Shown one piece after another: positions 1-60,287 of a stretch of DNA of 60,287 nucleotides. The translations under genes and the position numbers were made by a program. This DNA comes from Clostridia bacterium (GTDB lineage Bacteria; Bacillota; Clostridia; Oscillospirales; CAG-382). Numbering within the stretch: position 1 is the stretch's first letter; the number at the start of each line of letters is the position of its first letter. Below the pieces are notes generated by a model that was not told where the DNA came from, did not search any database, and worked only from the letters and a program-made list of their open reading frames with translations. The stretch lies in NCBI GenBank assembly GCA_017397805.1, contig JAFQHW010000022.1, forward strand, positions 1 through 60,287. The letters run 5' to 3'.

Positions 1-344
1 GTGGTCTTACCGCTACCCTGCAGACCGCACATAAGCACCACCGTGGGAGGCTTGGTTGCCATAACGAGCTTGGAATTTTCCTTACCCATAAGGGTAATAA
101 GCTCCTCATGCACTATCTTAACTATTTGCTGTGCGGGCATAAGGCTTTCCAACACGTCGGAACCTACAGCCCTTTCACTTACCTTTGCAATAAAATCCTT
201 AACAACCTTAAAGTTAACATCTGCTTCAAGCAGTGCTAATTTAATCTCACGCATGCCCGCCTTAACGTCTGCCTCGGTAAGCTTGCCGCTGTTTTTGAAT
301 TTTTTAAAGGCACCTGCTATTTTATCTACAAGACCTTCAAACAT
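1..344 (-). CDS. ffh: Signal recognition particle GTPase Ffh (SRP54), N-terminal part
   Basis: This is the first 114 codons of Ffh, the GTPase subunit of the signal recognition particle that brings ribosomes making membrane and secreted proteins to the FtsY receptor. The start (MFEGLVDKIAGAFKKF) opens the helical N domain. The visible part stops inside the G domain, just after the Walker A motif GLQGSGKT, because the window ends there. The ATG at 344 follows a GGAGG SD at a good distance. It lies 13 bases after the ylxM stop, so the two genes are almost certainly cotranscribed, as is usual in Bacillota. The identification rests on the start, the TKPP-VVL-MCGLQGSGKT block and the ylxM neighbour. 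Confidence 0.93.
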   Translation of the reverse strand, partial: MFEGLVDKIAGAFKKFKNSGKLTEADVKAGMREIKLALLEADVNFKVVKDFIAKVSERAVGSDVLESLMPAQQIVKIVHEELITLMGKENSKLVMATKPPTVVLMCGLQGSGKT

Positions 345-357
345 AGCTTTTCCTCCG

Positions 358-684
358 TTAAAATTCTGCCGCAAGGCTTGCGGCAAGGTCAGAAAGCTCT
401 TTATCGTTTAAAAGGGTGGCTTTGTTTGCCAAAGACTCCAACCCCAAACGCAGTTTCTTCGATTTTTTGTAGAAGTTCAATTTTTCCTCAAACTCCAAAA
501 GCTTTGCCTCTCCCTTTTTTATGGCGTCACGGACACCCTGACGGGTAATGCCCGTATCCTCACCTATCTCCGACAGAGAAAGGTCACCGTTATAATAAAG
601 GTCAAGCACGTCGCGCTGATTCTCCGAAAGCAGAGCACCGTATATATCCAGCAGAGAAGATATTAAAATCCTGTTGCTTTCCAT
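358..684 (-). CDS. ylxM: YlxM-type helix-turn-helix protein, SRP-associated
   Basis: A 108-residue protein of the YlxM/p13 family, sigma-70 region-4-like helix-turn-helix proteins encoded next to ffh and thought to modulate SRP. The central LSLSEIGEDTGITRQGVRDAI stretch is the predicted HTH, followed by a lysine-rich coiled C-terminus. I chose the ATG at 684 (MESNRILISS) rather than an in-frame start at 717. It has an SD (GAGGTGGG at 689-696) about 6 bases upstream, and the longer start would lie inside a hairpin. The gene starts immediately after a terminator/promoter overlap described separately and leads directly into ffh. Confidence 0.88.
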   Translation of the reverse strand: MESNRILISSLLDIYGALLSENQRDVLDLYYNGDLSLSEIGEDTGITRQGVRDAIKKGEAKLLEFEEKLNFYKKSKKLRLGLESLANKATLLNDKELSDLAASLAAEF

Positions 685-696
685 AAAGCCCACCTC

Positions 697-730
697 AAAA
701 AAACAGCTGTAAAGCAAAACGCTTTACAGC
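697..730 (-). terminator. Rho-independent terminator of the Clp-like gene
   Basis: On the minus strand a perfect 10-bp stem (GCTGTAAAGC, 721-730, with GCTTTACAGC, 706-715) with loop GTTTT is followed by TG and seven T (697-703). It lies 26 bases past the stop of the Clp-like gene. The T-run ends directly against the ylxM SD, so the terminator and the ylxM leader occupy the same DNA. Confidence 0.8.
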
Positions 731-731
731 C

Positions 732-760
732 ATTATATATTAAACTTTTCCGTTTGTCAA
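732..760 (-). promoter_or_regulatory. Consensus sigma-A promoter for ylxM-ffh
   Basis: On the minus strand TTGACA (755-760), a 17-base spacer and TATAAT (732-737) give a perfect consensus. The -35 box overlaps the stop codon of the Clp-like gene (757-759). The expected start is near 725, inside the 5' arm of the terminator hairpin. Confidence 0.85.
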
Positions 761-2877
761 CAGTTTTTTGCGGTAATTTTCAACTTTTCTTCTCCGTTTT
801 CCCAAAAAAGCACCGCGTCAAGAGGAGAGTGAAGCCCCGTTTGCTCTGCAATCAAGCGGTCAACCGTTCGTTTAAGTCTGCGGCGAAGCCCCCCGTGGCT
901 TATTCCTTTGGAGTGACAGCTTTTGGCATAGGCTGAGGAAAAATCCTCTGCTTTGTCCAAAAGCACACCCTTAGTCCATAGGTTTAGCCTAAGCTCTTCA
1001 AAATAGCCGTCCGCCACTTCCTCCAGCTCCTTTTCTCCCGACGGAGCAAAGAATACCGTTTCATCGGCAAGCTCCTCAAGCTCCTTTAAAACAGGCTCCG
1101 CACATCTTTGCGTTTTGGCAAAGCCTGCCACGCCGCCTTCTTCTCTGCAAGCGGAAAGCACCGTCAAACATCCGTTAAAGCTTACTTTAAGTCCGTTTCC
1201 GTCCCTAAGCTCACCTGCCTCTGCGGTTTGCCGTATTATGGATAAGAACTCGCTGTCTGCTTTATTCACGTTATCTATAAACAAAACGCATCGGGGCAGT
1301 CGCCTTATCTTTTCCGTAAGCAAGCCGCCGTCACCGTCAGAAGTACCTATAAGACGGCTTACGCCGTAGCTTCCTTTATAATCCTCTGCGTTAAAGGCTA
1401 TAAAAGCGTCGTCGTCCTCAAATAACAGCTTGGCGCATTCCTTTGCCAAGGTTCGCTTGCCGACGCCCTTGCCTCCTACGAAAAGAAGGGTGCGCAAGCC
1501 GCCCTCCTCGTAGGCACCGTATCTTCGTACCGCTTTTAAGGCTCGGTCAACCGCATCCTTTTGCCCGTGGACGCGGTGTTTAAGCTTTTGTGCCTGCTCG
1601 TCTGCTTCCGATAAAACGCAGGCGCTTACGCTCTTTCCTGCCTTTAGTGCCTCGATAACGTCTTGCCTTTCCACCGTGATGCGGCGGTTGCCTTTGCTCA
1701 TACGGCACCCTGCGGCGGCTTCGTCCATTAGATCTATCGCCTTATCGGGCAAACTGCGCTCGCCTATATATTTAGAGGATAGCTCCACCGCCGCGCTTAA
1801 AGCGCCGTCGCTTATATCTACTCCGTGGTGGGCCTCGTAACGGGGGCGCAAGCCTTTCAGGATTTTTAAGCACCCGTCTTTGTCAGGCTCTTTCAGCAAC
1901 ACGCATTGAAACCTTCTTTCCAAGGCGCCGTCCTTTTCTATATATTTTTTATACTCTTTAAGGGTGGTTGCGCCTATAAGCTGCAGTTCACCTCTGGCAA
2001 GATAAGGCTTTAGAATGTTGGAAGCGTCTATGGCACCCTCCGCCGCACCTGCGCCCACTATGGTGTGCAGTTCATCTACGAAAAGGATAACGTCGCCCGC
2101 CGATTTTACTTCCTCTATTATCCCTCGTATCTTGTCTTCAAACTCGCCTCTGTACTTGGTGCCCGCTACCAGTGAGGACATATCGACGGTCATTATCCGC
2201 TTGCGTTTTAAGGCGTCGGGCACTTTGCCGTTGATTATTCTGAGGGCGATGGACTCTGCCACCGCGGTTTTGCCTACGCCCGGCTCACCTATAAGACATG
2301 GGTTGTTTTTCGTTCTTCTCAGAAGTATCTGTATAACCCTTTCTTCCTCTTTTTCTCTGCCGATAACCGGGTCTATCGATCCTTCGGCGGCTTTTTCCGT
2401 CAGGTCGCAACCGTTGCTTTCAAGCAGCGGAGTAGGCTTTCTCTGTTTGCTTGCGGTCTTTTGCACTTTGTATTCCCCCTCAGTTAATGCTTTCAGCTTT
2501 TCGTATAAGCGTGAAGCGCCGCCGTAGCCGTTTATCATTCGCTTGGCAGAGCATTCTTCGCTGACAAGTGCTGCCAAAAGCTCCACGCTTCCCACCTTGC
2601 AGTATTCCTTGGCGGCTTTAAGCAAAAGTTTTTTAAGCTTGGGTGTCATGTCGCGGCACTCTCTGCCCTCGTACATCCGCGGTTCGCTTTCAATTTTATT
2701 CCTAAGGCTTTCGCCGTCTATGCCAACGCTGTCCATAAGCTTGCCGGCCTCTGTGGTTTTGGCGGCTAAAGCTAACAGTAAATGCTCACTGCCCACGTAG
2801 CTGTCACCAAGCTGTGCCGCCAAAATAAATGCGGTATTTACCGCAAGGCGACCTTCGTTTGTGAATTTTTCGTTCAT
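757..2877 (-). CDS. Clp/HSP100 ATPase with a degenerate second AAA+ module
   Basis: A 706-residue double-AAA+ Clp family protein. Residues 1-145 form a Clp N-terminal repeat domain. The first module is intact: Walker A GEPGVGKT (197-204), pore loop GTKYRGEFE (about 238-246), Walker B ILFVDEL (about 263-269) and an arginine-finger-like ALERRF. The second module looks inactive. Its Walker A is GGKGVGKR, the FDEIEKAH Walker B has become FIDNVNKAD, so the catalytic Glu is lost, and the PPGYVGYD pore loop is reduced to TSDGDGG. No ClpB/ClpC-type middle coiled coil is visible. It resembles ClpC/ClpA more than ClpE, which is present at 25.5 kb. The ATG follows GGAGGG. It is probably monocistronic, with a TATAAT-like -10 at 2918-2923 and its own terminator. 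Whether it still partners with ClpP is not known. Confidence 0.85.
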   Translation of the reverse strand: MNEKFTNEGRLAVNTAFILAAQLGDSYVGSEHLLLALAAKTTEAGKLMDSVGIDGESLRNKIESEPRMYEGRECRDMTPKLKKLLLKAAKEYCKVGSVELLAALVSEECSAKRMINGYGGASRLYEKLKALTEGEYKVQKTASKQRKPTPLLESNGCDLTEKAAEGSIDPVIGREKEEERVIQILLRRTKNNPCLIGEPGVGKTAVAESIALRIINGKVPDALKRKRIMTVDMSSLVAGTKYRGEFEDKIRGIIEEVKSAGDVILFVDELHTIVGAGAAEGAIDASNILKPYLARGELQLIGATTLKEYKKYIEKDGALERRFQCVLLKEPDKDGCLKILKGLRPRYEAHHGVDISDGALSAAVELSSKYIGERSLPDKAIDLMDEAAAGCRMSKGNRRITVERQDVIEALKAGKSVSACVLSEADEQAQKLKHRVHGQKDAVDRALKAVRRYGAYEEGGLRTLLFVGGKGVGKRTLAKECAKLLFEDDDAFIAFNAEDYKGSYGVSRLIGTSDGDGGLLTEKIRRLPRCVLFIDNVNKADSEFLSIIRQTAEAGELRDGNGLKVSFNGCLTVLSACREEGGVAGFAKTQRCAEPVLKELEELADETVFFAPSGEKELEEVADGYFEELRLNLWTKGVLLDKAEDFSSAYAKSCHSKGISHGGLRRRLKRTVDRLIAEQTGLHSPLDAVLFWENGEEKLKITAKNC

Positions 2878-2965
2878 AATTTGCCCTCCACACAGAGATT
2901 TTGCCCTAAAATAGTGGATTATATTTCCATTTTATTATTTTTTTGTAAAAAAGTTAATAATTAGC

Positions 2966-2994
2966 TTCACAATATAACCGCTTTGTGGTACACT
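2966..2994 (+). promoter_or_regulatory. Possible promoter in the 2878-3013 divergent intergenic region
   Basis: TTCACA (2966-2971), 17 bases, TACACT (2989-2994) could drive the plus-strand gene, but the start would fall almost on the SD (GAGGTG, 3001-3006), leaving little leader. On the minus strand a TATAAT-like -10 (2918-2923) lies in AT-rich sequence before the Clp-like gene without a convincing -35. I saw no CtsR heptad operator here. Confidence 0.3.
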
Positions 2995-3013
2995 CATTGT
3001 GAGGTGTTATACA

Positions 3014-3688
3014 ATGAACACGGAAAATAATACAAATAGGGGTATAAATCACCAAAAAGCACATAATATCGCCCCTAATAACGGCAAAAAACGGGTAAGA
3101 AGGCTTACTCCGGAAGAAATTGAAGCTCGCAGAATACAAGCGGAGGAGCTTCGTATAGAAAAAAGGCAAACTTTTATCGTAAGATTTATTTTCGGCACCT
3201 TGGTTTATCTTTTGTGTTGCGGTATTATTTTCGGTGCGGTTTTTTCTATGTATTTCAGCAGCGAGGAGCCTGATATACTGACCCTTCAGGTTTTGGATTC
3301 AAAGGGTAACGTTCTCAGCACGTCTGAGGGCGATAAGTTTATAATAAATAATGTACCCTATATTTCCGCTACCGAGCTTTCTTATCTTTACGATTTCACT
3401 TTGGCGGGTGATAAGACCAGAGTTTCCTTGCATTTTCATAATGCTGATGAAAGCTTATCGCTTACGAAGGACAGTACCGCGGTCAGCATAAACGGCAGCA
3501 GTGTAAGACTTACCGCGCCCATAATTTTTACGGATGACTATTATATTCCGCTGGAATTGATTAGAAACTATTTTAACGGGGTAACAATCGTATATGATAA
3601 CGAGGAGGAAACGGCAAGGCTTTCCGTTAAGCCCGATTTAAAGTCTTATCTGAGGCTTTATACCCAAAACGATACTCCTCAAGCTTAA
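3014..3688 (+). CDS. Single-pass membrane protein with copper-amine-oxidase-N-like stalk domain
   Basis: A 224-residue protein with a charged cytoplasmic N-terminus (about 55 residues, rich in Arg, Glu and Gln), one transmembrane helix at about 56-78 (FIFGTLVYLLCCGIIFGAVF), and an outside part. The outside part resembles the copper amine oxidase N-terminal stalk repeat: VSINGSSVRLTAPII followed by DDYYIPLELIRNYF and VYDNEEETARLSV. In Clostridia these domains are attached to envelope proteins and do not by themselves imply an enzyme. The ATG at 3014 is preceded by GAGGTG; a GTG at 2999 overlaps that SD and is less likely. The next gene follows after 23 bases, so the pair probably forms an envelope-related operon. 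The exact function is unknown. Confidence 0.75.
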   Translation: MNTENNTNRGINHQKAHNIAPNNGKKRVRRLTPEEIEARRIQAEELRIEKRQTFIVRFIFGTLVYLLCCGIIFGAVFSMYFSSEEPDILTLQVLDSKGNVLSTSEGDKFIINNVPYISATELSYLYDFTLAGDKTRVSLHFHNADESLSLTKDSTAVSINGSSVRLTAPIIFTDDYYIPLELIRNYFNGVTIVYDNEEETARLSVKPDLKSYLRLYTQNDTPQA

Positions 3689-3711
3689 TTTGAAAGGATG
3701 AATTTGTTTTT

Positions 3712-5238
3712 ATGAGTTCGAGAAAGACAGCCATGCTCTTGGCAATGGTATTGGTGCTTGCTTTTATGGTAAGTGCCGTTCCCGTTTCCGTGGCACAAGC
3801 GTCTTACGTAGACGATTTTTTGGCTACCGTGGGTCCCATGTGTACCAAAGATATGAGGGATAACCGCATTTTGGCTTCCTTCACCTTGGCACAGGCTATA
3901 TGGGAAAGCGGTTGGGGCAGGAGTACCCTTGCCACTCAAGCCAATAACTTGTTCGGTATCCGCGCCTACAGTACTTGGGACGGCAAGGTGTACGACCGTA
4001 ACGAGTGTGTGCTTTACAACAGCTGGACACAGCTTGTTAACACAAAGGGGCAAAGCTACGTAAAGAGCTATTCCTTGTCCTTCTGGCGCGCCTACGATAG
4101 CTGGCAGGAAAGTGTAAACGACCACAGCGATCTGTTTAACCGTTCCTCAAACTATGCAAATTTAAGGGGCAATTTCGATTACAAATCCTGCGCTACCCTT
4201 ATAGTTCAGGACGGTTATTGCAGTGAGACCGAATATACGGGCGTTTTGATTAATCTTATCGAAAGCTACGAGCTTGAGAAGTATAATTACGATTTCGGCG
4301 GCAACGGCGGAAGTACTGCTACTCCCGCACCCGACGTTCAGACGGACCCCAACGGTGCCAAAACGATAGCGTTAAGCCTTTCTTCTCTTTACATGGAAAC
4401 GGGGCTTTCCTACGGTATAACCGCTACGGTAACTCCCGATACCGCACCTTATACCATGATAAGCACCAACAGTAACATAGTTTCCGTAAGCGGCAATATG
4501 CTTACGGCAGTGGGTGTGGGCAAGGCTGATATAGTGCTTAACAGCGGCTCTCTTACCGTTAAATGCGCGGTTACCGTTAAGGATAACTACGGCGGCATAG
4601 TGGCAGACGGCGCTTTCGTTCGTTGCACCGCTGACGGCGATGAGATAACAGTCCCCGCAGAGGCTACTCATATCCCCGCTAACGCATTCGAAGGTATCAG
4701 TGCAAGCAAGGTTATAGTGGGTAACGGTGTCGTTTCTATGGACAGCGGTATATTTGACGATATGGGTGGTGGATTTACCCTTTGTTCCTACGGTAACAGG
4801 GTGGTTTCCGATTACGCCAGCGCAAACGCTATAGCTCATATCAATATCAACACCGGCTGGAGCTTGGATAACGCATCCTCTTTGGTTTCCGGCATATCCC
4901 TTTATACTACCGTAGAGCTAATTAATGCTTATTACAAGGCTCAAGGTCTTACGGTAAGCCTGGCTGACAGCAAAGGCAACCCTCTTGACAATACGGATTA
5001 TTTCGGTACCGGTTCTACCCTTACTGTAGGCGGCGCAAGCTACAAGGCTATAATCAAGGGCGATACCGACGGTAACGGTATCGCTTCCACTGCGGATCTG
5101 TTGACCTTAAAGGGATATTTGGGCGGTGACGATTCTTATCTTCCCGCACGTCCTTACCGCAAGGCGGCAGACTTTAACGGTGATGAAAGAATAACTACTG
5201 CAGACTATCTTGCGATCTTCCGTTCTTTCACCGCGTAA
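3712..5238 (+). CDS. Secreted GH73-like glucosaminidase with Big_2, BspA-like LRR and dockerin domains
   Basis: A 508-residue exported protein. Residues 1-30 are a signal peptide ending near VAQAS. Residues 31-195 match the glucosaminidase/FlgJ (GH73) fold, with LASFTLAQAIWESGWG containing the catalytic-type Glu, then ANNLFGIRA and FWRAYDSWQESVNDHSDLF. Such domains cleave peptidoglycan glycan strands. After a linker come a Big_2-like Ig domain (about 215-295), a BspA-type leucine-rich segment (VPAEATHIPANAFEG, about 305-380), and a C-terminal type I dockerin with two calcium loops, DTDGNGIASTAD and DFNGDERITTAD. A dockerin normally docks on a cohesin; none is encoded here. The SD AAAGGA is 13 bases before the ATG, somewhat far. 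It lies in an operon with the stalk-domain gene and ends at a strong terminator. Confidence 0.88.
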   Translation: MSSRKTAMLLAMVLVLAFMVSAVPVSVAQASYVDDFLATVGPMCTKDMRDNRILASFTLAQAIWESGWGRSTLATQANNLFGIRAYSTWDGKVYDRNECVLYNSWTQLVNTKGQSYVKSYSLSFWRAYDSWQESVNDHSDLFNRSSNYANLRGNFDYKSCATLIVQDGYCSETEYTGVLINLIESYELEKYNYDFGGNGGSTATPAPDVQTDPNGAKTIALSLSSLYMETGLSYGITATVTPDTAPYTMISTNSNIVSVSGNMLTAVGVGKADIVLNSGSLTVKCAVTVKDNYGGIVADGAFVRCTADGDEITVPAEATHIPANAFEGISASKVIVGNGVVSMDSGIFDDMGGGFTLCSYGNRVVSDYASANAIAHININTGWSLDNASSLVSGISLYTTVELINAYYKAQGLTVSLADSKGNPLDNTDYFGTGSTLTVGGASYKAIIKGDTDGNGIASTADLLTLKGYLGGDDSYLPARPYRKAADFNGDERITTADYLAIFRSFTA

Positions 5239-5261
5239 AGAATAACTTTAAAAACAATTTG

Positions 5262-5298
5262 AAAAAGGCTTTTCGGTTCAGTGCCGAAAAGCCTTTTT
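5262..5298. terminator. Bidirectional terminator between the dockerin gene and ahcY
   Basis: A perfect 15-bp inverted repeat (5262-5276 and 5284-5298, core GGCTTTTCGG/CCGAAAAGCC) with a 7-base loop. A-runs on one flank and T-runs on the other let it serve both converging genes. Confidence 0.9.
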
Positions 5299-5326
5299 GC
5301 GTTATGTGTTTATTGCTTGAGGATAC

Positions 5327-6574
5327 TTACTCCAAATTCCAGCTGTTTAGGTATGCTTCCTGTTCGGGGGTAAGGGCATCTATCTCCACGCCCCATGCGG
5401 AAAGCTTCATTCCCGCTACACGGCGGTCGGTTTCCACGGGCACGTCAACGGTGCCGGCTTTCAAGTTTTTGCCGTTTTCCGCAATATAACGTGCGCTGAG
5501 AGCTTGTATAGCAAAGCTCATATCCATAATCTCTGCAGGGTGACCGTCACCTGCCGCAAGATTTACAAGTCTGCCCTCTGCGATAACGTTAAGGGTGTTG
5601 CCGTTCTTTAGGGTGTATCCGTTTATGTTGTTACGGCGTTCCTTTACCTCTACGGCTATTTTTTCAAGACAAGCCATATCTACTTCTACGTTAAAGTGAC
5701 CTGCGTTGCAGAGGATTGCACCGTCCTTCATATTGTTGAAGTCCTTTTCGGAGATAACGCCGCTGCAACCGGTAACGGTAACGAAGAAATCACCAACCTT
5801 TGCGGCATCTTCCATCTTCATAACCTTAAAGCCGTCCATAACAGCCTCTATCGCCTTTATGGGGTCAACCTCGGTAACGATAACGGAAGCGCCAAGCCCT
5901 GCGGCGCGTTTCGCCACGCCCTTGCCGCACCAGCCGTAGCCTGCAACAACTACGTTTTTACCTGCCACGATAAGGTTGGTGGTGCGGTTTATGCCGTCCC
6001 AAACGGATTGCCCCGTACCGTAGCGGTTATCAAACAAATACTTGCAGTTGGCGTTGTTTACCAATACCATGGGGAACTTCAAAGCGCCGTCACGCTCCAT
6101 GGATTTAAGGCGGATAATACCGGTGGTTGTTTCCTCACAGCCGCCCAATACGTTTGCGGTAAGCTGAGGATACTCGTTATGTATAAGGCTTACCAAGTCG
6201 CCGCCGTCGTCAATTATGATGTTGGGGCCAACCTCTATAACCTTGCTTATATGGCGCTTGTACTCCTCCTCGGTGGCGGCGTGCCAAGCGTACACGTTAA
6301 GACCGCCCTGCACCAAAGCCGCGGCAACATCGTCTTGGGTGGAAAGGGGGTTACTGCCCGTAATATACATTTCTGCACCACCGGCTGCAAGCACACGGCA
6401 AAGATAAGCTGTTTTTGCCTCCAAATGGATGGATAATGCAACCTTAAGCCCCTTAAAGGGTTTATCCTTTTCAAACTCGGCTTCAATAGCGCGAAGCAAG
6501 GGCATATTGCTTTTTACCCAGCCTATCTTCATTTCTCCGCTTTTCCAAAGGTTTATATCTCTGATTTCACTCAT
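5327..6574 (-). CDS. ahcY: Adenosylhomocysteinase
   Basis: A 415-residue S-adenosylhomocysteine hydrolase, which splits SAH into adenosine and homocysteine with bound NAD. Visible family blocks are LSIHLEAKTAYL near the N-terminus, the NNANCKYLFDNRYGTGQS substrate region, the Rossmann motif VAGYGWCGKGVA and AILCNAGHFNVE. The length fits the shorter bacterial/archaeal (Thermotoga-like) type. The ATG at 6574 has AGGAG upstream and overlaps the end of the GH4 gene by 8 bases, so it is translationally coupled. A longer in-frame ORF to 6664 has no supporting RBS. It shares an operon with cysE, linking it to sulfur amino-acid metabolism. It is the last gene before the bidirectional terminator. Confidence 0.95.
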   Translation of the reverse strand: MSEIRDINLWKSGEMKIGWVKSNMPLLRAIEAEFEKDKPFKGLKVALSIHLEAKTAYLCRVLAAGGAEMYITGSNPLSTQDDVAAALVQGGLNVYAWHAATEEEYKRHISKVIEVGPNIIIDDGGDLVSLIHNEYPQLTANVLGGCEETTTGIIRLKSMERDGALKFPMVLVNNANCKYLFDNRYGTGQSVWDGINRTTNLIVAGKNVVVAGYGWCGKGVAKRAAGLGASVIVTEVDPIKAIEAVMDGFKVMKMEDAAKVGDFFVTVTGCSGVISEKDFNNMKDGAILCNAGHFNVEVDMACLEKIAVEVKERRNNINGYTLKNGNTLNVIAEGRLVNLAAGDGHPAEIMDMSFAIQALSARYIAENGKNLKAGTVDVPVETDRRVAGMKLSAWGVEIDALTPEQEAYLNSWNLE

Positions 6575-7913
6575 CTTTATTCTCCTGTGCTTCCGCGTCT
6601 CTTTTTGCATACCAATCCGCAAACTGGGGCAGATATTTTCTGTGCGCCATAAGCAGTTCGTCAAGAACGGTTATGGCAAGCTTTTGGCTTCCCACCAAGG
6701 GGTTTATCATCATGGCAAGCAAAGCCTTGTTATAGTCACCGCTTACCGCCGCTTCTACGGAAGCTAACTCAAAGGACTTTATCTCTTGTATAAGTCCGTT
6801 GGTAGCCTTGGGAAGTGCACCTATCTTCAGCGGAATAGGTCCGTCCTTGGTTATACGGCAACTTACCTCAACTATCTCGTCTTCTTCAAAGTTTTCTATG
6901 GCCCTGCCGGTGTTAAGGGTGTTAACGACCTGAATATCGCCCTTGTCACTGTATATGGAGCAAATAAGGTTACAAGCCGCATCGCTGTAGTATGCGCCGC
7001 CGCGCTTGGAAAGCAGTTCGGGCTTTTCGTCAAGCTCGGGATTCTTGTAAAGCTCAAACAGATCCTTTTCTACCTGCTTAACCATCTCGGCTCTGGTGCC
7101 GTTATGCTCAAACTTTTCAATAGCCTCTGCAAGATATTCTTTTGCCATGTAGAAATATCTGTGGTAAGGGCAGGGCATAACGCCAAGGGTATCCACAAAG
7201 CTCTTGTTCCAGCTGATACCCGTTATGTTATTCATACTCATGGTGCCCCATTTATCAAGGGCCTCTGCCGTTCTGTCCTCTCCGTTTACCAAAACCTTGG
7301 TGGCGTAAACCATATGATTAAGACCGCCGAAGTGTACCTCTACGTCCTCACGGGGAAGCTCCAATATTTCCGCAATGCTTATATGCATATTAATGGGCAC
7401 GTTGCAAAGACCTATCGCTTTTTTGTGCACGCCGTAGCGGTTTATCGCCTCGGTAACCATACCCGCGGGGTTGGTGAAGTTTATAAGCCAAGCGTTGGGA
7501 CAAAGCTCCTTGATGTCCTTGCAGATGTCAAGGATAACGGGGATGGTACGAAGCCCCTTAAAAAGTCCGCCTGCGCCGTTGGTCTCCTGACCTAACATTC
7601 CGTGGCTTAAAGGAATGCGCTCGTCTTTGATACGCGCGTCAAGAAGACCTACGCGCATCTGCGTGGTTACGAAATCCGCACCGGGAAGTGCCTGTCTTCT
7701 GTCAAGGGTGGTGTAAAGCTTCATGGGAAGTTTTGCCTTTTCTATCTGCCTTCTTGCAAGGGCGGCAACTATCTCAAGCTTTTCTTTGCCCTCTTCAATG
7801 TCAACAAGCCAAAGCTCGTCAACGGGTAAACTGTCGTATCTCTTAATAAATCCCTCAACCAATTCGGGGGTATAGGAGGAACCTCCGCCTATAGTTACTA
7901 TTTTAACACCCAT
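6567..7913 (-). CDS. GH4 family 6-phospho-beta-glucosidase
   Basis: A 448-residue NAD- and metal-dependent glycoside hydrolase of family 4. The N-terminus has the Rossmann signature KIVTIGGGSSYTPELVEG. The family blocks WLINFTNPAGMVTEA and GLCNVPI (metal-binding Cys) and HFGGLNHMVYA follow. GH4 enzymes with SSYTPEL and GLCNVP blocks generally cleave 6-phospho-beta-glucosides. SD GGAGGT precedes the ATG. The ROK kinase is directly upstream (21 bases) and no PTS gene is seen, so the likely route is phosphorylation of an imported beta-glucoside by the kinase and then hydrolysis here to glucose-6-phosphate plus glucose or aglycone. The substrate class is an inference from family and context. Confidence 0.9.
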   Translation of the reverse strand: MGVKIVTIGGGSSYTPELVEGFIKRYDSLPVDELWLVDIEEGKEKLEIVAALARRQIEKAKLPMKLYTTLDRRQALPGADFVTTQMRVGLLDARIKDERIPLSHGMLGQETNGAGGLFKGLRTIPVILDICKDIKELCPNAWLINFTNPAGMVTEAINRYGVHKKAIGLCNVPINMHISIAEILELPREDVEVHFGGLNHMVYATKVLVNGEDRTAEALDKWGTMSMNNITGISWNKSFVDTLGVMPCPYHRYFYMAKEYLAEAIEKFEHNGTRAEMVKQVEKDLFELYKNPELDEKPELLSKRGGAYYSDAACNLICSIYSDKGDIQVVNTLNTGRAIENFEEDEIVEVSCRITKDGPIPLKIGALPKATNGLIQEIKSFELASVEAAVSGDYNKALLAMMINPLVGSQKLAITVLDELLMAHRKYLPQFADWYAKRDAEAQENKDE

Positions 7914-7934
7914 TATATTAACCTCCAGAAAATA

Positions 7935-8807
7935 TTACTTGCCGTAGTTCTCAAAAAATATTATAAGTGCACCGGCCTTGCCTGCGTTGTTACCCAAGGA
8001 GCAGGGCAAAATCTCGGTGTAATCCTCAAGCTTTTCAAAAAGACTGTAGGTTTTTGCCTTCAGGTCAGCCATAAAGCGCTTAGAACCGCTTATGCCGCCG
8101 CCTACCAAAAACACTTCAGGGTCCAAAGCAACGCACACGTTGCCTATACAAAACGCTATATCCGCAAGCCATAGGTCGTAAATTTCCTTAACCTTAGGCT
8201 CACTGTCAAGAAGCTCCATAACCAGCTTGCCGTTAAGCTGTCTGCCCAAGGCTTCACTGCAACGCTTGGACAGGATGGAAGTGGCCTTTGCATAACGGGG
8301 CACCGTGTTGCCGTCCTCGTCCTTTTCAAAGCCAACCAAGGCAAACCCGTATTCTCCCGCCTTAAAGTTCCTTCCGCGGAACAGCTTGCCATCTGTGATA
8401 ACGGAACCGCCTATGCCCGTTCCCACGGTCATGGTGCATACGGTGCTTCTGCCCTTGCCTGCGCCAAGCACGCTTTCTGCCAAAGCCGCACAGTTGCTGT
8501 CGTTTTCAATGGAAATGCGATACCCCGTGCGTTGTGCAAGCACCTCTTTAAGGTTATACTTGGTAAAGCGTTCACTGCAGCCGTAGTCGGTGTTTTCACC
8601 GGTTTCGGGGTTTATAAAACCCGCCATGGAGATTGCCACACCTCCGTATCCCTCGCCGTAGCTTTTGATAACGGAAACAAGCTGTTCCAAAAACCGTTCG
8701 GGTTCGTACTCCGTAGGGGTTTCGCCCGCTTGCTCCTCGTTAAAGTTTTCGTCCATTACGGCGTGTTTGATAAAGGTGCCGCCTATATCCAAAACTATGT
8801 ATTTCAT
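7935..8807 (-). CDS. ROK family sugar kinase, probable beta-glucoside kinase
   Basis: A 290-residue ROK kinase. The phosphate motif LDIGGTFIKHAV is at the N-terminus, IENDSNCAALAE supplies the catalytic Asp region, and TVGTGIGGSVI and LVGGGISGSK are nucleotide-binding loops. The usual ROK zinc motif (CxCGxxGC) is not visible, which is also seen in the beta-glucoside kinase (BglK) branch. Together with the adjacent GH4 enzyme this suggests BglK activity (ATP phosphorylation of cellobiose or other beta-glucosides at C6), but glucokinase or another hexose kinase cannot be excluded. The ATG abuts the cysE stop (cysE TAA at 8808-8810, ROK ATG at 8805-8807), with the SD inside the 3' end of cysE. 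Confidence 0.85.
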   Translation of the reverse strand: MKYIVLDIGGTFIKHAVMDENFNEEQAGETPTEYEPERFLEQLVSVIKSYGEGYGGVAISMAGFINPETGENTDYGCSERFTKYNLKEVLAQRTGYRISIENDSNCAALAESVLGAGKGRSTVCTMTVGTGIGGSVITDGKLFRGRNFKAGEYGFALVGFEKDEDGNTVPRYAKATSILSKRCSEALGRQLNGKLVMELLDSEPKVKEIYDLWLADIAFCIGNVCVALDPEVFLVGGGISGSKRFMADLKAKTYSLFEKLEDYTEILPCSLGNNAGKAGALIIFFENYGK

Positions 8808-9539
8808 TTATTTCCCCCCTTTAAAAAGCTCGCCCTCAAGCTGTGAAAGTCTGTCCTCTAACGATTTTATCATCTGTGCAACGGGGTCAGGGATATGGAT
8901 ATGGTCCATATCGTTTTTGTTGTCCTTGTCTTTGTTTACCGCCTTTGCGGGTATGCCTACCGCAGTGGTATTATCGGGTACGGGACTGAGCACTACCGCA
9001 CCCGCGGCTATCTTGGCACCGTCGCCTACCTTAAAGGGGCCAAGCACCTTGGCGCCTGCGCCTACCATAACCTTGTTGCCCAAGGTGGGGTGACGTTTGC
9101 CCGTGTCCTTGCCCGTACCGCCCAAGGTAGCACCCTGATAAATGGTGCAGTAATCGCCTATCTCAGCGGTCTCACCTATTACGACCCCCGTACCGTGGTC
9201 TATAAATAAGCACTTGCCGATGGTTGCACCGGGATGTATCTCGATTCCCGTAATGAATTTTGCCATCTGGCTTATTGCCCTTGCCGCAAAACGGTATCCG
9301 TTTTTGTAAAGCTTGTTTGCAACTCTGTGGGCGGCAACTGCGTGCACGCCTGAGTACAAAAGCACGATTTCTGCGGTGTTCGTAGCGGCGGGGTCGTGCT
9401 TTTTGACGTTGTCTATATAATCGTTGAACGCCTTTTTCTGTTCTTTTGCAAACTCGCCGTATTTAATTACGGCATCGGCGGTTTTTGCGGCAAGCTTTGC
9501 CGCCTTGCCGGAAAAAGATACGTTTATATTAAAAGCCAT
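8808..9539 (-). CDS. cysE: Serine O-acetyltransferase
   Basis: A 243-residue CysE. It transfers acetyl from acetyl-CoA to L-serine, the first step of cysteine synthesis. The N-terminal helical half is followed by left-handed beta-helix hexapeptide repeats. The catalytic block IEIHPGATIG then LFIDHGTGVVIGETAEIGD holds the key His and Asp, and YQGATLGGTGK is the next conserved block. The C-terminus carries a short charged extension (KDKDNKNDMDHIHIPD) and a coiled end. The ATG overlaps the stop of the TSCPD gene (TAATG), so the two are coupled. No cysK is in the window. Confidence 0.94.
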   Translation of the reverse strand: MAFNINVSFSGKAAKLAAKTADAVIKYGEFAKEQKKAFNDYIDNVKKHDPAATNTAEIVLLYSGVHAVAAHRVANKLYKNGYRFAARAISQMAKFITGIEIHPGATIGKCLFIDHGTGVVIGETAEIGDYCTIYQGATLGGTGKDTGKRHPTLGNKVMVGAGAKVLGPFKVGDGAKIAAGAVVLSPVPDNTTAVGIPAKAVNKDKDNKNDMDHIHIPDPVAQMIKSLEDRLSQLEGELFKGGK

Positions 9540-9802
9540 TATTCTATTCCTTCCTTATCTGCGGCAACCCTGAGTGCCTTTGAAAGCTGATCAGCGCAGG
9601 AGGTGGGTTTAAAGCCGCAGGTGTTCCCCTCGGTGCGCGCTATTATATCCTTATAGTTCCAGCCTTCAATTAAACTGCCTATAGCTTTTAAATTACCGTT
9701 ACATCCGCCGCGGAACGCAACGTTACGCACGGTACCGTCATTTTCCATGTCAAAAGAAATCTCAGAGGCGCAAACACCTTTGGTTTTATAAGTATATCTC
9801 AT
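9539..9802 (-). CDS. TSCPD domain protein
   Basis: An 87-residue protein of the small TSCPD family (the TIGR03905 type). Characteristic blocks are YKTKGVCASEISFD, VAFRGGCNGNLKAIG and the C-terminal signature, here TSCADQL, with Pro replaced by Ala. The three conserved Cys positions suggest metal or redox chemistry, but the function of the family is not established; related domains occur at the C-terminus of class II ribonucleotide reductases. It overlaps the end of the tetR gene by 17 bases and cysE by 1 base, so it is a fully coupled member of the operon. Confidence 0.85.
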   Translation of the reverse strand: MRYTYKTKGVCASEISFDMENDGTVRNVAFRGGCNGNLKAIGSLIEGWNYKDIIARTEGNTCGFKPTSCADQLSKALRVAADKEGIE

Positions 9803-10421
9803 CTGTATCCTCGTTTCCGCTTTTTATTCTCTCCGCCGCTTTTTCGGCGTTGATCATAACTCTGTTTAATATGCTTCTGAACATCTCTATGGTTTCTTCT
9901 TTTTTGTCAACTTCCTTGTTTCTTATCATACAGACCGTGCCGTATATATAGGAGCGAACGGAGTAGACCATCTTACGTTTAAGTCCGTCAAGCCGCGGGT
10001 CGTCACCCAAATATTCATCCACCAACTCCAAAATAGGGTGTGACAGCTGAGAACGCAACCCCTCTATCATTTTGTTCTCGTCGGAGCGCATCGTCATCAC
10101 CGTCATATAAGAAGGCGTCGCTTGCAAAAAGCTAAGATAAGCCACGGAAAGCTCCACAAGCTTTTTGCCTATACCGGCATCCTTATAGATTTCCAAAACC
10201 TGGTCGCGCAACAGATGCCATGACGAATTGGTATAATCCATAAGCGCCGACAGCAGATCCTCTTTGTTTTTAAAGTGCTTGTAGGGGGCGGCACAGGAAA
10301 CGTTGCAAAGGCTTGCCACACGACGGAGAGAAAAATCATTGAACCCATGATTTTCCAGCTCTTTAATACCGGCAACCAAAAGACGCTCTCTTACGCCTTC
10401 CTCCGCTTTGTTATATTTCAC
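9786..10421 (-). CDS. TetR/AcrR family regulator
   Basis: A 211-residue one-component repressor-type protein. The N-terminal HTH is clear: GIKELENHGFNDFSLRRVA, then CNVSCAAPYKHFKNKEDLL, the usual TetR helix 3-4 signature. The remainder is a helical ligand/dimer domain. I chose the GTG at 10421 because GGAGGGG lies 6 bases upstream. The longer start at 10457 overlaps the -10 box of the promoter that evidently transcribes the gene. It heads the TSCPD-cysE-ROK-GH4-ahcY operon and diverges from the aromatic operon; it may control either, and is likely autoregulated. The ligand is unknown. Confidence 0.88.
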   Translation of the reverse strand: MKYNKAEEGVRERLLVAGIKELENHGFNDFSLRRVASLCNVSCAAPYKHFKNKEDLLSALMDYTNSSWHLLRDQVLEIYKDAGIGKKLVELSVAYLSFLQATPSYMTVMTMRSDENKMIEGLRSQLSHPILELVDEYLGDDPRLDGLKRKMVYSVRSYIYGTVCMIRNKEVDKKEETIEMFRSILNRVMINAEKAAERIKSGNEDTDEIYL

Positions 10422-10455
10422 GGAACACCCCTCCATACTACAAATATACATCATC

Positions 10456-10484
10456 ATTATAATACTTTTTCTTTCCGTTTACAA
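10456..10484 (-). promoter_or_regulatory. Promoter of the tetR-TSCPD-cysE-ROK-GH4-ahcY operon
   Basis: On the minus strand TTGTAA (10479-10484), 17 bases, TATAAT (10456-10461). The expected start near 10449 leaves a 28-base leader before the GTG at 10421, which supports that start codon. Confidence 0.75.
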
Positions 10485-10533
10485 GAGAAAGTTTTGCGTA
10501 TTGCAAAAAAACTTTAAAATTATAAAAAAACTA

Positions 10534-10562
10534 TTGACAATCAAGGGAAAAAAGACTATACT
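10534..10562 (+). promoter_or_regulatory. Promoter of the aromatic amino-acid operon
   Basis: TTGACA (10534-10539), 17-base spacer, TATACT (10557-10562), one mismatch from consensus. The expected start is near 10569, giving a leader of about 40 bases. No leader peptide or T-box fits in that length, so control is probably at initiation or by enzyme feedback. Confidence 0.82.
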
Positions 10563-10572
10563 TTCCTATAGA

Positions 10573-10585
10573 TTAACAGTGTTAA
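10573..10585. promoter_or_regulatory. Small palindrome just after the pheA start site, possible operator
   Basis: TTAAC-AGT-GTTAA is a perfect 5+5 inverted repeat at about +5 to +17 of the aromatic operon promoter. Its position suits a repressor site, but it is short and AT-rich. I cannot link it to a regulator. Confidence 0.25.
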
Positions 10586-10614
10586 CCAACTAATTTTCAG
10601 GAACGGTGAACGGT

Positions 10615-11703
10615 ATGAAAAAGCTTGAAAAAGCAAGATTGGAAATTGATGAAATAGATAAGGAGATGGCTTCTCTTTTCAGCCGCAGAATGGCGGCGGC
10701 AAAGGAGATAGCTCTTTATAAAAAGGAGCACGGCCTTTCCGTTTTGGACAAGAAAAGGGAGGAGCTTATAATTGCCCGCAATACTCAGTGGATCGAAGGG
10801 CAGACGGAAAAGGATCATTATGCAAGCTTCTTAAAAAACACCATTGCGGTTTCAAGGGCATATCAAAGCAGTATAATCGACGGTGTATCCGTGGCATTCA
10901 GCGGCACTGTGGGCGCCTTTGCTCATATCGCCGCAAGGAAGCTGTTTCCTTACGGCAGAGCCGTTCCCTGTAAGGATTTTGCCACCGCATACAGTGCAGT
11001 GGAAAGCGGTGAATGCGACTGTGCGGTACTGCCTATTGAAAACAGCTATAACGGTGAGGTAGGGCAGGTGACCGACCTTATGTTTGGGGGCAGTTTGTTT
11101 ATTAACCGTGTAACGGAGCTGGCGATAGACCAGTCCTTGTTGGGTGTTGAAGGTGCCACTATAGACGATATAAAAGAGGTTATAAGCCATCCCCAGGCGT
11201 TGGGACAGTGCGCCGAGTATATAAAGGCAAAGGGATTTTCCGTTAAAGAGTTCAGCAATACTGCTCTTGCGGCAGAGTACGTTGCCAAAAACGGCGATAA
11301 GTCCGTAGCCGCCATAGCTTCTGCCGAGGCGGCAGAGATATTCGGCCTTAATGTTATGGAACGCGCGATAAACACCGATAGAGGCAACACCACCAGATTT
11401 GCCGTTATGACCAGAGCGGAGAATTTCAGCCATCCCCCAAAAAGCGCATTGTGCTCTCTGCTGTTGTTTACGGTAAAGCACGAGGCAGGTGCATTGGCAA
11501 AGGCGCTGGACATAATAGGGCTTCACGGCTTCAATATGGGTGTTCTTCGTTCCCGCCCCACCAAGGATAAGCAGTGGCAATATTATTTTTATGCAGAACT
11601 GTTGGGCGACGTGCGAAGCGATGCGGGCAGGGATATGATGCGTATGCTTGACCGTATGTGCGATAAGCTTAAATGCGTCGGTGTTTACGAAAAAGGAGAA
11701 TAA
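10615..11703 (+). CDS. pheA: Bifunctional chorismate mutase/prephenate dehydratase (P-protein)
   Basis: A 362-residue fusion of three domains. Residues 1-85 are an AroQ-type chorismate mutase (ARLEIDEIDKEM then LFSRRMAAAKEIA). Residues about 90-270 are prephenate dehydratase, with AFSGTVGAFAHIAA, LPIENSYNGEVGQV and the catalytic-type DRGNTTRFAVM. The C-terminus is an ACT regulatory domain (HEAGALAKALDIIGLHGFNM) expected to bind Phe. It converts chorismate to phenylpyruvate. The start is uncertain: ATG at 10615 has AGGA 12 bases upstream, while a GTG at 10606 has it only 3 bases away. It is the first gene of the aromatic operon, 4 bases before aroB. Confidence 0.95.
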   Translation: MKKLEKARLEIDEIDKEMASLFSRRMAAAKEIALYKKEHGLSVLDKKREELIIARNTQWIEGQTEKDHYASFLKNTIAVSRAYQSSIIDGVSVAFSGTVGAFAHIAARKLFPYGRAVPCKDFATAYSAVESGECDCAVLPIENSYNGEVGQVTDLMFGGSLFINRVTELAIDQSLLGVEGATIDDIKEVISHPQALGQCAEYIKAKGFSVKEFSNTALAAEYVAKNGDKSVAAIASAEAAEIFGLNVMERAINTDRGNTTRFAVMTRAENFSHPPKSALCSLLLFTVKHEAGALAKALDIIGLHGFNMGVLRSRPTKDKQWQYYFYAELLGDVRSDAGRDMMRMLDRMCDKLKCVGVYEKGE

Positions 11704-11707
11704 AGCT

Positions 11708-12727
11708 ATGGTTCTTTCCGTTAAATTGCCTCACGCGGCTTACGATATAACAATAGAAGGCGGCGCTCTTAACCGCGCGGGGGAGCTTTTTGACCTTGAC
11801 CGCCGTTGCCTTGTGGTAACGGATGACGGTGTGCCTTCCATATACGCGGAAACGGTGGCAAAACAGTGCGCCAACGCGGTAACTGCGGTTATTCCTCAGG
11901 GCGAGGGCAGTAAAAGCCTTGCCACTTTTGAAAAGCTCAGCGAGCTGATGTTAAAATCCGGGTTCAGCCGCAAAGATTGCGTCGTTGCCGTAGGCGGCGG
12001 TGTGGTGGGCGATATATGCGGCTTTGTAGCTTCCGCATATATGCGCGGTGTGGATTTTTACAATATCCCCACCACCTTGCTTTCTCAGGTGGATTCTTCC
12101 GTAGGCGGTAAGACGGGCATCAACTTCTGCGGCGTAAAGAATATAGTAGGTGCTTTCCATCAGCCAAAGGGTGTGCTTATAGATACGAACACCCTCAAGA
12201 CTTTACCCAAAAGGCATATAGCCGCAGGTATGGCAGAGGCACTTAAAATGGGACTTACCTCCGATAAAAAGTTGTATGAGCTTTTTAAGTCGGGCAAGGC
12301 AGCAGAGGATATGGAAAAGCTTATAGAGCTTGCCCTCAGAATAAAGATTTCCGTAGTACAGCAGGACGAAAAGGAAAAAGGGCTTCGCCGCGTGCTAAAT
12401 TTCGGGCATAGCTTGGGGCACGGAATAGAAGCCTTGCAAGGGGAAAACGGACTTTGCCACGGTGAATGCGTGGCACTGGGTATGCTTCCCATGTGCGGCA
12501 AGAAGTTAAGGGCAGAGCTTGTGGAGATATACAAAGACTTGGGACTGCCTACGGAGATAAACGTGGACTTGGATGAGGCGCTGGCTGTAGCTGAGCATGA
12601 TAAAAAGGCAGACAGTGACAGTATAAACGTAATAAAAGTAGAAACGGCGGGAGAATTCGCAGAAGAGAAGCAAAGCTTTACGGAGTGGAAAAAGCTTATT
12701 AAAAAAGCGATGGAGGAAGACGTATAA
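11708..12727 (+). CDS. aroB: 3-dehydroquinate synthase
   Basis: A 339-residue AroB, which cyclises DAHP to 3-dehydroquinate using NAD and a divalent metal. The glycine-rich NAD block AVGGGVVGDICGFVA, the IPTTLLSQVDSSVGGKTGIN block, and the metal ligands in LNFGHSLGHGIE are all present. The ATG at 11708 follows AAGGAGAA; the longer in-frame ORF from 11648 would run into pheA and has no RBS. Its stop shares a base with the aroC start (TAATG). Confidence 0.96.
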   Translation: MVLSVKLPHAAYDITIEGGALNRAGELFDLDRRCLVVTDDGVPSIYAETVAKQCANAVTAVIPQGEGSKSLATFEKLSELMLKSGFSRKDCVVAVGGGVVGDICGFVASAYMRGVDFYNIPTTLLSQVDSSVGGKTGINFCGVKNIVGAFHQPKGVLIDTNTLKTLPKRHIAAGMAEALKMGLTSDKKLYELFKSGKAAEDMEKLIELALRIKISVVQQDEKEKGLRRVLNFGHSLGHGIEALQGENGLCHGECVALGMLPMCGKKLRAELVEIYKDLGLPTEINVDLDEALAVAEHDKKADSDSINVIKVETAGEFAEEKQSFTEWKKLIKKAMEEDV

Positions 12728-13833
12728 TGAGCAACAGTATAGGAAAAAATATAGTCTTTACTCTGTTCGGTGAGAGTCACGGCGGGGAGATAGGTATTGT
12801 TGCCGACGGATTACCCGCAGGACTTGCAATAGATAATGAATTTATAAAGCTTCAGCTAAGCCGCCGCCGTCCCGCAGGCAGTATATCCACCGCCCGCAGA
12901 GAAGCGGATGAATACCGCATAGTAAGCGGAGCTTTTAACGGCAAAACAACGGGCGCGCCCTTGTGCTTGCTTATTCCCAACAAGGACGTGCGCAGCAGTG
13001 CATACGAATTCTTGAAGGAAACCCCCAGACCGGGACACGCAGACTACACCGCCGCGGTAAAATACGGCGGATTTGCGGATTATCGCGGAGGCGGCCATTT
13101 TTCGGGCAGACTTACGGCTCCCCTTACCGCTATGGGCGCTTTGCTTATGCCCATCCTTAAAGCAAGGGGAATAGATATAAGCGCACACATATATTCCGTG
13201 GGCGATATAAAGGATAAACCCTTTACCCCTACCGCTTTGGAAATGGAAACGTCAAGACAAGGATTTCCCACCATAGACGAAGCCGCAGGTGAGAGGATTA
13301 AAGAATATATAAAAGAAGCCGCAGATAACGGTGACAGCGTAGGCGGTATTATAGAGATAGCGGTTACGGGATTTCCCGCCGGGGTAGGCGAGCCTTGGTT
13401 TGACGGTGTGGAAAATTCACTTGCCCGCGGTCTTTTCGGTATTCCAGCCGTTAAGGGCGTGGAATTTGGATTGGGCTTTGGCTTTGGCAACAGTACGGGC
13501 AGCCAGGCAAACGATGCCTTTTCCTTGGAAAAGGGCAAAGTGGTTACAAAAACAAATAACAACGGCGGTATAAACGGCGGTATAAGCAACGGAATGCCCT
13601 TGATATATCGCATAGCCGTAAAACCCACCCCGTCTATATACAAAGAACAAAGGACTTTGAATCTGGTAAGCGGCAAAGAAGAAGGCTTGAAGATAGAGGG
13701 CAGACACGACCCCGCCATAATCCACCGGGCTATCCCCGTAGCGGAAAGCGTAAGTGCCATGGTGCTTTGCGATTTGCTTTGTGAGCAGTTTGGTAAAGGC
13801 TGTCTTTTGCAGCGTGAGGTAGTGAAGCTATGA
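12727..13833 (+). CDS. aroC: Chorismate synthase
   Basis: A 368-residue AroC, the last shikimate step (EPSP to chorismate, needing reduced FMN). Typical blocks are TLFGESHGGEIGIVADGLPAG, RRRPAGSISTARREADE, RPGHADYTAAVKYGG and DYRGGGHFSGRLTA, then GRHDPAIIHRAIPVAE near the end. It is coupled to aroB by a 1-base overlap and to the aroE-aroK gene by 4 bases. Confidence 0.97.
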   Translation: MSNSIGKNIVFTLFGESHGGEIGIVADGLPAGLAIDNEFIKLQLSRRRPAGSISTARREADEYRIVSGAFNGKTTGAPLCLLIPNKDVRSSAYEFLKETPRPGHADYTAAVKYGGFADYRGGGHFSGRLTAPLTAMGALLMPILKARGIDISAHIYSVGDIKDKPFTPTALEMETSRQGFPTIDEAAGERIKEYIKEAADNGDSVGGIIEIAVTGFPAGVGEPWFDGVENSLARGLFGIPAVKGVEFGLGFGFGNSTGSQANDAFSLEKGKVVTKTNNNGGINGGISNGMPLIYRIAVKPTPSIYKEQRTLNLVSGKEEGLKIEGRHDPAIIHRAIPVAESVSAMVLCDLLCEQFGKGCLLQREVVKL

Positions 13834-15071
13834 AATACGGATTGATAGGTGAAAAGCTTTCCCATTCATTCTCCCCCGAAATACACGGTATGTTGGGCGA
13901 CTATGAGTATGAGCTGACCGAGATAGAACCCGATTCTTTAAAGGAGTTTATGGAAAGCGCGCCCTTTAAAGGCATAAACGTAACCATTCCCTATAAAAGC
14001 GCCGTTATGCCTTATCTTACTTGGATAGACGGCAAAGCCAAGGAGATAGGCGCAGTAAATACGGTGGTTAACCGCGGGGGCAGACTGTATGGTTATAATA
14101 CGGATTTTTACGGCTTAAAAGCGCTTTTAAAGCGCGTAGGCGCAAACCCAAAAGGAAACAAAACCTTGATTTTGGGTACGGGCGGCACTTCCAAGACTGC
14201 CATGGCGGTGGTTAAGGATATGGGCGGCGAAGAAGTATATAAGGTAAGCCGCAGCGGTGCCGACGGCGCAATAACTTACGAAGAAGCGGTAAATTATCAC
14301 AGCGACTGCGCCGTGATAATAAACACCACTCCGTCGGGTATGTACCCTAACGTGGACTCTTGCCCCATAGACCTAAAGGCTTTTCCGAAGCTTCAGGCGG
14401 TGGCAGACGTGGTTTACAACCCCTTACGCACCCGATTGGTGCAGACCGCTACGGAAATGGGCATCCCCGCCGAGGGCGGCTTGTATATGCTGGTGGCTCA
14501 GGCGGTGGCGGCATCACAGCACTTTTTTGCCGTTAGCTATGACGACGGTGTAGTAGATAAAATTTATAACAGACTGCTTCGTTCCAAGGAGAATATAGTG
14601 CTTATAGGCATGCCTTCAAGCGGAAAAAGCACCGTAGGCGGTGTGTTGGCAAAAAAATACGGCAAACCGTTAGCAGATACGGACAAGATGATAGAAGCGG
14701 CAGTGGGTATGAAGATACCCGATATATTTGCTGAAAAAGGAGAAGCGTTCTTCCGTGACAGAGAAACGGAAGCCGTAAAATCCGCAAGCGTAGGCGGCGG
14801 AAAGACTATTGCCACGGGCGGCGGCGCGGTGTTAAGAGAGGAAAACGTAAGGGCTTTGCGCCAAAACGGAAGACTTTATTTTCTTGACCGCCCCATAGAG
14901 CTGCTTTGCCCCACGGGCGACCGCCCTCTTACAAGCAATACCGCGGCTCTTGAGAAAATCTATAAGGAACGCTACGGTATATATACGAAAGCCGCAGACG
15001 TAAGGATAGAAAACGATAAAACACCCGAAGAGGCGGCAGAACTTATAATAAAGGAGCTTTACGGAGAATGA
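13830..15071 (+). CDS. aroEK: Bifunctional shikimate dehydrogenase/shikimate kinase
   Basis: A 413-residue fusion. Residues 1-245 are AroE: GLIGEKLSHSFSPEIH, the catalytic Lys in INVTIPYKSAV, GAVNTVV, YNTDFYG and the NADP loop LGTGGTSKTA. Residues about 253-413 are AroK: VLIGMPSSGKSTVGGVLA (P-loop), DTDKMIE, FRDRETE and IATGGGAV, then the RPL lid. The protein would reduce dehydroshikimate to shikimate and phosphorylate it, two consecutive steps. Both halves keep the expected catalytic residues. It starts inside the end of aroC and overlaps aroQ by 4 bases. Confidence 0.95.
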   Translation: MKYGLIGEKLSHSFSPEIHGMLGDYEYELTEIEPDSLKEFMESAPFKGINVTIPYKSAVMPYLTWIDGKAKEIGAVNTVVNRGGRLYGYNTDFYGLKALLKRVGANPKGNKTLILGTGGTSKTAMAVVKDMGGEEVYKVSRSGADGAITYEEAVNYHSDCAVIINTTPSGMYPNVDSCPIDLKAFPKLQAVADVVYNPLRTRLVQTATEMGIPAEGGLYMLVAQAVAASQHFFAVSYDDGVVDKIYNRLLRSKENIVLIGMPSSGKSTVGGVLAKKYGKPLADTDKMIEAAVGMKIPDIFAEKGEAFFRDRETEAVKSASVGGGKTIATGGGAVLREENVRALRQNGRLYFLDRPIELLCPTGDRPLTSNTAALEKIYKERYGIYTKAADVRIENDKTPEEAAELIIKELYGE

Positions 15072-15499
15072 AAATATACGTACTTAACGGACCTAACCTG
15101 AACCTGTTGGGGGTAAGAGAACCCGAAGTTTACGGTTACGCCACTTATGAGGAGCTTTGCAGTAAGATAAGGCTTTATGCTTCGGAAAAAGATATAGAGG
15201 TGGAAATATTCCAAACCAACGGAGAGGGCGCCTTGGTAGATCTTATCCACAAGGCTTTTTACGATAAGGCGGACGGAATAGTTATCAACCCCGCCGCTTA
15301 TACCCATACAAGCGTTGCTCTTCTTGACGCGGTAAAAAGTGTAAATATCCCTACGGTGGAGGTTCATATTTCCGACGTTAGCACAAGAGAGCCGTTCCGT
15401 CAATTCAGCTACGTCAGGGAGGCTTGCGTGGCAACCGTAATGGGCAAGGGCTTTGACGGCTATCTGGCGGCTATGGATATTTTAGGGAGTGAAAAGTAA
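15068..15499 (+). CDS. aroQ: Type II 3-dehydroquinate dehydratase
   Basis: A 143-residue type II dehydroquinase. It dehydrates 3-dehydroquinate to 3-dehydroshikimate. The N-terminus YVLNGPNLNLLGVREPEVYG, the QTNGEGALVDLIH block, the NPAAYTHTSVAL block and the VEVHISDVSTREPFR block with its conserved His are all present. It overlaps aroEK by 4 bases and aroA by 1 base. Confidence 0.96.
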   Translation: MKIYVLNGPNLNLLGVREPEVYGYATYEELCSKIRLYASEKDIEVEIFQTNGEGALVDLIHKAFYDKADGIVINPAAYTHTSVALLDAVKSVNIPTVEVHISDVSTREPFRQFSYVREACVATVMGKGFDGYLAAMDILGSEK

Positions 15500-16719
15500 T
15501 GACAGTAACCATAAAAGCGGGCAGAGCAGTGGGTGTTACCGAAGCTCCGCCCTCAAAAAGTATGACTCACAGGCTTTTGATCTGTGCGGGTATGTGCATC
15601 GGCGAAAGCCTTATACACGGTGTTTCCTTCAGCGAGGACGTTTCAGCCACCATTGACGGACTTCGTAACTTCGGCGCGGTGGTAGAGCGTATCGGTGACG
15701 GAAGAACGGTTCGCATCCAAGGTGTGGATATGTTAAAGGCATACCCAAAAACCCCTTTGAGATGTAGGGAAAGCGGCAGTACTCTTAGGTTTTTACTGCC
15801 TTTGGCACTGCTTTCGGGCAAAAAGGTAGTACTTACCGGTGCCGAAAGGCTTTTAAGCCGTCCCATGACGGTGTATGAGGAGCTTTGCGAGTTCAAGGAT
15901 TTGTACTACAAAAAAGCCGATGACAGTATAACCGTTCAGGGCAAGTTGCCTGCGGGCAGATATACCGTATCGGGCAATATAAGCAGTCAATTTATAAGCG
16001 GTTTGCTTTTTGCATTACCCTTCGTTGACGGAAACAGCTACATTAATATTACCCCGCCTATAGAAAGCCGTCCTTATCTTGACCTTACCCTTTCGGCTTT
16101 AAAGCAGTTCGGCTTGACCGCCACTTGGAAGGACGACCATACGCTGTATATACCCGGTAATCAAAAGGCTGTTCCGTGTGAATGCAGTGTGGAGGGCGAC
16201 TTCTCCAATGCCGCATTTTTGGATGCCCTTAATTTCCTTGGCGGCGACGTAAGAATTAAGGGGTTGGCAGATGAAAGCTTGCAAGGGGACAGAGATTACG
16301 GCCGAATGTTTGAGCTTTTGGATCTGGGTACCCCCGCTTTGCATATAGGCGATTGCCCCGACTTGGGACCTATACTTTTCGCTTTGGCGGCGGCAAGATA
16401 CGGCGGTGTGTTCAGAGGCACCAGAAGGCTCAGACTGAAGGAAAGTGACCGTTCCTTTGCCATGACCGAGGAGCTTAAAAAGTTCGGTGTTTCCTCCACG
16501 GTTCACGAAGACAGCATGGTCATCTATCCCGCCGAGTTCCATGCCCCTACCGAGCCGTTAAAAGGGCACAACGACCATCGGATAGTGATGTCCTTGGCGG
16601 TGTTGCTTACGAAAGTAGGGGGCATTATAGAAGGCGCAGAAGTCGTTAACAAAAGCTACCCCGAATTTTTTGAGGTACTTAAATCTCTGGGTGTGGAGGT
16701 AGAAGAAGTTGACGCTTGA
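15499..16719 (+). CDS. aroA: 5-enolpyruvylshikimate-3-phosphate synthase
   Basis: A 406-residue EPSP synthase. It joins shikimate-3-phosphate and PEP. Visible blocks: PPSKSMTHRLLICAGM, CRESGSTLRFLLPLA, the SSQFISGLLFALP strand, DCPDLGPILFALAA, RLKESDRSFAMTEEL and HNDHRIVMSLAV. The sequence starts at the ATG sharing a base with the aroQ stop. The last 11 bases overlap the TTG start of the tyrA-DAHP synthase gene, whose SD lies inside aroA. Confidence 0.96.
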   Translation: MTVTIKAGRAVGVTEAPPSKSMTHRLLICAGMCIGESLIHGVSFSEDVSATIDGLRNFGAVVERIGDGRTVRIQGVDMLKAYPKTPLRCRESGSTLRFLLPLALLSGKKVVLTGAERLLSRPMTVYEELCEFKDLYYKKADDSITVQGKLPAGRYTVSGNISSQFISGLLFALPFVDGNSYINITPPIESRPYLDLTLSALKQFGLTATWKDDHTLYIPGNQKAVPCECSVEGDFSNAAFLDALNFLGGDVRIKGLADESLQGDRDYGRMFELLDLGTPALHIGDCPDLGPILFALAAARYGGVFRGTRRLRLKESDRSFAMTEELKKFGVSSTVHEDSMVIYPAEFHAPTEPLKGHNDHRIVMSLAVLLTKVGGIIEGAEVVNKSYPEFFEVLKSLGVEVEEVDA

Positions 16720-18637
16720 TAAAAATACACAAATACTTATAGTCGGCTTGGGCGTAATGGGCGGCGGCTACGCAAAAGCGCTTACCGACAAGGGTTATAA
16801 AGTAAGCTGTATTACCCGCAGTCAAAAAACCATTGATTACGCAATGGCGCATAATATAATATCAAAAGGTTTTGCATATCCCGACCCGCAGATCATCTCC
16901 GAAGCAGAGCTTATAATAATAGCTTTATATCCCAAGGCGGCCATCGAGTGGGTAAAGGAGTATGGAAAATATTTCCGTAAGGATGCGGTGGTTACCGACG
17001 TAACGGGTGTTAAAGGCGGAGTTGTGGAAAGTATGCAGGCGCTTATGCCCGAAGGTGTGGAGTTTATTTCCGCCCACCCCATGGCGGGCAGAGAAAGCAG
17101 TGGTGTTGAGTACAGCGACCCCCGCGTTTTCATCGGCGCAAACTATATAATCACTCCTACGGAAAAGAACACCGAGGAGGGCATAGCCATATGCAGTGAG
17201 CTTGGGCGCATTTTGGGTTTCGGACGTATTTCCGTGCTTACTCCCGAAAAGCACGACGCCATGATAGCCTTTCTTTCCCAGCTTACCCACTGTATAGCGG
17301 TTACGCTTATGACCTGTAATCAAAGCGAGGGGATGGAGCGTTATTCCGGCGACTCCTTCCGCGACCTTACCCGTATAGCAAAAATAAACGACCGTATGTG
17401 GTCGGAGCTGTTTTTGGAAAACAAAGCACCGCTTCTTAAAGAAATGGATGCATTTATAGATGAGTTCAGCCGTCTGCGCACCATGATAGCCGAGGATAAT
17501 GCTGAGGATATGCGCGCGATGATGAGATTGTCAACTGAGCGCCGTACTAAGTTTGATAAACCCAAAACTTTAAAAATCAATACAGAAGAAAAGGATACAA
17601 GCAATATGAGCATGAATTTCAACCGCAAATTACCCATCCCTATGGAGATAAAGGAGCAGTACCCCGTAACTGCAGATATAGAAAAGATAAGAGATGACCA
17701 GACTAATGAGCTTAAAAAGGTGTTCTCAGGCGAGTCGGACAAGTTCGTTCTCGTTATCGGTCCTTGCTCTGCCGACCATCAGGATACGGTTATAAAGTAC
17801 ATCCACAATCTGCGTGAGGTACAGGAAAAGGTTAAGGATAAGATAATTATCGTTCCCCGTATTTACACCAACAAACCCCGTACCACCGGCGCGGGATATA
17901 AGGGTATGCTTCACCAGCCTGACCCTAATTCCGCCCCCGACATGCTTCAGGGCATTATCGCCATCCGCAATCTGCACATCAGAGCTTTAAAGGAAACGGG
18001 ATTTGCTTGCGCGGACGAGATGCTTTATCCCGAAAACTACCGTTACCTTTCCGACCTGCTTTCATACGTGGCAATAGGCGCAAGAAGCAGTGAGAACCAA
18101 CAGCACCGCCTTACAGCCAGCGGCTTGGATATCCCCGTAGGTATGAAGAACCCCACGGGCGGCGACCTTTCGGTAATGATGAACTCTATCACGGCAGGTC
18201 AAAGCTCTCACACCTTCTTATACCGCGGCTGGGAGGTAGTAAGCGACGGTAACCCCTATACCCACGCAATACTGCGCGGCTATGTGGATAAACGCGGTGT
18301 ATCCCACCCCAATTACCATTACGAGGACCTTATCACCCTGCACGATCTGTACGCAAAGGGCGGTCAAAAGAACCCCGCGGTAATAGTAGACACAAACCAC
18401 GCAAACTCCGACAAAAACTATTTAGAGCAACCCAGAATAGCAAAAGACGTATTGCATAGCTGTCGTTGCAGTAACGATATTAAAAAGCTTGTAAAGGGCT
18501 TGATGATAGAAAGCTATATCTACGACGGCTGTCAGAAGATAAGCGAGGACGAGATCCTCGGCAAGTCCATCACCGACCCCTGCCTCGGTTGGGAAAAGAC
18601 GGAAAGGCTTATTTACGATATAGCAGACGCTTTATAA
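16709..18637 (+). CDS. tyrA-aroF: Fused prephenate dehydrogenase and DAHP synthase
   Basis: A 642-residue fusion. Residues 1-280 are TyrA: the NAD loop LIVGLGVMGGGYAKAL, SAHPMAGRE and the helical dimer domain ending near DMRAMMRLSTERR. Residues about 315-642 are a class I (AroF/G/H-type) DAHP synthase: VIGPCSADHQD, IVPRIYTNKPRTTGAGYKG, IGARSSENQQHR, VGMKNPTGG, DTNHANSDKN and SITDPCLGWE. It would make 4-hydroxyphenylpyruvate and also catalyse the first committed shikimate step. The TTG start follows GGAGGT 8 bases upstream. An internal ATG at 17605 with AAAAGGA about 9 bases before it opens the DAHP synthase half, so a separate shorter product is possible. No frame disruption is seen. Confidence 0.93.
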   Translation: MTLDKNTQILIVGLGVMGGGYAKALTDKGYKVSCITRSQKTIDYAMAHNIISKGFAYPDPQIISEAELIIIALYPKAAIEWVKEYGKYFRKDAVVTDVTGVKGGVVESMQALMPEGVEFISAHPMAGRESSGVEYSDPRVFIGANYIITPTEKNTEEGIAICSELGRILGFGRISVLTPEKHDAMIAFLSQLTHCIAVTLMTCNQSEGMERYSGDSFRDLTRIAKINDRMWSELFLENKAPLLKEMDAFIDEFSRLRTMIAEDNAEDMRAMMRLSTERRTKFDKPKTLKINTEEKDTSNMSMNFNRKLPIPMEIKEQYPVTADIEKIRDDQTNELKKVFSGESDKFVLVIGPCSADHQDTVIKYIHNLREVQEKVKDKIIIVPRIYTNKPRTTGAGYKGMLHQPDPNSAPDMLQGIIAIRNLHIRALKETGFACADEMLYPENYRYLSDLLSYVAIGARSSENQQHRLTASGLDIPVGMKNPTGGDLSVMMNSITAGQSSHTFLYRGWEVVSDGNPYTHAILRGYVDKRGVSHPNYHYEDLITLHDLYAKGGQKNPAVIVDTNHANSDKNYLEQPRIAKDVLHSCRCSNDIKKLVKGLMIESYIYDGCQKISEDEILGKSITDPCLGWEKTERLIYDIADAL

Positions 18638-18645
18638 AAAATAAC

Positions 18646-18686
18646 AGAAGCCGATAGGTTCATTTGGAATCTATCGGCTTCTTTTT
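18646..18686. terminator. Terminator at the end of the aromatic operon
   Basis: A 12-bp stem (18646-18657 with 18671-18682, core GAAGCCGATAG) and a 13-base loop, followed by T5. The other flank is also T-rich on the minus strand, so it can serve the converging pyridoxal kinase gene. Confidence 0.88.
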
Positions 18687-18723
18687 GTTGGGTAATTTTG
18701 TTAAAGTGTTTTATTTGCCCAAA

Positions 18724-19563
18724 CTATTTTGCTTTTGCTATCATTTCGATCAACTTGCCCAGCATCGGCTCAAAGGCGGCGCCGTACCAGTGGTTATCAA
18801 GGCTTGCGGTGTATCTTATACATTCCACCGTATAGTCGGCGGCAATCTTTGCGGCGGTGTAGGCGTCGATTCCTTGTATGAAAGCGCCCGTAAACGCGCT
18901 GGCATAAATATCGCCCGTACCGTGACAGCTATTTGCCAAAAAGTCGTGCTTATAATAGGAATACTCACCGTTTTTATAAACCACAACGCCCGTCTTGCCT
19001 TCCTCGTAGGAAACACCCGTAAGCACTACGTTTTTAGCACCTAACTGCGAAAGCTTCGAAAGCAGACCGTCTATGTACTCTCTGTCATACTCCGTTTTAT
19101 ACTCGGTATCCGTAAGGAAGCAAGCCTCGGTTATATTGGGAAGCACGTAATCAGCCTTGCCGCAAAGCCACTTCATGGCTTTTACGTATTCTTCGTCAAA
19201 GGCGGGGTACAGCTTTCCGTTATCTGCCATGGCGGGGTCAACTATCTTAACCGCCCCTTCTTTTGCACAGCGCTCAAATATATCGGCAACGTATTCGATT
19301 TGAGCGGTACTGCCCAAATACCCCGTATATATGCCGTCAAAAAACAGCCTTTCCTTTTCCCAATGGTTGGTTATGGCGGGGATGTCCTCCGTCAGGTCGC
19401 GTACGGTAAATCCGGTAAATCCTGCCGTGTGGGTGGAAAGCACTGCCGACGGTAATACTGCCGCTTCCACACCGCAAGCGGAGATAATGGGCAACGCTAC
19501 CGTCAGTGAGCATTGACCCACGCAGGAAATATCTTGGATGGTTAAAACTCTTTTGTAAGACAT
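18724..19563 (-). CDS. pdxY: Pyridoxal/pyridoxamine kinase
   Basis: A 279-residue ribokinase-fold vitamin B6 kinase. The N-terminus TIQDISCVGQCSLTVALPI, the DPAMADNG block, LPNITEACFLT and the anion-hole/catalytic motif SCHGTGDIYASAF are diagnostic. It makes PLP (or PMP) from the salvaged vitamer. It starts 17 bases after trpB2 with no promoter or terminator between, so it is probably transcribed from the tryptophan T-box leader and makes the cofactor of its PLP-dependent neighbour. PdxY versus PdxK naming cannot be settled from sequence reading alone. Confidence 0.9.
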   Translation of the reverse strand: MSYKRVLTIQDISCVGQCSLTVALPIISACGVEAAVLPSAVLSTHTAGFTGFTVRDLTEDIPAITNHWEKERLFFDGIYTGYLGSTAQIEYVADIFERCAKEGAVKIVDPAMADNGKLYPAFDEEYVKAMKWLCGKADYVLPNITEACFLTDTEYKTEYDREYIDGLLSKLSQLGAKNVVLTGVSYEEGKTGVVVYKNGEYSYYKHDFLANSCHGTGDIYASAFTGAFIQGIDAYTAAKIAADYTVECIRYTASLDNHWYGAAFEPMLGKLIEMIAKAK

Positions 19564-19580
19564 AACGTTTTTACCTCTCT

Positions 19581-20954
19581 TTACTCAACTTTGGGCAGCG
19601 TTTTTTGCGCTTCGGCCAGTTCTTCATCGGTGGGCATATAGTCACCCATCACTCCGTCGTTGAACTTGCCGTAGGACAGCATATCAAAATATCCCGTACC
19701 CGTAAGACCGAAAAGTATCGTCTTTTCTTCGCCGGTTTCCTTGCATTTGAGCGCTTCTTCTATAGCTACGTGGATAGCGTGTGCGCTTTCGGGTGCGGGT
19801 AGCGTACCCTCCACTCTTGCAAAGAACTGTGCCGATTCAAACACTTTCGTTTGCTCAACGGAGCGCGCCTCCATAAGTCCTTGTGCGTAAAGCTCGGACA
19901 ATATGGGGTTCATACCGTGGTATCTAAGACCGCCCGAATGGCTGGGGGAGGGGATATAGCCACTGCCCAGCGTGTACATCTTGGCAAGAGGACAGATCAT
20001 GCCCGTATCGCAATAGTCGTAGGCGTAAACACCTCTCGTAAGGCTGGGGCAAGAGCAAGGCTCTACCGCTATTATTTGATAATCAGCCTCACCTCTCAGC
20101 TTTTTGCCCATAAAAGGTGCGATAAGACCGCCCAAATTAGAGCCGCCGCCGGCACAGCCGATGATCATATCGGGTTTTATGCCGTATTTATCCAATGCGG
20201 TTTTGGTTTCTATACCGATTACCGTTTGGTGAAGCATTACTTGGTTAAGCACGCTTCCAAGTACGTATCTGTAGCCTTCAAGGCTTGTGGCTTTTTCCAC
20301 CGCCTCGGATATTGCACATCCAAGACTGCCCGTAGTATCGGGATGCTCTGCAAGTATCTTCCTACCCACTGCGGTTTCCATGGAAGGGGAGGGAGTTACC
20401 GTTGCACCGTAGGTACGCATAACCTCGCGGCGGAAAGGCTTCTGCTCGTAGGAGCATTTAACCATATATACCTTGCAGTCCAAATCAAAATAAGAGCAAG
20501 CCATGGATAAAGCGGTGCCCCACTGACCTGCGCCCGTTTCGGTAGTAACGCCCGTAAGACCCTGCTTTTTAGCGTAATAAGCCTGGGCAATGGCAGAATT
20601 AAGCTTGTGACTGCCGCTGGTGTTGTTGCCTTCGAATTTGTAGTATATCTTTGCGGGTGTACCCAACTTTTCCTCAAGACAATAGGCTCTTACCAAGGGC
20701 GCGGGACGGTACATTCTGTAAAAGCTTCTTATTTCTTCGGGAATCTCAAAATATGCCGTATCCTCGTCCAGCTCTTGCTTTATAAGCTCGTCACAGAACA
20801 CCGGGGATAATTCCTCAGCGGTCATGGGCTTTAAAGTTTCGGGGTTAAGAAGGGGTGCGGGTTTCTTTTCCATATCCGCACGAAGGTTATACCAAGCAGT
20901 TGGCATTTCCGATTCTTCAAGGTAAATTTTGTACGGGATCTTTTCCGTTTGCAT
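19581..20954 (-). CDS. trpB2: Tryptophan synthase beta chain, TrpB2 type
   Basis: A 457-residue PLP enzyme of the longer TrpB2 class. Diagnostic blocks: RPAPLVRAYCLEEKLG, the PLP lysine in NTSGSHKLNSAIAQAYYAK, TETGAGQWGTALSMA, GCAGGGSNLGG (phosphate loop), SVEQTKVFESAQFF and GLTGTGYFD. TrpB2 usually works without TrpA, condensing indole with serine; no trpA or other trp gene is in the window. The ATG at 20954 is 8 bases after GGAGG; an upstream TTG at 20960 is less likely. It is preceded by a complete T-box leader with a Trp-type specifier, which agrees with the product. Confidence 0.95.
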   Translation of the reverse strand: MQTEKIPYKIYLEESEMPTAWYNLRADMEKKPAPLLNPETLKPMTAEELSPVFCDELIKQELDEDTAYFEIPEEIRSFYRMYRPAPLVRAYCLEEKLGTPAKIYYKFEGNNTSGSHKLNSAIAQAYYAKKQGLTGVTTETGAGQWGTALSMACSYFDLDCKVYMVKCSYEQKPFRREVMRTYGATVTPSPSMETAVGRKILAEHPDTTGSLGCAISEAVEKATSLEGYRYVLGSVLNQVMLHQTVIGIETKTALDKYGIKPDMIIGCAGGGSNLGGLIAPFMGKKLRGEADYQIIAVEPCSCPSLTRGVYAYDYCDTGMICPLAKMYTLGSGYIPSPSHSGGLRYHGMNPILSELYAQGLMEARSVEQTKVFESAQFFARVEGTLPAPESAHAIHVAIEEALKCKETGEEKTILFGLTGTGYFDMLSYGKFNDGVMGDYMPTDEELAEAQKTLPKVE

Positions 20955-20988
20955 TTTCAATTCCTCCTAATTTAAAACTTGAGGTGAA

Positions 20989-21271
20989 CAAAAAAACCTG
21001 TCCCCTCAGAAAAAATCTGCTGGGACAGGATTATAATCCTGCGGTGCCACCCGGCTTGACACGGTACAAAACCATGCCCACTTTACACGCACTGCTTTAC
21101 TATGCGCTGACCTTTGATAACGAAGTGCCCACTCCGTCTCCCATACTCTGCAAAACGCATTTCTGCTCGCCCTCGAAAGTCCATTCAACCTTATGTTTTT
21201 CACCGCAATCCCAGCACCTGCGGCTCTCTGTGGAAAAAGTGACAAGGCCTACTTACTCTTTCTCAACGGTT
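20989..21271 (-). promoter_or_regulatory. T-box riboswitch, tryptophan type, upstream of trpB2
   Basis: On the minus strand the leader carries the invariant T-box GGGTGGCACCGCAGG (21038-21052) and a competing terminator: CCTGTCCC (21022-21029) pairing with GGGACAGG (20997-21004), then T7. The bottom of Stem I pairs GGCCTT with GAGGGC. On its 3' side the loop reads TTGAATGGACT, which gives UGG (complement of 21181-21183), the Trp codon, as the likely specifier. Uncharged tRNA-Trp would favour readthrough into trpB2 and pdxY. The specifier assignment is by eye; the T-box call itself is secure. Confidence 0.92.
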
Positions 21272-21277
21272 TACACT

Positions 21278-21306
21278 ATTATAATTCCGCAAAATTGATT
21301 TGTCAA
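21278..21306 (-). promoter_or_regulatory. Consensus promoter of the trpB2 T-box transcript
   Basis: On the minus strand TTGACA (21301-21306), 17-base spacer, TATAAT (21278-21283), perfect consensus. The start is expected near 21271, giving a leader of about 315 bases. Confidence 0.88.
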
Positions 21307-21342
21307 GAGGGGAAAACAAATTTTTTTACCCTCTTTTAAAGC

Positions 21343-21840
21343 TTATTTTTTAAGGTTGTTTGCCAAAAGGTCGCGTATCTCCTTAAGAACCTCTGCGTTC
21401 TTTTCTTCTATGGTGGGTTCAGCGGGAGCAGCAGGAGCTTCCTCAACAGCCTCTTCCTCCTTGCGAAGCTTCTTCATAAGCTCTTCACGCTTCTTCTGGA
21501 AGGTCATAGCAGACTTGATGATAACGAAAAGCACAAGGGCAACCAAGAGGAAATCGATTATGCTCTGAATAAACTCGCCCCAATAGATTGCGCTTTCAGC
21601 AATTACATTGCCCTCGGCATCAACGCTTTCAGGCTTTAAAACGGTCTTAAAATCGGTAACGGCTTTATCGCCTACAAGATATGTAATAACGGGCATAATA
21701 ACCTTATCCGTAAGCGCGGTAACTATTGCCTTAAAGGAGTTACCTATAATAACACCGACAGCCATATCAAGTATGTTGCCTTTGGTTATAAATTCCTTAA
21801 ATTCTGTGATAAAACCCTTCTTTTTTTCTTTCTTTGCCAT
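21343..21840 (-). CDS. mscL: Large-conductance mechanosensitive channel
   Basis: A 165-residue MscL, the pore that opens under hypo-osmotic stress. The N-terminal FKEFITKGNILDMAVGVIIG leads into TM1, followed by a periplasmic-type loop and TM2 (IIDFLLVALVLFVIIKSAM). The C-terminus is longer and more acidic than usual, with an alanine/proline/glutamate linker (EEAPAAPAEPTIEEK) before the final amphipathic helix. It is the last gene of the long minus-strand run, 2 bases after the GDPD stop. A weak 7-bp hairpin with no clear T-tail sits between it and the trpB2 promoter. Confidence 0.94.
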   Translation of the reverse strand: MAKKEKKKGFITEFKEFITKGNILDMAVGVIIGNSFKAIVTALTDKVIMPVITYLVGDKAVTDFKTVLKPESVDAEGNVIAESAIYWGEFIQSIIDFLLVALVLFVIIKSAMTFQKKREELMKKLRKEEEAVEEAPAAPAEPTIEEKNAEVLKEIRDLLANNLKK

Positions 21841-21842
21841 TT

Positions 21843-22589
21843 TTAAAATCTCCTTAAAATTTGTGTTCTTATATCAATTGCCCTGTCGGGGTAATTGGTG
21901 ATAACTGCGTCTACACCTGCGTCCATCAGCGCCTTAAGGTCTTCCTTGCTGTTGGGGGTGTAGGGGTGTACTCTAAGCCCTGCGGCGCGGGCGTTGGCAA
22001 CGTAATTCTCGTCTGCCAAAACCGGCGCAAAGGAAGGATGCAGTGCGGTAGCTTTAAGGGCGGTGCCCAAGCTTACGTATTCGGGGTCGTCACCGTAAAG
22101 CGGTGCAACAAAGCTTTCGGGTGATTTTTCCTTAAGCTCTGATAAGTATTCGTGGACGAAGGAGGAGTAAATAACGCGGCTTCTTGCGTCGTACTTACGT
22201 TCCAGCTCCAACACCTTATCTACGATGCCCTCGCTGGTGCGTTTAAGCTCCACGTTGATTATAAGGTCCGTTTTAGGCAAAATAGCCTCGTAGACCTCTG
22301 CCAGCGTGGATATTCTTTCCTCCTCAAAACGCTTGCCGAAGGCGGTGGGATAGCCGAAGCTGTACTGCTTCAGCTCAGCCAAGGTCATCTCCTCAATAAC
22401 CCCCTCACCGTTACTGGTGCGATTTATGGCAGAGTCGTGGCAAACCACCACCTCGCCGTCTTTTGTAAGATGTACGTCCAGCTCTATACCGTCGGCACCT
22501 AATTTAGCCGACAGTATAAAGGCGGAAAGAGTGTTTTCGGGAGCGTAGGCAGAGGCACCTCTGTGTGCCCATACTGCGGTATATGTCAT
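21843..22589 (-). CDS. Glycerophosphodiester phosphodiesterase
   Basis: A 248-residue GDPD-family TIM-barrel enzyme, cytoplasmic (no signal peptide). The catalytic pair is visible in AHRGASAYAPENT and VVVCHDSAINRTS. The metal ligands are in GIELDVHLTKDGE and INVELK. The C-terminal strands VHPYTPNSKED and AVITNYPDRA close the barrel. It would release glycerol-3-phosphate from deacylated phospholipid head groups. It is placed between the DUF1858 gene (15 bases) and mscL (2 bases) in the long operon. Confidence 0.92.
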   Translation of the reverse strand: MTYTAVWAHRGASAYAPENTLSAFILSAKLGADGIELDVHLTKDGEVVVCHDSAINRTSNGEGVIEEMTLAELKQYSFGYPTAFGKRFEEERISTLAEVYEAILPKTDLIINVELKRTSEGIVDKVLELERKYDARSRVIYSSFVHEYLSELKEKSPESFVAPLYGDDPEYVSLGTALKATALHPSFAPVLADENYVANARAAGLRVHPYTPNSKEDLKALMDAGVDAVITNYPDRAIDIRTQILRRF

Positions 22590-22604
22590 GGAAAACCTCC
22601 TTGT

Positions 22605-22787
22605 TTAAGCGTTAAGCTTTGCAAGAAGATCGTCCACGTCGGCGCCGTGAACTGCGCACGCCTGCCCAATAGTTTCGCTTCTGGAGCAAGGACAGCCCAA
22701 GCAGTGCATACCTATTGAAATAAATACGGCTGCGGTTTCGGGCTTTTGGTCAAGAACGTCACCTATTATAGAGTCTTTAGTGAACAT
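22605..22787 (-). CDS. DUF1858 small cysteine-rich protein
   Basis: A 60-residue protein that matches the DUF1858 family (often named hybrid-cluster-protein-associated disulfide protein). The core is GMHCLGCPCSRSETIG, with closely spaced cysteines suited to a redox disulfide or metal, followed by a helical tail (VHGADVDDLLAKLN). The function is not established for the family. I chose the ATG at 22787 because the upstream ATG at 22796 overlaps the AAAGGA SD. The start lies 11 bases inside the 3' end of the degenerate P-type ATPase gene, so its translation is coupled to it. Confidence 0.85.
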   Translation of the reverse strand: MFTKDSIIGDVLDQKPETAAVFISIGMHCLGCPCSRSETIGQACAVHGADVDDLLAKLNA

Positions 22788-25491
22788 AGCGGTCATCCTT
22801 TCTTTTATCGTTATTGTGTATTTTAATAATATTTATAAGCATAAGCGCAAATTGGAACAAAGCAAACATCATTACGGGTGGTATCAAAGCACCGCAGGTC
22901 GCCTTGTATCCCGGCAACGTATAGCCGAACAGCTTCGAAGCATCCGACCAAAGGGAGGGCACTACGCTTAAAAGCAACGCACAAGCGGAAAAAGCGAAAA
23001 TCTGCCAGCTTTTGAAGGCAGAGGAGTAAATAACGTGATCCTGCTCTGCACCGAAAAGCAAGCCAAACGCTAAAAACAGCGTAAACGAAATGACCATTGC
23101 AGTGGCTCTGCTTTCTTCCGCCCCTCCAAGACTGTTCACTACTAAGCTTGTGCATACAAGTCCTATGCCGATACAAATTCCGTAAATAACCGTAAACAGT
23201 ATGCCCCGTTTGCCGCCGTTATAGTCGGTCTTGTCCTCCAAAAGCCGTCTGTGGTCGGAGGTGAAGGTAGCGGCACAAGCCAAAATCGGGTTAATAACAC
23301 AGCCGCAGATGATAATATCCTGCAATCTAAGCGGCATTTCGACGCCCGTGAATACGCTTAACGCAAGGCATACGAGCAGCGCCAACCCTCCCAAGCTTAG
23401 CTGACGGGCGGTACTTACTATCCGTTTATATATCATCTTAGAGGATCTTAATACCGCTTCCACGGTTTTAAGTCCCTGCTTATAAAGCAATACGTCGGCG
23501 GCATACTTAACGGTTTCGGGCGAATCCGTCGCCGGAACGAAGGTAGCATCCGCTTCCTTCATCAAAGAAAGTCTGTCCGTATTATGGGCGGTTATCGCCA
23601 CGGTTTTACCGCTTTCTTTTCTAAGGCGAAGCACGTCCAGCCATTGTGCATCGTTATAGTTAAGGAACAGCTTGTATTTATCGTTGTCGGCAATATAAAG
23701 TCCTCTGTCCGTAAGCCTTAATTCCTCTGCGGACATGACCTGCTTTTCGCTGTCTATTATCCCCGCATTACGCGCCATATTAACTGCCGTCACGTAAGCA
23801 TCGTTGGAAAGCATAACCGTTTCGATACCGCCGGCGGCGCATTTGTAAACCGCGCTGGCGGAATCTAACTTCAAGGAGGTGTAAAGTCCTATAAAGCCGT
23901 TTAGCACCAAGCGTCTTTCCGCCATAACGGTATTTCTCAAGCTGTCGCAATCGCAAACTGCAGAGGCGATGGCGATAACGTGCTGAGAAGCGTCACCCAT
24001 ATCACGGGCGGCTTCTTCCATACGGCGGCGGGAAAAATCGTCAAAGCGGTTATTGGTACCCTCCGCATCGTAGCCTGCGCATAAAGGCAAAATGTCCTCA
24101 GGCTTACCGCGCATAATAAGCAAATTAGAGTCGTCGTGGAGATAAAGTGCGCGGCTGATAGCGCCTTCCTTGTCGTATTCCGCTTCCATTCGGAAGTATT
24201 CTTCCTTAAAAGAATCTATGTTTATGCCGATACCGTCGCAAGCTCTTGCCAAGGAAACGTCTGCGGGCTTGCCGTAAAAGCTCTCGCCCATTTTGCCGTG
24301 GCTTCCGCTTCTTCTGACGTCAGAGCAAAGCAAAGCCAAGGTCATAACCTTTCGTATATTCTCGCGGCTTTCGGGGGTAACCGCATAATAACTGCGGTTT
24401 ATGTATATACGTTTAGGCTCCAGCTCACTCATGGGGAAAGCCACTTCCTTATCGCACATGACCGTGTCGGTAACGCAAAGCGTATCCACCGCCGAGGGCT
24501 TTTTAAGCACTGCGGAGTTTTTGTACATATTCCGCACGCCTGAGGAAAAACCTATAAGCATAAGCGCTCTTCCGCTGCTTTGCATACAGCAAGCGGTGCA
24601 CGCAACCGCGTTAAGATAAAGGTTAACCAAAGGCTTTTCCATAAAAAAGCCTGCAAGCACCAATGCAAAGGAAAGTGCGGAAACCGTAAGGGTAAAAATA
24701 TCAAAGATCTTTTTCGTTCTGTGATAAACCCTAGGAAGCTTTTCTTCCGCCTCCTCGTCTTCCTTAAAAAGTCTGCACTCACTGCCCACGCGGCAAACTA
24801 TGGCAGTGGCTCTGCCCGAAGTGACGATAGTGCCGGCATAGACCATATTATAGCTGCCCTTGGCTTCACCGTCGCCTATATACTCCGCATCCTTTTCCGT
24901 AGATACCTTGACTCCCGTAACGGGGGTTTCCAGCACGCAAAGTCTGTTGGTTTCCGTAAGTCTTGCATCTGCGGGGACTATACTTCCGCTCTCAAGCTCA
25001 ATAATATCTCCCGTAACCAATGCAACGGTGCTTACTGATACCCACTTTCCGCCCCTCAATACAACGCTTCTCAGGGCGGTATCTCTGGTGCTTTTGTTAA
25101 GGGATACGGCGGCTCTCTGCTCTAAAAACGCATTGACCGTCATAACGGCGGTAAGCATTGCCGCCAAGGGGGTATATATCTCCACACCGCCTGTAAACAC
25201 CGCGCAAACCAAAAGGCTTACTATCATAAGGGGCATATAAATACCCCTTAGCTGTTTTTTTAGGCAAGAGCTGAAGGACTCGTCATAGGCTTGCTCGCGG
25301 TGGTTAAGTCCGTGCTCCATACGGGCGCGGCGCACCTGATGTTTGGTAAGCCCCTTGCTCATATCGGTGCCCAAATAAGCGGCAACCTCAAAAGCCTCCA
25401 TCTCCGCAGGGGAAAACCCCTCTTTACCTCGCCTTGACTCAGGGGCTATTTCATATGTGTCTGTAGTTCTTGCTATTTCCTGTTTCTTCAT
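22777..25491 (-). CDS. P-type ATPase-like membrane protein lacking catalytic motifs (pseudoenzyme)
   Basis: A 904-residue protein with the full architecture of a P2-type cation ATPase: an N-terminal cation-ATPase domain, TM pairs at about 85-125 and 262-312, A domain, P and N domains and a C-terminal membrane domain (about 705-890). Fold landmarks persist (VTGDIIELESGSIVPADARL, MRGKPEDILPLC, TAVNMARNAGI) but catalytic motifs are gone. DKTGT is DTVMC (342-346), the A-domain TGE is TGV (192-194), PEGLP in M4 is SSGRA (about 305-309), TGD is SND (562-564) and GDGxND is AHNTDR (635-640). It therefore cannot form the phosphoenzyme. The uninterrupted frame and coupled neighbours argue for a retained, non-pumping role. 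Function unknown. Confidence 0.85.
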   Translation of the reverse strand: MKKQEIARTTDTYEIAPESRRGKEGFSPAEMEAFEVAAYLGTDMSKGLTKHQVRRARMEHGLNHREQAYDESFSSCLKKQLRGIYMPLMIVSLLVCAVFTGGVEIYTPLAAMLTAVMTVNAFLEQRAAVSLNKSTRDTALRSVVLRGGKWVSVSTVALVTGDIIELESGSIVPADARLTETNRLCVLETPVTGVKVSTEKDAEYIGDGEAKGSYNMVYAGTIVTSGRATAIVCRVGSECRLFKEDEEAEEKLPRVYHRTKKIFDIFTLTVSALSFALVLAGFFMEKPLVNLYLNAVACTACCMQSSGRALMLIGFSSGVRNMYKNSAVLKKPSAVDTLCVTDTVMCDKEVAFPMSELEPKRIYINRSYYAVTPESRENIRKVMTLALLCSDVRRSGSHGKMGESFYGKPADVSLARACDGIGINIDSFKEEYFRMEAEYDKEGAISRALYLHDDSNLLIMRGKPEDILPLCAGYDAEGTNNRFDDFSRRRMEEAARDMGDASQHVIAIASAVCDCDSLRNTVMAERRLVLNGFIGLYTSLKLDSASAVYKCAAGGIETVMLSNDAYVTAVNMARNAGIIDSEKQVMSAEELRLTDRGLYIADNDKYKLFLNYNDAQWLDVLRLRKESGKTVAITAHNTDRLSLMKEADATFVPATDSPETVKYAADVLLYKQGLKTVEAVLRSSKMIYKRIVSTARQLSLGGLALLVCLALSVFTGVEMPLRLQDIIICGCVINPILACAATFTSDHRRLLEDKTDYNGGKRGILFTVIYGICIGIGLVCTSLVVNSLGGAEESRATAMVISFTLFLAFGLLFGAEQDHVIYSSAFKSWQIFAFSACALLLSVVPSLWSDASKLFGYTLPGYKATCGALIPPVMMFALFQFALMLINIIKIHNNDKRKDDRYVH

Positions 25492-25518
25492 AATCCCCTC
25501 ATCAAAGGCTTATAACTT

Positions 25519-27783
25519 TTAGATACAAGCCACGGTAAGCTCTCCGTTTTCGCCGCTTATGCTAACGGCGCTTACGGGCGTTCTGTAGTTTTCTATTATC
25601 TTTGCGGCAACCGCATCTTCAACCTGTGTCTGTATAAGGCGGCGCAAATTTCTTGCACCGTATCTATCGGAATAACCCTTTTCCGTAAGCACGTCTACCG
25701 CCGCGCTGTCCCAAACGAAGCTTATGTCTTTTTCCGCCAGCACTTCCTTTAAGTCGTTAAGCATAATAGCGCAAATAGCCTTAAAGTTATCCTTGGAAAG
25801 ACGGTTAAATACCACTATCTCATCTACGCGGTTGATAAATTCGGGCCTTAAGAACTTCTCAAGCGCCTTCATGGTACGGTCTCTGTCACTCGTAGCCGCA
25901 TCCGCGTTAAAGCCTGCGGTAGGGGATACGTTGGAAGAGCCTGCGTTTGTGGTCATTATAATAATGGTGCTTTCGAAGTTTATCTCTTTGCCGTGGCTGT
26001 CCGTTATTCTGCCGTCGTCAAGAATTTGAAGCAAAATATTCATAACGTCGGGATGTGCCTTCTCTATCTCGTCAAAAAGCACCACGCTGTAAGGCTTGCG
26101 GCGGATCTTCTCCGTAAGCTGCCCTGCATCGTCGTATCCCACGTATCCGGGAGGAGAGCCGATAATACGGGAAACGGAATACTTCTCCATAAACTCGGAC
26201 ATATCAAGTCTTATCAAGGATTCGGGACTGTCAAACAAATAATTTGCAAGCACCTTAACAAGCTCTGTCTTACCAACGCCCGTACTGCCCGCAAAGATAA
26301 AGGAAACGGGCTTTTTCTTGTAGGAAACACCGGCGCGGCTTCTCTTTATTGCTTTTGCTACCTTGCTTATAGCCTCGTCCTGACCTATTATTCTGCTTTG
26401 AAGCTCTTTTTCAAGTCTGTCTATTTTGGCAAACTCGTTTTCGGTAATACTGCTGGCGGGTATCCCCGTCCATATTTCTATTACCTTTGCCACGTCATCG
26501 TCGGTAAGATATAGCTTATCGCGCTTTTTGGAAAGCTTTTTGAATTCCTCTTGCTTTTGAGCCTCGTCCGTGCGAATATCCGCCAACAGACGATAGCTTT
26601 CCTCATCTTGCTCTCCGCTTTCAAGCTCCTCTCTGCGGGCAGACAGTTTTGCAAGCTCCTCGTCAAGTGCCGCAAGCTTATTCACTACGGGTGAATCCAT
26701 AGCCAAACGAGATGCCGCCTCGTCCATAAGGTCTATGGCCTTATCGGGCAGATAACGGTCCGTTATATATCTTTCGGAAAGAATAACCATCCTTCTTATA
26801 AGGTTTTCGGTTATCTTTATGCCGTGGTAATCCTCGTAATATCCCTTGATGCCCTTTAATATCTTAACCGTATCTTCAACGGTGGGCTCGTTTATCATTA
26901 CGGGTTGGAATCTGCGCTCCAAGGCAGAGTCCTTCTCTATATATTTTCTGTACTCGGTCAAGGTTGTGGCACCTATCATCTGGATTTCCCCGCGGGAAAG
27001 TGCAGGTTTTAAGATGTTAGCCGCGTTCATACCGCCCTCAGCCGCACCTGCAGAAACCATAGAGTGTACCTCGTCCATAACGAGTATGATATTACCCAGC
27101 TTCTTAACCTCGTCAATAAGACCCTTGATGCGGTTTTCAAACTGACCTCTGAACTGAGTGCCCGCAACTATGGCGGTCATATCCATAAGGTGTACTTCTT
27201 TATCCTTCAGCTTGTAGGGAACGTTGCCCGATACTATTGCGCTTGCCAACGCCTCCGCCACTGCGGTCTTACCTACGCCCGGCTCACCTATAAGGCAGGG
27301 ATTATTCTTTTGTCTGCGGCAAAGGATTTGCATTATTCTGCCAAGTTCCGTTTCTCTGCCAACTATCTTGTCAAGCTTACCCTCTCTTGCCTTGGCGGTA
27401 AGGTCCTGACAAAACTGGGAAAGATGCTTTCTCTCTGACTTCTTTTTGTCTTCGGGCTTTTTCTCTCCGTTGGCGTTTTGGTTCTTGTTGCCACCCATGT
27501 TGGGGAACAACGCGCCGAAATTTATGGCAGGCGCTCTTCCGCTGTCCTCGCCGTTTTCACCGTCTTCATCGTCCATGGGCATAAGAGAATTGACCTCGTC
27601 CATCATGGCATCCAGGTCTTCCTCGTTTATCCCCATTTTTTCTATTATATCCGTAACGGGCTTAACGCCCAATTCCTTTGCACATTTAAGGCACAGGCCT
27701 TCGTTAATGGTTTTATTTCCCTCCATACGGGTTACAAATACCACCGCAACCCTCTGTTTGCAACGGGAACACATTTTTGTCAT
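25519..27783 (-). CDS. clpE: ClpE-type AAA+ unfoldase with N-terminal zinc finger
   Basis: A 754-residue Clp ATPase. Residues 1-40 hold a four-Cys zinc finger (MCSRC and CLKC), the hallmark of ClpE, followed by an acidic then Asn/Lys-rich linker instead of a Clp_N domain. D1 has GEPGVGKTAVAEA and VMDEVHSM. A short coiled middle region with Lys/Glu repeats follows (about 360-430). D2 has GSTGVGKTELVKVLA, pore loop PPGYVGYDDAG, FDEIEKAHPDV and the sensor RPEFINRVDE. All catalytic residues are intact, unlike the other Clp protein here. It likely unfolds proteins for ClpP during stress. The SD is weak and I see no CtsR heptads. It lies 44 bases after the CvpA-like gene. Confidence 0.93.
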   Translation of the reverse strand: MTKMCSRCKQRVAVVFVTRMEGNKTINEGLCLKCAKELGVKPVTDIIEKMGINEEDLDAMMDEVNSLMPMDDEDGENGEDSGRAPAINFGALFPNMGGNKNQNANGEKKPEDKKKSERKHLSQFCQDLTAKAREGKLDKIVGRETELGRIMQILCRRQKNNPCLIGEPGVGKTAVAEALASAIVSGNVPYKLKDKEVHLMDMTAIVAGTQFRGQFENRIKGLIDEVKKLGNIILVMDEVHSMVSAGAAEGGMNAANILKPALSRGEIQMIGATTLTEYRKYIEKDSALERRFQPVMINEPTVEDTVKILKGIKGYYEDYHGIKITENLIRRMVILSERYITDRYLPDKAIDLMDEAASRLAMDSPVVNKLAALDEELAKLSARREELESGEQDEESYRLLADIRTDEAQKQEEFKKLSKKRDKLYLTDDDVAKVIEIWTGIPASSITENEFAKIDRLEKELQSRIIGQDEAISKVAKAIKRSRAGVSYKKKPVSFIFAGSTGVGKTELVKVLANYLFDSPESLIRLDMSEFMEKYSVSRIIGSPPGYVGYDDAGQLTEKIRRKPYSVVLFDEIEKAHPDVMNILLQILDDGRITDSHGKEINFESTIIIMTTNAGSSNVSPTAGFNADAATSDRDRTMKALEKFLRPEFINRVDEIVVFNRLSKDNFKAICAIMLNDLKEVLAEKDISFVWDSAAVDVLTEKGYSDRYGARNLRRLIQTQVEDAVAAKIIENYRTPVSAVSISGENGELTVACI

Positions 27784-27827
27784 AGTCTGTCAAAGCACCG
27801 CCCTCGGTGCAACCTCCGATTGAAAAA

Positions 27828-28556
27828 TTATAAAATATTAGCTAAAAAATTGCCGTTGTCAAATATATGATAAATAAAAGAATTATCGGGATTGATAGCC
27901 GCTATCCAATCAGCGCCTAATCCTGCGGCAACGGGCACTATAAGCTTTAAAGCAAGGCATAACATAAACACTCTGAATACCGCAAGGATAACCCCCGCAA
28001 CACAGCCTAAAATCTTGTTTGCTTGCTTTAGTACCGGCAAGGCTACCACCTTATCCATCACTATCTCCAAAATCTTTACCGCGATTCGCGTGAAGATAAA
28101 CAATATAAGATAAGCCAGCACGGTACAGCATAATGCAACGCCCGTGCTCCTCAGGCTGTTTTTAACGTTGGTTCTTACCGTGTCAATGCCTTCCGTTTTC
28201 CATTCATCGTAGCTGTCTTCAATGCTCTCGTATTTTTCTTCAGCTCCGAAAATGGAGAAGATGCGCTCCAGCGCCTTTTCGTCTTCTTTTTCTTCGTCCT
28301 CTTCCGTGTACATTTTATCGTAATTATCTCTGGTTATTACGTTGTCCACGGCGTCGTCTATAAGGGAACCTATGTTGCTTCCGAGCTTGGTCCCCTGCAA
28401 ATATTCGGAAAAGGGTGCTTGAAAAGCAATAGCCACTATCAAGGCTATGGCAAAGCCCAACGTGCCCAGCATGGTCTTAACAAAACCCTTTTTCACGGAC
28501 ATTGCGATAGTATAAACGAGAATGCCTATGATAAGCAGATCTATAAATGCTGTCAT
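27828..28556 (-). CDS. CvpA-like membrane protein
   Basis: A 242-residue integral membrane protein with four predicted helices: two in the first 50 residues (LLIIGILVYTIAM and LGTLGFAIALIVAI), then a large acidic, charged loop (about 80-125), and two in the C-terminal half. The N-terminal pattern of helix, KKGFVKTMLG, helix matches the CvpA (colicin V production/YshB-like) family. Its role is uncertain in Gram-positives. It shares one base with the upstream DUF5711-like gene, so the two are coupled and may work together at the membrane. Confidence 0.75.
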   Translation of the reverse strand: MTAFIDLLIIGILVYTIAMSVKKGFVKTMLGTLGFAIALIVAIAFQAPFSEYLQGTKLGSNIGSLIDDAVDNVITRDNYDKMYTEEDEEKEDEKALERIFSIFGAEEKYESIEDSYDEWKTEGIDTVRTNVKNSLRSTGVALCCTVLAYLILFIFTRIAVKILEIVMDKVVALPVLKQANKILGCVAGVILAVFRVFMLCLALKLIVPVAAGLGADWIAAINPDNSFIYHIFDNGNFLANIL

Positions 28557-29797
28557 TATTCCGATACCTCCGTGTTTGCGTTAAAAAGCTTGCCGTAGTC
28601 CAAATCTCCGCCCGTTCCGTGAGTAAGCACGAAAACGGTGGTGTTTTCAATGGGTAAGATCTCTATAACGTCAATGGATACTTCATAACTCGCCTTTTCG
28701 CCGTCTTCAATACGGGTAATATAAAGCATACCGTCGCTTACCACGAACAGATGACCGTCAAAGTATCTTGCAAGCCTTATGCCTTTTTCGTAGCTTTCCG
28801 CAAGCAAAAGCTTGCCGCTTTTACCGTCGTAAAGCTCTATCGTTTCCTCGGCGCTCATGGTAGCGGAGGAATACATTCTCATAAAGCCTTCACCGTTTAT
28901 TCCGTAGCTGTCGATTCCTTTAAGTCCAAACTCTGCCGCGGAAACTAAATTTCCCTCGCCGTCAAAAAACCTACAGCACTTGTCGGTCATCAGCATAAAG
29001 CCGCCGTCCTCGGTGAATACCGCCTTGTAGGGGTACTCTTCCTTGAACTGCATGGTGGCAATGGCATCCTCTTGCTTCAGGGAGTACAGTCCAAGCTCCG
29101 TTATAAAAATGCCGTTGTTGGCATAAACGGACGCCGTAAGCAGTCTGCTTTCGTCACCGCTGAGGTCGATAGTCTGAGTATATTGGGAGCCAAAGGAGCG
29201 TTTGTAAACCTCGCGGTATTTTTCGTCATATACGAACACGGTGCTTCTCGTGGTCTTTTCGGAGCTTGCCACGGCTATATATCCGTCGTCCGTAGCAGCC
29301 ACGTCTCTTATAGCGTAGTTATATCGTAAGGTTTTAACGGTTTCCAAGGCGTTTTTTATAACGAGTTCGTTACCGCCCAAATCGTATATATACATATACT
29401 TTGATCCTGAAACCACCTGGGGATCATCCATTTTTACGGAGGAATCCGCTGCCTTACGTTGCCCGTTCAGACCGTAAACGGTGCACCCACTGCCGTTGAC
29501 CACGGCTAAATCGCCCCTTACCAAGGTGAATTTGTTGTGTTCGTTACTGTCGTAGTAAATAGTTTTGTACTTATCTACTTGTATGTTGTCACCCGTTAAA
29601 GAATTAACGAGATACTTAAAATTATCCATGTTTATTTGGTCCGTGCGGAAGGAAAAACCCCACAAAACCACAAGCAGAAGCAAAAGCAGGGTTAAAAACT
29701 TGCTTATGGTTATAATAGTACCCATTCGGCGGTAATGTATGCCGGTATCGCTGTCTTTATTCTTATTCTTGCCGCCGAAAACGGTTAAAGCGCCCAT
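28556..29797 (-). CDS. Membrane-anchored beta-propeller-like protein (DUF5711 type)
   Basis: A 413-residue protein with a short cytoplasmic N-terminus (GGKNKNKDSDTG), one TM helix (ISKFLTLLLLLLVVLWGFSF, about 31-50), and an extracellular domain. The outside part has repeated short beta segments of the kind GDLAVVNGSGCTVYGLNG, DGYIAVASS, GGFMLMTDKCCRFFD and DGHLFVVSDGMLYI, consistent with a seven-bladed WD/YVTN-like propeller. It resembles DUF5711 family proteins of Clostridia, whose function is unknown. It is 18 bases after truA and overlaps the CvpA-like gene by one base. Confidence 0.7.
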   Translation of the reverse strand: MGALTVFGGKNKNKDSDTGIHYRRMGTIITISKFLTLLLLLLVVLWGFSFRTDQINMDNFKYLVNSLTGDNIQVDKYKTIYYDSNEHNKFTLVRGDLAVVNGSGCTVYGLNGQRKAADSSVKMDDPQVVSGSKYMYIYDLGGNELVIKNALETVKTLRYNYAIRDVAATDDGYIAVASSEKTTRSTVFVYDEKYREVYKRSFGSQYTQTIDLSGDESRLLTASVYANNGIFITELGLYSLKQEDAIATMQFKEEYPYKAVFTEDGGFMLMTDKCCRFFDGEGNLVSAAEFGLKGIDSYGINGEGFMRMYSSATMSAEETIELYDGKSGKLLLAESYEKGIRLARYFDGHLFVVSDGMLYITRIEDGEKASYEVSIDVIEILPIENTTVFVLTHGTGGDLDYGKLFNANTEVSE

Positions 29798-29815
29798 TTT
29801 AACCCTCGCCTCCTT

Positions 29816-30571
29816 TTATTTGGTCATTTCTTCTATGCGTGCCTTCAGCTCGCCTTCATCGTAAAAAACCTTGTTAAGATACAATCCCTCCGCAGGTGCG
29901 GTCGGTCCTGCATCCTTACGCACCTTGCTTTCCAAGGCTTTCTCTATATCCGTTCCTTTAAGCAAGGAGCCTACCATTATCCGTACCATATTGTAAAGAA
30001 ATCCGTCTGCCGCCGTGTAAATACAGATATAGTCGCCCTTTTTAACTACGCGGAAATAGTAAACCGTCCGTACCGTATCGGTTATCTTGCTCCCCGCAGA
30101 CATAAATGCGCCGAAATCATTTTTGCCCTCGTAAGCTCTGCCCGCTTTATCCAAAGCAACGGCATCGATGGGGAAGGGGTACGCATAGCTGAGTCCCTCG
30201 GTGAAGGGGTCTCTAACGCGGCTGTTCCTTATAACGTACATATATTCCTTGCCCAAAGCGCTGTATCTGGCGTGAAAATCATCTTTTTCCACCCTTGCGT
30301 TTTTAACGCTTATATCCGCGGGCAGATGCATATTCATCGCCAAAGGAAGCTTATCTTCGGGGATTATTTTGTCGCTTTCTACGTGGCAAACGTATCCAAG
30401 TGCGTGCACACCGCTGTCCGTTCTGCTGCAGCCGGAAACGTTAGGTCTGTAGCCAAACACCTTCTCTGCGGCATCCTGTATAAGCTTTTGCACTGCCACC
30501 GCGTTTTTTTGAACCTGCCAGCCGCTGTAGTTAGTGCCTATATAGCTGACGGTTAATGCATAAACGGGCAT
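29816..30571 (-). CDS. truA: tRNA pseudouridine(38-40) synthase
   Basis: A 251-residue TruA, which isomerises uridines 38-40 in the anticodon arm of many tRNAs. The N-terminus VSYIGTNYSGWQVQKN, the catalytic Asp motif GCSRTDSGVHALG, RVRDPFTEG and the C-terminal FLYNMVRIMVGSLL are all typical. The start overlaps the ecfT stop by one base. The ecfA1-ecfA2-ecfT-truA order is the conserved Bacillota arrangement. Confidence 0.96.
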   Translation of the reverse strand: MPVYALTVSYIGTNYSGWQVQKNAVAVQKLIQDAAEKVFGYRPNVSGCSRTDSGVHALGYVCHVESDKIIPEDKLPLAMNMHLPADISVKNARVEKDDFHARYSALGKEYMYVIRNSRVRDPFTEGLSYAYPFPIDAVALDKAGRAYEGKNDFGAFMSAGSKITDTVRTVYYFRVVKKGDYICIYTAADGFLYNMVRIMVGSLLKGTDIEKALESKVRKDAGPTAPAEGLYLNKVFYDEGELKARIEEMTK

Positions 30572-31386
30572 TATACTCTCACCCCGTATCTGTTAATGAA
30601 GAATACGGCAACGCATATGCCCACCGTAACGGTCAGGAATGCGTAATCCCTGAAGCAGCTTTTAATCTGCTTCATTTTGGTTCTGCCCTCTCCTCCGCGG
30701 TAGCAACGGCATTCCATCGCCTCCGCAAGCTCATCCGCGCGGCGGAAGGAGGATACGAACAGGGGAATAAGGATGGGGATCAAAGCCTTTGCGCGCTTGA
30801 TAAGTCCGCCCGACTCCATATCCGCGCCCCTTGCCTTTTGCGCCGACATTATCTTATCCGTTTCCTCGATAAGGGTGGGGATAAACCTCAAGGCTATGGT
30901 CATCATCATTGCAAACTCGTGTACGGGCACTTTTATCTTCTTTAAAGGGGAAAGCAGTCTTTCTATGGCGTCCGTCATATCCAGCGGCGAGGTGGTATAG
31001 GTAAGCACCACGAAGCTGCTGCATACGAGGCAAGCCAGCCTAAGAATCATAAAGAGCGCGTATATAAGTCCTTCTTTATATATTTCTATAAAGCTCCGAT
31101 GCCAAAGCAGTGTTTCGCCTTCGTAAAAGAACACGTTAAGCACCGCCGTGAATATGAAGATGAAAAGGAGCATCCTCAGGTTTTTAAGTATTATCTTTAT
31201 GGGTATTTTTGAAACAAGCACAAGGGTTACCGTAACCACTCCCATAAGCAAAAAAGAAAAGGAGCTGTCAGCGGCAATGATTCCTATTATAAGTGCAAGA
31301 AGTATAAGTATCTTAAACCTTGCATCGGTCTTGTGCAACAATGAATTGCCCGGGAAAAACTGCCCAAGCGTTATATCTTTAAGCAT
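30571..31386 (-). CDS. ecfT: ECF transporter transmembrane T component
   Basis: A 271-residue EcfT, the membrane scaffold coupling the two ATPases to interchangeable substrate-binding S components for vitamins and metals. Multiple hydrophobic helices occupy residues 25-130 and the C-terminal part. The cytoplasmic coupling helices carry the Ala-Arg-Gly type motifs QKARGADMESG and AMECRCYRGG. It starts 8 bases inside ecfA2. No S component is in the window, so it is likely a group II (shared) energy module. Confidence 0.95.
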   Translation of the reverse strand: MLKDITLGQFFPGNSLLHKTDARFKILILLALIIGIIAADSSFSFLLMGVVTVTLVLVSKIPIKIILKNLRMLLFIFIFTAVLNVFFYEGETLLWHRSFIEIYKEGLIYALFMILRLACLVCSSFVVLTYTTSPLDMTDAIERLLSPLKKIKVPVHEFAMMMTIALRFIPTLIEETDKIMSAQKARGADMESGGLIKRAKALIPILIPLFVSSFRRADELAEAMECRCYRGGEGRTKMKQIKSCFRDYAFLTVTVGICVAVFFINRYGVRV

Positions 31387-32257
31387 CGGTATCTCCGCTA
31401 TCGGTTTTATTTTTTAAAAGCTCCGTAATGCGTTTAACGCCCGCTTCCACCGTGTAAACCTCGGTGTTTTCCGCAAGAGAGCGCTTGGTAAGCTCCACAA
31501 AAAGCTTTGTAACCTGGGGTAGATCCAGAGAAGCCTCAAAAAGCTTTTCCGCATCTCTGAATATCTCGGCAGGAGTGCCTTGCATATGCACCCTGCCTTT
31601 ATCCAAGACCACTATATAATCGGAATATTTGGCAATATCCTCCATACTGTGGGAGATTATTATCATGGTGCTTTTTTGGCTTTTTCTAAGCTCCAAAAGA
31701 CCGCCTATTATCTCCTCGCGCCCTGCGGGGTCAAGTCCCGCCGCCGGCTCGTCCAGCACCAAAACCTCGGGTGTCATTGCCGCAACACCGGCAATAGCCA
31801 CGCGCCTTCTTTGCCCACCGGAAAGCTCAAAGGGCGACTTTTTAAGCTGTTCGTCCTCAATACCGCAAAACCTTGCCGCTTGCCGTACCGCTCTGTCCAG
31901 CTCTTCACCCTCCATCCCCATATTCTTGGGACCGAAGGCTATATCCTTATACACAGTGTCTTCAAAAAGCTGATATTCGGGATACTGGAACACAAGCCCT
32001 ACACGAAAGCGCACCTTGTTTATTTCCTTGGGCTTTTCCCAAATATCCGCGCCGTCAAGGAATATCTGCCCCTCGGTAGGCTTGTTAAGCCCGTTAAGAA
32101 GCATGGCAAGCGTGCTTTTGCCGCTTCCCGTATGTCCTATTATGCCCACCACACGGTCACTGCCGAAATTTATATTCACATTGTCCAGCGCCTTTTTCTC
32201 AAAAGGGGTGCCCTCTCCGTAAACTACGGAAATATTCTTAACTTCTATACCAGACAT
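31379..32257 (-). CDS. ecfA2: ECF transporter ATPase EcfA2
   Basis: A 292-residue ABC ATPase of the ECF energising module. Walker A GHTGSGKST, Q-loop LVFQYPEYQLFEDTV, signature LSGGQRRRVAIAG, Walker B VLVLDEPAAGLD and the H-loop in IISHSMEDIA are all intact. FQYPEYQLFE is typical of EcfA2. It sits 3 bases after ecfA1. The C-terminal extension (about 50 residues) is usual in this family. Confidence 0.95.
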   Translation of the reverse strand: MSGIEVKNISVVYGEGTPFEKKALDNVNINFGSDRVVGIIGHTGSGKSTLAMLLNGLNKPTEGQIFLDGADIWEKPKEINKVRFRVGLVFQYPEYQLFEDTVYKDIAFGPKNMGMEGEELDRAVRQAARFCGIEDEQLKKSPFELSGGQRRRVAIAGVAAMTPEVLVLDEPAAGLDPAGREEIIGGLLELRKSQKSTMIIISHSMEDIAKYSDYIVVLDKGRVHMQGTPAEIFRDAEKLFEASLDLPQVTKLFVELTKRSLAENTEVYTVEAGVKRITELLKNKTDSGDTDA

Positions 32258-32260
32258 TGT

Positions 32261-33100
32261 TTATCCCTTTGCTAATTTTTCTATTGCCTCTGCCGCTTCC
32301 ATGGTGTGCAATACGCCCTTGGGCAGATTGTATCCCAAGTTTATAAGCTCGTCGCACAGCTCCGTTATTTGGGGTGTGTCCAGCTTAACGGCGCGTAGCT
32401 TATCCCCGTGGGAGAAAACCTCCTTAGGCGTTCCGTCCATTATGGCTTTGCCGCCGTCAAGCACTATAACTCTGTCAGCTTCCGCCGCCTCATTCATATA
32501 ATGGGTAATGTTTATTACGGTCATACCCTTCTCTTTGTTAAGCGCCTTCATACGCTCGGTAATATCCCGTCTTCCCAAGGGGTCAAGCATGGCGGTGGCT
32601 TCGTCAAATATAATGCACTTGGGCATCATCGCCAGCACACCTGCTATAGCAACGCGCTGTTTTTGCCCGCCCGAAAGCTTGTAGGTGGCGTGCTTTGCGT
32701 AATCGGTCATATCCACTGCCGCCAAGCATTCGTCTACGGTCTTTCGGATAAGCAAAGGCTCCATGCCCAAATTTTCGGGCGCAAACGCCACGTCCTCCTC
32801 CACCACGCTTGCAACCAGCTGGTTATCGGGGTTTTGGAAGATCATGCCGCAGTTACGGCGAAGCTCGTAAAGCTCATCCTCATCGGCGGTAGACAGTCCG
32901 CCTACGGTAATACTGCCGTGAATCGGTTGTAAAATTCCGCATATAAGCTTGGCAAGGGTGCTTTTTCCACTGCCGTTTCTGCCTAAGACCGCAGTGTAAC
33001 TGCCTTCCTCAAAGCTTAGATCAAGGTTATCAAATATTCTAACGCCGTCCTCTCCCTCTTCATAGGAAAAGGAAAGCCCTTTTATCTCGATATACGCCAT
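32261..33100 (-). CDS. ecfA1: ECF transporter ATPase EcfA1
   Basis: A 279-residue ABC ATPase pairing with EcfA2. Walker A GRNGSGKST, Q-loop MIFQNPDNQLVASVV, signature LSGGQKQRVAIAG and Walker B CIIFDEATAMLDP match EcfA1, including the A-T-A-M-L-D form of the D-loop. H-loop INITHYMNEAAEA. It is 24 bases downstream of the methyltransferase gene and begins the ecfA1-A2-T-truA block. Confidence 0.95.
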   Translation of the reverse strand: MAYIEIKGLSFSYEEGEDGVRIFDNLDLSFEEGSYTAVLGRNGSGKSTLAKLICGILQPIHGSITVGGLSTADEDELYELRRNCGMIFQNPDNQLVASVVEEDVAFAPENLGMEPLLIRKTVDECLAAVDMTDYAKHATYKLSGGQKQRVAIAGVLAMMPKCIIFDEATAMLDPLGRRDITERMKALNKEKGMTVINITHYMNEAAEADRVIVLDGGKAIMDGTPKEVFSHGDKLRAVKLDTPQITELCDELINLGYNLPKGVLHTMEAAEAIEKLAKG

Positions 33101-33124
33101 AAATACCTCATACGATATATGCCC

Positions 33125-33982
33125 TCATACCGTCCAACGGCTTGAAGCACCGCATGGCAAGCAAAGACCGCTTTTAACCACGGGCAGACCAAGCTCGTCG
33201 CTTTCTACCTTGCCGCCGAAACGCTTTGTAAGCGCCTCGCCTAAAATGTAACCGCAGGTAGAGGGTGAAAGTCCCGCCGTGTAGGAATTAAGCAGTACGA
33301 ACAGCGGTTCATCGGAAAGAAGCGGTACCAGATCCGCCACCAAACCGCACAGATCCTTCTCCAAAGACCATTTCTCTCCGTTGGGGCCTCTGCCGTAGGA
33401 GGGAGGGTCAAGGATGATAGCATCGTATTTATTACCCCGTCGTTGCTCACGGTGTACGAACTTAAAGCAATCGTCCACGATGTAACGTATCCCGTCTTGT
33501 GGCACACCGCTTAAAGCCGCGTTGGTTTTAGCTCTGGCAACCATACCCTTGGAAGCATCCACGTGGCAAACGAAGGCGCCCGCCAAAGCCGCCGCAACGG
33601 ATGCACCGCCCGTATAGGCAAAAAGGTTAAGCAGCTTTATCTTTCTGCCGCTTTTTTTTATAAGCGGCGCAAACCAATCCCAATTTGCCGCCTGTTCGGG
33701 GAACACGCCCGTGTGCTTGAACCCCATGGGGGAAACGGAAAACTTCATATCTCCGTAGCTTATCTGCCACTCCTCAGGCATATTCTTTTTTACCCAGCTT
33801 CCGCCGCCGCCGGAGGAACGGCTGTATATTCCGTGGGCGTTCTTCCACTCGCCGCCTTCACCGCCGCCCCATATTATCTGGGGGTCGGGACGGACGAGCA
33901 CGTAGTCGCCCCACTTCTCAAGGCGCTTTCCGTCGCCTGCATCTATTAAAGTGTAGTCTTTCCAATTAGAGGCAATAAACAT
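33125..33982 (-). CDS. Class I SAM-dependent methyltransferase, RlmI/RlmK-like
   Basis: A 285-residue methyltransferase. The SAM-binding motif is KLLNLFAYTGGASVAAALAG, followed by VDASKGMVARAK (acidic ribose-binding residue) and the catalytic-type IILDPPSYGRG, the layout of 23S rRNA cytosine-C5/guanine methyltransferases of the RlmI/RlmK class. The N-terminal PUA domain of RlmI is not evident; instead there is a short beta region with a Gly-rich stretch (WGGGEGGEW, SGGGGSW). The RNA target cannot be told from the sequence. It lies 12 bases after ruvB. Confidence 0.8.
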   Translation of the reverse strand: MFIASNWKDYTLIDAGDGKRLEKWGDYVLVRPDPQIIWGGGEGGEWKNAHGIYSRSSGGGGSWVKKNMPEEWQISYGDMKFSVSPMGFKHTGVFPEQAANWDWFAPLIKKSGRKIKLLNLFAYTGGASVAAALAGAFVCHVDASKGMVARAKTNAALSGVPQDGIRYIVDDCFKFVHREQRRGNKYDAIILDPPSYGRGPNGEKWSLEKDLCGLVADLVPLLSDEPLFVLLNSYTAGLSPSTCGYILGEALTKRFGGKVESDELGLPVVKSGLCLPCGASSRWTV

Positions 33983-33994
33983 CTAAGTTCCTCG

Positions 33995-35062
33995 TCAATC
34001 ATCAAAAAATTTGGTTTGTTCCGCTGCTCCGTTGGGAATCGCAATACCTAAATGACGGTATGCACCAGCAGTAGCACAGCGCCCTCTGGGCGTGCGGTTA
34101 AGAAAACCCAACTGCAAAAGATACGGCTCGTACACGTCCTCAAGGGTAACGGATTCCTCACCCGTAACCGCTGCCAAGGTTTCAAGTCCTACGGGGCCGC
34201 CGCCGAAATGCTTGATAATGGCGGTAAGCATCCGTCTGTCCGTACCGTCAAGACCTAACTCGTCAATATCTAAGCTGGCAAGAGCTTTGTCTGCTATCCG
34301 TCTGTCAATAACTCCGTCGCCTATTACCTGAGCAAAGTCACGCACACGCTTCAGCAACCTGTTGGCTATACGGGGCGTACCTCTTGAACGGCTTGCTATT
34401 TCCAAGGATCCGTCACGCTCTATCTCTATACCCAATATGCCCGCGCTTCGGGTAACTATCTGCGCAAGCTCTTCGGGCGTGTACATCTCCAAACGGAAAA
34501 GCATACCGAATCTGTCGCGGAGAGGGGAGGAGAGCTGACCTGCTCTCGTAGTTGCGCCTATAAGCGTAAAAGGCTTCAAGGGGATGCGTATGCTCCTTGC
34601 GGCAGGACCCTTGCCCATCATCAGATCCAAGGCAAAATCCTCCATGGCGGAGTACAGCACCTCCTCCACCTGACGTGGCAAACGGTGTATCTCGTCTATG
34701 AACAGAATGTCGTTCTTGCCCAAGGTGGTAAGCAATGCCGCCAGATCACGGCTTTTCTCTATGGCGGGACCGGAGGTGACCTTCAGGCTTACCCCAAGCT
34801 CCTCGGCTATTATCATGGATAAGGTGGTCTTGCCCAGACCGGGCGGGCCGTGAAGAAGCACGTGGTCAAGGTTATCTCCGCGCTCTTTTGCGGCGGCTAT
34901 GAAGACCGACAGGTTTTCCTTAACCTTTTCTTGTCCCACGTAGTCGTCTATACGCTTGGGACGCAAAGAGTTTTCGCTATCTGCGTCCTCGGCGGAAAAT
35001 CCGCTGTCCATTATTCTGCTTTCATAATCAAATTCATACTCGCTGCCTGTGTTAAGCGGCAT
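33995..35062 (-). CDS. ruvB: Holliday junction branch migration helicase RuvB
   Basis: A 355-residue AAA+ motor. After an acidic 25-residue N-terminus comes [19 protein letters not shown], Walker [13 protein letters not shown], Walker [11 protein letters not shown], the sensor block [18 protein letters not shown] and the C-terminal winged helix ending [16 protein letters not shown]. All key residues are present. The ATG follows GGGAGGCGG. It is coupled with ruvC and ruvA in the order ruvC-ruvA-ruvB. Confidence 0.97.
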
Positions 35063-35089
35063 ATTTCCGCCTCCCTTCTTTCGCTCCCG

Positions 35090-35671
35090 TTATATTCTGT
35101 TAAGGCGTTTAAGAGCTTCGCCTATCTTCTCTTCCAAGGGCATGGAAGCGGGCAAGCCTTTTAGTGCCGCCGCCGCCTCATCTTTGCGGAAGCCCAATAC
35201 TATAAGCGCATCCATTGCATCGCCGTCGGCATAGCTTGCCTCGGCAACGGTTGCACCGCCTTCAATGTGTGTCAGTTTGCCGCTTAGCTCAAGAATGATC
35301 TTCTGTGCGGTTTTAAGGCCTATACCCTGTGCGCGGCTTATTGCCTTTGCATCGCCTGCGTTAACAGCGGCGGTAAGACTTTCCGCCGTCAGTGTGGAAA
35401 GTATGGCACCCGCGGCCTTGGGGCCTACTCCGTTAACACCGATAAGAAGCTTAAATAAATCCAGCTCCTCCTCGGTGGCAAAACCGTAAAGCTCCATTAT
35501 ATCTTCTCTTACGTTCAGGTAAGTGTAAAGCAAAACGTTGCTATCAAGTTTGGAGGCGATGGCGGAATAAGTGCTTCCGCTTACCCATAGCTTGTACGCT
35601 ACACCGCCGCAGTCAACGGCGGCAAAATCGTTAGCAAGCGTAACCAGCTTGCCCTTTATGTAATAAAACAT
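35090..35671 (-). CDS. ruvA: Holliday junction binding protein RuvA
   Basis: A 193-residue RuvA. The N-terminal OB fold (MFYYIKGKLVTLANDFAAVDCGGVAYKLWVS) is followed by tandem helix-hairpin-helix motifs, LIGVNGVGPKAAGAIL and RAQGIGLKTAQKIILEL, which contact junction DNA, and the C-terminal RuvB-binding domain (MDALIVLGFRKDEAAAALKG). It lies 3 bases after ruvC. Confidence 0.97.
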   Translation of the reverse strand: MFYYIKGKLVTLANDFAAVDCGGVAYKLWVSGSTYSAIASKLDSNVLLYTYLNVREDIMELYGFATEEELDLFKLLIGVNGVGPKAAGAILSTLTAESLTAAVNAGDAKAISRAQGIGLKTAQKIILELSGKLTHIEGGATVAEASYADGDAMDALIVLGFRKDEAAAALKGLPASMPLEEKIGEALKRLNRI

Positions 35672-35674
35672 CTC

Positions 35675-36163
35675 TTATCTCCATCCGTAGTTGTGGGATA
35701 CAAAATTTGCGTGGCATATGGCGATAGCCAAAGCATCGGCGGTATCGTCGGGTTTGGGCACCTCGTCAAGCTTAAGCAACAGCTTGGTCATATACATTAT
35801 CTGCCCTTTCTCAGCTCTGCCGTAGCCTACCAGATTTTGCTTTATCTGCAAGGGGGTGTATTCGTAAATATCAACGTTGCATTGCTCTGCCGCCAAAAGA
35901 ACGGCACCGCGGCACTGCGCTACGTCTATTGCCGTCTTTACGTTTTTGTTAAAAAACAGCTCTTCTATTGCCACAACGTCGGGTTTGTGTCTTTTAAGTA
36001 TGGCAAAAACCTCGTCGTATATCTGCCGTATGCGTTTTTCCAGCAAGGTGTGCGGCTTGGTGATTATCGTCCCGTACTCCAAAGGACGGTAGGCAGCTCC
36101 TTCGGCGGAAATAACTCCGTAACCCACCGTGGCAAGCCCCGGGTCAATGCCTAAAATCACCAT
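35675..36163 (-). CDS. ruvC: Crossover junction endodeoxyribonuclease RuvC
   Basis: A 162-residue RuvC resolvase. The four acidic active-site positions are covered by GIDPGLATVGYGV (first Asp), AIEELFFNKNVKTA (Glu) and KPDDTADALAIAICH (C-terminal Asp pair). I took the ATG at 36163, which lies about 10 bases past a GGTGG SD; the GTG at 36172 is inside that SD. It is the first gene of the long minus-strand run, directly after a clear promoter. Confidence 0.96.
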   Translation of the reverse strand: MVILGIDPGLATVGYGVISAEGAAYRPLEYGTIITKPHTLLEKRIRQIYDEVFAILKRHKPDVVAIEELFFNKNVKTAIDVAQCRGAVLLAAEQCNVDIYEYTPLQIKQNLVGYGRAEKGQIMYMTKLLLKLDEVPKPDDTADALAIAICHANFVSHNYGWR

Positions 36164-36203
36164 AAAAAACACACCACCCCATATAGTTATCCATATTCAG
36201 CTT

Positions 36204-36232
36204 ATTCTATCATATTATCGCTTTATAGTCAA
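36204..36232 (-). promoter_or_regulatory. Promoter of the ruvCAB run
   Basis: On the minus strand TTGACT (36227-36232), 17 bases, TAGAAT (36204-36209). It is divergent from the acpP promoter in the same intergenic region. I saw no clear LexA box. Confidence 0.75.
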
Positions 36233-36269
36233 CACAAAAAAAGAAGAAAAAATATTTTAAAAAAAGGTA

Positions 36270-36298
36270 TTGCCAAATGCAAAAAAATATATTATTAT
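36270..36298 (+). promoter_or_regulatory. Promoter of acpP
   Basis: TTGCCA (36270-36275), 17-base AT-rich spacer, TATTAT (36293-36298). This leaves a leader of about 50 bases before the acpP ATG. Confidence 0.65.
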
Positions 36299-36355
36299 AT
36301 ACACAAGGTTTACGTGACCTCGTATTCAAAATTACATTTGGAGGTTTTTGGAATT

Positions 36356-36589
36356 ATGAAAGATAGAATTGTTGAAGTTTTGGCTAAACAGCTTAGAATT
36401 GATCCTTCCGAAATTAACGAGAACAGCAATATTATGGAGGATTTAGGCGCTGACTCTTTGGATTTGGTGGAGATACTTATGACTCTTGAGAGTGAGATGG
36501 GCATCACTATTTCCGACGAGGACGCTCTTACCCTAAAAACCGTGGGTGACTGTGCTGAGTATCTTGAAAGAGTTCTCGGCGACAGATAA
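36356..36589 (+). CDS. acpP: Acyl carrier protein
   Basis: A 77-residue acidic ACP. The phosphopantetheine site is Ser34 in EDLGADSLDLVEILM. Helix II and III residues (MGITISDEDALTLKTVGDCAEYL) are standard. GGAGG lies 11 bases before the ATG at 36356; a longer in-frame ORF from 36314 has no RBS. No fatty-acid synthesis genes are beside it. The stop shares a base with the next gene (TAATG). Confidence 0.95.
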   Translation: MKDRIVEVLAKQLRIDPSEINENSNIMEDLGADSLDLVEILMTLESEMGITISDEDALTLKTVGDCAEYLERVLGDR

Positions 36590-37242
36590 TGAGCTATAAA
36601 GGCGTAATATTTGACCTTGACGGCACGTTGCTTGACACACTGGGGGATCTCTCCGGTGCTGTCAGCCACGCGCTTTCAAGGTTTTCTTTTCCTCCCATTG
36701 ACAGGGAAGGCGTCCGTGTGCGTATAGGTGACGGTGCCTATAAGCTGATGGAGCGTTGCTTCCCCGAAGGGACGGAGAAAGCGGTGATAGAAGAGGCACT
36801 CGGTTACTTCAGGGAGTATTATAAGGCGCACCCCGTAGTGACCACCCGCCCCTACGACGGAATAGGGGAGCTTTTGGCTTGCCTTTCTGAAAAAGGCATC
36901 CCCATGGGTGTTGCCAGCAACAAGGACGACGGCCCCGTAAAATATCTTATGGAGCGCTATTTTCCGAATGTTTTCACCGCCGCTTGCGGTGTGAAAGAGG
37001 GGTATCGCAGAAAGCCTTATACGGACGTGCCCTACGCCGCCCTTGAGGAGATGGGACTTAAAAAAGAGGAGATACTTTTCGTGGGTGATTCCCTTACGGA
37101 TAAGGAAACAGCCGAAAACTGCGGTTTCGGTTTTTTGTATGTAAGCTGGGGATACGGTTACCCTGAAAAGATATTGCCGGCAGATACGGCAAAAAATCCC
37201 AAAGAAGCGCTTAATTTTATCCTTTCGGTACTTGATTTTTAG
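36589..37242 (+). CDS. HAD family phosphatase, phosphoglycolate-phosphatase-like
   Basis: A 217-residue HAD hydrolase. Motif I is FDLDGTLLDT (nucleophile Asp), motif II VASNKDDG, motif III KP in RRKPYTDVPYAAL, and motif IV VGDSLTDKETA. A helical cap follows motif I, as in Gph/PgmB-like subfamily I enzymes. The substrate cannot be inferred; the tight coupling with acpP (one shared base) is conserved in some Clostridia but gives no clear clue. Its last codons contain the -35 box of the nagA promoter. Confidence 0.87.
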   Translation: MSYKGVIFDLDGTLLDTLGDLSGAVSHALSRFSFPPIDREGVRVRIGDGAYKLMERCFPEGTEKAVIEEALGYFREYYKAHPVVTTRPYDGIGELLACLSEKGIPMGVASNKDDGPVKYLMERYFPNVFTAACGVKEGYRRKPYTDVPYAALEEMGLKKEEILFVGDSLTDKETAENCGFGFLYVSWGYGYPEKILPADTAKNPKEALNFILSVLDF

Positions 37243-37260
37243 GGAAATATGAAGTATAAT
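37232..37260 (+). promoter_or_regulatory. Promoter of the nagA operon, with an adjacent palindrome
   Basis: TTGATT (37232-37237) inside the end of the HAD gene, 17 bases, TATAAT (37255-37260). Immediately after the -10 box lies the 10-bp palindrome AACTTAAGTT (37261-37270), partly repeated in the next bases, which could be an operator. Confidence 0.75.
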
Positions 37261-37296
37261 AACTTAAGTTAAGTTTAAAAAGGAGGAAATTGGGCT

Positions 37297-38436
37297 TTGA
37301 AGTACATAAATAATGCAAAAATAATACTTAAAGACCGTATCGTTGAAGGGAAGGCGTTGGCTTACGATGAGAAGATAAGCGGCGTTGTAAGCGTTGGCAG
37401 TATCCCCGCAGGTGCGGAAGTTATAGATGCAAAGGGTGCGTACGTTGCCCCCGGTTTTATTGATATTCATATCCACGGTTATATGGGTGAGGATTCTTCC
37501 GACGGTAAGGCAGAGGGCATCCGCAAGATGTCCGAGGGTATAGTTAAGAACGGTGTTACCGCTTGGCTTCCTACTACCATGACCGTTTCCGTTGAACAGC
37601 TTGAAAAAGCGTTTGCGGCTATTGCATCCGTAAAGGAAGAAAGCAAGAGCTGGAACGGCTCCGCAATCCTCGGTGTAAACGCAGAAGGTCCTTACATAAA
37701 CGCAAAGAAGAAGGGCGCACAGGCAGAGGAGAATATTTTGCTTCCCGACGCAAGCTTCTTTAAGAAGCACGGTGACCTTATCAAGATAGCTACCATGGCA
37801 CCGGAGCAGGATAAGGACTTTGCGGCTATCAGAGAGCTTAAGCAGAATACCGATATACTTATCTCCATGGGTCACACCAACGCTACCTTTGAGGAAGCGA
37901 TGGCGGCTACCGAAAACGGCGTGGGCCACGTTACCCACCTTTTCAATGCGCAAACTCCTCTTACCCATAGGGCACCCGGCGTTGTGGGCGCGGCTTTGAC
38001 TGCTGACGTTTCCGTAGAGCTTATTTGCGATACCTTCCATATCCATAAGGGTCTTTTCTCCCTTATCGCGAAGGTTAAAGGGGACAAGCTTTGTCTTATT
38101 ACCGACTGTACACGCGGCGGCGGTATGCCTGACGGTGAGTACGATCTGGGTGGTCAGACCTTTACTCTTAAGGGTATTGAGTGCTTGCTTTCCGACGGTA
38201 CCATTGCAGGCAGCGTGCTTAAGATGAATCAGGCTGTTCGCAACGTTTACGAAAATACCGACCTTCCTTTGTTCGAGGTTGTTAACGCCGCATCTCTCAA
38301 CCCTGCAAACGCTATCGGCGTAGGCGCTTTCAAGGGTTCTATCGAAAGCGGCAAGGATGCAGACCTTGTTATATTTGATGAAAATATTAATATACAAAAA
38401 ACTATTATAGGAGGCACTGTTCGTTATGAAGCTTAA
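37297..38436 (+). CDS. nagA: N-acetylglucosamine-6-phosphate deacetylase
   Basis: A 379-residue amidohydrolase removing acetate from GlcNAc-6-P. Metal and catalytic residues are visible: GFIDIHIHGYMGED (HxH), NAEGPYI (Glu), MGHTNA (His), HVTHLFNAQTPLTHRAPG (His) and ITDCTRGGGMPDG (catalytic Asp). The start codon is a TTG at 37297, 10 bases after AGGAGG; no ATG fits. Codons are strongly biased, suggesting high expression. The last 11 bases overlap the ROK-like kinase gene, so the pair forms one amino-sugar operon, perhaps for cell-wall or host GlcNAc. Confidence 0.94.
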   Translation: MKYINNAKIILKDRIVEGKALAYDEKISGVVSVGSIPAGAEVIDAKGAYVAPGFIDIHIHGYMGEDSSDGKAEGIRKMSEGIVKNGVTAWLPTTMTVSVEQLEKAFAAIASVKEESKSWNGSAILGVNAEGPYINAKKKGAQAEENILLPDASFFKKHGDLIKIATMAPEQDKDFAAIRELKQNTDILISMGHTNATFEEAMAATENGVGHVTHLFNAQTPLTHRAPGVVGAALTADVSVELICDTFHIHKGLFSLIAKVKGDKLCLITDCTRGGGMPDGEYDLGGQTFTLKGIECLLSDGTIAGSVLKMNQAVRNVYENTDLPLFEVVNAASLNPANAIGVGAFKGSIESGKDADLVIFDENINIQKTIIGGTVRYEA

Positions 38437-39799
38437 GGTTACCCCCATACTTGATCCCCAGTTTGCACCTATGTCCGTTGTGTGCAGAGATTTTGAAGAG
38501 GCTGTTCGTGCAGACGGTCAGGATGTTGTTATAGGTGTTGTTAGAAACAACGATTATACGTCCGTTTACAAGACCCGCATCTACAAGGAAGGCACAGGCA
38601 AGGACGAGGAGAACTACAGATACATAGAACGTCTTGTTAAAACCATGCTTTGGGTTTACGGCGGCTATAAGATAATCCTTGCAGGCGCACCCGTTCTGGG
38701 TCAGCGTATCGTTGCCGCTTACAAAGACGGCGGTGAGCGTGAATTCGATTATAAATTTATGGAGCGCGTTTATGAGAAGCCTTTTGAGGTCGTGCTTACC
38801 GATCTGGCTAACGCTCCCGAAAGATATGAGACCGCAAGCCCTATCGGCAGACATCTTGACGGTTGCCGTATAGGCTTTGACGCAGGCGGAAGCGACAGAA
38901 AGGTTTCTGCCGTTGTTAACGGTGAATCCGTTTATTCCGAAGAGGTTGTTTGGTTCCCCAAGACCAATACCGACCCCAAGTATCACTATGAAGGCATTCT
39001 TAACGCAATGAAGACTGCCGCTTCCAAGATGCCCCGTGTAGACGCTATCGGCGTTTCCAGCGCAGGTATCTACGTTGATAACCGCATAATGGTTGCTTCT
39101 CTCTTCCTTAAGGTTTCCGACGAGGATTTCGATAAGCACGTTAAGAATATGTATATCGACGTGGCTAAGGAAATAGGCGATGTTCCTCTCGTTGTTGCTA
39201 ACGACGGTGACGTTACCGCACTTGCAGGCGCTATGTCCCTCGGTGATAACAACGTTGTAGGTATCGCTATGGGTACTTCCGAAGCTGCAGGCTATGTTGA
39301 CGGCGCAGGTAATATTACCGGCTGGCTTAACGAGCTTGCATTCGTTCCCTGTGACTTCTGCCCCGACGCTATGGTTGACGAATGGTCCGGCGACTACGGT
39401 TGCGGCGTTAAGTACTTCTCTCAGGACGGCGTTATCAAGTACGCTCCCGCAGCAGGTATAGAGCTTGACGAAAGCCTTTCTCCCGCAGAAAAGCTTAAGG
39501 TTGTTCAGAAGCTTATGGAAGAAGGCGACGAACGTGCGGCAAAGGTTTACAGCACCATCGGCGTTTGCTTCGGTTACGCACTTGCTTACTACGCTCGCTT
39601 CTACGATATCAAGCACATCCTTATAATGGGACGTGTTACCTCCGGTGAAGGCGGCACAATCCTTCTCGGCAAGGCTAAGGAAGTTCTGGATGCAGAATTC
39701 CCCGAACTCGCCGCAAAGATGCAGCTTCACATTCCCGATGAAAAGAGCCGTCGTGTTGGTCAGTCTGTGGCCGCCGCTTCTCTCCCCGAACTCAATTAA
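38426..39799 (+). CDS. Large ROK-like ASKHA kinase, possible GlcNAc kinase
   Basis: A 457-residue protein whose C-terminal 300 residues look like a ROK/ASKHA sugar kinase: IGFDAGGSDRKVSAVVNG (phosphate 1, atypical for ROK DxGGT), SSAGIYVDN, LVVANDGDVTALAGAMS (catalytic Asp) and IAMGTSEAAGYVD. A Cys cluster, FVPCDFCPDAMV then DYGCG, sits where ROK proteins bind zinc but differs in spacing. The N-terminal 145 residues form an extra domain I do not recognise. Linked to nagA by overlap, it most likely phosphorylates GlcNAc (or a related amino sugar) to feed NagA. Strong codon bias as in nagA. The substrate is inferred from context only. Confidence 0.75.
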   Translation: MKLKVTPILDPQFAPMSVVCRDFEEAVRADGQDVVIGVVRNNDYTSVYKTRIYKEGTGKDEENYRYIERLVKTMLWVYGGYKIILAGAPVLGQRIVAAYKDGGEREFDYKFMERVYEKPFEVVLTDLANAPERYETASPIGRHLDGCRIGFDAGGSDRKVSAVVNGESVYSEEVVWFPKTNTDPKYHYEGILNAMKTAASKMPRVDAIGVSSAGIYVDNRIMVASLFLKVSDEDFDKHVKNMYIDVAKEIGDVPLVVANDGDVTALAGAMSLGDNNVVGIAMGTSEAAGYVDGAGNITGWLNELAFVPCDFCPDAMVDEWSGDYGCGVKYFSQDGVIKYAPAAGIELDESLSPAEKLKVVQKLMEEGDERAAKVYSTIGVCFGYALAYYARFYDIKHILIMGRVTSGEGGTILLGKAKEVLDAEFPELAAKMQLHIPDEKSRRVGQSVAAASLPELN

Positions 39800-39847
39800 G
39801 TCACTCAAAATCGGTATAGAACGGGGCTGTCTTTGATGGACAGCCCC

Positions 39848-39909
39848 TCAAAACGAACTCCACCTTGCAGTACATTAAGTACAGCCTGCGGTGGAGTTCG
39901 CCTTGTCTA
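39848..39909 (+). repeat. Structured 62-base module, copy 1
   Basis: Starts TCAAAACGAAC and ends TTCGCCTTGTCTA; stem arms at 39854-39864 and 39890-39900. Identical over 62 bases to copy 2. Confidence 0.9.
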
Positions 39910-39956
39910 AGGCACTCAAAATCGGCATAGAACGCAAATATTAAATAAATATTTGC

Positions 39957-40018
39957 TCAAAACGAACTCCACCTTGCAGTACATTAAGTACAGCCTGCGG
40001 TGGAGTTCGCCTTGTCTA
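39957..40018 (+). repeat. Structured 62-base module, copy 2
   Basis: Identical to copy 1; stem arms at 39963-39973 and 39999-40009. It starts 109 bases after copy 1. Confidence 0.9.
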
Positions 40019-40078
40019 TATCCGATTTTGAGCGCCTTAATCCTATCATTTGAGGGTATAAAGGGTGGGTATAAAAGA

Positions 40079-40118
40079 GGACTGTCTTAAACGTTGAGAT
40101 TTTGCATTAAGACAGTCC
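40079..40118 (-). terminator. Terminator of the XRE regulator gene
   Basis: A 12-bp stem GGACTGTCTTAA/TTAAGACAGTCC (40079-40090 and 40107-40118) with a 16-base loop, followed on the minus strand by TCTTTTAT. T-rich flanks on both strands make it possibly bidirectional. Confidence 0.75.
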
Positions 40119-40125
40119 TTGTTTG

Positions 40126-40437
40126 TTATTTTTCGTTTAACCGTTCTGCGGTGTTAATCAATACTTTCAGATCTGCTTCGGACATATTGCGTGTTAAGTC
40201 GTATAATTTCCGAACCAACTGCGGCTCGGCAATATCTTCGTCAAAGAACTCTCCGGGTGTTACGCCAAGATACTCGCAGATATAAAGAAATTCGCCCAAA
40301 GACGGCACCGATCTGCCGGATGAAATGCTTTGCATATAGCTTTTGCTATGCCCTAAATCGGTACTCATTCTATATTCGGATACGTTCTTTTTCGTTCTCA
40401 AAACAGAAATACGGTTCCTGATAAACTGAAGATCCAT
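40126..40437 (-). CDS. XRE family helix-turn-helix regulator
   Basis: A 103-residue Cro/C1-type protein. The HTH covers about residues 4-60: IRNRISVLRTKKNVSEYRMS, then GHSKSYMQSISSGRSVPSL and FLYICEYLGVTPGEFFDED. A short helical C-terminus follows, so it likely dimerises through it. I used the ATG at 40437, 6 bases after GAGGTG; the GTG at 40446 overlaps the SD. It diverges from the SLOG gene, and the shared intergenic region carries four CGGTA/TACCG half-sites, so it probably represses one or both promoters. Confidence 0.87.
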   Translation of the reverse strand: MDLQFIRNRISVLRTKKNVSEYRMSTDLGHSKSYMQSISSGRSVPSLGEFLYICEYLGVTPGEFFDEDIAEPQLVRKLYDLTRNMSEADLKVLINTAERLNEK

Positions 40438-40477
40438 CGTTAACACCTCGCTTTCTGTTATTTTATAATAATTTTAG

Positions 40478-40535
40478 CGGTAATATTCACGATAAAACTA
40501 CCGATTATAGTTGATAATTACCGTTAAAAGCGGTA
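40478..40535. promoter_or_regulatory. Four CGGTA/TACCG half-sites between xre and the SLOG gene
   Basis: Half-sites: CGGTA 40478-40482, TACCG 40499-40503, TACCG 40519-40523 and CGGTA 40531-40535. They pair as two inverted repeats, spaced 16 and 7 bases apart. The second pair spans the region from the spacer to the -10 box of the SLOG promoter, a typical position for repression. The link to the XRE protein is inferred. Confidence 0.6.
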
Positions 40536-40539
40536 TAAT
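40511..40539 (+). promoter_or_regulatory. Promoter of the SLOG gene
   Basis: TTGATA (40511-40516), 17 bases, TATAAT (40534-40539). The expected start near 40547 excludes the longer ORF starts at 40511 and 40538 and supports the ATG at 40586. Confidence 0.75.
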
Positions 40540-40585
40540 GGCGTGTGAAACGCAAACTATTAACAGTAAAGTGGGTGCGAACATT

Positions 40586-41059
40586 ATGCATAGCGTTTTT
40601 ACGGTGGCATTTTTCGGTCATCGATACGTGGACAATGTGTTAGAGATAGAAAGCCTTTTGGAAGAACAGATACGAAAGCTAATAAACGAAAAAGAGTATG
40701 TGGAATTTTTGGTAGGGCGTAACGGTGATTTCGATAGGTGCGTTTCGTCTGTAGTTTTTCGTATGAGAAAAAAGTATAAAAATGATAACAGTGCGTTGAT
40801 ATTGGTGTTGCCGTACCCTACGGCGGAGTATCTAAACAATAAGGAGTTTTTTCACGATTATTATACGGATGTGGAAATATCCCATTCCGCTTACGCGGCA
40901 CATCCCAAATCTGCAATACAAATCCGAAACCGTGAAATGGTTGACCGCTCCGAGCTTGTTATATGTTGTGTTGAGAAAAAATATGGCGGCGCTTGGCAAA
41001 CCGTAAAATATGCTAAAGAACAAGGAAAGCTGATAATTAATATAATGCCGTTTGAGTAA
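40586..41059 (+). CDS. SLOG/YpsA-like Rossmannoid protein
   Basis: A 157-residue protein with a SLOG (DprA/LOG/YpsA superfamily) look. It opens TVAFFGHRYVDN, the GHR turn common in YpsA-like members; VEFLVGRNGDFDRCVSSVV resembles the glycine-rich ligand loop; and it has SALILVLPYP, then REMVDRSELVICCVEKKYGGAWQTVKYAKEQGK. SLOG domains bind nucleotides or nucleotide-derived signals. The ATG at 40586 has GTGGGTG 8 bases upstream. Together with the divergent XRE gene it forms a two-gene module. Standalone SLOG proteins are common in gut Bacillota and their function is not established. Confidence 0.75.
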   Translation: MHSVFTVAFFGHRYVDNVLEIESLLEEQIRKLINEKEYVEFLVGRNGDFDRCVSSVVFRMRKKYKNDNSALILVLPYPTAEYLNNKEFFHDYYTDVEISHSAYAAHPKSAIQIRNREMVDRSELVICCVEKKYGGAWQTVKYAKEQGKLIINIMPFE

Positions 41060-41174
41060 GAGGATATATTGTCACGATAGTAAGTCTTGCCAAAAGGGTA
41101 TAAAAGTGATAACACAAATGCCTTTTTGTGTTAAAAAAATGGCTTTTAATGCGAAAAAATGCGCCGTTTTCGTA
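41060..41174. other. Non-coding gap before the aspS promoter
   Basis: No ORF of note. It contains an 8-bp hairpin AACACAAA/TTTGTGTT (41111-41118, 41125-41132) followed by A7 on the plus strand, so it is not a terminator in the SLOG direction. I see nothing else in it. Confidence 0.5.
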
Positions 41175-41203
41175 TTGACAAACGGTTTTTGCTGTGATAT
41201 ACT
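41175..41203 (+). promoter_or_regulatory. Promoter of the aspS-gat T-box transcript
   Basis: TTGACA (41175-41180), 17 bases, TATACT (41198-41203), one base from consensus. The start is expected near 41210. Confidence 0.85.
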
Positions 41204-41209
41204 TTAGAA

Positions 41210-41440
41210 GTGAAGACTCGGCTTTTGTGGAAAGCTCAACAGGGATAACGCGTCATGGACTGAAAGCGCGTTTTGAGGGAGTAGTAAGTGCGGGAACACT
41301 TCACGGATACGGCATAATTTAATACAAAAAGCGGAAGCTTTTTAGCTTCAATGCGGGTGGCACCGCGGGCAAACTTTTGTTTTCTCGTCCCGAAGATACA
41401 TATTTTTCGTGTATCTTCGGGATTTTAGTTTTATATAGAG
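41210..41440 (+). promoter_or_regulatory. T-box riboswitch upstream of aspS-gatC
   Basis: The invariant T-box GGGTGGCACCGCGGG is at 41355-41369, followed by a terminator stem of 13 bp (41388-41400 with 41410-41422) and a T-rich tail (TTTTAGTTTT). The 5' part (41215-41290) has a possible short Stem I (ACTC near 41219 with GAGT near 41285) and GAGTAGTAAG. I could not assign the specifier securely: GAC (Asp) occurs in ATGGACTG and AAC (Asn) in CTCAACAGG and GATAACGCG. Either would suit a non-discriminating AspRS. It controls the whole aspS-gatA-gatB-asparaginase-alaX run by antitermination. Confidence 0.9.
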
Positions 41441-41470
41441 AAATTCAGGAAATATTGGAGGTTGATTGAA

Positions 41471-43546
41471 ATGTACAGAACTCTGTATTGCAACGACATA
41501 AGGGATAAGCACGTAGGGCAAAGAGTTCAGCTTGCAGGTTGGGTTGACGTTATACGCGACCACGGCGGCGTAATTTTTGTGGATATCCGTGACTATACGG
41601 GTGTTACTCAAACGGTAATCCACGACGAGGAAATGATTAAAAACGTTAACCGTGAGACCGTTATTTCCGTCAGCGGTATCGTAAGACAGCGTGACGCGGA
41701 AACGGTTAACAACAAAATAGAAACGGGTAACGTGGAGCTGGTGGTCGACGAGCTTACGGTGCTTGGTAAGTCCAAGAATATGCTGCCCTTTGACGTAAGA
41801 GGCTCCAGACAGATAAAGGACGAACTGCGCTTAAAATACCGTTATCTTGATTTGCGCAACCCCAAGAACCACGATAATCTGCTTATGCGTTCCAAGATCA
41901 TCCGTCACCTCAGAACCAAGATGGAGGGCAAGGATTTTTTGGAGATGCAAACTCCTATCCTTACCGCTTCTTCCCCCGAAGGTGCAAGGGACTTTTTGGT
42001 GCCCAGCCGTAAGCACCCAGGTAAGTTTTACGCTTTGCCTCAGGCACCTCAGCAGTTCAAACAGCTTTTGATGGTGTCGGGATTCGATAAATATTTCCAG
42101 ATAGCACCCTGCTTCCGTGATGAGGACGCAAGAGCAGACCGTTCCCCCGGTGAGTTTTATCAGCTTGACTTTGAGATGGCGTTCTCTACCCAGGAAGAAG
42201 TTTTGGATGTTTGCGAGGACGTAATTTACGATACCTTTGTAACTTTTTCCGATAAAAAAGTATCTCAAAAGCCTTTCCGACGCATAACTTATGCCGACGC
42301 GATGATGACCTACGGCTCCGATAAGCCTGATTTGAGAAATCCCCTTGTAATTTGCGATTTGACCGAGTTCTTCTCGACCGTTGATTTCCCTGCGTTTAAG
42401 GGCAGACCCGTTCGCGGTATCGTTGCCAACTGTCAGGGTAAATCCAACAAGTTTTTTGAGGATTCTCTTAAATACGCTACCTCCGACGAGGTATCCCTCG
42501 GCGGTCTTGGTTATATTACCGTTAAGGAGGGCGCGTTTATAGGTCCCATCGCCAAGTTCCTCTCCGACGAAAAGAAGGCGGAGATAGTGGCTATTACGGG
42601 CGTAAAAGAGGGCGAAACATTGTTCTTCATCTGTGACGACAGAAAGAACGATACGGAGAAGAAGGCGGGTCTTATCCGCACTTGGCTTGCAAAGAAGGAG
42701 CAGCTTGACCTTATAAAAGACGATAGCTTTGAATTCTGCTTCGTTGTGGATTTCCCCATGTACGAGATAGACGACGAAACGGGCGATACCATATTCACCC
42801 ATAACCCCTTCTCTATGCCTCAGGGCGGTATGGATTCCTTGCTTAACAAGGAGCCTACGGAGGTGCTTGCTTATCAGTATGACTTGGTTTGTAATGGTAT
42901 AGAGCTTGCATCGGGCGCCGTAAGAAACCACGATATAGACATTATGAAGAAGGCGTTTGAGATAGCAGGCTACGGTGAAGACGAGCTTAAAAAGCGCTTC
43001 AGCGCTTTGTACAACGCTTTCCAATACGGCGCACCTCCTCACGCAGGTATGGCACCCGGTATTGACCGTATGGTAATGCTTTTGACCGATGAGGAGAAGA
43101 TTCTTGAGGTTATTGCCTTCCCCCTCAACGGCAACGCTCAGGACTTGCTTTTGGGTGCCCCCGGCGAGGTTACCAATCAACAGCTTGAGGACGTACACCT
43201 TTTAGGTAACGGCAACGCCTTGGCACAGCGCGGTGGCGGTGGCGGCACCGTGGGTGAAAAGCAGGGCAAGCGCTCCACCTTCTCCAACGCTCAACAGCTT
43301 AACCAAATCGCGTTGGACGGCAAGGAAGAAGCGGTAATGCAAGGTATATTCGATATGATGAGCAAGGAAGAAGCTTTTCTTGCGGCTTTCGATACCGAAG
43401 GTGTTGAAGAGATGATATACGTAATGCCCATGACTAATATTCTGCGTGAGGACGAGAGGAAACAGTCCTTCACAAGAGATAGCTTGCTTGCGGGCGCGCC
43501 TGCCCATAACGAGGATAGCTGGCAGGTTCCCAGACTGGTTAAGTGA
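41471..43546 (+). CDS. aspS-gatC: Aspartyl-tRNA synthetase fused to GatC
   Basis: A 691-residue protein. Residues 1-580 are a bacterial AspRS: OB-fold anticodon domain (GQRVQLAGWVDVIRDHGG), motif 2 FRDEDARADRSPGEFYQLD, the GAD insertion (about 290-410), and motif 3 HAGMAPGIDRMVMLL. After the usual AspRS end (GAPGEVTNQQLEDVHLLG) and a Gly-rich linker (RGGGGGTVGEKQGK) comes a GatC-like domain of about 85 residues. Its end is diagnostic: DTEGVEEMIYVMPMTNILREDE, then SFTRDSLLAGAPAHNEDSWQVPRLVK (in two blocks). It should mischarge tRNA-Asn with Asp and dock the amidotransferase. The ATG at 41471 is 9 bases after GGAGG. gatA and gatB follow; no separate gatC is seen. Confidence 0.93.
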   Translation: MYRTLYCNDIRDKHVGQRVQLAGWVDVIRDHGGVIFVDIRDYTGVTQTVIHDEEMIKNVNRETVISVSGIVRQRDAETVNNKIETGNVELVVDELTVLGKSKNMLPFDVRGSRQIKDELRLKYRYLDLRNPKNHDNLLMRSKIIRHLRTKMEGKDFLEMQTPILTASSPEGARDFLVPSRKHPGKFYALPQAPQQFKQLLMVSGFDKYFQIAPCFRDEDARADRSPGEFYQLDFEMAFSTQEEVLDVCEDVIYDTFVTFSDKKVSQKPFRRITYADAMMTYGSDKPDLRNPLVICDLTEFFSTVDFPAFKGRPVRGIVANCQGKSNKFFEDSLKYATSDEVSLGGLGYITVKEGAFIGPIAKFLSDEKKAEIVAITGVKEGETLFFICDDRKNDTEKKAGLIRTWLAKKEQLDLIKDDSFEFCFVVDFPMYEIDDETGDTIFTHNPFSMPQGGMDSLLNKEPTEVLAYQYDLVCNGIELASGAVRNHDIDIMKKAFEIAGYGEDELKKRFSALYNAFQYGAPPHAGMAPGIDRMVMLLTDEEKILEVIAFPLNGNAQDLLLGAPGEVTNQQLEDVHLLGNGNALAQRGGGGGTVGEKQGKRSTFSNAQQLNQIALDGKEEAVMQGIFDMMSKEEAFLAAFDTEGVEEMIYVMPMTNILREDERKQSFTRDSLLAGAPAHNEDSWQVPRLVK

Positions 43547-43556
43547 GGTGTGTGCA

Positions 43557-44741
43557 ATGAAATACTATACGACGATAATAAACGAAAAGGGTAATATAGC
43601 CGTTGACGATACCATTCTCGTCAAGGACGTGGATGCAACGGCGGGCTCTTATATGTTAGAGGGCTTTAAGCCTCTCTTCAGCGCGGAAGCGGTTACACGC
43701 TTGGAAAATAGCGGTTACACCTTGTCAGGCAAGGCAACCGTTGGTGAGTTCGGACTTGATTTGGTAGGCGAGTTTTCTCATTACGGTGAGGAAGCGAAGG
43801 AGCTTTTCGGCGCTTCTGCGGCTCTCGTGGCAAAGGGCGAGGTAGAGGGCGCTTTAGGAGTGGACGTAAACGGTTCCCCCAGAAGAGCCGCCGCTCTTGC
43901 CGGGGTTGACTTTTTAAAGCCTACTTACGGTACCGTATCCCGTTACGGTATTATTTCCACCGCTGCCTCCGGCGAGCAGTTGGGTGTTTACGCAAAGGAT
44001 GCGGAGGGTGTTGCCAAGCTGATGACGGTAATCGCCGGTCACGACAGCAAGGACGGCACCAGCTTGTCTGCGGAAAAATACGAGTATTCGGTAAACGAAG
44101 ATATAAAAGGCAAAAAGGTCTGCATAATCAAACAGCTTTTGGATAAAGCCGACGACGGAGTAAAAACTGCCGTTAACGCCTACGCCGAAAAGCTTAAAGC
44201 CAACGGAGTGACGGTTGAAGAAGTGTCTGAGGATATTTTTGACGGTGCAAACGTAGCTTGGCAGATTTTGATGTCTGCGGAAAGCTGTAACAATATTTCC
44301 CGCTATGACGGCGTAAAATACGGTCACCGCAGTGAAAACTACAGAAATATTGACGAGCTTTACGTTAATTCCAGAACGGAGGGCTTTAACTTCCTGACGA
44401 AGGCGGTTATACTTTACGGTTCCGACGTTCTTTCCAAAAACCGCTATAAGACTTGCTACGATAAGTCGTTAAAGGTTCGCCGTTTGGTTAAGAATAAGCT
44501 TGACGAGCTTATGAGCAAATACGATGCGATTTTAACACCCGCTTGCAGTAAGACGGCTTATGAAAGCTATGGCATCGACGGCGCTTTCCAAAAAGTGTAT
44601 GAAGAAAGCGTGTTTACGGCTGTTCCCAACCTTATAGGCATCCCCGCTTTGGTAAGCGGCGGCGTTCAGCTTATGGGTGATCATTTCAGCGAAAGCTTGC
44701 TTTTAAGCATGGCGCATTCTGCGGAAAAGGAGGGTAAATAA
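43557..44741 (+). CDS. gatA: Shortened, degenerate GatA amidotransferase subunit
   Basis: A 394-residue GatA homologue, about 90 residues shorter than usual. It begins almost at the catalytic Lys block (DTILVKDVDATAG, Lys23), lacking the usual 60-70-residue N-terminal region. GKATVGEFGLD replaces GKTNMDEFAMG. The GSSGGSAAAVA amidase signature is reduced to LFGASAALVA (83-92), so the cis-Ser is absent. The nucleophile-type Ser is kept in VNGSPRRAA (Ser107). LKPTYGTVSRYGI and VIAGHDSKDGTS are clear GatA blocks, and the C-terminus is full. The upstream DNA is occupied by the GatC domain in another frame and encodes no lost N-terminus, so this is not a recent frameshift. It may have weak or no glutaminase activity. 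Confidence 0.85.
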   Translation: MKYYTTIINEKGNIAVDDTILVKDVDATAGSYMLEGFKPLFSAEAVTRLENSGYTLSGKATVGEFGLDLVGEFSHYGEEAKELFGASAALVAKGEVEGALGVDVNGSPRRAAALAGVDFLKPTYGTVSRYGIISTAASGEQLGVYAKDAEGVAKLMTVIAGHDSKDGTSLSAEKYEYSVNEDIKGKKVCIIKQLLDKADDGVKTAVNAYAEKLKANGVTVEEVSEDIFDGANVAWQILMSAESCNNISRYDGVKYGHRSENYRNIDELYVNSRTEGFNFLTKAVILYGSDVLSKNRYKTCYDKSLKVRRLVKNKLDELMSKYDAILTPACSKTAYESYGIDGAFQKVYEESVFTAVPNLIGIPALVSGGVQLMGDHFSESLLLSMAHSAEKEGK

Positions 44742-44743
44742 CT

Positions 44744-46162
44744 ATGAACTATGAGATAGTTATAGGTCTTGAGACCCACGTAGAGTTGAACACCAAATCC
44801 AAGATTTTTTGCTCCTGCGGCGGTCATTCCGAAGCGAAGGAGCCTAACGATTGCGTATGCCCCGCTTGTTCGGGTATGCCCGGTATGCTTCCCGTTATGA
44901 ATAAGCGCGTGGTAGAGTTGGCAGTAACCGCAGGTCTTATGCTTAACTGCGAGATAAGCCGCTACACCACCTTTGATAAGAAAAACTATTATTATCCCGA
45001 CCTTCCCTGTGCCTATCAGATAACCCAGCTTAACCATCCCATCTGCACTAACGGTGTAGTTCAGGTTAAGACCTCTGCAGGCACCAGAGATATTCGCATA
45101 AAGCAGATCCATATGGAAGAGGATGCGGGTAAGCTCGTTCACAGCGGAAGATTTTCCTACGTGGACTTCAACCGTACCAGCGTTCCCCTTATAGAAATAG
45201 TAACTCAGCCTGACTTCCGCAGTGCGGAAGAGGTTGTGGTTTACCTTACTAAGCTTAAATCTATGTTCCGTTCAGGCGGTATTTCCGAGTGCGAAGAAGG
45301 CGCAATGCGCTGTGACGTTAATATTTCCGTCCGTCCTCAGGGCAGTGAGGAGTTTGGCGTTCGTACCGAGATAAAGAACATGGCATCCTTCGAGGCTATC
45401 GAAAAAGCGATAAACTACGAATCCCAGCGCCATATGGACGCTTTGGAGTATGAAACCGAGGAGCTTGTTCAGGAAACAAGGCGCTTTGACGATGCAAGCG
45501 GTAAGACCTTCGCCATGCGTAATAAGGAAACCGAGGCGGATTACCGCTATTTCCCCGATGCCAATCTGATGCCTATAATCATAGACGATGAGTGGCTTGA
45601 GCAAATAAAGGCAAACAAGCCCGTTGCCATAGACGATAAGGCCGTGGAATACAGAGAAGCGGGTATTTCCGAAAAGGAAATCGATATGTTGCTTTCCGAC
45701 TTCAAGCTTGGCAAGCTTCTTGACGACATCGTGGCTTTAGGCTGTAACGCTAAGGACGGCGCTACCTGGATCCTTACGGATTACGCAGGCGTTTTGCGTA
45801 AGGACGGCAAGACCGTAGAGGAGCATAATATTGCACCCGAAAAGTTAGCGGCTATTATAAAGATGGTGGCAAGCGGTGAGATAAACCGCGGTGCAGGCAA
45901 AAAGATCCTTATCGCAGTGGTAGAAAGCGAAGTGGATCCCGTTGCTTATTGCAACGAGCAAGGCTTTAACAAGAAGTTTGATGCTTCTACCGTTGAAAAG
46001 GTTATAGACGAAGTAATAAATAGCAACGCTCAGGCGGTTGCATCCTTCAAGAGTGGTAAGGAAAAGGCATTCCAAGCCTTGTTCGGCGCTTGTATGAAGG
46101 AGCTGAAGGGTAGTGGAGAGCCTGCACTTATTAAGAGCCTGTTGGAAGAAAAGCTTAAATAG
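44744..46162 (+). CDS. gatB: Asp-tRNA(Asn)/Glu-tRNA(Gln) amidotransferase subunit B
   Basis: A 472-residue GatB, the subunit that activates the mischarged aminoacyl-tRNA with ATP and adds ammonia. The N-terminal EIVIGLETHVELNTKSKIFCSC, the zinc ligands (CSCG and CVCPACSGMPG), KNYYYPDLPCAYQITQ, IHMEEDAGKLVHSG, MRCDVNISVRP and EADYRYFPD are all intact. The C-terminal YqeY-like tail domain is present to LLEEKLK. It starts 2 bases after gatA. Unlike GatA it shows no degeneration, which implies the amidation pathway is in use. Confidence 0.96.
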   Translation: MNYEIVIGLETHVELNTKSKIFCSCGGHSEAKEPNDCVCPACSGMPGMLPVMNKRVVELAVTAGLMLNCEISRYTTFDKKNYYYPDLPCAYQITQLNHPICTNGVVQVKTSAGTRDIRIKQIHMEEDAGKLVHSGRFSYVDFNRTSVPLIEIVTQPDFRSAEEVVVYLTKLKSMFRSGGISECEEGAMRCDVNISVRPQGSEEFGVRTEIKNMASFEAIEKAINYESQRHMDALEYETEELVQETRRFDDASGKTFAMRNKETEADYRYFPDANLMPIIIDDEWLEQIKANKPVAIDDKAVEYREAGISEKEIDMLLSDFKLGKLLDDIVALGCNAKDGATWILTDYAGVLRKDGKTVEEHNIAPEKLAAIIKMVASGEINRGAGKKILIAVVESEVDPVAYCNEQGFNKKFDASTVEKVIDEVINSNAQAVASFKSGKEKAFQALFGACMKELKGSGEPALIKSLLEEKLK

Positions 46163-46185
46163 GCATCCATAGAACGGAGAGGGCT

Positions 46186-47268
46186 ATGAAGAATGTTTTG
46201 CTTATTCTTGTGGGCGGCACTATTTGTACCGCTAACGAGAATAACGTGCTGTCGATAACCAAAGATTCGGGCGCGGTGATAAGAGATAATTATTTGAGCT
46301 CCGATTCTGCCTGTGTTGGGAAGGTCAATATAGATTTAAGCGAAAACCTTCTTACACTAAGCGAAAATATGACGGTGGACAAATGGAACCTTATCATAGA
46401 CCTCTACCGAAAAACGGTAATAAAGGGCAAATATGACGGCGTTATATTTGCCCACGGAACGGATAGCCTTGCCTATTCTTCCTCCTTGTTTTCGTTTTTG
46501 CTGGCGGATACGGACGTCCCCGTTTTCTTCGTTTCCGCTAACGAGAATCTAAGTTCCGAACGTTCTAACGGAAACGCAAACTTTGCTTGCGCCGTTGAGT
46601 GTATTTGTTACGGTATAAGTCCCAACGTTTACGTGCCTTACAAAAATTTGTCCGACGGTAAGATGTATTTGCACTTAGGCTCTCGGTTGGAGCAGTGCAA
46701 AAATTACTCGGAGGATTTTTACAGTGTAGGTGCAGTTTGGGTGGAGGATCATTCGGAGAAGGCTTATAAAAACGCCTTTGCTTTGATAGACGAAAAATAT
46801 CCCCAAAGCGGCAAAAATCCCATGGTCGGTCTTTATAACTGCAAAAATCTTGAGGATTGCGTGCTGATGCTGGAGCCTTACGTGGGACTTAGATACGATT
46901 GCTTTGATTATGCGAAGTTCCGCGCGGTTTTGCACGGCACCTATCATTCGGGCACTGCTTGCGCAGAAAAAAGCCGTTGGTATGCCGACTACGGAAGAAA
47001 CTCTTTGCTTTATATGCTTGACGAGTGTGCTGAAAAAAGCAAGGACACGGATATATATTTGTCCCCGTCCCGTCTTGAGGGAGAGGTGTACGAAACTTTG
47101 CCCATTATCGCCAACCACGGAAAAGCGGAAAAAAGGCTTAGTTTTTTGTACGGTCAAACCAAGGAGGCAAGCTACGCAAAGCTTGTAATAGCCTACAGCG
47201 TTTTTGCCGACAAAGAGGATATAAAACGTTTTTTGGATACGAATATAAATTTTGAAAACATACATTAG
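46186..47268 (+). CDS. Asparaginase family protein (divergent)
   Basis: A 360-residue cytoplasmic protein of the type I/II L-asparaginase fold. Both nucleophile motifs are present: ILVGGTICTANENN (first Thr) and VIFAHGTDSLAYSSSL (Thr-Asp pair). The region where the catalytic Lys normally sits (RGNRxxK) reads LGSRLEQ, so Lys appears replaced by Gln. The C-terminal domain is recognisable (VLHGTYHSGTAC, IYLSPSRLEGEVYET). It lies 23 bases after gatB in the T-box operon, a context that recalls archaeal GatD, the asparaginase-fold ammonia donor of GatDE. It may instead simply hydrolyse Asn, or be inactive. The alignment of the Lys site was done by eye. Confidence 0.75.
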   Translation: MKNVLLILVGGTICTANENNVLSITKDSGAVIRDNYLSSDSACVGKVNIDLSENLLTLSENMTVDKWNLIIDLYRKTVIKGKYDGVIFAHGTDSLAYSSSLFSFLLADTDVPVFFVSANENLSSERSNGNANFACAVECICYGISPNVYVPYKNLSDGKMYLHLGSRLEQCKNYSEDFYSVGAVWVEDHSEKAYKNAFALIDEKYPQSGKNPMVGLYNCKNLEDCVLMLEPYVGLRYDCFDYAKFRAVLHGTYHSGTACAEKSRWYADYGRNSLLYMLDECAEKSKDTDIYLSPSRLEGEVYETLPIIANHGKAEKRLSFLYGQTKEASYAKLVIAYSVFADKEDIKRFLDTNINFENIH

Positions 47269-47287
47269 TGTACGGAAGTGACAGTTT

Positions 47288-48439
47288 ATGACGAAATTGC
47301 TATACGAGCAGGATGCATATATAAAAAACTTTGAGGCAAAGGTACTGTCCTGCGATGAAGCAGAGGGCGGTTATGCCGTTGTTTTGGATCAAAGCGCTTT
47401 CTTCCCCGAAGGCGGCGGTCAAAAGGGCGACGTGGGCAGAATAGGTGATGCGACGGTAAGTGATACTCAGCTTGTGGGCGACACCGTGGTGCATAGCGTG
47501 GATAAACCCTTAGAGGTTGGCAGCAAGGTAGAAGCCGCAATAGATTGGGAGATACGCTTTGAGAGGATGCAAAACCATTCCGCAGAGCATATAATTTGCG
47601 GTATAGCCTGGTCGTTGTTTGGTTGCAATAACGTGGGTTTCCATATGGGTGAGAGCTTTATGACGGTGGATCTGGACGGCAAGCTCAGCAAAGAGGAGCT
47701 AAGCCGTGTGGAGCTGGAGGCAAACCGCGCCGTTTACAGAAATCTACCCATAGTTTCCATATATCCCACCAAAGAGGAAGCGGAAAGCCTTCAGTACAGA
47801 AGCAAAAAGGCTATAGACGAGGGTTTGCGCCTGGTAAAAATAGGTGACGTGGACTGCTGTGCTTGCTGTGCGCCCCACGTGGCTCAAACGGGGGAGATAG
47901 GTGTAATCAAGGTGATTGACTTCTGTCCTCACAAAAACGGTGTAAGAATTCAGCTTATAGCCGGCCGGGATGCTTTTAGCGACTACGTGGCGTTAAACGA
48001 AAGAAATAAGGCTGTAATGAAGCTGTTGTCTGCACCGAGAGAGGGCGTGCCTTCGGCGGTTGAAGCGCTTTTGGATACTATCGCTCGCCTGAACGGCGAG
48101 AAACAAGCCATAGCACGGGAGCTTGCCATATGTAAGCTTAACCCTACCGTAAAAGAAAAAAACGCTTTTGCGTTTTGTGATAATTGCAGCTTTGAGGATT
48201 TACGTCATTGCTCCAACAAGCTGATAAGCGACGGTATAGACCATTGCCTTTTGTTCTCACAAAGCGGAGATAATGAGTATATCTACGTGGTAAACAGCGC
48301 GAAAGGTGAGGCAAGAGCCGTTGTAAAAGCTCTTAACGACGCTTTGGGCGGCAAAGGCGGCGGCAAAGATAATTATGCGCAAGGCAAGGTCTGCGGTACC
48401 CGCTCAGAGGTAGAAGCTCTTGCGGAAAGCTTGATTTAG
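47288..48439 (+). CDS. Alanyl-tRNA editing protein AlaX with DHHA1 domain
   Basis: A 383-residue trans-editing factor related to the editing half of AlaRS, which removes Ser or Gly from tRNA-Ala. Zinc ligands are visible in QNHSAEHIICG (HxxxH) and DCCACCAPHVAQTGEIG (Cys and His). A Gly-rich FFPEGGGQKGD loop is at the N-terminus. The C-terminal 100 residues resemble a DHHA1 domain (EARAVVKALNDALGGKGGG). It is 19 bases after the asparaginase-like gene and is the last gene before the terminator, so it shares the aspS T-box control. Confidence 0.9.
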   Translation: MTKLLYEQDAYIKNFEAKVLSCDEAEGGYAVVLDQSAFFPEGGGQKGDVGRIGDATVSDTQLVGDTVVHSVDKPLEVGSKVEAAIDWEIRFERMQNHSAEHIICGIAWSLFGCNNVGFHMGESFMTVDLDGKLSKEELSRVELEANRAVYRNLPIVSIYPTKEEAESLQYRSKKAIDEGLRLVKIGDVDCCACCAPHVAQTGEIGVIKVIDFCPHKNGVRIQLIAGRDAFSDYVALNERNKAVMKLLSAPREGVPSAVEALLDTIARLNGEKQAIARELAICKLNPTVKEKNAFAFCDNCSFEDLRHCSNKLISDGIDHCLLFSQSGDNEYIYVVNSAKGEARAVVKALNDALGGKGGGKDNYAQGKVCGTRSEVEALAESLI

Positions 48440-48457
48440 ATTATATATCAAAGATGA

Positions 48458-48496
48458 ACGGACTGTAAAAACGAAAGTTTTTACAGTCCGTTTAAT
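48458..48496 (+). terminator. Terminator of the aspS-gat-alaX operon
   Basis: A perfect 15-bp stem (48458-48472 with 48477-48491, core GGACTGTAAAAAC) capped by a GAAA tetraloop and followed by a short T-rich tail (TTTAATT). Confidence 0.85.
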
Positions 48497-48544
48497 TACA
48501 CATACCTTTTGAGATAATACCCATGCAGAAAGGAGGGGGGAACA

Positions 48545-48745
48545 ATGAAACAGTGTATCTACAAAAGCTACGAGGAGCTTCCCTTGGTGCTTAACGCAAA
48601 GGAGCTTTCGGCGGTGTTGTGCATATCCCGTTCAGGCGCCTATGAGCTTATGAAAAGCAAAGGCTTCCCCTCGATAAACGTGGGAAGCCGTGTAATGGTG
48701 CCTAAATCCGCCTTTATTAAATGGCTGGAAAACGAAAACAACTAA
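48545..48745 (+). CDS. Orphan excisionase-like HTH protein
   Basis: A 66-residue protein of the excisionase/AlpA type (HTH_17). The core LNAKELSAVLCISRSGAYELMKSKGFPSI is a winged-helix DNA-binding motif, followed by VGSRVMVPKSAFIKWLEN, the usual end of this family. A very strong SD (AAAGGAGGGGGG) precedes the ATG. Such proteins normally work with an integrase, but none is nearby. The gene ends 4 bases into the 3' end of dapF (tail to tail). It could be a small regulator or a relic of an element. Confidence 0.82.
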   Translation: MKQCIYKSYEELPLVLNAKELSAVLCISRSGAYELMKSKGFPSINVGSRVMVPKSAFIKWLENENN

Positions 48746-49605
48746 AGCTCTATACAGCCTTCGTAGGCTATCTTTGCCGGTCCTTGCATAAAAACCCGTT
48801 CCTCGCTTACGTTTATAACAAGCTCGCCGCCTTTAAGACGGACGGTTATATCCTCGTTTGCGGGGCAAAGTCCCAATTTAACGCATACCGCCGCAGAAGC
48901 ACAAGCTCCCGTGCCGCAAGCCCAGGTCTCCCCGCTTCCGCGCTCCCAAACCCGCATCTCTACGGTGTGTGAGTCGATAAGGCGTATAAACTCCGCATTA
49001 ACTCTGTCGGGGAATGCCTTGTGTACCTCCATGGCCTTGCCGTAAACTTCCAGAGGGAACCCTTGTACGTCCTCTACGAAGCATACGCAATGGGCACTTC
49101 CCATGGAAACGGCATTGCACACAAACTCTCTGTCCTCTACCGTTAAGGGGACGGAGATGCAACCTTCGCTGTCCCACACCACGGGGACAGCTTCTTTTTC
49201 GAAAACAGCCTTGCCCAGATCTGCCTTGACCGCCACCGCTACGCCGTTTTCTATCTGCATATAGAGGGTTTTTATACCGCTTAAAGTCTCTACGGTTATT
49301 ACGTCTTTTTTGACTATCCCCTTGTCGTAAACGAATTTGCCTACGCAACGGATGGCGTTACCGCACATTCTGCCTTCACTGCCGTCAGCGTTAAACATAC
49401 GCATTTTACAATCCGCAACAAGGGAAGGGCAAATCATAATCAGTCCGTCTCCGCCTATGGAAAAATGGCGGTCGGAAAGTGCGGCTATAGTACGGCTGAG
49501 CTTTTCTCCGTCTTGGGACATACTAAGTATGGGATTATCGCCAAAGCAGTTAATGTATATGTAATCGTTGCCGCAACCGTGCATTTTTGTAAATTCTAAT
49601 TGCAT
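48742..49605 (-). CDS. dapF: Diaminopimelate epimerase
   Basis: A 287-residue DapF, converting LL- to meso-diaminopimelate for lysine and peptidoglycan. The two catalytic Cys are in MFNADGSEGRMCGNAIRCVG and ERGSGETWACGTGACASA. The N-terminus is FTKMHGCGNDYIYIN. I used the ATG at 49605 (MQLEFTKMHG); the in-frame TTG at 49626 lies within ung. It follows ung by 5 bases. Confidence 0.96.
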   Translation of the reverse strand: MQLEFTKMHGCGNDYIYINCFGDNPILSMSQDGEKLSRTIAALSDRHFSIGGDGLIMICPSLVADCKMRMFNADGSEGRMCGNAIRCVGKFVYDKGIVKKDVITVETLSGIKTLYMQIENGVAVAVKADLGKAVFEKEAVPVVWDSEGCISVPLTVEDREFVCNAVSMGSAHCVCFVEDVQGFPLEVYGKAMEVHKAFPDRVNAEFIRLIDSHTVEMRVWERGSGETWACGTGACASAAVCVKLGLCPANEDITVRLKGGELVINVSEERVFMQGPAKIAYEGCIEL

Positions 49606-49610
49606 ATCTG

Positions 49611-50276
49611 TTATTCCAATCTCCAATCTACCCGATCCTCACCCAAAAACTCGTTTGCCTTGGAAAAATGTCTGCAACCGAAAAATCCGTTCCAAGCAGA
49701 AAGGGGACTTGGGTGAGCGGCGGTCAATATTTTGTGTCTGTTGCCGTCGATGATGTTAGCCTTTGCCTTGGCGTAGTTGCCCCAAAGCATAAACACCATG
49801 GGCTTTTCGCGGCAGCTGAGCAGTTCTATTACCTTGTCGGTAAAAATCTCCCATCCCATTCCGCGGTGACTGCCCGCCATACCTTCTCTTACGGTAAGCA
49901 CCGCGTTCAAAAGCAATACTCCGTTGTTTGCCCATTCCGTAAGGCAGCCGTGGTCGGGTGGAGTTATGCCTAAATCCGATTCAAGCTCTTTGTAAATATT
50001 AACAAGCGATGGGGGGATAGCCGTGCCCTTGTTAACGGAAAAACAAAGACCGTGAGCTTGCCCGTAGCCGTGATAAGGGTCCTGACCTATAATAACCACC
50101 TTAACTTGATTATAGTCGGTGGCTCTCAATGCGTTGAATATATCATTCATGGGGGGGAATATCCTATGCCCCGACTTAAAGTATTCTTCTTTTAAAAACT
50201 GCCTTAGCTTCAGATAATAGTCCGAGCCGAATTCTTCTGCCAGCAGTTCATCCCAGCTGTTTCCCAGATTAACCAA
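49611..50276 (-). CDS. ung: Uracil-DNA glycosylase
   Basis: A 221-residue family 1 UDG, which excises uracil from DNA. Motif A is VVIIGQDPYHGYGQAHGLCFS with the catalytic Asp. LLLNAVLTVREG and the C-terminal AAHPSPLSAWNGFFGCRHFSKAN complete the signature. The start is most likely the TTG at 50276 (reading MVNLGNSWDELL), 8 bases after AGGTGG; the GTG at 50288 falls within that SD. Confidence 0.96.
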   Translation of the reverse strand: MVNLGNSWDELLAEEFGSDYYLKLRQFLKEEYFKSGHRIFPPMNDIFNALRATDYNQVKVVIIGQDPYHGYGQAHGLCFSVNKGTAIPPSLVNIYKELESDLGITPPDHGCLTEWANNGVLLLNAVLTVREGMAGSHRGMGWEIFTDKVIELLSCREKPMVFMLWGNYAKAKANIIDGNRHKILTAAHPSPLSAWNGFFGCRHFSKANEFLGEDRVDWRLE

Positions 50277-50359
50277 AAAGCACACCACCTATATATAACG
50301 GTACATAAGGAGAATAACATAAAATATTCAACATTTCAAGTTATTTATTGCTTTTGCCC

Positions 50360-50388
50360 TTGAAAAATAATGGGATTTGTGGTATCAT
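50360..50388 (+). promoter_or_regulatory. Promoter of the Ig-like protein-uppP operon
   Basis: TTGAAA (50360-50365), 17 bases, TATCAT (50383-50388). The expected start leaves about 28 bases before the ATG at 50423. Confidence 0.65.
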
Positions 50389-50422
50389 AATATTAATTAT
50401 ACGAGAATGGGGGGTTATAACT

Positions 50423-51940
50423 ATGCGTAAAACGGTACGTGCTTTATGCTTGCTTATTTTCGCCCTTATTTTCACGTTGGAAGTGCACGCTTTAGGCTCC
50501 GAAACGGAGATTGACATCGTTTCCGTCAATATTTTGAACAACGTGGTGGAATACAGTCCCCTGGGTCATTATCCCGAGGCAGATGCGGGGGACTACAGTC
50601 CCGAGCTCAGATATGAGGTTACGGATAACGCAACGGGGGAGAGGGTGCCCCTACCCATTATAAACGTAGGAACCTATACGGTGCGCGCTTACGTCAACTC
50701 TACGGCTACTCATAGCGGTGCGGAGGCTATGGCTACCTTTAAGGTTACGCCTGCCACGGTTTATATATCGGTAAAGCAACAATCCGCGGCGCATACGGCT
50801 ATGGAAAATCCCATAAGATATACATTATCGCCCTATTGGGCAACGGGGCTTATCGATATAGATATAAGCTACCTTGCTATCGATGATTACGGCGACGAAG
50901 GTACCGCTGTGGAAGCTCCCGTTGATATGGGTATGTATCTGGTGCGTATGGATGCAACTCCCAAGGACGAGCGCGTGGTGTGCGCGGGTAAATATTTGAT
51001 TTATACCATAGGTGAAAGCTACGGTAATATACTAAGCGATGAGGAAGCCTTGCTTACCGTACCTAAAAGCTTCAGCGCCGAAGTGGAGGCTTTAGAGGTA
51101 GGGTACACGGGTCAAGCAGCAGTTCCCCAATGCAAGGTGAACGTGGCAGGGGCGGAAAGCACCGTTAAATACAGCAGAATTTTTGCCAACGGCAGTAACG
51201 GTGAATATACCGATGCGCCGCCTACCGAGCCGGGAGATTATATAGCGTCCTGCTTCGTGCTTGATACGATAGTCGGAAGCAATAAAGTGGTTATAAACAA
51301 GATGATAGCTGAAATTTATATGGAGGATATGACCTTTTCATATACTCCCGAAGGTGTCCGTATGGAAAACGTAAGGACGGAGCCTGAGGGTATATCCCTT
51401 AATTTCAGCGCATATAAGTATGTTAACGGTGTTGCCACCGAAGGGGTGCAATTTCCGTTGGTGGAATGCGGAACCTATATGGTAAGTGCGGCTCCCGCCG
51501 ATATTTACCGCTACAGCTACGTAGATAGCGTAAGCTATTGCTACGTTACCATAGAAAAGACCGTGCCCGAAATAATCGGTAACGACGTAGTAACCGTGGA
51601 GGACGGAAGCTTTAAAAGCATCAGAATAGGCATAAGTCCTTCCTGTGCTGAATACGACTTGACCTACTACAAGGTAGGCGAGAGCGGCGCCGAGCTTTTA
51701 ATGGGCGCACCCGTGGAGGCGGGGGAGTATTTTGCCGTAGTCAGCGTGAAGGAAACCGACAATCTCCGTTCCGCCACCAAGTCTTTCGGCATCTATATCC
51801 AATCCAACGTGGATGAAAATATGGTTGCCGCCGCCTACGTGGTAAAGGCGCTTTGCTATTTGTTTATAGCTTCGGGCATAGCCGTTGCCCTATTCCATAT
51901 TATATGGGTCAAGAAAAAGGCTAAGGAGAATAACGTATGA
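50423..51940 (+). CDS. Surface protein with signal peptide, Ig-like (MBG-type) repeats and C-terminal membrane anchor
   Basis: A 505-residue exported protein. A signal peptide covers residues 1-23 (RALCLLIFALIFTLEVHA). The outside part is a series of four or more beta domains sharing a G-x-Y motif near their ends: NVGTYTVRAYV, DMGMYLVRMDA, EPGDYIASCF, ECGTYMVSAAP and EAGEYFAVVSV, the pattern of MBG/bacterial Ig-like modules. A final TM helix (YLFIASGIAVALFHIIWV) and KKKAKENN tail anchor it. The ATG at 50423 is preceded by GGGGGG at about 8 bases. The last codons overlap uppP by 4 bases. No enzymatic motif is seen; a structural or adhesive role is a guess. Confidence 0.75.
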   Translation: MRKTVRALCLLIFALIFTLEVHALGSETEIDIVSVNILNNVVEYSPLGHYPEADAGDYSPELRYEVTDNATGERVPLPIINVGTYTVRAYVNSTATHSGAEAMATFKVTPATVYISVKQQSAAHTAMENPIRYTLSPYWATGLIDIDISYLAIDDYGDEGTAVEAPVDMGMYLVRMDATPKDERVVCAGKYLIYTIGESYGNILSDEEALLTVPKSFSAEVEALEVGYTGQAAVPQCKVNVAGAESTVKYSRIFANGSNGEYTDAPPTEPGDYIASCFVLDTIVGSNKVVINKMIAEIYMEDMTFSYTPEGVRMENVRTEPEGISLNFSAYKYVNGVATEGVQFPLVECGTYMVSAAPADIYRYSYVDSVSYCYVTIEKTVPEIIGNDVVTVEDGSFKSIRIGISPSCAEYDLTYYKVGESGAELLMGAPVEAGEYFAVVSVKETDNLRSATKSFGIYIQSNVDENMVAAAYVVKALCYLFIASGIAVALFHIIWVKKKAKENNV

Positions 51941-52770
51941 ATATTTTCGAAGCGATAGCCTACGGTGTAGTTCAGGGTGTTGCGGAGTTTTTGCCTATAT
52001 CCAGCTCAGGTCATTTGGCGCTGGCGCAAAACATTTTCGGCACCTCCGACGGCGAGGATAGGTTTACCTTTAATATACTTTTGCATTTCGGTACCTTGGT
52101 TGCCGTTTTTATAATGTACAGAAAAGACGTGTGGGAGCTTATAAAAAGCGTTTTTTCCCTTGTAGCGCGTCCTTTTAACGGCAAGCTTAAAGCTCCTCTT
52201 ACCAAGGGAGAGAAGCTGTTCTTAATGCTTTGCATAGCTTCTGCCTTGCTTGTGCCCGCCGCGTTGATTTCCGACAAGGTGGAGGCGTTATCTACCGTAA
52301 GCTGGGCAATAGGCGTGTTGCTTTTGCTTAACGGACTTATGCTTTTCGTTTCCGATAAGTTAAGCCGCGGCAGTGAGAGCTTGGAAAACAGTAAGCTGAG
52401 CCGCGCCCTTTACATAGGACTTTTTCAGCTTGCGGGTCTGTTGCCGGGCATATCCCGTTCCGGCAGTACCATAACGGGTGGACTTTTTAACAATCTTGAC
52501 AGAAGCGAGGCGCTTCGTTTCTCCTTCCTTATGTCCATCCCCGCAATCCTCGGCGCAAACCTTTTGGAGATTGTTAAACTTAAAGGTAATTTGTTTGGAG
52601 ATATAGGCACGGTACCCTGCATAGCGGGTATGCTGGCGGCGGCGCTGTCGGGCATATTGGCAATAAAGGTGCTTAACTATTTTGCTAAGAAAAAAAGCTT
52701 TGCCCCCTTTGCGGTTTACTGCATTTTGGTGGGAAGCGCCGCTATCGTTTGGGATGTATTTGCGGCTTAA
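51937..52770 (+). CDS. uppP: Undecaprenyl-diphosphatase
   Basis: A 277-residue BacA/UppP. It recycles undecaprenyl pyrophosphate to the monophosphate carrier used for peptidoglycan and other glycans. The two re-entrant motifs are AEFLPISSSGHLALA and GLLPGISRSGSTITGG. About seven TM helices are visible. It is coupled to the Ig-like protein gene and lies 23 bases before ftsK. Confidence 0.96.
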   Translation: MNIFEAIAYGVVQGVAEFLPISSSGHLALAQNIFGTSDGEDRFTFNILLHFGTLVAVFIMYRKDVWELIKSVFSLVARPFNGKLKAPLTKGEKLFLMLCIASALLVPAALISDKVEALSTVSWAIGVLLLLNGLMLFVSDKLSRGSESLENSKLSRALYIGLFQLAGLLPGISRSGSTITGGLFNNLDRSEALRFSFLMSIPAILGANLLEIVKLKGNLFGDIGTVPCIAGMLAAALSGILAIKVLNYFAKKKSFAPFAVYCILVGSAAIVWDVFAA

Positions 52771-52793
52771 AAAACATTAGAAGTGGGAATAAT

Positions 52794-55358
52794 ATGGCTG
52801 AAAAGAAGAAAACCGGTACTAAAAATACAAAGAAAACACCAACACGTAAGCCAACGGCAACCAAAAAGCCGAACCTTAAGCCTAAGGCGGAGCCTGTTAA
52901 GCAGAAGGATTATACTACTTTAGGACTTGTTATAACCGTTATCCTTGCGGCACTGCTTTTGCTTATGGTGCTTCTTAAAGACATGGCTATAGTAGGTGAA
53001 TACGTGCGCCCCTTTATAATGGGGCTTGTTGGCTTTGCGGGTCTCGTGGCGTTGCCCTTTTATCTTATCAACCTTATCCGCACCTGGTATAAGGACAGAA
53101 AAAACGATAAGGTTGCCGCTAAATGGTGCTTTTCCGTTTTAAACTTTTTGTTGCTTTTGATAATCTTTCACTCCGTAATGGCGGATTCCGCTTTGCATAA
53201 GCTTGACGGTAATATGTTCGCAGGCGGTAAGGCTTATAACGGAACCGGCATTATAGGCGGTTATCTTTTTGCGGGGATACACGCCCTTATAGGCTCCCCC
53301 GCTATTGAGATTTTGTGCTACAGCGGTTTTGTACTTACTTTGCCCTTGCTTTTCGATTCCACCCCTCTCAAGGTTTTGCGCTGGACTGCAAAATCCTTGC
53401 GTACCGTTACGGTGCAGGTGAGAGAAGAGGACTATGAGGATGAAGAGGAGCTTTCCGCAGAGGTGGACAAGCCTACGGGCAGATGCGGTGTGGAGCTTAG
53501 AGAGCCTACGGTCAAGAGTACCGCCCCAAGAAGTACCAGAAAAGCAAATCTTATTACCGATGACGACCTTCCTCAAGACCTCATTACACCTATCCCCGAA
53601 CAGATAGAGATAAACCGTACCCGCCGCGGCAGAAAGAAGGAGGAAGCTCCTTTTGAAGAAATACCCGTGGGGGAAGAGATCGTTGAAGAGGAACCTATAG
53701 TGGAGGTAACGCCTCAAGAGATAACCCCTCCCTTTGAGGAAGCAGAAGAAATCCTTTCCGAAACTGAAGAAACGGCAGAGGAAACGGCTGAAGAAAAAAC
53801 CATAGAGGAAGCGGTAACCCTTCCCGTGGAAGTGAAAACCGAGGAAATAAACGCAGAAACGCCTTATATGTTCCCGCCAATTAATCTGTTGGCTCCCAAG
53901 GAGAGGGCGGGCGCGGGTATGTCTGCCGATGAAATGCGTCGCACCAGTGAAGTGCTTATAGATACGCTTTCCAATTTCGGCGTAGGCGCAAAGCTTATCA
54001 ACACGAGCCACGGTCCTACCGTAACCCGTTTTGAGCTGCAGCCGGATATAGGTGTAAGGGTAAAGAAAATATCTAACCTGAGCGATGATATAGCCTTGCA
54101 CTTGGCGGCAACCAGCGTAAGAATAGAAGCACCTATCCCCGGTAAATCCGCGGTAGGTATCGAGATTCCCAACAAAACCAAAAGCGTGGTAAGGCTCAGA
54201 GAGCTTATTGAGGACTACGCATACAAAAACGCAAGCAGTAATCTGCTTTGCTGTTTGGGTATGGACGTGGTGGGCAACCCCGTCCATTTGGATATAGCCA
54301 AAATGCCCCACTTGCTTATAGCGGGTGCTACGGGCATGGGTAAGTCCGTTTGTATAAATTCGCTTATAGTTTCCTTGCTTTACAGGGCAAGACCCGACGA
54401 AGTAAAGCTTATACTTATAGACCCCAAGAAGGTAGAGTTTGCCGATTACAACGGCATCCCCCATCTGCTGGTTCCCGTAGTGACCGAGCCGAAGAAGGCG
54501 GCGGGCACGCTTAATTGGGCGGTTATGGAGATGGAACGCCGCTTCTCCGAGATTCAGGAGGTAGGCGCAAGAAACCTTGAGGAGTACAACGAGTTTACCG
54601 CCGATGACCCCGAAAAGGAATACATCCCTCAGGTGGTGCTGGTTATAGACGAGTTGGCAGACTTGATGATGACCGCTCCCTCCGAGGTAGAAAACTCTAT
54701 ATGCCGTCTTGCACAGAAGGCAAGGGCTGCGGGTATGTACCTCATAATCGGTACCCAAAGACCTTCCGTTGACGTAATTACGGGTCTGATAAAGGCAAAT
54801 ATACCTTCCCGTATAGCTTGCAAGGTTGCCTCTCAGGTGGATAGCCGTACCATCCTTGATATAACCGGCGCGGAAAAGCTTTTAGGCAAGGGCGATATGC
54901 TTTATTATCCCGTAGGCGCTACAAAGCCTCTTCGTGTTCAGGGCGCGTTCGTAGAGGGTAGAGAGGTTATTGCCGTTTGTACTTATCTGAAGCAAGCGGC
55001 GGAAGCTCATTACAGTGAAGACGTAATGCAGATGATAGAAAAAGAAGCTCAGCTTTGCGGCGAAAAAGGCTCCAAGCGCTCGGCAGAGAGTGAAGCAGAC
55101 GAGGGCGGAAGCATTGACCCCTTGGAGATAGAGGCATTGGAGATAGGTCTGGACAGCGGTTCCATATCCACCTCACTTCTTCAGCGCAGACTGTCTATCG
55201 GCTATGCCAGAGCGGCAAGGATAATAGACAAGCTTGAGCAAAAAGGCATGGTGAGTCCCTACGATGCTACCGCAAAGAAGCGCGTTGTAACCATCTCCCG
55301 CGAGGGGTTGGCGCAAATGAAGATGAATTCCATAGATAACGGAGGAACTGACGAGTGA
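52794..55358 (+). CDS. ftsK: FtsK/SpoIIIE family DNA translocase
   Basis: An 854-residue DNA pump. The basic N-terminus (KKTGTKNTKKTPTRKPTA) is followed by about four TM helices within 50-200, then a long Glu-rich acidic linker (about 275-350). The motor has GATGMGKSVCINSL (Walker A), LILIDPKKVEFADYNGIPHLL, and VLVIDELADLMM (Walker B). The C-terminal gamma winged helix (SISTSLLQRRLSIGYARAARIID) recognises KOPS/SRS-type sequences. The first ATG with plausible spacing is 52794; the SD is weak. SpoIIIE versus FtsK cannot be separated by reading alone. The lipoprotein gene starts within its stop codon region. Confidence 0.94.
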   Translation: MAEKKKTGTKNTKKTPTRKPTATKKPNLKPKAEPVKQKDYTTLGLVITVILAALLLLMVLLKDMAIVGEYVRPFIMGLVGFAGLVALPFYLINLIRTWYKDRKNDKVAAKWCFSVLNFLLLLIIFHSVMADSALHKLDGNMFAGGKAYNGTGIIGGYLFAGIHALIGSPAIEILCYSGFVLTLPLLFDSTPLKVLRWTAKSLRTVTVQVREEDYEDEEELSAEVDKPTGRCGVELREPTVKSTAPRSTRKANLITDDDLPQDLITPIPEQIEINRTRRGRKKEEAPFEEIPVGEEIVEEEPIVEVTPQEITPPFEEAEEILSETEETAEETAEEKTIEEAVTLPVEVKTEEINAETPYMFPPINLLAPKERAGAGMSADEMRRTSEVLIDTLSNFGVGAKLINTSHGPTVTRFELQPDIGVRVKKISNLSDDIALHLAATSVRIEAPIPGKSAVGIEIPNKTKSVVRLRELIEDYAYKNASSNLLCCLGMDVVGNPVHLDIAKMPHLLIAGATGMGKSVCINSLIVSLLYRARPDEVKLILIDPKKVEFADYNGIPHLLVPVVTEPKKAAGTLNWAVMEMERRFSEIQEVGARNLEEYNEFTADDPEKEYIPQVVLVIDELADLMMTAPSEVENSICRLAQKARAAGMYLIIGTQRPSVDVITGLIKANIPSRIACKVASQVDSRTILDITGAEKLLGKGDMLYYPVGATKPLRVQGAFVEGREVIAVCTYLKQAAEAHYSEDVMQMIEKEAQLCGEKGSKRSAESEADEGGSIDPLEIEALEIGLDSGSISTSLLQRRLSIGYARAARIIDKLEQKGMVSPYDATAKKRVVTISREGLAQMKMNSIDNGGTDE

Positions 55359-55915
55359 TAAGGAGAACGGTTGCGCTTTTTTGCGTTATTATTGTGATGC
55401 TGTCCGTTACCGCTTGCTCCTCCGAAGGTCTTGAGTTCAAAGGCGGCAGTGAGAAAAGCGCGGTTATAGAAACGGCACTTAACGCGGTCTTCGCCGCTGA
55501 CGGCGACGCTTATTACAGCACCTTTCCTCCCAAGGTTAAAGAGGATTATGACGCTCTTTGCGTGGTAGAGGGTACTTTTGCCGGTTGCAGCTCTATGGAG
55601 GACTATCTCAAGAATACCGTTATGCGCGTTCATAACGATAACTACGGAGAGGGGTTTTCCCTGAAGGCAGAGGTAGTAGAGGAAAAGAAGCTTTCGGTAG
55701 CGGAGCTTGATAAAATAAGCAGTGACCCCAACTTGGATTATTATACAATGGTGCGCTACGTAACCGAGGAAAACACTATGGAGGTTTACGGCGTGCGTCT
55801 TGCCCTTAGCTATGACGGTGATTTGGGCGCGGAAGAAAAAGAAGTAGAGCTTTACGTGATAAATCAAGAGGACAAATGGTATTTGCATCCCCATTTTGTA
55901 TTTTTCGGATATTAA
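55355..55915 (+). CDS. Putative lipoprotein of unknown function
   Basis: A 186-residue exported protein with a lipoprotein signal (IIVMLSVTAC, lipobox VTAC, Cys near residue 21). The mature part, about 165 residues, has a helix-strand pattern (AVIETALNAVFAADGDAYYST near the N-terminus, then acidic strands and DKWYLHPHF at the end) reminiscent of NTF2-like or DUF4878-type small lipoproteins, but I cannot place it firmly. GTG start at 55355, 9 bases after GGAGG and overlapping the ftsK stop by 4 bases, so it is coupled to ftsK. The function is unknown. Confidence 0.7.
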   Translation: MIRRTVALFCVIIVMLSVTACSSEGLEFKGGSEKSAVIETALNAVFAADGDAYYSTFPPKVKEDYDALCVVEGTFAGCSSMEDYLKNTVMRVHNDNYGEGFSLKAEVVEEKKLSVAELDKISSDPNLDYYTMVRYVTEENTMEVYGVRLALSYDGDLGAEEKEVELYVINQEDKWYLHPHFVFFGY

Positions 55916-55928
55916 ACGGTGAATTTGA

Positions 55929-56372
55929 ATGACAGATAAAAAGGCTGATCTGATAAAAGAATTTATACGCTACGCCTTGGTGGGCGGAGTGGCTTTTTTG
56001 GTGGACTTCGGCGTTTTCGCCCTATTCCGTGAGCTTGTTTACGGCGGTGACGGAGGCGGTACGGCGCTGGTTGTTTCCACTGCCGCAGGTTTTGCGGCGG
56101 GGCTTACGGTCAACTATATACTCTCTATGTCCGTAGTCTTCCGTAAGGAAAGCCAACAAAAGCAGGGAAGAACCAAAAAAGCCTTTTTCACCTTTGCCGC
56201 AGTAGGCGTGGTGGGGTTGGGACTTACGGAGCTTTTCCAATGGCTGGGGGAGCTTTTGGTAGGCGATTTTTTAGGTCAGCTTGGCAAGTATACGGTTAAG
56301 ATTTGCGTTACCGGCTTGGTGCTTATTTGGAACTACGTCGGCAGAAAGATTTTTGTTTTTAAAGGAGAGTAG
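55929..56372 (+). CDS. GtrA family membrane protein
   Basis: A 147-residue protein with four TM helices and the GtrA opening [22 protein letters not shown], then [22 protein letters not shown] and a final [12 protein letters not shown]. GtrA proteins are thought to move polyprenyl-phosphate-linked sugars across the membrane. It lies between the lipoprotein gene (13 bases) and the FAD oxidoreductase gene (5 bases), in an operon ending with a membrane glycosyltransferase that could use such a donor. Confidence 0.9.
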
Positions 56373-56377
56373 CGGTT

Positions 56378-57934
56378 ATGGAGAAGAGAAAACACGCCGT
56401 AATTATAGGCGCAGGCCCTGCGGGTCTTACCGCCGCCTACGAGCTGCTTACAAAAACCGATATATTACCCATAGTGCTGGAGGAAAGTCTGTTTATGGGC
56501 GGAATCTCCCGCACCGCAAGATATAAGGGCAACCGTATGGACCTTGGCGGTCACCGCTTTTTTTCCAAGGATAAGCGGGTAACGGATTTTTGGCAACAGC
56601 TTATGCCTACTCAAGGCGCACCTTCCTTTGACGATATTGCCACCGGTACGGAAAAACAGCTTTCCGAGGGCGGTCCTGACCCTGAGCAGGATGAGAACGT
56701 TATGCTTGTGCGCAGGCGCGTGTCCCGCATTTACTTCCTTAAAAAGTTCTTCGACTATCCTATATCCATGAAGGCGCAAACCTTTAAGAATATGGGCTTT
56801 AAACGGACGATGAAAAGCGGGTTCGGCTACGTAAAAAGCTGCGTTTCCAAGCTCCCGGAAACCAACCTTAAAAACTTTTATATAAACCGCTTCGGCAAAC
56901 CTCTTTACGAGATGTTTTTTGAGGATTATACCACAAAGCTGTGGGGTGTAGATCCCGAAAATATAGCCGCCGATTGGGGCGCACAGCGGGTTAAAGGCTT
57001 GTCCTTGAAGAAGGCAATGCTTTCCATGTTCAAAAAAGAGAGCAAAGAGGTGGAAACTTCGCTTATCGAGCAGTTCGTGTATCCCAAGCGCGGCCCCGGT
57101 CAGTTGTGGGAAGCCTTGGCGGATTTAGTGGGGGATATGGGCGGCGTAATACTGACCGAAACCAAGGCACTGGGCGTAAACACCGAGGGTAACAGAGTTA
57201 CCGGTGTGCGGGTGCTGAGGGAAGGGAAGGAAAGCGTGCTGGATTGTGACTACGTGCTTTCCTCTATGCCCGTTAAGGATTTGGTGGAGGGTTTTGACAA
57301 CGCTCCCGACAACGTAAAAGAAGTGGCTTCTGCGTTGCCGTACAGAGATTTCATTACCGTCGGTCTGCTTGTGGACAAGCTTAAAATAGAGAACCAAACG
57401 GAGCTTAAAACCTTGGGCAATATCGTCCCCGATTGCTGGATATATATTCAGGAGCGAGACGTTAAGCTTGGCAGATTGCAAATATTTAACAACTGGTCAC
57501 CTTATATGGTTGCTGACCCCGAAAACACAGTATTTATCGGACTTGAGTATTTCTGTAACGAGGGCGACGAGCTTTGGAATATGTCCGAGATGGAGTTTAT
57601 AGATTTTGCCGTAAGCGAAGTGGACAAGATAGGCATACTCAGCCGCGAGGACGTAAAGGACGGTGTGTGCCTGAAGGTCAAGAAGGCTTATCCCGCATAT
57701 TTCGGCGCGTACAGCCGTTTTGACGAGGTAAGAAGCTTCTTGGACGGCTTCGAAAATCTTTATTGCATAGGCAGAAACGGACAACACAGATACAATAATA
57801 TGGACCATTCCATGGTAACTGCCATGGAGGCGGTGGATGCCATAGCAAAAGGCAGTCTTGATAAAAGCGCTATCTGGGAAGTGAATACGGAAAAAGAGTA
57901 TCACGAAAGTACAGACAAGGACGAGGAGTGTTAA
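56378..57934 (+). CDS. FAD-dependent amine-oxidase/protoporphyrinogen-oxidase-like oxidoreductase
   Basis: A 518-residue soluble flavoprotein. The dinucleotide-binding motif [16 protein letters not shown] is at the N-terminus, followed by [38 protein letters not shown] and the C-terminal FAD block [18 protein letters not shown]. The family includes protoporphyrinogen oxidase-like and UDP-galactopyranose-mutase-like enzymes; the GGHRFF and YNNMDHSM blocks are common in proteins beside polysaccharide genes. With GtrA and a glycosyltransferase around it, a sugar-nucleotide or lipid-sugar substrate is more likely than heme. It ends one base before the glycosyltransferase gene. Confidence 0.82.
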
Positions 57935-57935
57935 C

Positions 57936-59945
57936 GTGGTTGCCGTGAAAAAGCTTAGAGATAAGCTTTCGTTGGTTGAGAGGGGAAATAGCCTTTTTGA
58001 ATTTTGCTTTTCCCATCCATATATAACAGCGTTTTTCGCTTGCCTTTGTTGCCTGTTCGTAAGGCAAAACTACCTAAGCGGTTGGAAAGGCGATGAAGCG
58101 GTCACCGAGGGCATAATCCATATGCCGACGGTGGGTGTGTCTTTGGCGGTATATACTGCTTTTGCGGTGGTAGGCTGTATAATTTGCGGCAAGATAAGAA
58201 AAACAACCCCTTCGGAGGGCTTATCCGTAAACGGGGTGTTTGGCACAGCGCTTTTCGTTCTTTTGCTTTCCCTTTTCTCCGTAAGCTATATAAGCCTTTA
58301 CGGCGCGGCGGCTTTATGTGCTTTGCTTTTGCTTATAAGGTATAGAAGCATAAAACCCATAAAAAGGATTTTTACTTTTCTTGCGGTTATGGGAACCGCG
58401 GCGGTTATAAATCTTATAAGCGTTAAGGCGGACAATATGGCATCGGGCGCGGTGCTTTGCGGCTTGGCGCTGGCTTTTGGGGGAATTGCGGTTTCCGCTT
58501 TAACCAGGGGCGTAAAGACCGAGCACTTGGTAGGCGCCGTGTTTATCCTTGGTTTCGCTTTGCGTTTGGGATACGTGCTGGACGTACAATTGCCCGAAAA
58601 TCAGCACGACGTTTTCCCTTTAAGCTATAACGATGCTTATCCAAGGCATAACAGTTATATATGGCACATTTACAATAATTGGTCCTTGCCGACGGAAGGT
58701 GTGTACAACGCAGGACTTTCCCAGTATTATCACCCGCCTTTGCACCATGCGTTGTCGGCGCTTTGGATGCGGTTTCAAATACTTTTTGGGATCGATGCTT
58801 TTGCGGCTTACGAGAATATACAGTATTTAACGCTGTTTTATTCCGCGGCTATGATGGTTGCGGCAGATAAGCTGTTTTGCGAGTTTAAGCTGAAAGGCGC
58901 ACTGCGCGTGGCACTTACGGCGCTTATCGCATTCCATCCCACCTTTTATATATTGGCGGGCAGTATAAATAACGACTCGCTTTGCGTGTTGTTTACCTTC
59001 CTTGCGGTGCTTTATACGGTTCGTTGGTATAAGAATCCCTCGGTGGTAAACACGGTGGGTTTGGCGCTTTCCATCGGCGGCGCAATGCTGGCAAAGCTTT
59101 CAGGCGCGGTGGTGGCAATCGGTACGGCGTACGTTATGCTGGCAAAGCTTTTGGACTACAGAACGGGCATAAAAGATAACTTTAAAAGGCTTTGGAAGCG
59201 CTTTTTGCTTTTCGGTTTCATTTGCTTCCCCTTGGGTCTTTGGTGGCCCGTCAGATGCAAGGTGCTTTACGGTATGCCCTTGGGCTACGTGCCGTCTATG
59301 TCCACGGTGGATAATCCGCAGTATTTTGGTAATAGGGGATTTTGGGACAGGCTTTTCGGTATGGAAAACTTTTATCTCAGCAATCCCTATCCCAATATAG
59401 GCTTAACTACGGCCGAGGGATTGGAGCCGTTGACTAAAAATGACGGTTATTATGATTACTCCATAGCTCCCTACGCCGTTAAAAGCTCTCTGTTTGGCGA
59501 GTATTTCAATAAGCTTGGTGTTACCTCGTTCCAAACGGTTTTAAGCTATATAATGATTATTTCGGCTTTAGTGCTTATTGCATACAGCCTTGTTGGTATG
59601 GTTCGGGTGTTCCTCGTATCGTACCGTACGGACAGAAACGGATATTTAAAAGCGAACCGTTATTTGGAAAGCGGCGAGGAACAACCCTTCAGGTTTACCG
59701 TGTTTTTCTACGGGGCGCTGATAGGCAGTTACGTGCTTTTCTGTATCAGGTATCCCTTTACTTGCACCATGGATTTCAGATACATCGTTCCCGCATTGCT
59801 TTTAGGGGCGCTGTTTTCGGGCGTGTTCCTTAAAGGAGCCGGCAAGCTGACTCGCGCACTCAGGATAGTTTATATCGGTGCAAGCGGTATATTTTGCCTG
59901 TCCTCCGCGCTGTTCTATTATTTAAGCTTTAATTTTCAACAGTAA
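57936..59945 (+). CDS. Multi-membrane glycosyltransferase (GT-C/PMT-like)
   Basis: A 669-residue integral membrane protein with about a dozen TM helices. Luminal-loop features common to GT-C enzymes of the ArnT/GT39 type include an acidic N-terminal loop (GWKGDEAVTEG), NQHDVFPLSYNDAYPRHN with candidate catalytic Asp, YHPPLHHALSA, and HPTFYILAGSINNDSLCV. Such enzymes transfer a sugar from a polyprenyl phosphate to an outside acceptor. The GTG start at 57936 follows GAGGAG by 7 bases. It is the last gene of the operon, before a strong terminator. Acceptor and sugar are unknown. Confidence 0.82.
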   Translation: MVAVKKLRDKLSLVERGNSLFEFCFSHPYITAFFACLCCLFVRQNYLSGWKGDEAVTEGIIHMPTVGVSLAVYTAFAVVGCIICGKIRKTTPSEGLSVNGVFGTALFVLLLSLFSVSYISLYGAAALCALLLLIRYRSIKPIKRIFTFLAVMGTAAVINLISVKADNMASGAVLCGLALAFGGIAVSALTRGVKTEHLVGAVFILGFALRLGYVLDVQLPENQHDVFPLSYNDAYPRHNSYIWHIYNNWSLPTEGVYNAGLSQYYHPPLHHALSALWMRFQILFGIDAFAAYENIQYLTLFYSAAMMVAADKLFCEFKLKGALRVALTALIAFHPTFYILAGSINNDSLCVLFTFLAVLYTVRWYKNPSVVNTVGLALSIGGAMLAKLSGAVVAIGTAYVMLAKLLDYRTGIKDNFKRLWKRFLLFGFICFPLGLWWPVRCKVLYGMPLGYVPSMSTVDNPQYFGNRGFWDRLFGMENFYLSNPYPNIGLTTAEGLEPLTKNDGYYDYSIAPYAVKSSLFGEYFNKLGVTSFQTVLSYIMIISALVLIAYSLVGMVRVFLVSYRTDRNGYLKANRYLESGEEQPFRFTVFFYGALIGSYVLFCIRYPFTCTMDFRYIVPALLLGALFSGVFLKGAGKLTRALRIVYIGASGIFCLSSALFYYLSFNFQQ

Positions 59946-59961
59946 ATAGTTTATTTAACCT

Positions 59962-59998
59962 AAAGGCACTGTAAAAACATTTTAGCAGTGCCTTTTTT
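59962..59998 (+). terminator. Terminator of the ftsK-glycosyltransferase run
   Basis: A 10-bp stem AAAGGCACTG/CAGTGCCTTT (59962-59971, 59986-59995), extended by TAAAA/TTTTA pairing, then a T6 run overlapping the stem end. Confidence 0.85.
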
Positions 59999-60112
59999 GT
60001 GTACTATTAATGTTATCGGTTTTGCGTGAATATCATCCATGCCATAAAATGCCTTCAAGAAGCCCCAAAACCTACCACCAAAAAAGTTGGCAGACTTCTT
60101 GAGGGTTTCGGC

Positions 60113-60145
60113 AAAAAAAAGCTCCGCGGTTTAAAACCGCGGAGC
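60113..60145 (-). terminator. Terminator-like GC-rich hairpin on the minus strand
   Basis: A perfect 12-bp stem GCTCCGCGGTTT/AAACCGCGGAGC (60121-60132, 60134-60145) with a 1-base centre and T8 (60113-60120) after it on the minus strand. It would end transcripts entering from the right or belong to the repeat element. Confidence 0.7.
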
Positions 60146-60176
60146 ACAAGCTGATGACAAACCTTGTCATCAGCTT
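60146..60176. repeat. 14-bp perfect hairpin within the composite repeat
   Basis: CAAGCTGATGACAA (60147-60160) pairs with TTGTCATCAGCTTG (60163-60176 or shifted by one base) across a tiny loop. It sits between the terminator-like hairpin and the third structured module. Confidence 0.75.
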
Positions 60177-60200
60177 GGCAGAGCGCTGAGAAAGAGCGCA

Positions 60201-60259
60201 GACAAGACGAACCGAGGCGAGAACTGTACCTCTGTACTGTGAGCCGAGGTTCGTTTTGA
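60201..60259 (-). repeat. Structured module, diverged copy 3 (inverted)
   Basis: Read on the minus strand it starts TCAAAACGAAC and ends GGTTCGTCTTGTC, as copies 1 and 2 at 39.8-40.0 kb. Stem arms CGAACC-GA-GGC (60208-60218) and GCC-GA-GGTTCG (60243-60253) pair with an internal GA/GA mismatch. The inner CAGTACA-GAG-GTACAG matches the conserved inner loop of the other copies. Stem bases differ but pairing is kept. Confidence 0.8.
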
Positions 60260-60287
60260 ACGAAAAAATATAACAAAATGCAGAAAA

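Follow-up and report, generated by a model that had tools for sequence, protein, structure and literature searches.

A GatA without its catalytic triad in a conserved AspRS-GatC, GatA, GatB cassette that apparently replaces AsnRS and AsnA in gut Clostridia

In all tRNA-dependent amidotransferases that we know of, a subunit of the enzyme itself, either GatA or GatD, releases the nitrogen by splitting an amide. The stretch of DNA analysed here, 60,287 nucleotides from a Clostridia bacterium (GCA_017397805.1, contig JAFQHW010000022.1; the whole stretch is referred to as the window), carries a gatA of reduced length next to gatB. The locus raises the question of whether such a GatA can still generate ammonia and, if it cannot, where the nitrogen for amidation comes from. 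The features of the locus are as follows; the short gatA is designated gatA* and its product GatA*.

41199-41395, + strand: T-box leader, with the specifier AAC (Asn) at 41295-41297 and the motif GGGTGGCACCGC at 41355-41366
41389-41426, + strand: intrinsic T-box terminator, with the hairpin CCCGAAGATAC...GTATCTTCGGG and a T-run after it, recognised from the sequence itself
41471-43546, + strand: aspS2-gatC fusion, encoding an AspRS with His at the H31 position and a C-terminal GatC domain (about 43277-43540)
43557-44741, + strand: gatA*, encoding a GatA without N-terminus, catalytic triad and glutamine-binding residues
44744-46162, + strand: gatB, transamidase subunit (TIGR00133, 500 bits; PF02934, 376 bits)
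46186-47268, + strand: asparaginase-like ORF, a possible partner (PF00710, 79.5 bits)
47288-48439, + strand: AlaX-like alanyl-tRNA editing ORF

The gatA* frame is clean and encodes 394 residues. Its product matches the Pfam Amidase profile PF01425 with 189 bits (cut-off 27) over profile positions 52-445 of 445, about 55 N-terminal residues being absent, and scores 267.4 bits with the NCBIfam gatA profile TIGR00132, under the curated cut-off of 481.1. Among PDB entries, GatA subunits are its closest relatives in sequence (2df4, E 4e-57). A structure model of the protein (pLDDT 91.8) matched GatA 2df4_A best, with Z 50.8 over 391 residues, and the fold is fully kept. A sequence-only reading of this DNA had described a GatA missing its N-terminus, with no part of it hidden upstream, and both points were borne out. 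Immediately upstream lies the 3' end of the AspRS-GatC ORF, with its stop at 43546, and close relatives are equally short; a frameshift or a hidden N-terminus 5' of gatA* was thus ruled out. The same reading had proposed a search for a second gatA. A search of the window's genome (88.7% complete) gave no amidase besides GatA*, which speaks against the case of one defective GatA copy beside a good one.

The active-site residues were mapped by alignment to the solved S. aureus GatA (2df4). The catalytic Lys79 aligns ungapped with Asp17 of the window protein, cis-Ser154 falls in a gap with Ser155 at Phe84, so that the cis-Ser has been either deleted or replaced by Leu, and the nucleophile Ser178 corresponds to Ser107. 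At the glutamine-binding positions Tyr309 is replaced by Trp235, Arg358 by Val284 and Asp425 by Ser351, and the Arg and Asp are lost across the whole GatA* clade. The Glu beside the glutamine-binding Arg, invariant in canonical GatA, is also lost (Leu280). A Glu-Arg pair, E330 and R334, is found at the glutamine site of the yeast enzyme (PMC4027206). Within the clade, the position of the catalytic Lys is occupied by Asp in 65 and Glu in 2 of 67 rows and never by Lys. The cis-Ser position holds Leu (60), Ile (4) or Ala (1), with Ser in 0 of 65 rows, and the nucleophile position Ala (31), Ser (23), Thr (8) or other residues (4). The 39 canonical GatA sequences have Lys, Ser and Ser at these positions without exception. 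The cis-Ser is therefore gone, as had been read from the sequence, and mapping of the triad onto a characterised GatA placed no Ser there. Lys23, which had been taken for the remaining catalytic Lys, lies six residues beyond the position of that Lys and pairs with the second Lys of KDNICTKG, and the assignment had to be given up. Ser107 does remain at the nucleophile position in the window, although Ser is not conserved there in the subfamily (23 of 66 rows). With losses at the Lys and the cis-Ser and a Ser that is not conserved, the triad has been lost across the clade rather than modified at one position. The earlier suggestion of a GatA working with a modified triad is contradicted by these losses, together with those of the glutamine-binding Arg and Asp.

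At about twenty positions GatA* has an invariant or almost invariant residue that differs from the one in canonical GatA. These positions include Asp17, Asp68, Asn105, Arg110, Trp235, Cys244, Asn245 and Glu350, and several of them replace or adjoin triad or glutamine-holding positions. Asp17, Asn105, Cys244 and Asn245 are 97-100% invariant in GatA* and absent or almost absent from canonical GatA; with Glu350 they make up a new invariant residue set of the clade. Judged from the aligned sequences, the pocket looks remodelled rather than decayed, and the glutaminase site appears to have been dismantled and re-specialised.

The comparison set consisted of 60-61 related genomes (G000-G059), taken as 8 carriers and 52 others. 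A short GatA of 381-398 residues, with the gene order aspS, gatC, gatA, gatB, was present in the 8 carriers, the window's genome included. Scanning of genome contigs yielded 58 further loci with more than about 40% identity, nearly all from MAGs of gut or rumen Clostridia, and the order aspS, gatC, gatA*, gatB was the same at every one of them where the contig was long enough. The clade thus comprises more than 60 sequences, mostly intact ORFs. Its split from canonical GatA received an SH-aLRT of 99, with the placement of one 293-residue row (G041) unsure. For close gatA* pairs dN/dS was 0.06-0.18, above GatB and clearly purifying. This large conserved clade, the replacement of AsnRS and AsnA described below and the AspRS-GatC fusion behind a T-box all go beyond the earlier reading.

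Some loci depart from the common arrangement. The 293-residue GatA lies in an aspS-gatC-gatA-gatB cassette (L095, 6860-7738, - strand; G041) in a genome that has AsnRS. An orphan ORF resembling GatC fused to a degenerate GatA, with no gatB alongside, was seen in G037 (L097, 7335-8441, - strand). At L121, L124 and L125, gatA*-gatB is followed in tandem by a full-length gatA-gatB, plus an asparaginase-like gene.

The statement that GatB is intact was upheld. In the window and nearly all carriers, gatC, gatA and gatB form an operon with an intact GatB kinase/transamidase site. His12, Glu125, Glu151, Asn193 and Ser195, which are Mg- and ATP-site residues, are kept in GatB of the GatA* cassettes, as are 83 of 112 canonical-invariant columns. 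Since these residues are retained, amidation by the cassette GatB should work.

The aspS2-gatC product scores 602 bits with TIGR00459 and 31 bits with PF02686; with TIGR00135 it reaches 40 bits, under the cut-off of 47.1. In all 47 cassette AspRS sequences compared, position H31 in the anticodon-binding domain is occupied by His, the signature of a non-discriminating AspRS, versus Leu in the AspRS1 of five carriers (G000, G005, G046, G047 and G059). The cassette AspRS2 is accordingly predicted to be of the non-discriminating type for tRNA(Asn). Upstream of it, the leader in the window matches Rfam RF00230 with 43.2 bits (E 3e-8 in a search of 601 bases), below the gathering score of 93 bits that is reached by the leaders in G011, G047 and G005. 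Despite this score the leader was assigned as a T-box because of its T-box motif, its terminator and its AAC specifier. The Asn specifier AAC occurs at the same place in 33 of 35 readable T-boxes upstream of cassette aspS. By a simple pattern no T-box motif was seen in 13 of 51 upstream stretches; Rfam nevertheless finds one in G011. The T-box leaders upstream of aspS at L152 and L154 deviate from the common specifier pattern.

The carriers differ from their relatives in the enzymes for asparagine. AsnRS is absent from 8/8 carriers versus 9/52 other genomes (Fisher 1e-5), and AsnA from 8/8 versus 11/52 (3e-5); the genomes are not independent and both p values are indicative. Among 50 further carrier genomes AsnRS was below the cut-off in 46 and present in 4. 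Nearly all carriers are MAGs, and any single absence of a gene could be a gap in the assembly. The alternation is also seen within single genera. In one of these, G000 and G005 have the cassette and neither AsnRS nor AsnA, whereas G001-G004 have both enzymes and no cassette; the same holds for carrier G019 versus G007 and carrier G011 versus G023. GlnRS is present in 7/8 carriers, and G046, the one without it, has a full GatCAB in addition to the cassette. The cassette therefore serves Asn and not Gln, and most carriers apparently have no other route to Asn-tRNA(Asn).

Apart from GatA*, no amidase was found in 7/8 carriers, nor in about two thirds of the 50 further ones, so the nitrogen must come from elsewhere. 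About a third of those 50 have a full GatA elsewhere, which could act in trans, and an AsnB-type gene is present in the window's genome. Of the two alternatives offered by the sequence-only reading, ammonia from another source is thus better supported than a modified triad.

We consider it likely that the genes form a dedicated cassette in which AspRS2 and GatC/GatA*/GatB amidate Asp-tRNA(Asn) with ammonia that GatA does not make, most likely free ammonium. The non-discriminating, GatC-fused AspRS2 would charge tRNA(Asn) with Asp, and a complex of GatB, GatC and GatA* would convert Asp-tRNA(Asn) to Asn-tRNA(Asn). GatA* has probably been retained as the structural half of this complex, where it would also form the entrance through which ammonia reaches GatB. 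With the glutaminase absent, we infer that the nitrogen is most likely free ammonium present in the gut or rumen, ammonia being used rather than glutamine, as by AsnA. Free ammonium would be the simplest source by analogy: AsnA of close relatives makes Asn from ammonia, and GatFAB amidates with NH4Cl, trimming of the GatF N-terminal domain giving less use of Gln and more of NH4Cl (PMC4027206). The Asn-specific T-box would turn the cassette on when tRNA(Asn) is uncharged. As the only route to Asn-tRNA(Asn) in most carriers, the cassette should be essential where it is the sole one.

A more specific form of this proposal is put forward tentatively. The former glutaminase pocket of GatA* may be a gate that captures or deprotonates ammonium by means of Asp17, Asn105, Cys244, Asn245 and Glu350 and feeds the GatB tunnel. 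The cassette might then be an ammonium-dependent amidotransferase that has replaced AsnRS and AsnA in gut Clostridia.

The asparaginase-like ORF offers a different donor, in that its product could split Asn or Gln and hand NH3 to GatB, as archaeal GatD does for GatE. The gene directly follows gatB in the window, and at 17 of the 58 other loci one is found near the cassette, on either strand. Members of the close subfamily were found in 4/8 GatA* carriers and in none of the other genomes. Among PDB sequences the protein matches GatD 2d6f best, and its Thr12, Ser59, Thr92 and Asp93 are invariant. The matches are weak, however: 49.6 bits to 2d6f, 70-76 bits to the GatD profiles against cut-offs of 310-324, and 92 bits to TIGR00519, under its cut-off of 260.5. 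About two thirds of the loci have no nearby copy, and place and strand vary. The catalytic Lys, which in E. coli asparaginase belongs to the T89-K162-D90 triad (PMC8460627), is Gln in 20/20 cassette-linked copies, while ordinary asparaginases of other relatives keep it. This replacement in all 20 copies makes a GatD-like role as donor unlikely. Such a role is not favoured, and the protein may instead bind Asn or act in salvage. Distant asparaginase-like relatives without the Lys (Pro, Leu or Asn in its place) were also seen in G050, G011 and G016, all without AsnRS. The AlaX-like ORF adjoins the cassette in 9 of the 58 other loci, and its link to the amidation system is uncertain. Clustering of the flanking ORFs gave no ammonium transporter or other glutaminase as a recurring neighbour of the cassette; those that recurred otherwise were antisense ORFs and an AraC-like gene.

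GatA* itself could make ammonia from Gln, Asn or another amide through a rebuilt site, for example Cys244 with Asp17, Asn105 and Asn245. The near-complete invariance of these residues, their virtual absence from canonical GatA, a pocket that appears remodelled and not decayed and the fully retained fold would all agree with this. However, the glutamine-binding Arg, Asp and Glu have been lost together, and we know of no amidase-signature enzyme with a residue set of this type. We regard such an activity as improbable. That the cassette is a decaying remnant, with gatA* a pseudogene on its way out and Asn-tRNA made otherwise, is strongly disfavoured: a shortened GatA without the known catalytic residues, AsnRS in 4/50 carriers and the 293-residue GatA beside AsnRS in G041 would fit, but a single clade of over 60 ORFs, most of them intact, with dN/dS of 0.06-0.18 and invariant residues, an intact GatB and the lack of AsnRS in 8/8 and 46/50 carriers do not.

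The ammonium-fed cassette that we favour resembles several known systems. With bacterial GatCAB (S. aureus, 2df4; the P. aeruginosa asparagine transamidosome, 4wj3) it shares the GatA fold (Z 50.8 and 49.6), the gatC-gatA-gatB operon, the catalytic residues of GatB and an AspRS partner. It differs in that about 55 residues are missing from the start of GatA*, together with Lys79, cis-Ser154 and the glutamine-binding Tyr309, Arg358 and Asp425, in a nucleophile Ser that is not conserved and in the new invariant residue set. C. acetobutylicum also has AsnRS, whereas most GatA* carriers do not. According to Saad 2012, as related in PMC4206432, the tRNA-dependent amidation that provides Asn and Asn-tRNA(Asn) is under T-box control in that species, a likeness within Clostridia as far as that account goes. 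The AspRS-GatC fusion protein NF009460 (NCBIfam) has the same bifunctional layout and belongs to another lineage, the window protein scoring 464 bits against its cut-off of 1379. In archaeal GatDE the GatB homologue GatE is fed by the asparaginase-family subunit GatD. The window cassette differs in keeping GatC and GatA*, and its asparaginase-like protein differs from GatD in lacking the catalytic Lys, in a shorter N-terminus and in not always being present. AsnA makes the same amide from free ammonia and is absent where GatA* is present among the relatives searched; unlike the cassette it yields free Asn, which needs AsnRS, and the two are unrelated in sequence.

No earlier description of a GatA lacking the triad was found in the open-access literature; one may exist in a subscription journal. 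To our knowledge, no enzyme has been described of the kind that these uncultured gut bacteria apparently use for all their Asn-tRNA, an amidotransferase with a GatA stripped of its catalytic and glutamine-binding residues. If the proposed function is correct, the cassette would represent a natural separation of transamidase from glutaminase, in which the dismantled subunit is still under selection and the clade depends on the complex for its asparagine codons. It would offer a test of the need for the ammonia tunnel, of the capacity of free ammonium to support translation and of the exchange of AsnA and AsnRS for one cassette within a genus.
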